A stretch of 27,006 nt of DNA from a virus: positions 1-27,006 of IMG/VR virus record IMGVR_UViG_3300025282_000196. One strand, written 5' to 3'. Below are positions 1 through 27,006 of this stretch, piece after piece. The notes below the pieces were generated by a model. That model saw nothing but the letters and a program-made list of their open reading frames with translations. It ran no database searches and was not told where the DNA came from. Position 1 is the first letter of the stretch. Every line of letters starts with the position of its first letter. The translations under genes were made by a program, and so were the position numbers.

Positions 1-118
1 ATTTATTATCTAAAGCATATTCAAGAAATTCTTCTTCATTCATGATTTGAGCATTGTGTTTCACTTTCATTTTTCCTTGTTTAGTAATATCATTTTTATC
101 AAATATTGTTATTCTCAT
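1..118 (-). CDS. small hypothetical protein, 3' end outside window
   Basis: An open frame starts at an ATG at 118-116 and stays open to the window edge (39 codons visible). It begins MRITIFDKND and contains an acidic stretch, NEEEFLEYALDN. The upstream gene stops at 120-122, one base before this start, so the two are probably translationally coupled. No family is recognised. The start is supported by tight packing with the upstream gene rather than by a strong ribosome binding site, which would lie inside that gene's lysine-rich end. Confidence 0.6.
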   Translation of the reverse strand, partial: MRITIFDKNDITKQGKMKVKHNAQIMNEEEFLEYALDNK

Positions 119-119
119 T

Positions 120-278
120 TTATTTCTTCTTTACTTCTATAGATAGCTCTGTTGTTTTTAATTGTAACTTCTTAACTTCCGCAATTAGTTCTTTAACATA
201 GAATTTCTTATCAGATGTTAATTCTTCAAGGAATCCTTGCTCTTCAAAATAATAAATTGCATCTTTTACTTTATTCAT
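120..278 (-). CDS. small charged hypothetical protein, 52 aa
   Basis: Complete small frame from ATG (278-276) to TAA (122-120), beginning MNKVKDAIYYFEEQGFLEEL. An AGGAG ribosome binding site lies 6-7 bases upstream, inside the last codons of the preceding gene. The protein is lysine- and glutamate-rich and looks like two amphipathic helices (about residues 2-21 and 27-50), possibly a short coiled coil. It lies in a chain of tiny genes downstream of the replication module, typical of phage early accessory genes. Function unknown. Confidence 0.65.
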   Translation of the reverse strand: MNKVKDAIYYFEEQGFLEELTSDKKFYVKELIAEVKKLQLKTTELSIEVKKK

Positions 279-279
279 T

Positions 280-486
280 TTATTTCTCCTTTAAATACTG
301 TTCATATCTTCCCATAGCTATATGATATGTAGAAGTAGACAATCTCTTTACATTGCCATTCTTACATCTTTTAGCCATTAATCTAATTTGTCTGCTTATG
401 TCATCTTTTATCATATTAATAGCATTTGCGGAAAGCTGTACTCCAGCATCATGAAATACTTTTTTAACTTTTGTTACTTGAATCAT
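280..486 (-). CDS. probable histone-fold DNA-binding protein, 68 aa
   Basis: The 68-residue protein has the length and pattern of a single-domain prokaryotic histone. A short helix 1 (TKVKKVFHDAG, residues 5-15) leads to a serine cap (QLSANA), a long amphipathic helix 2 with hydrophobics every 3-4 residues up to MAKR (about 19-40), then a basic loop NGNVKR and a short helix 3 (STSTYHIAMGRY). From memory the pattern S-x-x-A-[VI]-x-x-[LI]-x-D, later A-x-R, resembles Bdellovibrio-type bacterial histones more than archaeal HMfB, whose helix 2 is longer. The fold call is inference from pattern; an unrelated small helical protein is possible. The start overlaps the upstream stop by ATGA, and the end carries the AGGAG site of the next gene. 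Confidence 0.5.
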   Translation of the reverse strand: MIQVTKVKKVFHDAGVQLSANAINMIKDDISRQIRLMAKRCKNGNVKRLSTSTYHIAMGRYEQYLKEK

Positions 487-578
487 CTTCTAAATCCTTT
501 CCAAAAAACTTCATAGATAAACCAGGCTATACAAATCTGTATTAACATAAAGAATTCGAATAATAGTATTGTTTTCAT
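483..578 (-). CDS. 31-residue membrane peptide
   Basis: Short frame from ATG (578-576) to TGA (485-483) with an excellent AAAGGAG site upstream. It begins MKTILLFEFFMLIQICIAWF and has one hydrophobic segment (residues 4-22) followed by a basic end, KGFRR, so a single-pass inner-membrane peptide with cytoplasmic C-terminus is likely. Its stop overlaps the start of the histone-like gene (ATGA). Small membrane peptides of this kind occur in phage early regions, sometimes as host-interaction factors. No specific family recognised. Confidence 0.6.
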   Translation of the reverse strand: MKTILLFEFFMLIQICIAWFIYEVFWKGFRR

Positions 579-596
579 TTTTACTCCTTTATTAAA

Positions 597-760
597 GAAA
601 GAGAGAGATCACATTCAGGCTTTTTAATCATAGTAAGTTCAGTGACTAGCAAATCTATTCTATAGTCTAGTTTCCTGGAATCTATTTACTCTGCTCTTCT
701 CAGGACCTATCTTACTTTAGGCAGATACCTTTGATGAATATGATTTTAACTCTCTCTTTC
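597..760 (-). ncRNA. candidate structured RNA closed by an 11-bp stem
   Basis: This 192-bp gap between genes contains nested inverted repeats that fit a single folded RNA. A perfect 11-bp closing stem joins 597-607 with 750-760. Inside are 626-632 with 739-745 (7 bp), 633-637 with 711-715 (5 bp), and two hairpins, 645-649/667-671 and 673-677/701-705. There is no U-tract, so it is not a simple terminator. Strand is taken from the flanking minus-strand genes. It lies 10 bases past the stop of the DUF932-family gene and upstream of the membrane peptide gene, so it could be an intercistronic or processed RNA. No known family recognised. Confidence 0.5.
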
Positions 761-770
761 AATAATTAAA

Positions 771-1496
771 CTAAGCTAATGCCAATTCCTTGTGTAATTT
801 AACATGACGCAAAAGAATCTCCTTGGGATTAGATGTCTTTAATGCTTCAGTACATGCATTATAGAAAGACCACATATTCTTGTCTTTAAATACATCATGA
901 CTTGGTTTATCCCATTCTTTTTTAGCAACTGTTAACTGTCTTGGAAGAAGTATATTCTTACCAAATAACAATCCAAGCTGTCTATAAGCATTATTATCAG
1001 TAAGTTCAACATCTTTCATTTTCATTGATTGATTATTCATTTGTTTGAATTCAGTATCAGCATTTTTCATTGTACGCATCAGAATAACTTCAAGATCTTC
1101 ATACACATTACCAGTATGCTTTCTTAAATATGTTACCTGATCTCCTCTGAAACAGAGATTATCACAAATAAATACATTCATACCAACTGCAATACCTATT
1201 GTAGTGCTTTTGTCATAACTGTTTCTTCCACCTATTGTGAGGCCAACATCTTCTGCTCCATTCTTATAATTAAGAGTGAAGAACATATGTTGTCCTTTTC
1301 TACCAAGAGCATAATTCTCATTTATGAGTTCATATCCTTGGCTTTTCAGAAACATTTCTCCCATCTCTGCAGTATTTGTTACTAAATCATAGTGAGATAC
1401 TGGCTTATAGGTTCTTGTTTCTTCTGGCATTGGTATCTTATTAAGATCATCCAACATTACTTTTTGTGCACCGCAATGCAGCACTAAATCACTCAT
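771..1496 (-). CDS. DUF932-family phage/plasmid protein
   Basis: The 241-residue protein resembles the DUF932 (TIGR03299) phage/plasmid-like family: a central GMNVFICDNLCFRGD stretch (about residues 105-119), a following helix with KHTGNVYEDLE, and a C-terminal helical part with YRQLGLLFGK and MWSFYNACTEALK. Members are common next to phage replication and recombination genes; a DNA-metabolism role is assumed from context, and no enzymatic motif is established. The start overlaps the upstream gene by 8 bases and has an AAAGGAG site 5 bases before the ATG. It is the last large gene of the replication operon in this window. Confidence 0.65.
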   Translation of the reverse strand: MSDLVLHCGAQKVMLDDLNKIPMPEETRTYKPVSHYDLVTNTAEMGEMFLKSQGYELINENYALGRKGQHMFFTLNYKNGAEDVGLTIGGRNSYDKSTTIGIAVGMNVFICDNLCFRGDQVTYLRKHTGNVYEDLEVILMRTMKNADTEFKQMNNQSMKMKDVELTDNNAYRQLGLLFGKNILLPRQLTVAKKEWDKPSHDVFKDKNMWSFYNACTEALKTSNPKEILLRHVKLHKELALA

Positions 1497-1998
1497 CGTG
1501 ACTCCTTTCTTTTAAACCACTAACAAATGGTTTTTTTACTAGTTTAACTCCAGGAATCTTATTCCCTTCTTTTAACTCTTTCAATATTCTCTTTTTATCC
1601 AATCTTTCTTCTTGAACCAGGATAAAATATTCTTTTGGTATTATACTTTCATCTTCAACAAGTACAGCACCACTTGAATTCCTTACCTTTATTGGATTGA
1701 ATATAGAATGTTTAGGAACACTGTTTAAAGATTCATGTGTATCTATGACAAGACCTTTAATCTGTTCATTATCACGCTGAATAATATCCAGTATAACCTT
1801 GCATTTGCTGATATGATTTTTAACCATTCCAATCTTTTTGTTATTATCAGTATACAACCAATAAATACCATCTTCTTTTTCAAATAGCTCAAGAAAAAGG
1901 TCTTGAAGCTGAATTGCCCTTTCTTCTGGACTTTTCATATCAAGACCCATTTGAAGAGTCATTATGTCTGTTGATATTTCATGCATCTTTCTTTTCAT
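1489..1998 (-). CDS. Siphovirus Gp157-family protein
   Basis: The C-terminal half matches the Gp157 pattern: a beta-like segment (FNPIKVRNSSGAVLVED, about 100-116), then SIIPKEYF, a lysine-rich LDKKRILKELKEGNKIPG segment and KLVKKPF near the end. Gp157 proteins usually also have a long N-terminal coiled coil; here that part (about residues 15-95) is shorter and less regular. The family is found beside phage recombinases and replication genes and was first linked to a phage-resistance phenotype in streptococcal phage; its biochemical role is unsettled. Start ATG overlaps the primase-helicase stop (ATGA), with GGGAG seven bases upstream. A second Met at codon 5 is an alternative start. Confidence 0.7.
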   Translation of the reverse strand: MKRKMHEISTDIMTLQMGLDMKSPEERAIQLQDLFLELFEKEDGIYWLYTDNNKKIGMVKNHISKCKVILDIIQRDNEQIKGLVIDTHESLNSVPKHSIFNPIKVRNSSGAVLVEDESIIPKEYFILVQEERLDKKRILKELKEGNKIPGVKLVKKPFVSGLKERSHDE

Positions 1999-3722
1999 AT
2001 GATTCTCCCATTTTTTCTTTGATCGACATCAAGCCTGCAGTTAAGTCTTTCTTGTTCTCTATTCTTTAAAGTAATGAGTTCAAGATGTTCTATCACACCT
2101 TCACTGCTTCTAATTGGCTTTAATGCCAGTATTTTGTTAGCATTATAGGATATTCTAAACGATCCTGATGGACTTGCTATATCCACTCCACTCTTAAAAG
2201 CTTCTTTGGATAATTCCCATATTCCTATAACAATGCAGTTTAAATCTTTAGAAAGATTCATTATACTTTCAGAAATATCTTTATCTTTTGATATTTCATC
2301 TCTGAATCTTGATTTCATTAAACCACAATGATCTATAAAGATTACTTCTGGATTGAAGTTGATTACATCAAGCTTCTTCTTGATTTCCCATGGAAAACAT
2401 GGTTCAAAATCAAACTTGATATGGTTCATGTTAGGAATACCATTTTTACCAGTTCTATAATGATTCTTTAAAGTTTCTTGATTCCAACCATTATGAATCA
2501 TTGATATTCTTTCAATAACCTGCTTTCTTGACATTTCAAATTCCATGAAATATGATCGTTTCTTAAAAGCAAGCAACCAATTTAGTATCAGCATTGATTT
2601 CATTGATTCTGGAGGAGCAGTTAGTAACATTGTTTCTCCTGGATATATAGGAAAATGCTGATCATAAATCGCACCTATATCCAAAGGAACTTGATTACTT
2701 GAGTAAAACTTTATAAGCTCTTGTTCAAGATCACTTACATCATAGTTACTAATAGACTTCTTGGCTTTGTATAGTTTGCATTCAGGAGAACACATTCTAT
2801 CTTTTACTTCAGAATGACATCCGAAATTATATCCTTCACCACTATTAGCATTGTATACTGAATGCATAATCTTTTCCATTTCACTTACAGTAAATGGATT
2901 ATCAGGTGAAGATATTTTATTTCTCCAGTATTCCATAAATATCATTACAGCATCTTCTGGAAATCTGATTCTTAAATGAGAACCAAGAGTTAATGCTGCT
3001 TTATGTCTAAATCCATAAGGAACATTTTCCATCATTCTTTGAATACAGATATAATCATTAGATATAGATGTTCTACCTTGTGATACAAATTTTGCTTTTG
3101 GTAAAGATATAGTTACATCAAATACAGGATCTGTTTCCAGTTCCTCGAAATTAAAACTGTCTCTTGGTTTAGCAGCATTTATATCTAACCATTGTTCATC
3201 AACTTCATTTATTTCAAATCTTTTAATTGGAATTTTCCAGTATCCTGAACTTATCTTTAAGGTATTTGGAATTCTGATTAATCTCACTCTATCTATAACA
3301 AGTGGATCAGCATAATCATAAAAACCTTTATTCTTTAAGACATGTTTAACCTTTAAATGCAGGTCATTACATGGTTCCCACTTAAAAGCAGAATTAGATA
3401 TATGTATATGAAATCCTTTTTCTCCAGAGAAATAGACTTGTGATGGAGTATCTTCCAGTAATTCTAACAATGCGAATGTTAGATCTTTCGCCTGTTTTAA
3501 ATTCGCTCCATCAACATCGAATATAAATTCATCAGACATGTACAACTTTCCTCTGTATCCAGATAAAGTCTTCTTATTTTTAACATATTCAGCTACTTCT
3601 TCATCATAATCCCATAAGGACATGAATGTATCTGAAGATATGTTATAAAATGAGGATATCCGACTTGGAGGAAAGAAATGATGACGATTGGTAAGCGAGA
3701 ATGCATACTCTTTTAGTATCAT
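1995..3722 (-). CDS. AEP-type primase fused to DnaB-like replicative helicase
   Basis: A 575-residue two-part replication protein. The N-terminal part has archaeo-eukaryotic primase (AEP) motifs: DVD at 69-71 (metal binding), SGEKGFHIHIS at 99-109, and VIDRVRLIRIPN at 142-153. A middle segment has C302-H303, C311 and C315, a probable metal or Fe-S site. The C-terminal part follows the RecA/DnaB core: P-loop position APPESMKS at 369-376, YFMEFEMS at 391-398 (like the DnaB FSLEMS element), Walker B VIFIDH at 460-465, and a C-terminal ITLKNREQ strand. The P-loop lacks both usual glycines. Predicted role: primer synthesis and unwinding at the phage fork. It starts by ATGA overlap with the upstream gene. 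No DNA polymerase is in the window. Confidence 0.85.
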   Translation of the reverse strand: MILKEYAFSLTNRHHFFPPSRISSFYNISSDTFMSLWDYDEEVAEYVKNKKTLSGYRGKLYMSDEFIFDVDGANLKQAKDLTFALLELLEDTPSQVYFSGEKGFHIHISNSAFKWEPCNDLHLKVKHVLKNKGFYDYADPLVIDRVRLIRIPNTLKISSGYWKIPIKRFEINEVDEQWLDINAAKPRDSFNFEELETDPVFDVTISLPKAKFVSQGRTSISNDYICIQRMMENVPYGFRHKAALTLGSHLRIRFPEDAVMIFMEYWRNKISSPDNPFTVSEMEKIMHSVYNANSGEGYNFGCHSEVKDRMCSPECKLYKAKKSISNYDVSDLEQELIKFYSSNQVPLDIGAIYDQHFPIYPGETMLLTAPPESMKSMLILNWLLAFKKRSYFMEFEMSRKQVIERISMIHNGWNQETLKNHYRTGKNGIPNMNHIKFDFEPCFPWEIKKKLDVINFNPEVIFIDHCGLMKSRFRDEISKDKDISESIMNLSKDLNCIVIGIWELSKEAFKSGVDIASPSGSFRISYNANKILALKPIRSSEGVIEHLELITLKNREQERLNCRLDVDQRKNGRII

Positions 3723-3970
3723 AGTTTATGTCCTCTCAATAACCAGATTGAATCTTTTTTGGTTGTTCTTTCTTTAACATTGATTATTCCTTTTTCTTTC
3801 ATGTCTCTAAAAACTCTATCGTATGTGGAAGGCGATCCTAATCTTCTTCCGTATAATTTAACACCTCTTTTTGAAAGACTTTGTATATCTCTGGTACGAA
3901 ATCCCAGTTTTCTGTTATTCCAGTACCATTTTATCATAGCCTCTATATGTTTTCTGACTGTAGGTACCAT
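3719..3970 (-). CDS. winged-helix-like small protein, 83 aa
   Basis: A basic protein with a helix (HIEAMIKWYWNN), a probable recognition helix region (SPSTYDRVFRDMKEKGII) and a two-stranded end (INVKERTTKKDSIWLL). That order fits a winged helix-turn-helix DNA-binding domain; the call rests on pattern only. An earlier in-frame ATG at 3982 would add MGVK, but the ATG at 3970 has GGGAG five bases upstream whereas the earlier one follows a T-run, so the later start is preferred. It lies directly behind a strong terminator and overlaps the primase-helicase start (ATGA). It could be an early regulator or a replication accessory such as an initiator. Confidence 0.55.
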   Translation of the reverse strand: MVPTVRKHIEAMIKWYWNNRKLGFRTRDIQSLSKRGVKLYGRRLGSPSTYDRVFRDMKEKGIINVKERTTKKDSIWLLRGHKL

Positions 3971-3986
3971 TTTTACTCCCATAGAT

Positions 3987-4039
3987 TAAAAAAGGTTGAC
4001 AGATACTAGCAAACAATTACTAACAGCTATCAACCTTTT
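3987..4039 (-). terminator. Rho-independent terminator after the SSB-like gene
   Basis: On the minus strand AAAAGGTTGA (4039-4030) pairs with TCAACCTTTT (3999-3990), a perfect 10-bp stem with a 30-nt loop that can itself fold. The stem runs into a T-tract (to 3987). It ends the recombination gene pair, but the primase operon begins only about 20 bases further on. That operon must therefore rely on read-through, antitermination, or a promoter inside the loop region. Confidence 0.75.
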
Positions 4040-4053
4040 ATATTATTGGATTA

Positions 4054-4614
4054 CTAGAATGGTACTTTGTCTGTTGGAGGGTCTGTTATTGTACTAGCAA
4101 CAGTCTCTATAGAACTTACACTTTCTCCATCTCTAGATTTCCATGAATTAAGACTTCTTTCTGCACGAGTCTTCCAATAGGAAACATCTTTTTCTGTATA
4201 CAACAGATTACCTGTTTCCGTTACAACAGGGGCAGGTTCACGCCATATACGAGCATATTCACCATCTTCTGTTTGTTCTCTATAGAATAAGACATTGATT
4301 GTCATTCCTTCGAGATTGGTAGGATCATCATCATATGTTATGATTGGTTGTCCAGAGCCATTATCAATAACTTCCTGTATACCAGCATTAGAAAACCTGA
4401 ACCAATTAGAAATTCTAAATTCTTCCTTGGTGGTTTTGTTAACTGTTTCATATACACGAGCATTCATATTACCTGGATATTCTTCAAACCAGATATCTAT
4501 GAACTTGTTACTGTTATAATGATCATACTTTGCATTTTTGATCGTTAGCTCTTTCCAGCCAGCTTCATAATCAGCACTATTACCAGAACCTACTGTTAAT
4601 GTTCTAATTGCCAT
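4054..4614 (-). CDS. probable single-stranded DNA-binding protein
   Basis: The 186-residue protein starts MAIRTLTVGSG and has a beta-rich body of about 120 residues (YEAGWKELTIKNAKYD, NKFIDIWFEE, EEFRISNWFRF, GMTINVLFYRE). It ends in a low-complexity tail that finishes DKVPF. An acidic or proline-containing tail ending in -PF is the protein-interaction tip of many SSBs. The gene directly follows a Sak4-type recombinase and overlaps it by 11 bases, and phage SSBs are often paired with Sak4. OB-fold membership is inferred from these three signs; the body sequence alone does not prove it. GGAG before the start lies inside the upstream coding region. Confidence 0.6.
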   Translation of the reverse strand: MAIRTLTVGSGNSADYEAGWKELTIKNAKYDHYNSNKFIDIWFEEYPGNMNARVYETVNKTTKEEFRISNWFRFSNAGIQEVIDNGSGQPIITYDDDPTNLEGMTINVLFYREQTEDGEYARIWREPAPVVTETGNLLYTEKDVSYWKTRAERSLNSWKSRDGESVSSIETVASTITDPPTDKVPF

Positions 4615-5365
4615 TTGTTACTCCTTTATTGATTAATGTAGCTAAACTCCTTGTTTTTCCAGTACCTGGACTACCAACAACTAAGATCCTTACATTATCG
4701 AATCCTTTTTCTTTAGCAGCAGCAATTACAGGTTGAAAATCCTGAAGCATATCAGCTGGCAAAAGATCAGTTCTATCTTTGGCATGTTCATATACTTCTG
4801 AATGTTTGGTCCTCCACATGTAATCTTCTGATTGACCATTTTTCTTTGTATAGGTATACAATACAAAATCAAACCATTTACTTATGTCTTCTTTTGTACT
4901 ACCATCTATATATGGTTTAATCTTAGTTCTACCATCTTCAAGAATTGAAGTTTTACTATGACATGTGGCAATAAGAATACCAGGTACTTTGGTAATAAAC
5001 TCAAGTAAAGTATCAAGAGTATTCTTTAGTTTACCCCATGAATTCAATTTCATTACTCCAGTTTTATCAACCAATGATCTTTGAAACTTCTTTGCCAATT
5101 CAGAAAATGAATCAATGATTAATGCATCCACTTCAACACCATTCTTTAAGACGGTTTGTTCTTGGACTTCTTTTATGACAAGATCATCAGAGATTTTCTT
5201 ATCAACTTCTATCCTTTGGGTAGTATATAATGAAGTTATGATATTTCTGAAATCAACAAATTGAGCTGGTTTTAGGACAGGGCAGTTAAACATTTCTTGA
5301 ATTTCTGCTTCACCACCTAATGTATGAGATCCATGTTCTGTATCGAACATTAAGATTTTGTTCAT
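4604..5365 (-). CDS. Sak4-type RecA-like recombinase, circularly permuted
   Basis: All core elements of a Sak4/RecA-like phage ATPase are present, but in rotated order. The protein opens with the strand that normally follows the P-loop (ILMFDTEHG, 4-12). It continues with Walker B (ALIIDSFSEL, 81-90), the sensor strand (GILIATCHS, 129-137), WFDFVLYTYT (164-173) and the MWRT...HAKDRTDLLP element (183-203). Only then comes the first strand and a perfect Walker A (ILVVGSPGTGKT, 227-238), 15 residues from the C-terminus. The ATG at 5365 has a strong AGAGGAG site, and no P-loop is encoded upstream. Sak4 proteins are ATP-dependent annealing/recombination proteins working with phage SSB; the next gene is SSB-like. 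Family call is firm; activity of the permuted form is inferred. Confidence 0.8.
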   Translation of the reverse strand: MNKILMFDTEHGSHTLGGEAEIQEMFNCPVLKPAQFVDFRNIITSLYTTQRIEVDKKISDDLVIKEVQEQTVLKNGVEVDALIIDSFSELAKKFQRSLVDKTGVMKLNSWGKLKNTLDTLLEFITKVPGILIATCHSKTSILEDGRTKIKPYIDGSTKEDISKWFDFVLYTYTKKNGQSEDYMWRTKHSEVYEHAKDRTDLLPADMLQDFQPVIAAAKEKGFDNVRILVVGSPGTGKTRSLATLINKGVTNGN

Positions 5366-5431
5366 TTATTTCTCCTCTTTCTGTTATTGCGGAATAATAG
5401 CCTTATCTTGACTATAAATTTACAGTTTCTC

Positions 5432-5473
5432 GAGGGAGTAACCAAAAGAAATAGACTACTCCCTCATTTTTTT
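5432..5473 (+). terminator. terminator-like hairpin facing the plus strand
   Basis: GAGGGAGTA (5432-5440) pairs perfectly with TACTCCCTC (5457-5465), 9 bp with a 16-nt loop, followed on the plus strand by A and seven T residues (5467-5473). The T-tract is only on the plus-strand side, while all genes for several kb around are on the minus strand; on the minus strand the stem is followed by GAGAAAC. The gap 5366-5471 otherwise holds only this hairpin and the recombinase ribosome binding site. Confidence 0.55.
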
Positions 5474-6434
5474 AAGTTAATGCAATTGGAATAAGATAAT
5501 CATTTAAATCACCATCTCTCCAGGCTAATGCTTGTTTAACGGTGTTCATTGTAATCTCTCGTTGATTCCACTCATTAATACGATTGTTTGGAACTCCTTC
5601 AACACATGTTTCAGCTGTAGATGGATTTATCATCTTTAGATATGTTGCTGGTATTGTTTCTCCATTTCTTGGTGTAGGAAATATAAATCTTAATAATTCA
5701 TATTTTCTTCCATCAATTTCATCTTTATCTACAATTTCAGCATTCAAATCATCAAGTATTGTTTCAATTCCAAAACGTTCAATCAGTTGAGTTCTTCGTG
5801 TTACATTACTTAAACTGAATACATCTCGAGTGGTTATCTTACTCCAGTTACCATTTTTTTCAGCTTCTCTCATTAATCTAACCACACGTGTATTAGCATA
5901 GTTAGCTCTTGCATTCCGATTTCTGATTGTTCTATCATTTTTGTGACATTGTTCAGCAAAATCTTTAGCTGCTTTTGGTATTCTGCCAAGAAGTTTACCA
6001 TTCCAACTCATTTTCATTGGAAGATATGATGCAACTTCTGTTTTATTGCTATCTGTTATCAGAGTACCATCTCTTAAATATCCAAGACTCACATTTGGTA
6101 TTATACCTAAATTTATAAATCCTCTAAGCATAAAAGACCAATCTCCAATAGCTTTTACATGCATTGTATTTCTATATCTAGCTTTAAGAAATGTTATACA
6201 ATCCTTGGTTAATTTCACAACTGGTGTTTGATGTTGATCTCTTGAATACCAATATCTATCAAATGCATAAACATTTATAGTTTTTGATCCCATTTTTATG
6301 AAATTGAATGTTATTCCTTTATATCCATATCCAGGATAAAAAGTAATTAGATCTCCTATTTTTCCATTTAATATTAAATGTTGAAGCTCTGTTACTCTTT
6401 CACCACCATGTTTGTAATCGATATAGATACTCAT
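5472..6434 (-). CDS. hypothetical protein with DUF6745-like C-terminus
   Basis: A 320-residue protein. The ATG at 6434 is chosen: it overlaps the upstream stop as TGATG. A TTG one codon earlier is possible but less likely. The final part (NPSTAETCVEGVPNNR, then NTVKQALAWRDGDLNDY and a short end) recalls the C-terminal STG...VP...T...A-W-x-x-G pattern I associate with DUF6745-type proteins, but the match is weak. The middle holds a basic segment (about 160-205: HKNDRTIRNRNARANYANTR). No catalytic motif is visible. In phages such proteins often neighbour the gene found upstream here. Function unknown. Confidence 0.5.
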   Translation of the reverse strand: MSIYIDYKHGGERVTELQHLILNGKIGDLITFYPGYGYKGITFNFIKMGSKTINVYAFDRYWYSRDQHQTPVVKLTKDCITFLKARYRNTMHVKAIGDWSFMLRGFINLGIIPNVSLGYLRDGTLITDSNKTEVASYLPMKMSWNGKLLGRIPKAAKDFAEQCHKNDRTIRNRNARANYANTRVVRLMREAEKNGNWSKITTRDVFSLSNVTRRTQLIERFGIETILDDLNAEIVDKDEIDGRKYELLRFIFPTPRNGETIPATYLKMINPSTAETCVEGVPNNRINEWNQREITMNTVKQALAWRDGDLNDYLIPIALT

Positions 6435-6898
6435 CAATCCACCACAAACCTTGCTCTTCTAGCCATATGATCATATTCTTTTACGATACTAACTTTGTAA
6501 TGACCTTCAGGAATTGTTAAAGCAGCATGTTCTTCATGTTTAATTGTAGCAGAACCACCTTTAATATTGATAAATTCAGGAATTTGACCTACAGATGTAA
6601 TTCTGTGTCCAAATGACATTATTGAAATCTTTGAATCATGATTTATCATGTTGAACTTATGAGAATGACCAGTAGCTTCACCATAAGCAACAGTTAAGTT
6701 TGTTTTATTACCACCTGTAACACATTCACTCATGTATTTTGTACTTGCATAAGATTTTCTCCTCAATTCATTTATGGGAGTCATTTTATACTGTTTATCT
6801 TCTTTATTATCGTTGTTAGTACGTTCATCTATTTCAATATTCCATTTATCTTTATCTACTTTAACAAATAGAACATCTCCTTGTTGATATTTAGCCAT
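6434..6898 (-). CDS. conserved phage hypothetical (GEATGHSH motif)
   Basis: A 154-residue protein, MAKYQQGDVLF..., with a GEATGHSH motif around residue 75-82, a KHEEHAALTIPEG segment and an end KEYDHMARRARFVVD. QGDVL...GEATGHSH...HEEHA..IPEG.Y is a pattern I know from many uncharacterised phage proteins, and its beta-rich, histidine-rich character suggests a small cupin-like or metal-binding barrel. An upstream in-frame start at 6940 would add 14 residues overlapping the previous gene; the ATG at 6898 is preferred because AAGGA lies before it and the preceding gene stops two bases upstream. Confidence 0.6.
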   Translation of the reverse strand: MAKYQQGDVLFVKVDKDKWNIEIDERTNNDNKEDKQYKMTPINELRRKSYASTKYMSECVTGGNKTNLTVAYGEATGHSHKFNMINHDSKISIMSFGHRITSVGQIPEFINIKGGSATIKHEEHAALTIPEGHYKVSIVKEYDHMARRARFVVD

Positions 6899-6899
6899 G

Positions 6900-7058
6900 T
6901 TATTTCCTTTTCTTAAATGCAGGACTGAAAACCTTTTCAAATCCGTTAATTACTTTTCTCATAAACCAATCTTCTTTCTTTGGTCTACCACTTGATACTT
7001 TATACCCTTTAGCCTTTGTTGTACCTTTAGGTCTTCCTGATTTTCTTTTCTTACTCAT
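6900..7058 (-). CDS. small basic protein with two AT-hook-like motifs, 52 aa
   Basis: Complete frame from ATG (7058-7056) to TAA (6902-6900), starting MSKKRKSGRPKGTTKAKG. It holds two GRP cores in basic surroundings (SGRPKGT at 7-13 and SGRPKKE at 23-29), which is the signature of AT-hooks that bind the minor groove of AT-rich DNA; the second half (DWFMRKVINGFEKVFSP) could be a helix. Overlaps the upstream zinc-ribbon gene by 8 bases and abuts the next gene. DNA binding is inferred; basic GRP repeats also occur in other nucleic-acid-binding tails. Confidence 0.6.
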   Translation of the reverse strand: MSKKRKSGRPKGTTKAKGYKVSSGRPKKEDWFMRKVINGFEKVFSPAFKKRK

Positions 7059-7239
7059 TAGCAATCTCCTTTTTTTGTTTATCTTTGAAATACAACATTA
7101 TTCTTTGTGGAATTACAACAGTATCATTACACATACTGCAGCATTGCCCTTCGTTTATTGGTTCAGCATTATGACCTTTATCCCAACCACTTATTAGTTC
7201 AGGAAGTATGTCATCTCCACATATGCTATACTTTTTCAT
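7051..7239 (-). CDS. small zinc-ribbon-like phage protein
   Basis: A 62-residue protein of a common phage type with a GHNAEPI segment followed by CCSMCN and a VVIPQR end. Members normally have CxxC near the N-terminus pairing with the C-terminal CxxC to bind zinc. Here the N-terminal pair reads YSICG, so one cysteine of the usual quartet is replaced; C35 next to C34 might compensate. Start overlaps the upstream stop (ATGA). Likely nucleic-acid or protein binding, not enzymatic; exact role unknown. Confidence 0.6.
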   Translation of the reverse strand: MKKYSICGDDILPELISGWDKGHNAEPINEGQCCSMCNDTVVIPQRIMLYFKDKQKKEIANE

Positions 7240-7454
7240 TTATAATTCCCATTTATTATCCTCCAGCCTTCCTCCATTTTCACAGAATCAAAACTATTAT
7301 CATATATATATTCATAACAATCAAGAGATATGATAAAACCTTCATTAGGAACATTTAAAATGACAAAATCCTGGTTTTTACTATTTTCCAGTATTTCCTT
7401 TACCACTCGATAATATCTATCTCTGTTTAATCTTTCGTATAACCTTTGTTGCAT
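7236..7454 (-). CDS. hypothetical protein, 72 aa
   Basis: Small protein beginning MQQRLYERLNRDRYYRVVKE, with an N-terminal basic helix followed by beta-like segments (DFVILNVPNEGFIISL) and a tyrosine-rich middle. An AAGAAGGGAG ribosome binding site lies close upstream of the ATG. It follows a terminator-like hairpin (7479-7543), so it may start a separate transcription unit. No family recognised. Confidence 0.6.
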   Translation of the reverse strand: MQQRLYERLNRDRYYRVVKEILENSKNQDFVILNVPNEGFIISLDCYEYIYDNSFDSVKMEEGWRIINGNYK

Positions 7455-7473
7455 GTTGTACTCCCTTCTTAGT

Positions 7474-7543
7474 TAAAATATCAGCACCTACTATGGCCTA
7501 ATAGACCATTGGTATGAGTGAAGGGAATAAGCAGATGCTGATA
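7474..7543 (-). terminator. terminator-like hairpin with folded loop
   Basis: TATCAGCA and TGCTGATA form a perfect 8-bp stem (7536-7543 with 7479-7486). On the minus strand it is followed by ATTTTAA. The 49-nt loop contains a second hairpin (ATGG...CCAT around 7493-7510). The modest T-tract fits a weak terminator or an RNA processing element between two small genes. Confidence 0.5.
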
Positions 7544-7546
7544 AAC

Positions 7547-7678
7547 TTAATCCCTTCTTGTAATTCTATAAGAAATCAATTTGTTGTATTTTTCCTTCCA
7601 AATGATTCTTCGATAATTGACTACAAATATTATCACTAAAAGTAATAAATCTAAACCATCTATATTTATTCCTTGCAT
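7547..7678 (-). CDS. 43-residue single-pass membrane protein
   Basis: Frame from ATG (7678-7676) to TAA (7549-7547). It starts MQGINIDGLDLLLLVIIFVV and has one hydrophobic segment (8-20) followed by a strongly basic C-terminus (YRRIIWKEKYNK...RITRRD), so N-out/C-in topology is expected. Overlaps the upstream gene by 13 bases; AAGGTAG lies 8 bases before the ATG. Function unknown; placement among small early genes is typical of phage accessory membrane peptides. Confidence 0.55.
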   Translation of the reverse strand: MQGINIDGLDLLLLVIIFVVNYRRIIWKEKYNKLISYRITRRD

Positions 7679-7884
7679 AATATTTCTACCTTTATCTTTT
7701 TATTATCATCTCCATAAACCTCTATAACACTTATTTTTTCTTCTTGAGTTTCTTCTGTTTTCTCTCTTACTACAAGAATTTTAGCTATATCAAATGAAGT
7801 ATCATCATCAATATTATGTGGAATTAACTCTACCACAACTTTATTACCACCATGAACTTCATGTTTTGTATAAATTTCACTCAT
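7666..7884 (-). CDS. hypothetical protein, 72 aa
   Basis: The ATG at 7884 (MSEIYTKHEVHGG...) is preferred over an earlier in-frame start at 7914 because ACAGGAGAAG lies just before it and the upstream gene stops at 7877. The protein is beta-like, with a central acidic segment (EKTEETQEEK) and an end KKIKVEILCKE. No recognised family. Confidence 0.55.
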   Translation of the reverse strand: MSEIYTKHEVHGGNKVVVELIPHNIDDDTSFDIAKILVVREKTEETQEEKISVIEVYGDDNKKIKVEILCKE

Positions 7885-8110
7885 TTTCTTCTCCTGTTTT
7901 TTTGTAATTATCATATCCTTTTACAAAATCTACATAAGTCATTTTAATAGTTTTATCTTTATAAAAATTATATGCATCATCATAAATTGAATCAACTAAA
8001 GCTTGTGCATTTTTTCTAGCAATATTAGTATCACTATATTCTTCATTTAAAAGATCTTTCAATGTTATTAAAAGAATAGTTGACATCATTATATTATTGT
8101 TTTCTATCAT
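7877..8110 (-). CDS. hypothetical protein, 77 aa
   Basis: Starts MIENNNIMMSTILLITLKDL, mostly helical by pattern, ending in a charged tail (NYKKTGEENE). The ATG overlaps the upstream stop (ATGA), with AAAGGAG six bases before. Its first six residues and the DNA around its start are identical to those of the upstream gene (repeat at 8091-8112 and 8456-8477). Met8 or Met9 could be the ancestral start. Function unknown. Confidence 0.55.
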   Translation of the reverse strand: MIENNNIMMSTILLITLKDLLNEEYSDTNIARKNAQALVDSIYDDAYNFYKDKTIKMTYVDFVKGYDNYKKTGEENE

Positions 8111-8112
8111 AT
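8091..8112. repeat. 22-bp direct repeat over a gene start, copy 1
   Basis: Exact 22-bp match to 8456-8477. Each copy spans the start codon and first six codons (MIENNN) of two consecutive genes, 365 bp apart. Confidence 0.85.
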
Positions 8113-8475
8113 CCTTCTCCTTTTTCTTTCCTTTACGAATAAATCATATTTTATAGTATGAAATAATGAACTATCTTTTAACAGTACATATTCAATAGGA
8201 GATTCAATTGCGTCATCCCAAGCATGAGTATCTATACTAGACATATTTACATCCAATATAGCTCTCCTAGTTTCATAGTATTTAATAAGATTGTTTAGAT
8301 GACTATCTGTTATATTAGTGATATAAATAATTTCACCATCTTTTGTTTTATGCCATAATGCCTTTTTTATCAAAGCTTTTTTTAGCTTATGCTGATTTGT
8401 CATTACTCCTTCAGGTATTGTCTCAAATATTTCACCTTCTTCTTCATCCTCCCACATATTATTGTTTTCTATCAT
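8107..8475 (-). CDS. conserved phage hypothetical, 122 aa
   Basis: Contains WHKTKDGEIIYITNITDSHL followed by an N-rich helix (NNLIKYYETR). I recognise this as a frequent small phage protein pattern (W-T-KDG-x-x-I-x-x-M-xD-x-HL-x-N-x-I) of unknown function. N-terminus is acidic (WEDEEEGEIFE), C-terminus basic (VKERKRRRI). AAGGGA lies upstream of the ATG. Its stop overlaps the next start (ATGA). Confidence 0.6.
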   Translation of the reverse strand: MIENNNMWEDEEEGEIFETIPEGVMTNQHKLKKALIKKALWHKTKDGEIIYITNITDSHLNNLIKYYETRRAILDVNMSSIDTHAWDDAIESPIEYVLLKDSSLFHTIKYDLFVKERKRRRI

Positions 8476-8477
8476 AT
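8456..8477. repeat. 22-bp direct repeat over a gene start, copy 2
   Basis: Exact 22-bp match to 8091-8112. It covers the translation start of the 122-aa gene. Confidence 0.85.
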
Positions 8478-8487
8478 TTTTCCCTTC

Positions 8488-8616
8488 TTATTTATAGTTA
8501 TACCAAATAGCATATAATACTTTCTTACTATACCTATTTGCACGAAACTTGGATATTCTAAATTTCTTTGTAGCCCAATCTACTAATTGATACTTATGTT
8601 TATAAGGACATCTCAT
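8488..8616 (-). CDS. small basic hypothetical protein, 42 aa
   Basis: Frame from ATG (8616-8614) to TAA (8490-8488), starting MRCPYKHKYQLVDWATKKFR. Very basic and aromatic, with little acidic content, suggesting nucleic-acid or ribosome binding. An AAGAAGGGAG site precedes the ATG by 6-7 bases. It is the first gene after the non-coding block 8638-9070, so it may be expressed from a promoter in or before that block. No family recognised. Confidence 0.6.
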   Translation of the reverse strand: MRCPYKHKYQLVDWATKKFRISKFRANRYSKKVLYAIWYNYK

Positions 8617-8637
8617 TATATCTCCCTTCTTAATTTA

Positions 8638-9070
8638 GACGAAAAGCCCCTTGCAAGAGTTCTGTCGCCTTTCGGTCTTTAACAGCTTTAATCCTGAACA
8701 GTTATGGCTGTGCACTTGGACTTTCATCTGACCTAATCAGCCTTGTTTGCCCTGTAGCCACACTTTTACTTTTCGTCATAGTTTTGGCAGAAAATGAGAC
8801 CAGTTACCCTTTCGGAGTTATCCACTTAATGGCTTTTTGCGTATCTAGCTACTACTCATTCTCATTATATCCAATCTTGGTTGTCGAAAGTAATATAATT
8901 CGCCAAAGTTTAGGCATCCAAGTTCGCCCAGTCATCAAGATGAGTAGACGTCAATCACTATGTTTATACAAGTCCATAGCAGTCTATTCAGCGACTAACT
9001 GAGTCTATGGCTTAATATAACTCTCTAGCTTAAGATTGATATGACTCTGGGTGCCTAATAAATTTTGATA
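8638..9070 (-). ncRNA. candidate structured non-coding RNA block A
   Basis: About 430 bp without a credible gene. GACGAAAAG at 8638-8646 and CTTTTCGTC at 8769-8777 form a perfect 9-bp stem enclosing 140 nt. Inside, on the minus strand, are a GAAA-capped stem (ACCGAAAGG, about 8672-8680) and CTGA/TCAG and GGCTG/CAGCC pairings. A second GAAA loop lies near 8810. Further upstream, 8970-8979 pairs with 9005-9013 (9 bp with one bulged base). A TATAAT at 8869-8864 (minus) might be a -10 box for a shorter RNA, but no good -35 is seen. By hand count 8641-8760 is 55/120 G+C against about 32% in nearby coding sequence. Strand is inferred from GNRA loops and flanking genes; family unknown. Confidence 0.5.
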
Positions 9071-9076
9071 ATATTT

Positions 9077-9466
9077 TCACTTTTCGTCATCCATACATGA
9101 ACCACAGTATAATGCACCATCGCCCATATATACAATTGGATAACCTTCTTCCTTACACCATCCACATTGACGATGAGGTGGGACCTTCTTTAACTCTTTG
9201 TATAATTTACGACCCCAACTTTTTATTAAAAGAATATATCTTTCAGCATCAATCTCAATTAAATCTTTGTGATTCGGAAATACTCTTTCCTCCCAAGGTG
9301 TCATATGACGATTTTCTGGTAAATCATATTGTATTGGAATACGATGATCATCTTTTAAACTTCCTGGTTTTTTCCATTCATAATATTTAGTTTCACGTTT
9401 GAAAATACACCTTCCTTTCTTTATTGTTAAAAATTTGACAGTTCTCTCCTTACTACTTCCTTTCAC
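9077..9466 (-). CDS. zinc-ribbon hypothetical protein, 129 aa
   Basis: The C-terminus has two CxxC pairs (QCGWC and YCGSC, about residues 103-107 and 121-125) separated by a glycine-rich beta segment, a classical zinc ribbon. The N-terminal part is basic, with an EWKKPGSLKDDHR stretch. The reading frame opens with GTG at 9466, which lacks a clear ribosome binding site; AAGGAG lies inside the frame but no ATG follows it, so the exact start is uncertain. Likely a nucleic-acid or protein-binding factor; no family recognised. Confidence 0.5.
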   Translation of the reverse strand: MKGSSKERTVKFLTIKKGRCIFKRETKYYEWKKPGSLKDDHRIPIQYDLPENRHMTPWEERVFPNHKDLIEIDAERYILLIKSWGRKLYKELKKVPPHRQCGWCKEEGYPIVYMGDGALYCGSCMDDEK

Positions 9467-9476
9467 CCATAGCGAC

Positions 9477-9496
9477 TGTCAACTACTATGCTGACA
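9477..9496. promoter_or_regulatory. operator-like inverted repeat TGTCA-N10-TGACA
   Basis: TGTCA (9477-9481) and TGACA (9492-9496) lie 11 bp upstream of the zinc-ribbon gene start, in the 87-bp gap 9467-9553. The spacing (15 bp centre to centre) could suit a dimeric repressor on DNA or a hairpin in the leader RNA. Nothing else was recognised in this gap. Confidence 0.3.
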
Positions 9497-9553
9497 ATAA
9501 AGAGAGTTTAGTATAAGAGAGCTCCGACAAATACCTTGTGGGCCAGAGTTCTT

Positions 9554-9949
9554 CTAAATACAGAATTTATTAGAATGTATGATTTTTGTTACTCTGTCTA
9601 CTAATCTGATGACACGACATTTCTTGTAAGAATGTCCACTATCTTTTAATGCTTGTAATAACATAAATGGAATAATTACTACATCAATATCACCATTGGT
9701 TTCTAATCTTTCTAAAACACCAAGAACATACTTTGGAATTGATACATGTAACTTGACATCAGTAATAGAATGACTACCATTCCATGGTTCTTCAGTTTCT
9801 GTAATATCAAGAGACATCTTATTTACCCATTCTTTATGACATGCTGGTAATATTTCACCAGTATCAAATGTAAATGGATGTGGAGATGAGAAATTGACTA
9901 CTTTTAAGCCATTAGATAATATACAACTGGTATAACTAATAGGACTCAT
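9554..9949 (-). CDS. hypothetical protein, 131 aa
   Basis: Starts MSPISYTSCILSNGLKVVNF; ATG at 9949 has a GGGAGG site 6-7 bases upstream, so it is preferred over a TTG 18 bases earlier. The VVNFSSPHPFTFDTGEILPA segment recalls the VVN(L/F)xPHP motif of small phage proteins of unknown function. The second half (VIIPFMLLQAL, then RVIRLVDRVTK) looks like a beta-alpha unit. It lies directly downstream of non-coding block C, which could act as a long leader to it. Confidence 0.55.
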   Translation of the reverse strand: MSPISYTSCILSNGLKVVNFSSPHPFTFDTGEILPACHKEWVNKMSLDITETEEPWNGSHSITDVKLHVSIPKYVLGVLERLETNGDIDVVIIPFMLLQALKDSGHSYKKCRVIRLVDRVTKIIHSNKFCI

Positions 9950-9969
9950 ATTATATCCTCCCTTCAAGA

Positions 9970-10690
9970 ATTTATGGTTAAAATATTACAGTGTAGGCAT
10001 CTTAGTGTATCAACTGCACCAACGTCCTTTCAACGTCTCCAGGTGATCAAATCCTTCATCACTCACCGAAACTTGATCAAAGCTCGATGTGTCTACTGCA
10101 GCTACCCATTGGCGAGATGGACTTGCAGACTCACTTATTTTATGAGAGATCCCCTCTCAACTCTACCTAGAGCGTTCCCACGACTTACACTAGAATATAT
10201 CACTTGTACTTTATAGTCCCAAGAGGAGGACACTAGGATCGTTAGTCAAAAGCCTTTACACCATGTCAAGGTGATCCTTTGTAAAGGTGAAACTTCAGTA
10301 ATGATGGGCACAGTATCTACTAACATATTACACATGTCCTGTTACTGTAGGATACAGCCACGTGTTGTGCTTTCGTACATTTGCAGGAGCAAACATTATC
10401 GTGTTTACCCCACCATCACTTCGGAGTACAGTGTTGCACTGTTATCCAATAGTCTCACAGAACCATTGAATACATTACTCTTAGTTCACATAAGAAATAA
10501 CTGTGGTTATCTCAAATGCTTAACGTGACCACCGTGGATATTTCAAGGTATCACAACCTCTCAATCCTGTAGGTGAGCTGTATGGTCATTTGTTTGGTAT
10601 AAGTTTATACCTATATATACTAATATCTATGACATGACTATCAATGTCTAGTATCAGCTAATTATGGTACAAACAATGAACAATAATAGG
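9970..10690 (-). ncRNA. candidate large structured non-coding RNA block C
   Basis: About 720 bp without a protein-like frame, bounded by a terminator at 10694-10726 and a ribosome binding site near 9957. Perfect local helices include 10044-10050/10073-10079 (7 bp), 10106-10109/10117-10120, 10143-10148/10154-10159 (6 bp, 5-nt loop), 10253-10260/10280-10287 (8 bp), 10380-10384/10389-10393, 10428-10433/10437-10442 (6 bp, 3-nt loop) and 10497-10501/10506-10510. G+C is 55/120 in 10021-10140 by hand count, versus about 32% in the next gene. Size, phage context and many hairpins suit large ornate RNAs such as GOLLD or ROOL, but I recognise no diagnostic motif. Strand is inferred: transcription would start after the terminator and run toward the 131-aa gene. 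Confidence 0.55.
10596..10611. promoter_or_regulatory. perfect palindrome near the putative 5' end of block C
   Basis: GGTATAA-GT-TTATACC is a 7-bp inverted repeat with a 2-base centre. On the minus strand a TATATA lies just before it, with TTGATA 19 bases further upstream, a weak promoter-like arrangement. It could be an operator at the start site of the block C transcript. The role is speculative. Confidence 0.3.
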
Positions 10691-10693
10691 GTT

Positions 10694-10726
10694 AAAAAAA
10701 GGGGATACATACAGTAGAGCCCCTTT
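10694..10726 (-). terminator. Rho-independent terminator after the 93-aa gene
   Basis: On the minus strand AAAGGGG (10726-10720) pairs with CCCCTTT (10704-10698), 7 bp with a 15-nt loop, followed by four more T residues. It lies four bases past the stop of the 93-aa gene and separates it from block C. Confidence 0.8.
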
Positions 10727-10729
10727 AGG

Positions 10730-11011
10730 TTAACGCTGATAGGATCTGTTAACACGTTGACTGTTACCCATTGCTGGATTCAGGTTAAATGCTACATTAC
10801 CCCAATTGCGTCCTGCTGGACCAGGCATTTGTGTAGCCAATGTATCAGCTATACGTGCCAGCTTATATCGCATTTCAGTAGCTTCATGAACTGGTGCATT
10901 TATCAGACCACATTCAACCATCAGCTCGTAATCAGTAGGCTCAATGAGCCGTAGAGCTTGTAGTCCTGCTTGTGTTGCAGCTTTAGCAATTATTGCTAGT
11001 AGTTCTTTCAT
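10730..11011 (-). CDS. hypothetical protein, 93 aa
   Basis: Starts MKELLAIIAKAATQAGLQAL, an amphipathic or mildly hydrophobic helix, followed by another helical part (HEATEMRYKLARIADTLATQM) and a polar end rich in N, R and G (GPAGRNWGNVAFNLNPAMGN). The C-terminal third is low complexity and possibly disordered. A near-perfect ribosome binding site (TTAGGAGG) precedes the ATG. It is a one-gene unit with its own terminator, between two structured non-coding blocks, and its codons are somewhat more G+C rich than the other early genes. Could be a small structural or host-interaction protein; no family recognised. Confidence 0.6.
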   Translation of the reverse strand: MKELLAIIAKAATQAGLQALRLIEPTDYELMVECGLINAPVHEATEMRYKLARIADTLATQMPGPAGRNWGNVAFNLNPAMGNSQRVNRSYQR

Positions 11012-11037
11012 AGTAACCTCCTAAGTTATTAGAAAAG

Positions 11038-11080
11038 AGACGAAAAAACGAAAAAACTAAATCAAAAATAACGAAAAAAC
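11038..11080. promoter_or_regulatory. phased A-tracts in the divergent intergenic region
   Basis: A6 tracts start at 11043, 11051 and 11074, and an A5 tract at 11064, with ACGAAAAAAC occurring three times. Tracts repeated at about the helical period bend DNA, as found at promoters and replication origins. It lies just upstream of the minus-strand 93-aa gene and at the junction of the two transcription arms. Confidence 0.4.
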
Positions 11081-11090
11081 GATAGTGAAA

Positions 11091-11107
11091 ACCCCTATCA
11101 TAGGGGT
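11091..11107. other. perfect hairpin ACCCCTA-TCA-TAGGGGT
   Basis: A 7-bp stem with a 3-nt loop at the junction of the two arms. No strong T-tract follows on either strand (minus strand: TTTCAC), so a weak minus-strand terminator or an RNA 5' cap structure are both possible. Confidence 0.5.
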
Positions 11108-11155
11108 ACGGTGTAGTGATAAAGCCACACACTAAAATCCTACAATTTTTAAAAC

Positions 11156-11184
11156 TTGCATCGGTTAGTCATTTAATATATATT
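11156..11184 (+). promoter_or_regulatory. candidate sigma70-type promoter for the late arm
   Basis: TTGCAT (11156-11161), a 17-bp spacer and TATATT (11179-11184). The -10 matches the consensus at 5 of 6 positions, the -35 at 3 of 6. It would start transcription near 11191, toward the structured leader and the structural genes. It is the best-spaced plus-strand candidate in the 490-bp divergent gap. Confidence 0.35.
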
Positions 11185-11190
11185 TGGTTG

Positions 11191-11450
11191 GCAATCAGAT
11201 GTCCAAAAAGACAAACGAATCACCCAGAAGGTACCCTAGCATTAGTTCTGCCTTAGGGGTCAGAAGTCGGATTTCAGAGGAATACCTGAATAGACAGGCA
11301 TACAATTTCCTTGAGTTTTCTCCGATATTGCCGAAACTATCCTTGTTATAAAGCAGAGCATGGACAGAGCTTAGCTTAGGCTATAAATGGTACTGGCTCT
11401 GAGTAAGAACAAGGCATGAAATCCAAGAAAACAGGTTTTCCTGTTCAGGG
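11191..11450 (+). ncRNA. candidate structured leader RNA upstream of the late genes (block D)
   Basis: A non-coding stretch with ordered nested helices: 11234-11238/11254-11258; 11267-11271/11321-11325 enclosing 11278-11282/11307-11311 and 11285-11288/11295-11298; then 11341-11347/11408-11414 (7 bp) enclosing 11354-11359/11396-11401 (6 bp); and 11430-11435/11440-11445 with a TTTT loop. The arrangement fits three successive domains. It lies downstream of the candidate promoter and ends about 50 bp before the first late gene. It may be a separate RNA, a leader controlling the late operon, or a cis-acting antitermination element. Strand is inferred from position. Confidence 0.45.
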
Positions 11451-11498
11451 ATAAGTACATATACTTGTCAATTATATAAATATCTTTTAACTTGAAAT

Positions 11499-11675
11499 AT
11501 GCGGATATACACGCTTAAGATAACCTATAACAGTGCAAATGACGAGATCTACGAGATTTCAGAAGAGATCGAAGAAGAGGATATTGGTATTAGCGTAAGT
11601 AAAATAGACCTCATGGATGAGGAAGATATATTGGAAGCTATGGTATTGGGTACAATGGAAGTAGCAATAACTTAA
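11499..11675 (+). CDS. small acidic protein, 58 aa
   Basis: Frame from ATG (11499) to TAA (11675), beginning MRIYTLKITYNSANDEIYEI, then a run of glutamates (SEEIEEEDIG) and a second acidic helix (DLMDEEDILEAM). Strongly acidic, possibly a beta hairpin followed by helices. No good ribosome binding site precedes the ATG, so the start is uncertain, but the frame is full-length and precedes the terminase gene by 20 bases. First gene of the late arm. Function unknown; acidic DNA mimics are a known phage class, but nothing specific supports that here. Confidence 0.5.
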   Translation: MRIYTLKITYNSANDEIYEISEEIEEEDIGISVSKIDLMDEEDILEAMVLGTMEVAIT

Positions 11676-11694
11676 CAAACCGCTTACGCTTGCT

Positions 11695-12414
11695 ATGAGA
11701 CACTACTTCATCAAGAATCAGCCGCACTGTGTATACGAGGATGCTGATGAGCTGCCTGAGGATATAGAACCAGTAGCTGATTGGCGAGAAGCTAAGGAAG
11801 GTGACTGGGTAAAGGCAGATGATGACTGCTATGTACAGATTTTAAGGAAAGGAAGTCTTTCAAAGAGTAAAGGAAGGAAGAGGACTATCCACTATTACAG
11901 GACTTGTACTGGCACATATCCAGTTAATGTAAAGATGGATACTTCCAGAAGGGAGAATATTTACACTATAAGCGGATCTAACCCAAAGACCGCTACCAGG
12001 GAGAATTTAAACAAGTATGAGGTTCTCTTTGTAGATTATGTTGCATCTGGGATGAGTCCAGTAGAAGCTTACATAAAGGCTTTTCCCACCAATGATCCGC
12101 ATTACGCAAATTTTAAGAGTTCAGAATTAATCAAATATACTAGAATAAGGAAAGCAATGAAGAAAGAATTAGAGCCGATACTGGAAAAATTAGGAATTAC
12201 GCAGGAGACTGTCCTTGAAGGAATAAAGGCAGTTGCGGATCTGTCTGAGAAGGATGATACCAAATTGAAGGCCCTCTTCAAGTTGTCCGACATATTAGAT
12301 CTCGAGGATAAGTCTTCTGCAAGACTTACACAGTTGACTGGTATACAGTTCCAGGGCTTCAGTGATAAGCAGCTGGAAGAAGTGGAAAGACCTAAGGAAA
12401 TAGAAAGTGGCTGA
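11695..12414 (+). CDS. terS: terminase small subunit-like protein
   Basis: A 239-residue protein. The middle (about 108-190) follows the TerS pattern: a helix-turn-helix-like segment (NKYEVLFVDYVASGMSPVEA, then YIKAFPTNDP), an RIRKAMKKELEPILEKLG helix and an ITQETVLEGIKAVADL helix with the typical 'ten-residue then oligomerisation helix' spacing. The N-terminal 90 residues are an extra domain with an acidic start (DADELPEDIEPVADW) and a basic beta part (KGRKRTIHYYRTCTG). TerS recognises the packaging site and recruits TerL, which is encoded 1.2 kb downstream. No clear ribosome binding site precedes the ATG. It is followed by an in-frame UGA then, four codons later, UAA. Confidence 0.6.
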   Translation: MRHYFIKNQPHCVYEDADELPEDIEPVADWREAKEGDWVKADDDCYVQILRKGSLSKSKGRKRTIHYYRTCTGTYPVNVKMDTSRRENIYTISGSNPKTATRENLNKYEVLFVDYVASGMSPVEAYIKAFPTNDPHYANFKSSELIKYTRIRKAMKKELEPILEKLGITQETVLEGIKAVADLSEKDDTKLKALFKLSDILDLEDKSSARLTQLTGIQFQGFSDKQLEEVERPKEIESG

Positions 12415-12450
12415 TCAGGTAAATAAACAAATATTTAAGAGGAGAATAAA

Positions 12451-12774
12451 ATGCCGTTAACAGATAAGTATAGTAAAAAAGTACATGATGCATATCAGGT
12501 TATCCAGGAAAAAGGTGGTATGACTAATGCAAATGTAACAACACTTCAGAAACTTCTAAAATATTATCCTGAAAATAAGGGTTTGAAGGTAGATGGGTTT
12601 TATGGAGGAAATACTATTGAAGCTATAAATGTTTTTTATGATAAGTATTACTGGACACCTGAAAGAAAGATGCAGGAATTAAAGGATAGACATGGAGAGA
12701 AGTATATTATGCAGTCAGAGATGGAAGGTATGCAGGAAACACCTCCAGATACCAGTGGTCAAGGTGGATACTAA
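12451..12774 (+). CDS. hypothetical protein with peptidoglycan-binding-like pattern
   Basis: A 107-residue protein with a strong AAGAGGAG site. The core (TLQKLLKYYPENKGLKVDGFYGGNTIEAINVFYDKYY, about 31-67; read here as LQKLL...G.KVDG.YG..T..A...F) follows the PG_binding_1 repeat, a three-helix peptidoglycan-binding motif. The C-terminal tail is polar and glycine-rich. In phages such domains occur in virion proteins that touch the cell wall or in lysis enzymes; no catalytic domain is attached here. The similarity is a pattern match over about 30 residues only. Confidence 0.45.
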   Translation: MPLTDKYSKKVHDAYQVIQEKGGMTNANVTTLQKLLKYYPENKGLKVDGFYGGNTIEAINVFYDKYYWTPERKMQELKDRHGEKYIMQSEMEGMQETPPDTSGQGGY

Positions 12775-12825
12775 TAGTAAAAAGATTGTTTTTGTAAATA
12801 AACTGCATATTTTGCACATTCCAGT

Positions 12826-13020
12826 ATGAAAAACGGTAAGATTGTGTCCAAACACGACATTATTCGTGAGATAAAGGGTGTAAATGAGCGTTTAGACTAC
12901 ATGTTTTCGGGGTTATCACTATTAAGTACCAGTTTAAGTGATTACATTGACTTTAGTAAGAATGAAAAGAAGTTTGTCAAGTATTTAAAGAAGAAATACG
13001 GAGATAGTATTGAGGAGTAG
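12826..13020 (+). CDS. small helical hypothetical protein, 64 aa
   Basis: Starts MKNGKIVSKHDIIREIKGVN and continues with leucine-rich heptad-like spacing (LDYMFSGLSLLSTSLSDYIDF) and an end KFVKYLKKKYGDSIEE. It resembles short coiled-coil phage proteins encoded near terminase genes, where the last part (YI-x-F-x-K-x-E-x-K-F) recurs; function unknown. No obvious ribosome binding site before the ATG, and a 50-bp spacer precedes it. Confidence 0.5.
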   Translation: MKNGKIVSKHDIIREIKGVNERLDYMFSGLSLLSTSLSDYIDFSKNEKKFVKYLKKKYGDSIEE

Positions 13021-13022
13021 TT

Positions 13023-13610
13023 ATGCCAAATGGTGACGATAAAGCATTTGATGCCATGAATGTAGTTACAGCAACAGATGAAGTTGACTTAACTGAGGAT
13101 GGTGAAAAGTCAGCATGGTTTCCAACTGGAAAATTTATGGGGATGAAGGTACCAAGAGGAATATCAAAATGGATGGATGGTCTGTTTTTATTTGCTGCAG
13201 GAGGATCATTTATAAAGCCAAAACCATTATCTGGGCAATCTGCAAAATCATTTATAACTAAATCCGATCTAAAATTATATGAGACAATAAATAAAGAAAT
13301 AGTAAAGGTTCCTACTGAGTTTCAAGGTCCAGTGTATGAAAAACTTATGAATAGATTACGTAAAGAATCACCAGAAGCATTTGAATCGTTTTGGAAGATT
13401 CAAAGGGAAAAGGAAAAAGCAAGAATTGCAAAATATGGAATGACCAAAGCAGAGATTGCTGAAGAAGCTCTACTGAGACAGAAAATTGCAGATTTTGAAG
13501 CATCACTTGTCGGTAAGGAAAGTTTCAAAATTACTAAAAATCCAATGGAAAGATTTAAAAAATTTAAAGTAAATGCAGATAAATTACCAGAGATTCTTAA
13601 AAGAAGATAA
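13023..13610 (+). CDS. hypothetical protein, 195 aa
   Basis: Starts MPNGDDKAFDAMNVVTATDE with GAGGAG just upstream. The N-terminal third is acidic and carries a short hydrophobic stretch (DGLFLFAAGGSFI, about 52-64); the rest is highly charged and helical (REKEKARIAKYGMTKAEIAE). It ends in KRR, and its stop TAA immediately precedes the TerL ATG, so the genes are coupled. Possibly a packaging accessory or structural protein; no family recognised. Confidence 0.6.
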   Translation: MPNGDDKAFDAMNVVTATDEVDLTEDGEKSAWFPTGKFMGMKVPRGISKWMDGLFLFAAGGSFIKPKPLSGQSAKSFITKSDLKLYETINKEIVKVPTEFQGPVYEKLMNRLRKESPEAFESFWKIQREKEKARIAKYGMTKAEIAEEALLRQKIADFEASLVGKESFKITKNPMERFKKFKVNADKLPEILKRR

Positions 13611-15164
13611 ATGAATATTAATACCCAGAATGTAAGTAAGGCCGAAGAAGAGTTAAAACTGGCACATGAGGATTTGATAGCATTTGGCAAATTATTTCTT
13701 CCAGATGACTTTAGACGGAGTGAAACCCCTTTTTTTCATTATGAGGTAGCAGATGCAGTTGATGATACAAGTATTAGACAGTTGGCAGTCATTCTTCCCA
13801 GAGGGCATGGGAAAACTGTTCTTACTAAGTGCAGTATTATTCATGACTTTGTCTTTACTCAAGAGCCATTGTTTTATGGCTGGGTGGCGGCAAGTTCAAA
13901 GATTTCTGTCCCTAACCTTGATTATGTTAAGTATCATATTGAATATAATGATAAGGTAAGATACTATTTTGGAGATTTAAAAGGAAAGAAATGGACTGAA
14001 GATGATATTGAACTTACCAATGGATGCAAACTTATCTCAAAATCTAATCTTTCTGGTATAAGAGGTGGAGCAAAACTACACAAAAGGTACGATCTCATTG
14101 TACTGGATGATTTTGAAGATGAGAATAATACTATTACACCTGAAAGCCGCTCGAAGATCTCGAATCTTGTTACAGCAGTTGTCTTTCCTGCATTGGAACC
14201 AAAAACAGGAAGATTGAGGATAAATGGGACTCCAGTACATTATGATTCGTTTATCCAGAAGATTCTTGTCGGACATCAGCAATCAGTGAAGAGGAGAGAG
14301 GAATTTAGCTGGAAAGTGATAACATATAAGGCATTGCAGGAAGATGGTACTCCTCTATGGCCTGATTGGTTCGGAATGAAGGAAATGGAGAGAAAAAAGA
14401 AGTTTTATCAGGATTCTGGCACTCCGCAGAAGTTCTATCAGGAATATATGATGGAAGTGCAGAGTGCTGAAGATGCAATATTTACAAGGGATCATATCAA
14501 ATACTGGGATGGTAAGTTCTATATAGACGAGGAGACTGGACTTTCATTCATAGATGCAAATAATGAAGGATACCAGCCATGCAATGTGTTTGTAGGTGTT
14601 GATCCTGCAACAGATTCAGCAAGAAGAGACTCAGACTTCTCTGTCATTATTGCTGTAGCGGTAACTCCAGATAATAATATTTATGTTATTGACTATATAC
14701 GTAAGCAGTCTATACCAGTATTGGGAATACCAGGAGAACATAAGCTTGGTATAGTAGATTATATGTTCCAGTATGCCAAGAGTTACAAACCGAGTCTATT
14801 TACAGTTGAAGATACAACAATGAGCAAACCTATATTCCAGGCACTCAATTCTGAGATGAGAAGGAGAAATGATTTCTCTATTGGGTATAAAGCAGAAAAG
14901 CCAGGAAATAGGATGAGCAAAAGAGACAGGATACAGGAAATATTAGCTCAAAGATTTTCTATAGGGCAAATACATATTAAGAAGACTCAGTATGATCTGC
15001 ATAGAGAGATAACAACATTTGGACCAAGAATGGCACACGATGATACCATAGACGCTCTTGCCTATGCAGTCAAGTTTGCCAATCCTCCCATGGCTGCAGG
15101 TCAGGATAAAGAGGGTAAGTGGTATAAAAAGAAACCAAGAGCAAAAGACTGGGTAGTAGCTTAA
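13611..15164 (+). CDS. terL: terminase large subunit
   Basis: The 517-residue protein has both TerL domains. ATPase: Walker A LPRGHGKT (62-69), Walker B LIVLDD (162-167) followed by E and D residues for catalysis, and a coupling-type INGTP motif (204-208). RNase H-like nuclease: VGVDPATD (328-335, first catalytic Asp), a second acidic residue likely in FTVEDTT (about 398-404), and a final HDDTIDALAYA motif near 480. TerL cuts concatemeric DNA and pumps it into the procapsid through the portal. Length is typical. The P-loop uses PRGHGKT rather than the commoner SRQxGKS form. Start is the ATG abutting the upstream stop. Headful or site-specific packaging cannot be told from the sequence. Confidence 0.93.
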   Translation: MNINTQNVSKAEEELKLAHEDLIAFGKLFLPDDFRRSETPFFHYEVADAVDDTSIRQLAVILPRGHGKTVLTKCSIIHDFVFTQEPLFYGWVAASSKISVPNLDYVKYHIEYNDKVRYYFGDLKGKKWTEDDIELTNGCKLISKSNLSGIRGGAKLHKRYDLIVLDDFEDENNTITPESRSKISNLVTAVVFPALEPKTGRLRINGTPVHYDSFIQKILVGHQQSVKRREEFSWKVITYKALQEDGTPLWPDWFGMKEMERKKKFYQDSGTPQKFYQEYMMEVQSAEDAIFTRDHIKYWDGKFYIDEETGLSFIDANNEGYQPCNVFVGVDPATDSARRDSDFSVIIAVAVTPDNNIYVIDYIRKQSIPVLGIPGEHKLGIVDYMFQYAKSYKPSLFTVEDTTMSKPIFQALNSEMRRRNDFSIGYKAEKPGNRMSKRDRIQEILAQRFSIGQIHIKKTQYDLHREITTFGPRMAHDDTIDALAYAVKFANPPMAAGQDKEGKWYKKKPRAKDWVVA

Positions 15165-15176
15165 AGGAGAAATAAG

Positions 15177-15950
15177 ATGAGAATAAACACAAAAGCTGTA
15201 TTTGAATGGAATTCAGATACTGAACAATATGAAGAGATATATTCGGAGGGATATGATTACGAAGGTGAGGTTGATCTTTTGCAAGAAAATGACCGAATAT
15301 ACTTTCCTTCAAAATTTTCTCGTGGTGAAGGTTATGATGAAATGACACCACAGGAAAAAAAAGAGATTAATCCACGGTATTTAGGAGGACATTTAGCGGA
15401 CGAAGATATTGACTGGACAAATGTGGAACTTGGTCAATCTCAATGGGGTACGTCTCGTAATATGGTTAGACGGTGGGAAACAATGATGGGATATGATGAA
15501 CCTCAAGGAGATAGGTTCAAAAATCCTGGAGCTGCTGTAACAGAAGCTAGAAGTTTTTTGCGAAAATTTATACGGACTAGAAAAGATGGAAGGCAAACTA
15601 TACAAGACATAAGAGATCAAGAGGATTTTGGATTTGCCTATCCTGGCCAAAGGGTTTTTAATGAAACAGGAAATCCAAATTATCGAGTAAATGCTGATTA
15701 TTCAGAGAGGCAGAAAATCAAGGGAGCTTTGGAAATAATGGAACAATTTCCTGAGTTATCGAATTTTGATGAAGACTTTGCCAAAGATGTAGATTTTGGA
15801 GATAGGAAGTATTATATGGGTGGTGGGCGAAGCAGTCGATTTCCAAAACAGGATATAAGACGAACAGATGATCAGATTTTTGATTTTTTACCTGGAGATG
15901 AAGATTTATTTCCAGAGGGAGATACTAAATCTAAGATACCTGGTGAGTAA
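15177..15950 (+). CDS. hypothetical protein, 257 aa
   Basis: Starts MRINTKAVFEWNSDTEQYEE; an AAAGGAG site is 7 bases upstream. The protein is polar, rich in D, E, R, G and Y, with few hydrophobic segments, for example MGYDEPQGDRFKNPG and YMGGGRSSRFPKQD. A low-complexity virion-internal or packaging-linked protein is plausible from its place between TerL and portal. I recognise no domain. Its stop overlaps the next start as TAATG. Confidence 0.6.
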   Translation: MRINTKAVFEWNSDTEQYEEIYSEGYDYEGEVDLLQENDRIYFPSKFSRGEGYDEMTPQEKKEINPRYLGGHLADEDIDWTNVELGQSQWGTSRNMVRRWETMMGYDEPQGDRFKNPGAAVTEARSFLRKFIRTRKDGRQTIQDIRDQEDFGFAYPGQRVFNETGNPNYRVNADYSERQKIKGALEIMEQFPELSNFDEDFAKDVDFGDRKYYMGGGRSSRFPKQDIRRTDDQIFDFLPGDEDLFPEGDTKSKIPGE

Positions 15951-16099
15951 TGGCAGATATAATTACAACTAAGGATTTATCTGTAGAGGATACAAGTAAA
16001 CTAAAGACTGGAGATACAAGGAAAAAGTATAATACTTGTCCTCCAGGTAAGAAACGAGTAGGGAACAAGTGTGTTCCCATAACTAAAAGAGGAAAATAA
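15950..16099 (+). CDS. small basic cysteine-containing protein, 49 aa
   Basis: Frame from ATG (15950) to TAA (16099), beginning MADIITTKDLSVEDTSKLKT. The end has two cysteines in CPPGKKRVGNKCVPI, a pattern that recurs in short phage virion-region proteins. Overlaps the upstream stop as TAATG and is followed by an AGAGGAAAATAAA spacer that serves the next gene. Function unknown. Confidence 0.55.
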   Translation: MADIITTKDLSVEDTSKLKTGDTRKKYNTCPPGKKRVGNKCVPITKRGK

Positions 16100-16100
16100 A

Positions 16101-16292
16101 ATGCCAGGAAAAGAAGAATGCGCTGCAATCATAGATCCAGAAGAAAGAGCAGATTGCGAAGCTTATAAAGGTAAATACCCACTAAAGATAAACGAAGGAA
16201 GGAATCGTTTGGGTAGGGATATGGATAGAATAGAATTTGATGAGGATACTATTCTTAATCCTAGAAGGAGAGCTACAGAACCTTCATACTAA
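16101..16292 (+). CDS. small hypothetical protein, 63 aa
   Basis: Starts MPGKEECAAIIDPEERADCE; two cysteines (C7, C19) flank a charged helix and may form a small helical hairpin. The second half (NRLGRDMDRIEFDEDTI) is charged. AGAGGAAAAT precedes the start; the stop overlaps the next gene as TAATG. It belongs to a chain of three tiny genes between the 257-aa gene and the portal gene. Family unknown. Confidence 0.55.
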   Translation: MPGKEECAAIIDPEERADCEAYKGKYPLKINEGRNRLGRDMDRIEFDEDTILNPRRRATEPSY

Positions 16293-16441
16293 TGGCTCAG
16301 AAGAGAATGGATATATTTGGTCATGATAAGCGTGATCGTGCACCAATGAAAGCTCCTTCAGATACATATCATATATGACCAATTGAAGGAACTCCTCACC
16401 CAGTTAGGGAGAGACATAAAGCAAAGAAAGTTAAGAAATAA
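16292..16441 (+). CDS. tiny gene interrupted by an in-frame UGA (28 aa, or 49 codons if read through)
   Basis: From the ATG at 16292 the frame encodes MAQKRMDIFGHDKRDRAPMK... and meets TGA at 16376-16378. The same frame then continues 20 more codons (PIEGTPHPVRERHK..., strongly basic) to a TAA at 16439-16441 that overlaps the portal ATG as TAATG. The downstream part has no start of its own. UGA is followed by C, a known leaky context. Either the UGA is read through, or a TGG Trp codon has mutated (or been misread) to TGA. The phage uses UGA as a normal stop elsewhere, and its large genes contain no in-frame UGA, so a genetic-code change is unlikely. Confidence 0.55.
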
Positions 16442-18738
16442 TGCCTAAGAAGAAAAAAGCAGACCAAATAAGAGAATTGTACAATCTCTCTAATAACTGG
16501 ACGAGAAGCCAGTGGGAGTATGTTAACCAGAAAGGGTATGAGTTTGCTCATGATGAGCAATTGTCTCGTAATGAGAAGACTTCTCTTCAAGACCAGGGGA
16601 TGCCTACGTTTACAATTAACAGGATATTGCCTGTTGTTGAGATGTTGAACTTCTATGCTACTGCTAATAATCCCAGATGGCAGGCTATTGGTGTAGAGGG
16701 GAGTGATTCTGATGTTGCGGCAGTATTTTCAGATCTTTCTGATTATATCTGGCATCTTTCAGATGGTTCTGCACTTTATTCAAATGCAATCAATGATGCT
16801 ATCTGTAAATCTATAGGCTATATCCTTGTTACTGTTGATACAGACAAGGATAATGGAATGGGAGAGGTTATACTTCAGCAGCCAGAGCCTTTCGATATTT
16901 ATGTGGATCCAAAGTCCAGGGATATGATGTTCAGGGATGCATCTTATGTTCTTATAAGAAAAGTTCTTCCTAAAAGTCATGTTGTAAAGCTTTTTCCTCA
17001 ATATAAGAGGAAGATAAATAAAGCTTCATCATTAGATGGAGATCATTCCTTTTCAGAGAGAGCTATCGCAGATAGTGAGCAGAAATTATTCTTGAGTTCA
17101 GATTCTACTGCAGAGGATGTAGGAATAGATGCTACTGGACAGCAGGAACAAACATTAGAGCTGTTTGAGCTTTATGAAAAGATAAAGATTTCCTATGTAA
17201 ATGTATTTTACAGGATTCCTCCAAATAAGAAACAGTTGAAAGCTATTCAACAGCAAGTTCAGGTAAAGATGAAGGAAATGGCCGCTGAAATGCAGGTTGG
17301 TCTTATGGAACAAGACAAACAGATGCAGGAAGCTGTTAAATTAGGTAAGATGATTCCTGAAAGATATGAACTTGAGATGAAGAAAGCTCAGGATATGATG
17401 CAACAGCAGTTACAAGCTGCAGAGCAAGAATATATGAGCAGACTGCAGGCAGAAGCATCTAAGATTGAGAATAGGGTTATATCAGAAAAAGAATATAATA
17501 TATTGCTTAAGGATAAAACTTTTCAGCAGTCTATAGTTGACAGTGTACAGTTTTATGGAACGAGGATAAGGCAGACAATATGTGCAGGAGATAAATTGCT
17601 GAGTGAAGTTGTCTATCCAGAAAATATAGTTGATTATCCATTGATTCCGTTTCACTATAAATGGACTGGAACTCCATATCCAATATCTGCAGTTGCTCCT
17701 CTTGTAGGAAAGCAGAAAGAAATAAATAAGTCTCATCAGATAATGGTGCATAATGCATCTCTGGGTTCATCATTAAGATGGATGTATGAGGAAGGATCAA
17801 TAGATCCAGAACTGTGGGAGCAGTATTCCTCTTCGCCAGGAGCATTACTTCCAACAAGACCAGGATCTGAGCGTCCAACTCCTATTATGCCAGCTCCATT
17901 GTCAAATGCGTTCTTCTCTATTGTTCAGCAGGGAAAAGCGGACATGGAATATCTGGCTGGGATTTATTCGTCAATGCAGGGAGACACACAGCAACAGCAT
18001 GAAACTTTCAGGGGGATGCTTGCATTGGATGAGTATGGGACCAGGAGAATTAAACAGTGGATGAAGCATTCTATAGAACCAGCTTTAAGACAGTTGGGGA
18101 AAGTTATTATGCAGATATCACAATCTGTATACTCAGCTAATAAAAGATTCAGGATTATACAACCATCAGCTATTCAGGAAGAGCGTCAGCAGGAGATTAA
18201 TATTCCTATCTATAATGATATGGGACAGGCAATTGGAAAGTCAATGGACTATTCGGCTGCCAAGTTTGATGTCAGAATAGTGGCTGGTTCTACACTTCCA
18301 GTAAACAGGTGGGCGTATCTTGCTGAATTAAAAGAACTTCTGCAGTTTGGAGTTATAGATGATATAGCAGTTCTTGCTGAAACTGATGTTCGGAATAAGG
18401 AACAGATAGCTAAGCGTAAGAGTTTATATGCTCAGTTACAGGGACAGTTAGGTCAATTGCAGGAAGCAATGAAGGACAAAGACGGCACTATTGAGACTCT
18501 TGAGAGACAGTTAGTACAGGCTGGAATCAAGGGTAAAGTGATGCAAGCTGAAATGGAGATCACCAAAAAGAAAGAGGAAGTTAAAGGCGATCTAAAAGAT
18601 TCTTACCGCTCAACAGAGGCAAAACAGAAACTTTTACAGAATGTAATGGTCAATCAGGTAGACGCTACAAAGAAAGATCTATCAAGAGAATTACAATTTG
18701 TAAAAAAAGATTTGCAGAGTGGTAATAAAAAGCAGTAA
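16441..18738 (+). CDS. portal protein (P22-like)
   Basis: The 765-residue size and content match podovirus P22-type portals. The N-terminal domain has NQKGYEFAHDEQ-like and PTFTINRILPVVEML elements. A wing/stem region has QQPEPFDIYVDPKSRDMMFRDASYVL (about 142-167, shown here only to locate it in parts: PEPFDIYVDP and FRDASYV). A glutamine- and methionine-rich helical insertion lies at about 270-345, and the AVAPLVGKQKEIN and GMLALDEYGTRRIKQW helices follow. The last 120 residues form a long coiled coil (QLQGQLGQLQEAMKDKDG and beyond), like the P22 barrel. The dodecameric portal is the DNA entry channel, docks TerL and later the neck proteins. Start overlaps the upstream frame (TAATG). Confidence 0.88.
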   Translation: MPKKKKADQIRELYNLSNNWTRSQWEYVNQKGYEFAHDEQLSRNEKTSLQDQGMPTFTINRILPVVEMLNFYATANNPRWQAIGVEGSDSDVAAVFSDLSDYIWHLSDGSALYSNAINDAICKSIGYILVTVDTDKDNGMGEVILQQPEPFDIYVDPKSRDMMFRDASYVLIRKVLPKSHVVKLFPQYKRKINKASSLDGDHSFSERAIADSEQKLFLSSDSTAEDVGIDATGQQEQTLELFELYEKIKISYVNVFYRIPPNKKQLKAIQQQVQVKMKEMAAEMQVGLMEQDKQMQEAVKLGKMIPERYELEMKKAQDMMQQQLQAAEQEYMSRLQAEASKIENRVISEKEYNILLKDKTFQQSIVDSVQFYGTRIRQTICAGDKLLSEVVYPENIVDYPLIPFHYKWTGTPYPISAVAPLVGKQKEINKSHQIMVHNASLGSSLRWMYEEGSIDPELWEQYSSSPGALLPTRPGSERPTPIMPAPLSNAFFSIVQQGKADMEYLAGIYSSMQGDTQQQHETFRGMLALDEYGTRRIKQWMKHSIEPALRQLGKVIMQISQSVYSANKRFRIIQPSAIQEERQQEINIPIYNDMGQAIGKSMDYSAAKFDVRIVAGSTLPVNRWAYLAELKELLQFGVIDDIAVLAETDVRNKEQIAKRKSLYAQLQGQLGQLQEAMKDKDGTIETLERQLVQAGIKGKVMQAEMEITKKKEEVKGDLKDSYRSTEAKQKLLQNVMVNQVDATKKDLSRELQFVKKDLQSGNKKQ

Positions 18739-18764
18739 CATTAAAATGAGTAAAGGTAATAAAA

Positions 18765-19649
18765 ATGGAAGAAACAGCAGGCAACCCAGGAGTCCCTACA
18801 GCTGATGAAGTTGAAGCTGAGGTTCTTGGCTCCTCTGAGGACTTTTTTGAAGCTCTAGAAGAAGATGTAAATGGCGTAATTGCCGATAGTAACACTGAGG
18901 CAACCCAACAGAAAGTTGACACCGAACAGGTAACTCAACAGCAAACTGTTGGCTCCAACAATGTGGGTTGGGATGATGACGGTAATCCTTACAAGAAACG
19001 CTACCAAGACAGTAGCAGAGAAGCCGTTAAGCTGAGAGAGCAGTATAAAGAGGTTGAACCTTTTGTACCTGTTCTTGAAGCAATGAAAAATGATAGCGGA
19101 TTGGTTGAACATGTTCGTAACTATCTGGTAAATGGAGGTAATACTCCGAAGGGCGTACAGGAACAGTTGGGATTAGACGAAGATTTTGTTTTTGATTCTC
19201 AAGAAGCAATGACAGATCCAGATTCTGATTCAGCAAAAGTTCTGAATGCTCAAGTAGATAAAGTTGTTCAGCATAGAGTAGGACAGATATATCAGGCTGA
19301 AAAAGCTAATGCTGCAAAAGTGCAGCAGGAAGCTAAACGACAATCAATGGAAAGTGAATTCAAGGAAAAGAGAGGCATGAGTGATGAACAGTTTTCTACA
19401 TTTAAGGAAGCTGCACAAAATCATGTTCTTACACTTGACGATATTGACTATCTGTTGAATCGTGATCAGGCTAATGCAAATGTTGTCCAGTCTACAAAGA
19501 ATGACATGCTTACCCAGATGAAGAATGTTAGGAACATACCGCCTACCGCTAGTGGAGCTAACAGCCAGGCCGAAGAGAAGAATCCAGATAACGCAGTGTT
19601 TGATGGAATCTTAGGTCTGGATGGCGATTTAGACAACCTGTTCGGGTAA
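18765..19649 (+). CDS. probable scaffolding / capsid assembly protein
   Basis: A 294-residue acidic protein between portal and capsid genes, the usual place of a scaffold. The first 80 residues are acidic and disordered (DEVEAEVLGSSEDFFEALEE). A helical middle has KLREQYKEVEPFVPVLEAM and later a coiled-coil-like AEKANAAKVQQEAKRQSMES. The acidic C-terminus ends FDGILGLDGDLDNLFG. Composition, position and length agree with scaffolds that guide coat assembly and leave before packaging. Sequence identity to a named family was not recognised, so the call is from context and composition. Confidence 0.65.
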   Translation: MEETAGNPGVPTADEVEAEVLGSSEDFFEALEEDVNGVIADSNTEATQQKVDTEQVTQQQTVGSNNVGWDDDGNPYKKRYQDSSREAVKLREQYKEVEPFVPVLEAMKNDSGLVEHVRNYLVNGGNTPKGVQEQLGLDEDFVFDSQEAMTDPDSDSAKVLNAQVDKVVQHRVGQIYQAEKANAAKVQQEAKRQSMESEFKEKRGMSDEQFSTFKEAAQNHVLTLDDIDYLLNRDQANANVVQSTKNDMLTQMKNVRNIPPTASGANSQAEEKNPDNAVFDGILGLDGDLDNLFG

Positions 19650-19709
19650 ATTTAGTTTATAGAGCCATTTCGGCTTAAAGTTTATTCGAGCTAAAAATAG
19701 GAGTTCGAT

Positions 19710-21272
19710 ATGTCTGATTTTTTATCGGTCATAACACCGAATACTGATCTTTCTGTATCGGATTTTGATGGGCGTGGCCCAGGTGACTCAAGTGGTTTAG
19801 CTACTGGAGATATACGTAGAAGGTATAACTTTGGTAGCCGAGTATCTGAATTGGCGATCCCTCAAGATCCGTTCTTTAGATTCGTAAGTAAGGTGGCAAA
19901 AAAAGCGACAGACGATCCTCAGTTTAAGTTTTCTGAGAAGCGTCCTTCGTATCATAAGCGTTATGCTTATGTTATAGGTCAAGTAGATGGTGGTGCAGAT
20001 ACATTTGTTGAGTCAACAATGCAACGATCAGATACAGGTGCGGCTGTGTCCGCAGTAGGTCAACCAATGAAGTTGTACATGGCTACTGACTATGATAATC
20101 GTGGTAACATACAGAATGTCTTCAATGAGAATACTAACAACTATGATGTTGGTGCTAGTAATACGAGGCCAAAGTTCTTTTTACCTGGACAGTTAGTTAA
20201 GGTTCCTGGTAAAGCTAGTGCAACAGGTACTGGTACTTCAGGGTATCAGATTATCAGAGTAGATACTGTTACTGATAGTCTTTCCAAGACTGCTGCTAGT
20301 GTTTCAATGGAGTGTGTAGCTATTGAAGGATCTCTTGTCAAATATGACAGTGGTGCTTTAGAGTTTTCATCTTTCTATAATGATACTCCATCTCCTGGTG
20401 GTGTTGGAACAGCAACTGATGATGATGCACAGGTATCAGATAGAGTGATACATAGTGAGTTAGAAGCTAATCGTTCTTATGTAATAGGTAGCGCATTTGC
20501 CGAAGGTACTGGTTTTCCAGAGACTTGGGTGGATCAACCTTACTCATCTAATCATGGACTTACTCAAATTTGGAAGACTTCAATGGCAATGACCAATACG
20601 GCCAGAGCTACAGTATTGAAGTTTGAACCAAATGAGTGGGCACGTGTTTGGAAGGAGAAGTTGATTGAGCACAAGTGGGATATTGAAACATCATTACTAT
20701 TTGGATCTCAGTATTCAGATGGTAGTAGTATCCAATATACTCAAGGTGCAGTAGACTACATTAGTAACTATGGTAACCAATTTAGTTTAGCTATTGCTAC
20801 TAAGACTCAGGATGATTTTCTTGATGATCTTTCAAGTTATGTGGATCCAAGATACAATAATAGTCAAGCAACGGTATTCTTCTGTAGTACAGCAGTGTAT
20901 AATTGGCTTCATAAGTTAAGTGGGTATTTTAAGAATAATCTTGAAGTATCTTCTAACTTAAGTGCTGATATGTCATTGACTGGCAAAAAGAAGGTCTTTG
21001 GTGTTGATATAAGTACAATCTCAACTGTGTATGGTGATATGCAGGTTGCACGAAATGTTCATCTTGATGGTACAAGTATTAAAATGCTTGGTATCAATAT
21101 GAAGAACTGTGCTTACAGACCTTTAGTTGGTAATGGCATCAATCGTGATACTTCAGTCTACGTGGGAGTTCAAACTTTAGAGAACTCTGGAGTCGACCGT
21201 AGAGTAGATCAAATCTTAACTGAAGCTGGCATGGAATGGTCAATGGCCGAATCCCATGCTATCTGGACATAA
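19710..21272 (+). CDS. major capsid protein (HK97 fold)
   Basis: The 520-residue protein follows the scaffold, as expected for the coat gene. It lacks an obvious prohead-cleavage prodomain. Features resembling the SU10/DUF5309-type coat group are an N-terminal arm leading to ELAIPQDPFFRFVSK (about 48-62), a long helix segment NEWARVWKEKLIEHKWDIET (about 310-329) and the SQATVFFCSTAVYNWLHKL strand-helix unit (about 391-409). Near the end is TEAGMEWSMAESHAIW. It forms the icosahedral shell. A spacer of 60 bases upstream contains a small hairpin (AGCC-ATTTC-GGCT, about 19663-19675) and an AGGAG site. Family-level assignment is a pattern match; coat role is well supported by context. Confidence 0.8.
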   Translation: MSDFLSVITPNTDLSVSDFDGRGPGDSSGLATGDIRRRYNFGSRVSELAIPQDPFFRFVSKVAKKATDDPQFKFSEKRPSYHKRYAYVIGQVDGGADTFVESTMQRSDTGAAVSAVGQPMKLYMATDYDNRGNIQNVFNENTNNYDVGASNTRPKFFLPGQLVKVPGKASATGTGTSGYQIIRVDTVTDSLSKTAASVSMECVAIEGSLVKYDSGALEFSSFYNDTPSPGGVGTATDDDAQVSDRVIHSELEANRSYVIGSAFAEGTGFPETWVDQPYSSNHGLTQIWKTSMAMTNTARATVLKFEPNEWARVWKEKLIEHKWDIETSLLFGSQYSDGSSIQYTQGAVDYISNYGNQFSLAIATKTQDDFLDDLSSYVDPRYNNSQATVFFCSTAVYNWLHKLSGYFKNNLEVSSNLSADMSLTGKKKVFGVDISTISTVYGDMQVARNVHLDGTSIKMLGINMKNCAYRPLVGNGINRDTSVYVGVQTLENSGVDRRVDQILTEAGMEWSMAESHAIWT

Positions 21273-21283
21273 GGAGGTAGACA

Positions 21284-21799
21284 ATGGCTAATTTAATGTA
21301 TGGACAAAATAAGTTAGATAACTCACTATCTCAGAAATTGTTCGCTGAAGCTGGTACTGGGCGTGAACATGAAAATACAACAACTGCTGCAGACCTATTC
21401 TCATATCAAATCCCAGCTAATACTCTAGAAAAGGGTGATATTGTGAGAATTAAGGTCTACTGTACAGTTGTTGATAGTAACAGCTCAGATACCTTAACAC
21501 CTGTTCTTAACTTTGGAGGTACAGCTATTGCTACTGGCGTAGCTCTTGATGTTTCTGATAATGATGTAGTATATGCTTGGGCTGACGTTCATTGTACAGC
21601 AGCTGGTAGCAGTGGAACATGTACTGCAATCAGTGAAATCAGAACCGATGCTCTAGGAGCAACGGTTGTTATGGCTACAACAGCATTGACTTCTATGGAC
21701 ACAACAGGTCTTTTAGCTGTAGCTCTTAATGTTGACTGGAGCGTTGCTCATGCTGACAATGAAGTAAGAATCGATGCTGTAAGTATCGAGTTAGTGTAA
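21284..21799 (+). CDS. probable capsid decoration or head-fibre protein
   Basis: A 171-residue beta-rich protein after the capsid gene, with a strong TAAGGAGG site. After a short N-terminal part (MANLMYGQNKLDNS) it alternates strands and loops (DIVRIKVYCTVVDSN, TPVLNFGGTAIATG, EVRIDAVSIELV), as in jelly-roll or immunoglobulin-like decoration proteins. Rich in T, S, A and V, with three cysteines. Such proteins bind the outer capsid surface. No exact family recognised. Confidence 0.55.
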   Translation: MANLMYGQNKLDNSLSQKLFAEAGTGREHENTTTAADLFSYQIPANTLEKGDIVRIKVYCTVVDSNSSDTLTPVLNFGGTAIATGVALDVSDNDVVYAWADVHCTAAGSSGTCTAISEIRTDALGATVVMATTALTSMDTTGLLAVALNVDWSVAHADNEVRIDAVSIELV

Positions 21800-21810
21800 G
21801 GAGGTAACTA

Positions 21811-22236
21811 ATGGCTAAGTTAGGTGGACAAGCTGGATATGGTAAAGGGCATTTTGTTGAAAATATATCAGCAGCAAAAACCCTTACTACTGGTGATAGT
21901 GGTAAAGTGTTTACCATAACTCAAAGTTCTGCGTTTGCAATATCGTTGCCAAAAGCAGCAGATGCTGGAGTAGGTTGGAATGCTAAATTCTTAATAACTA
22001 CTGCTGGCAGTTTTGCAATTACGATAGAACCAGATAGTACTGAAGATACCTTAATAGGCATGGCTGTTTCTGCAGCAGGTTCTGAAGCAGCAGAGCAATC
22101 AGCAGAAAGTGGTGTTGATGTGCTTTCGTTTATTAACGGAGCAGCTGCTGGGGATTGGGTTGAATTATTATGTGATGGCAGCAACTTTTATGTTTCTGGC
22201 ATGATACATGATTCAGCTCATGTTACTATAGTATAA
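21811..22236 (+). CDS. probable head decoration protein
   Basis: A 141-residue beta-rich protein beginning MAKLGGQAGYGKGHFVENIS, with an AAGGAGG site. The order TTGDSGKVFTI, AISLPKAADAG, then AGDWVELLCDGSNFYVSG is a pattern I know from phage head/decoration-like proteins, in which the repeated beta unit binds as trimers on the coat. It is 11 bases behind the other decoration-type gene and 45 bases ahead of a terminator, so the capsid cassette ends here. Confidence 0.55.
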   Translation: MAKLGGQAGYGKGHFVENISAAKTLTTGDSGKVFTITQSSAFAISLPKAADAGVGWNAKFLITTAGSFAITIEPDSTEDTLIGMAVSAAGSEAAEQSAESGVDVLSFINGAAAGDWVELLCDGSNFYVSGMIHDSAHVTIV

Positions 22237-22280
22237 TCTGAAATTCGAGGTATAATAACTCGATATAAAGAGATAGATTT

Positions 22281-22340
22281 GAGAAGGCTACTTAGTGTAG
22301 TTTTTGCTTCCTTTCTGTTATATTGGTAGCCTTCTCTTTT
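22281..22340 (+). terminator. terminator with alternative short hairpin after the capsid cassette
   Basis: GAGAAGGCTAC (22281-22291) pairs perfectly with GTAGCCTTCTC (22326-22336), 11 bp, followed by TTTTCTT. The same left arm can instead form a short hairpin, GGCTAC-TTAGT-GTAGTT (22286-22302, with two G-T pairs), followed by TTTTT. The two structures are mutually exclusive. The arrangement could reduce expression of the neck and tail genes relative to the abundant coat and decoration proteins. Confidence 0.7.
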
Positions 22341-22354
22341 CTTGAGCATAGAAT

Positions 22355-23278
22355 ATGGCAGATTTTCAATCACAAGTAATGGGATTAACAGGTTTGACTA
22401 TAGATGCTAGTTCTACTGCCCCTAGTCGATCTGAATTTTCTACATTTTTAAATGATGGTGTTATTGATGTTACTAGTAAGGTTGTCAAGTTAAGACCTCA
22501 GGATAGAAATGATTTTTCGAGGGTAAGTGCTGAGCAAACAGCTAATGCATCTTTAGATCTAAGTGGTGCTGATATTATTTCTGTTATAAGAGAGGATGGT
22601 GTTACCAGTGATAATTGGAGGCCATGCAGAGTAATATCTCCATCTTTACAACATATTGTAACAGATGTTGATAGTTTACATTTTTCATCAAAATTTTATC
22701 CAGCATATATGGTGGGAGATAATGGTTTGATTAGTGTATTTCCTGCTCCTGGCTCAAATCCTAATTCATTTAAGGTTTATTATATTAATAATTCACCTGA
22801 AGAAACAGATGGTACTGCATTAGATCATGCTAGTACAGGTATAAAATGGTTTCCAAATGACAAAGTATATCTTGTAGTAATCTATGCAGCTATAAAATCT
22901 CTTGAAAGTGCAATGTCTGCAAAGAGTATTCCAACTGTATCAGGAGATGGTACAGCCCCTATTGAATTAACAGATGTATCTATATTAGATGATGATAATA
23001 CTATTGATGTTCGTTTAGATCAAGGGGAAATAGATCAATGGTGGAGTACAACAGGACACTTTATAGAAGATGAGGAAGATACAGAATTAGCTATTGCACA
23101 GATACAAAAGATTACTGCTTATGTACAGGCATATCAAGCTCAACTTGCAGGTAATACTACAGATTATGGATGGATGCAGGCTAGGCATCAGATACTTTCT
23201 CAGCAGTATACTCAAACTTTTGTTATGATGGCTCCAACACCTCCTTCTCAGCCACAACAAAGAGCGGCTAGAAGATGA
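22355..23278 (+). CDS. probable neck / head-tail connector protein
   Basis: A 307-residue protein beginning MADFQSQVMGLTGL. The first half resembles phage adaptor-type proteins: a FLNDGVIDVTSKVVKL helix, then beta segments around SADIISVIRED and ISVFPAPGSNPNSFKVYY. Then comes a WFPNDKVYLVVIYAAIKSLE helix (about 168-187), with a long helix near the end (DTELAIAQIQKITAYVQAYQ). It probably sits on the portal or forms part of the neck. It has no clear ribosome binding site. It ends by ATGA overlap with the next gene. Similar full-length proteins are common in marine-type podovirus and siphovirus genomes, but the exact family is not recognised. Confidence 0.55.
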   Translation: MADFQSQVMGLTGLTIDASSTAPSRSEFSTFLNDGVIDVTSKVVKLRPQDRNDFSRVSAEQTANASLDLSGADIISVIREDGVTSDNWRPCRVISPSLQHIVTDVDSLHFSSKFYPAYMVGDNGLISVFPAPGSNPNSFKVYYINNSPEETDGTALDHASTGIKWFPNDKVYLVVIYAAIKSLESAMSAKSIPTVSGDGTAPIELTDVSILDDDNTIDVRLDQGEIDQWWSTTGHFIEDEEDTELAIAQIQKITAYVQAYQAQLAGNTTDYGWMQARHQILSQQYTQTFVMMAPTPPSQPQQRAARR

Positions 23279-23556
23279 AAGTACAGGAAATAATGGAAAG
23301 AGCTGGTATTATGGATACTGGAAGAGCTGTAGCTTATATCAAGGATGCTCTTGAAGAGATGAATATGATCTCTGAAACTCATGTTACTACGGAAAGGATT
23401 GATATAACTAAAGATCAAAGGTTTTATAGCTTTCCAAAAGATATGATAAAGGTAATAGATATTAGGTGCAAGAATCATCTAAATGTTGATGATGAATATA
23501 GGTCTATACCGAGAATGATCGGTGAACCTTTAAGAAAGGATGCAGATGGCAACTAG
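23275..23556 (+). CDS. N-terminal part of a split head-tail adaptor-like protein, 93 aa
   Basis: Starts MKVQEIMERAGIMDTGRAVA, then ALEEMNMISETHVTTERIDI, FYSFPKDMIKVIDIRCK and SIPRMIGEPL. This is the N-terminal half of the adaptor pattern (helical start, then a beta core), but it stops at 23556. The next gene begins 8 bases before this stop in another frame (+1) and carries the matching second half (YAYYVKGNKIAIV...). Either a single adaptor was split by a frame change, or the two proteins assemble together. Starts by ATGA overlap. Confidence 0.55.
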   Translation: MKVQEIMERAGIMDTGRAVAYIKDALEEMNMISETHVTTERIDITKDQRFYSFPKDMIKVIDIRCKNHLNVDDEYRSIPRMIGEPLRKDADGN

Positions 23557-24613
23557 TAAAGAATATGCATATTATGTAAAGGGCAACAAGATTGCTATTG
23601 TCCAGAAGGATTGGACGTTTTCTGGTGGTCAGACTCTCTCACAACCAGGGCTGAATGATCTTGGATCTCAAGGTGCTTTATTATGGAAAAGTCCGAAGGA
23701 GAGCATTACACATGGTCTAGAATTCCAATATGTGTATAGTCCTCAGTATATGGTCTCTTCCAATGCTGCAGTTGATGTAAATAAGTTTTATGTAAATGGA
23801 TGGACAGTTATAGGTGGTTATTTAGCATTCTTAAGAGCAAGAAGATCCACTATAAGTAATTGGTCGTCATCCCCAGAAAGTACAGTTACTTCAGGTTCTT
23901 CTGGAGATACAGGAGGACAATCTTTAGATTATATAGTGGTTGGGGGAAACTCTAGATGGAATGGATTACATAAAGTTCAAACAGCAGGTACTGAAGGTCA
24001 GCTTGTAACATATACTAAAGTACCTGAAACTTTACCTTATTGGGAAGATCAGAATGTAGATTTTAATACTAGTGAAGAAGTATATGGCAGAAGTGGTGGA
24101 AGTTTATATCTTGCTGATTATTTTTCTGCTGGTGATTATGTTTTTATATCAGGAAGTAATGATGAAGCTAATAATGGATTGTTTTCTATAGGTAGTGTTT
24201 CAACATCTGCAACTGCAGCATCAAGTAAATTAACACTTGGCACAAGATATGCAGTGGTTAATTCAGCTGATGCTACATCATATTCTACTGGATTGGATAA
24301 TGAATATTCTGCAGATGCAGCTTTAGTGGCTGAAAGTAGCCAGTCTGATATCAATATATATAAAGCATACAGAGATTTTTCATATGTACTTACAGATGTA
24401 AATGTTCTTAATGATGAAGCAGATGAACTAGATATACCAAGATACCTGGCTAATGCGGTTGTATACTATGTTAGAGCTAAGTATGCAGAGGATGCTGGTC
24501 AGATCGATATGAAAGAATATTTTATGAGAGAATTTAGAAGAATAACAGAGAAACATCAATCAAGTAAGAGATGGGGAACATATAGGGTCCAGGGTTTTAG
24601 TTTTTTACGATAA
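23546..24613 (+). CDS. second part of adaptor-like neck protein, with large beta insertion
   Basis: The ATG at 23546 (MATSKEYAYYVKGNKIAIVQ) has AAAGGA five bases upstream and is preferred over an ATG at 23540. It starts with the beta strand pair expected in the middle of an adaptor. A 220-residue, serine/threonine-rich beta insertion follows (about 85-275, e.g. DYIVVGGNSRWNGLHKVQ and LYLADYFSAGDYVFISGSND). It ends in the adaptor helical part: EADELDIPRYLANAVVYYVR, then KEYFMREFRRITEKHQSSK. The insertion may be surface-exposed on the virion. Function in the neck is inferred from position and end-pattern. Confidence 0.5.
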   Translation: MATSKEYAYYVKGNKIAIVQKDWTFSGGQTLSQPGLNDLGSQGALLWKSPKESITHGLEFQYVYSPQYMVSSNAAVDVNKFYVNGWTVIGGYLAFLRARRSTISNWSSSPESTVTSGSSGDTGGQSLDYIVVGGNSRWNGLHKVQTAGTEGQLVTYTKVPETLPYWEDQNVDFNTSEEVYGRSGGSLYLADYFSAGDYVFISGSNDEANNGLFSIGSVSTSATAASSKLTLGTRYAVVNSADATSYSTGLDNEYSADAALVAESSQSDINIYKAYRDFSYVLTDVNVLNDEADELDIPRYLANAVVYYVRAKYAEDAGQIDMKEYFMREFRRITEKHQSSKRWGTYRVQGFSFLR

Positions 24614-24640
24614 GATGATGTAAATTGAGAATTAATAACA

Positions 24641-24679
24641 AGTCTGTATAGGGAGCATTCTCGCCCCGCAAGACAGACT
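24641..24679 (+). other. hairpin in the leader of the 113-aa gene
   Basis: AGTCTGT (24641-24647) pairs with ACAGACT (24673-24679), 7 bp, with an inner GAG-CATT-CTC hairpin flanked by G and C runs. No T-tract follows; instead the AGGAG site of the next gene starts 11 bases on. It might protect the mRNA or tune translation. Confidence 0.5.
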
Positions 24680-24698
24680 AAAATAATAGGAGAATAGA

Positions 24699-25040
24699 AT
24701 GGCAAACCTACAAAAACACAGAGCACACGAATCTTTAAATACAGATACTGCTGCAGTTTGGGATTTAATAACAAATGTAACTGATGCACCTGTATCTGGT
24801 GGTACACCAGAGAATATAGACGTTTCAGGATATCATACTCTTGGATTAACTCCAGCTGCTGAAATATACATACATTTTCATAACACAAGTACAGCAACAC
24901 TAGTCATAGCAGATGCTTTAAAACTTGCTAGTGGATTATCGTTTATCAAGATACCTAGAGGAATTGGCAATACAATCTATTTTAATTATTTAGCTACTGA
25001 TGGTTCTTCTACTTGTGAACTACGTGTAGTGAAGATGTAG
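24699..25040 (+). CDS. small beta-rich structural protein, 113 aa
   Basis: Starts MANLQKHRAHESLNTDTAAV; ATAGGAGAATAG precedes. Mostly beta by pattern (AEIYIHFHNTSTATLVIAD, NTIYFNYLATDGSSTCELRV). It lies between the neck gene and the tail fibre, so a small tail or neck structural protein is plausible. No family recognised. Confidence 0.5.
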   Translation: MANLQKHRAHESLNTDTAAVWDLITNVTDAPVSGGTPENIDVSGYHTLGLTPAAEIYIHFHNTSTATLVIADALKLASGLSFIKIPRGIGNTIYFNYLATDGSSTCELRVVKM

Positions 25041-25051
25041 GGGGTGATGAA

Positions 25052-27006
25052 ATGGCTATATTAAACACATTATACGCAGGACAAGGACTTTCCACTTCTG
25101 GCGGCACAATATCAGGCGATTTAACTATTGATGGTGACTTAACTATTGATGGTAGTACTACATATACATATGATGAACAGGTAGATGGTCAAGTATGGAT
25201 TAAAGATTCTACAGCAAGTAGTGCAACTCAAGGTGGACATTTAAGACTTTTTAGTGATGATGGTGCTGGAATGGGTACTGGTCATAGACTTGGGGTAATT
25301 GAGTTTGGAGGGGCAGAAGATACAAGTAGTACTATTACAATAGGAGCAAGAATTGAAGCAATAAATTCTCGTGGTAGCTATTGGGATACCACTAATAATC
25401 ATGCAGATTTATTATTTTATACGACAACTGGGGATGCTTCTCAATCAGAAGTAATGCGTATCACCTCCGGTGGTGAAATAACAATGGCGAGTGGTTCTAA
25501 ATTAGTACATGATGACACAACTGGTATGGTCATTGGAATGGAAGGGGGAACTGATACGTATGGTTTATGGTGGGATACTTCAGCAAATGCTTATTCATTA
25601 AAATGGGGAGATTCTAAGAATTTTGTTTTTGATATGGATGGCATACAAATGGGGATTGGAGTGTCAGACCCAGATGAAGAATTAGAAGTAAAAGCGCCTG
25701 GGGATGCATGTATTAAAATTAACACTTCTACAGCAGGTAATGATGCTCAATTAAAATTTGCAACTGGCGATAGTATTGATTGGAATATATATGCTGATGG
25801 TAATGTAACTAATGACCCATTAATTTTTTATGATTATGCTTCAAGTAGTGCGACGATGGCGTTAAATAATGGCAACGTCGGTATTGGTTTAACTGTTCCT
25901 TCATCATCTCTTGAAGTGGCTAAGGGTTCAGCAAGTGCTGAATTAACTATTACTTCTTATAGCACTACTACTACTCACGGTGGTATTTTAAATCTTCAGC
26001 ATAGTAAAAATAATACAGTTGGCACAAACACCTTTATCGTTGATGATACATTGCTTGGTGGCATAATCTTTAAAGGTGCTGATGGTGCTGGGTTTGAAGA
26101 AGGAGCAACTATCAAGGCTTTTGTTGATGGAGACCCTCTTACTGGTGGTGACGGAACGGATTTACCAACAAGGCTTATCTTTGCGACTACGCCAGATGGA
26201 AATAATTCTGCTGTAGATAGAATGACCATCCTTCAAGACGGCAACGTCGGTATCGGCACGACGGGGCCTGGGAGCCTTTTCCATATGGTTGGCACAGAGG
26301 GAGCAACATTTGAGCGAAGTCTAGGAAATGGTAGTGTTAATTCATTTTTCAGTGTAGGTACAGACTCATTTTCAACTGCTGGAGGAACATTTAGATTTGA
26401 GGATAAAAGAGCATCTCAAAATTCACCCATATTTATTATCGAAGGAGCAGATTCTACAGGTACGGTTGGTTTATTTGATGTTACAGCAGGAGGAACAAGT
26501 CGTTTTCAAGTTCAACAAGACGGCAATGTCGGGATTGGAACTGATTCCAATGTTGACGAATTGTTACATGTACAGTCTGGCACTTCTTGGAAACCAGTTA
26601 TAAAACTGGAGAATACAAATGCTGATGCATCATCTCCGAAACTTCAGTTTCATAAAACATCAACCGCATCTGAAGCAGATGACGATTATATTGGGCTCAT
26701 TGACTTTTATGGTGTTGATAGTGGTAATGCAGTAACAAGATACTGTACTATTTCAGGCATAATATCAGATGTTACGGCTGGCGAAGAAGATGGACGGCTT
26801 GAATTTAATGTTTTCAAAGCTGGTACTGATACAAAATCTGTTGTCATAGAATCTGGAGGTATCCATGAAGTAGGTGGTACATTAAAAGAAAACCTACTCA
26901 CCAACTCTGGCTTTGATGTTTGGAGTAATAGTACGCTGGAGAATGTAGCTCAAGTTACAATAACTTGGAGTGCAACAAATACTTCTGCTTTTGCAGCTAC
27001 TAATGG
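25052..27006 (+). CDS. tail fibre / tip protein with GNVGIG repeats, 3' end outside window
   Basis: The frame starts at ATG 25052 (GGGGGTGATG upstream) and stays open for 651 codons to the window edge. The N-terminus MAILNTLYAGQGLSTSGG is followed by LTIDGD-LTIDGS repeats, as in the collar of trimeric fibres. Later [D/N]GNVGIG-x(n)-L-x-V units occur at codons for NNGNVGIGLTVPSSSLEV, QDGNVGIGTTGPGSLFHMV and QDGNVGIGTDSNVDELLHV, with a looser one (MDGIQMGIGVSDPDEELEV) before them. These units are typical of long fibre shafts often ending in a Peptidase_S74 chaperone domain, which would lie beyond the window. Predicted role: host recognition. Confidence 0.8.
   Translation, partial: MAILNTLYAGQGLSTSGGTISGDLTIDGDLTIDGSTTYTYDEQVDGQVWIKDSTASSATQGGHLRLFSDDGAGMGTGHRLGVIEFGGAEDTSSTITIGARIEAINSRGSYWDTTNNHADLLFYTTTGDASQSEVMRITSGGEITMASGSKLVHDDTTGMVIGMEGGTDTYGLWWDTSANAYSLKWGDSKNFVFDMDGIQMGIGVSDPDEELEVKAPGDACIKINTSTAGNDAQLKFATGDSIDWNIYADGNVTNDPLIFYDYASSSATMALNNGNVGIGLTVPSSSLEVAKGSASAELTITSYSTTTTHGGILNLQHSKNNTVGTNTFIVDDTLLGGIIFKGADGAGFEEGATIKAFVDGDPLTGGDGTDLPTRLIFATTPDGNNSAVDRMTILQDGNVGIGTTGPGSLFHMVGTEGATFERSLGNGSVNSFFSVGTDSFSTAGGTFRFEDKRASQNSPIFIIEGADSTGTVGLFDVTAGGTSRFQVQQDGNVGIGTDSNVDELLHVQSGTSWKPVIKLENTNADASSPKLQFHKTSTASEADDDYIGLIDFYGVDSGNAVTRYCTISGIISDVTAGEEDGRLEFNVFKAGTDTKSVVIESGGIHEVGGTLKENLLTNSGFDVWSNSTLENVAQVTITWSATNTSAFAATN
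25117..25152 (+). repeat. short tandem repeat coding LTIDGx
   Basis: Two adjacent units coding LTIDGD and LTIDGS, nearly identical in DNA (TTAACTATTGATGGT twice), near the start of the fibre gene. Typical of fibre collar/shaft repeats. Confidence 0.6.
25871..25887 (+). repeat. GC-rich GNVGIG-coding repeat, copy 1
   Basis: GGCAACGTCGGTATTGG; near-identical copies lie at 26240-26256 and 26522-26538 in the same gene and frame. Confidence 0.7.
26240..26256 (+). repeat. GC-rich GNVGIG-coding repeat, copy 2
   Basis: GGCAACGTCGGTATCGG, one base different from copy 1. The following bases (CACGACGGGGCCTGGGAGC) are the most G+C-rich part of the gene. Confidence 0.7.
26522..26538 (+). repeat. GC-rich GNVGIG-coding repeat, copy 3
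   Basis: GGCAATGTCGGGATTGG, two bases different from copy 1. Same frame and role. Confidence 0.7.

Follow-up and report, generated by a model that had tools for sequence, protein, structure and literature searches.

Does a phage recombinase of the Sak4/RecA type occur in nature with its chain circularly permuted? This question was raised by the window analysed here, a 27,006-nucleotide linear fragment of metagenomic origin (IMG/VR virus record IMGVR_UViG_3300025282_000196), in which a minus-strand ORF of 253 codons (5365-4604) opens with ATG and carries its P-loop at the wrong end. An earlier note, made from the letters alone, had read this ORF as a permuted Sak4-like protein with every Sak4 element present, and its ORF, strand and motif positions proved correct: Walker A ILVVGSPGTGKT lies at residues 227-238, at the C-terminus and after both the Walker B strand ALIIDSFSEL (81-90) and AKDR (195-198, within HAKDR, 194-198). 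Walker A, Walker B and the C-terminal K-x-R are all three present and invariant in our family alignment A1, as are G231, P233, G234, G236, K237 and T238, and GxPGxGKT at the C-terminus is nearly invariant among relatives. Whereas standard Sak4 proteins have the P-loop near their N-terminus, this protein has a C-terminal P-loop, a new linker and new ends, and its N-terminus MNKILMFDTEHG corresponds to the strand found in standard order just past the P-loop helix. The coding-strand DNA upstream, GAGGAGAAATAAATG, holds the strong Shine-Dalgarno sequence that the note had described, in the layout GAGGAG-AAA-TAA-ATG, and since the in-frame TAA immediately precedes the ATG, an in-frame P-loop upstream is impossible. 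Coordinates are collected in the table below.

Features of the putative permuted gene, its neighbours and a standard-order comparator (window positions unless a locus is named)
Feature	Position	Strand	Basis or remark
Putative circularly permuted Sak4-like RecA-fold ATPase, 253 aa	4604..5365	(-)	Profile matches, relatives, predicted structure
Shine-Dalgarno (GAGGAG) and in-frame TAA directly 5' of ATG	5366..5380	(-)	Sequence reading
Walker B strand and DSFSEL motif, residues 81-92	5090..5125	(-)	D85, S88, E89 and L90 invariant
AKDR, residues 195-198	4772..4783	(-)	Invariant in 50 relatives; matched to K229/R231 of Sak4-52A
Linker/helix, residues 199-224, from ancestral C-terminus to ancestral N-terminus	4694..4771	(-)	Helix 210-219; Q208 invariant
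Moved P-loop strand with Walker A, residues 227-238	4652..4687	(-)	High pLDDT across strand 225-231
Walker A helix followed by a variable tail that forms the new C-terminus	4607..4651	(-)	Tail length differs by up to ~60 aa among relatives; pLDDT below 50 at 248-253
SSB-like OB-fold protein (186 aa) whose acidic tail ends in DKVPF	4054..4614	(-)	PHROG and structure matches; 11-nt overlap with the permuted gene
Primase-like/DnaB-like replicative helicase, same module	1995..3722	(-)	Profile matches
Standard-order AAA_24-like phage ATPase	L265:9715-10620; also L255	(-)	P-loop very similar to C-terminus of permuted family

Profile searches placed the N-terminus where the note had put it, at the strand after the P-loop helix. 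Residues 2-199 matched Pfam AAA_24 from profile position 23 to 195 (E-value 1e-16; 61.8 bits against a cut-off of 27), and residues 2-218 matched the best-scoring family, PHROG 124 'Sak4-like ssDNA annealing protein', from profile position 64 (E-value 2e-25); both matches begin beyond the P-loop of the profile, the P-loop part being absent from the N-terminus. Judged at the level of sequence, the agreement of motifs and profiles in this gene is far beyond what chance would be expected to give. Like the Sak4 proteins of HK620, 52A, Seurat and Siara (PHROG 124, AAA_24), the window protein appears to comprise a RecA core only, with Walker A, Walker B and the trans K-x-R, and it shares with Sak4 a size of ~225-260 residues and the frequently adjoining ssb gene. 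Its identity to standard Sak4 proteins is ~20-28% (~26% to that of Seurat). In the Sak4-52A complex, one protomer binds ATPγS through K41, T42 and Y216, and its neighbour contributes K229, R231 and H232 (PMC11846896). K41 and T42 of the 52A protein lie within GKT, and K229, R231 and H232 within TKIRHS; the apparent counterparts in the window protein are K237/T238 for K41/T42 and K196/R198 for K229/R231, the equivalence of TKIRHS and HAKDRT being drawn from position and the shared K-x-R rather than from a strong alignment. Since the counterparts of Walker A, Walker B and K-x-R are kept, the catalytic parts would all be present and the order of the chain alone would differ. The 52A protein (PDB 8rc5), in standard chain order, has in addition an N-terminal extension before the P-loop that the window protein lacks.

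The neighbourhood of the gene is also that of a sak4 gene. An SSB-like gene came next after the permuted gene in all 133 loci compared (some being the same contig twice), encoding 171-205 residues, usually with an acidic C-terminal end, at an overlap or a gap of up to ~25 nt. Several of these neighbours matched the SSB families PHROG 378 and 743 (best E-value 1.5e-5), and the predicted fold of the window's SSB-like protein, strand-rich with a C-terminal helix, had as its top PDB match PrgE of pCF10 (probability 1.0), an OB-fold ssDNA-binding protein. The family had no convincing Pfam match and its PHROG matches were weak; it looks like an undescribed SSB family. An ssb gene adjoins ~80% of known sak4 genes, and in HK620 the phage SSB stimulates Sak4 (PMC5928155). 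Farther along lie Gp157 and DUF932 genes and the helicase gene, whose product combines a primase-like N-terminal part (PHROG 16345) with a DnaB-like helicase C-terminal part. On the upstream side, locus L110 (3320-4917) has a ThiF/E1-like gene (PF00899) and a Prok-JAB-like gene (just below the Pfam cut-off) directly before the permuted gene, a pair that possibly forms a ubiquitin-like system. Many loci have ORFs of 216-230 residues in this position, and these genes of similar size may be the same as the L110 pair; the gene upstream of the window's permuted gene is a different one.

A permuted fold that is real could nevertheless belong to some other ssDNA-linked replisome ATPase, e.g., a helicase loader or regulator, that is no longer a recombinase or annealase. 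The low identity to tested Sak4 proteins would fit such a role, as would a gene lying in a replication module with an SSB and a primase/DnaB-like helicase. However, the best family is the Sak4 PHROG, the trans K-x-R is kept, the linkage to an SSB gene is total in the manner of Sak4, and the window proteins scanned included no other recognisable recombinase, so that we regard a non-recombinase function as unlikely.

We predicted the structure of the window protein with AlphaFold2 from 50 family members, and the model was confident (mean pLDDT 90.3, pTM 0.88), with the P-loop strand (225-231) in blocks of mean pLDDT 93-96 and values below 50 at residues 248-253 only. With 253 residues, none is left in the model for a further domain, leaving a predicted RecA core without a C-terminal RecA domain. 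The top PDB match by Foldseek, which aligns in chain order only, was a Sak4, that of Staphylococcus phage 52A (8rc5; E-value 6e-3, TM 0.40-0.45); so low an in-order TM is expected for a permutation and is no proof of one. Phage RecA-like proteins in BFVD reached a TM of ~0.6, and one BFVD entry, the unnamed uncultured-virus protein A0A516LUR7, matched in the same order over its whole length (TM 0.90, 42% identity, 245 columns). Because the match covers the full chain, A0A516LUR7 evidently belongs to the same permuted family, of which a member is thus already in public databases; we found no report of its permutation.

Being a monomer prediction only, this model would also be compatible with a domain-swapped assembly, in which each protomer inserts its C-terminal P-loop strand and helix into the RecA core of its neighbour and the change of order serves polymerisation rather than a closed monomer. 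The Walker A block does sit on a linker of ~26 residues, the C-terminal tail is flexible, and RecA-family ATPases form polymers in which ATP lies at the interface. Yet the monomer model is confident precisely over the P-loop strand, and the linker is compact and conserved, for which reasons we give the swapped arrangement only a slim chance.

The note had also claimed that joining the C-terminal block to the N-terminus recreates the canonical order, and moving this block to the front in silico (de-permutation) bore this out. Two AAA_24 pieces became one continuous match over positions 2-195 of 195, with a rise from 61.8 to 77.0 bits, and the PHROG 124 score rose from 91 to 105-106 bits. By hhalign, the match to the Sak4 of phage Seurat improved from an E-value of 2.5e-7 over 147 columns in native order to 1.4e-11 over 205 columns that included the P-loop; the Sak4 of phage Siara was matched at 3.3e-9, and that of HK620 aligned to the permuted family at the P-loop only. 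In a search of 50,697 cultured-phage records, the family consensus in native order found 37 weak records (best E-value 7e-4), none covered over at least 80%, versus 150 records at a stricter cut-off for the de-permuted consensus (best E-value 1e-6), 85 of them covered over at least 80% and many annotated as Sak4, ATPase or RecA-like recombinase. HMMER searches with order-swapped profiles of 15 sequences gave modest gains, with a slight loss for one protein, and searches of PDB sequences with native and de-permuted profiles returned P-loop noise only. These comparisons point to standard-order Sak4 as the parent family of the permuted protein.

The de-permuted junction also occurs in natural form. 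In the standard-order proteins of L265 and L255 it reads KILMLGDPGSGKTGSLASLVKAGYNLRIMDFDNG, the first part resembling the window C-terminus RILVVGSPGTGKTRSLATLINKG and the second the window N-terminus NKILMFDTEHG. Standard-order AAA_24-like ATPases were also found in Vibrio phage VS-ABTNL-3 and Desulfofustis phage LS06, whose capsid proteins are distantly similar. This natural junction bears on a two-piece origin, in which the original P-loop of an AAA_24 protein disappeared and an unrelated one was added afterwards at the C-terminus. P-loops are short and common, and the C-terminus alone found its best single-piece PDB sequence matches among varied ATPases; but the L265 and L255 proteins match the block locally at 55-58% and run straight on into a strand like the window N-terminus, and in 16 of 18 long records (38-62 kb) an AAA_24 match to positions 20-195 was followed downstream in the same open frame by a second match to positions 2-25, so that the first 25 positions of this very profile were recovered from the C-terminus. 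An origin in two unrelated pieces is accordingly very improbable.

The relatives leave little room for an accident of assembly. An initial IMG/VR scan gave 76 loci, nearly all with complete ORFs in permuted order, and later scans, run with an alignment, with a DNA pattern spanning KDR to GxPGxGKT and with a divergent member as query, reached down to 36% identity. Over all IMG/VR loci, spread across many metagenomes, there were 231 family ORFs representing 102 distinct sequences with 36-94% identity to the window protein. We scored order by the position of the P-loop relative to the KWFDFV motif, both motifs being required; in every one of the 226 scorable ORFs (copies included) the P-loop came after KWFDFV and never before, i.e., 226 were permuted and none standard. 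The five unscorable ORFs comprised three without a P-loop motif, one without either motif and one short piece with the P-loop only, and several of them end at a contig edge; in L083 a variant P-loop, GKAGTGKT, keeps the C-terminal location. A mixed-alignment scan aimed at close standard-order relatives returned loci with permuted ORFs only, and no second, standard Sak4 or second AAA_24 gene was found in the 18 long records. The proteins of L025 and L027 have a longer tail beyond the P-loop (~305-314 residues in all), with a near-terminal AYLRGETNNI motif in both.

Purifying selection acts on the relocated block much as it does elsewhere in the gene, with a dN/dS of ~0.1-0.25 for the C-terminal linker/P-loop block; by Nei-Gojobori counts between the window and L005, pN was 0.107 and pS 0.539 in this block against 0.148 and 0.540 in residues 1-198. 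Since the counts in the block resemble those in the rest of the gene, the block is evidently translated and constrained. An assembly error, a chimeric contig or half of a standard-order gene, for which one might point to the metagenomic source and the linear fragment, can be ruled out, as ~100 distinct phage sequences from many samples share the same N-terminus, ends and order in complete ORFs with the moved block under purifying selection.

The ORF very probably encodes a complete, single-chain, circularly permuted protein of the Sak4 family that would carry out ATP-dependent ssDNA annealing with its co-encoded SSB. In this protein the old C-terminus, past the AKDR strand, would be joined through a helical linker of ~26 residues to the old N-terminus at the P-loop strand, which would sit in the protein's own core, and the new ends would fall in the loop that leads from the Walker A helix to strand β2. 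With Walker A (K237/T238), Walker B (D85) and the trans K-x-R (K196/R198) kept, the usual pocket would bind and hydrolyse ATP, and the next protomer of a filament would contact the bound nucleotide as in Sak4-52A. Together with its cognate SSB the protein would bind ssDNA in an ATP-dependent manner and anneal complementary strands in phage replication, recombination and repair. One uniform breakpoint and the absence of a standard-order member suggest a single old permutation event, perhaps through tandem gene duplication and subsequent loss of the outer halves. A tree of permuted and standard proteins was uninformative on origin, since its branches were very long and HK620 was misplaced.

Natural circular permutation of P-loop NTPases is known from the GTPases YlqF/RbgA, RsgA/YjeQ and YqeH, so the principle is not new; these, however, are TRAFAC proteins of ribosome assembly with another breakpoint and not RecA-class recombinases. 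To our knowledge RecA-family recombinases otherwise all have the same chain order, whatever the organism. The open-access literature yielded no report of permutation in Sak4, RecA or Rad51, and the earlier note knew of no permuted phage recombinase. Relatives of the window protein were not found in GTDB species genomes or PLSDB plasmids, the protein itself found none in INPHARED, and no permuted relative occurred among the 50,697 cultured-phage records, collections that may omit near relatives. A RecA-class recombinase permuted in this way throughout a broad phage lineage thus appears to be new, and we think it likely that a natural permutation of the RecA/Rad51 class has become fixed in a widespread uncultured phage lineage, with K-x-R brought to ~32 residues from the P-loop and new flexible ends beside the ATP pocket.

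One practical consequence is that searches with standard-order profiles give such proteins scores that are too low: for the native consensus no cultured phage was matched along most of the sequence, versus 85 records once it was de-permuted. A conserved permutant would mean that the RecA fold and its inter-subunit ATP site tolerate a transfer of the ends to the loop that connects the Walker A helix with β2. The family would offer a ready-made system for asking which chain connections filament assembly needs, and it could yield annealing proteins whose termini lie free close to the ATP site. If the permutation is true, it may alter filament polymerisation or regulation relative to standard Sak4.
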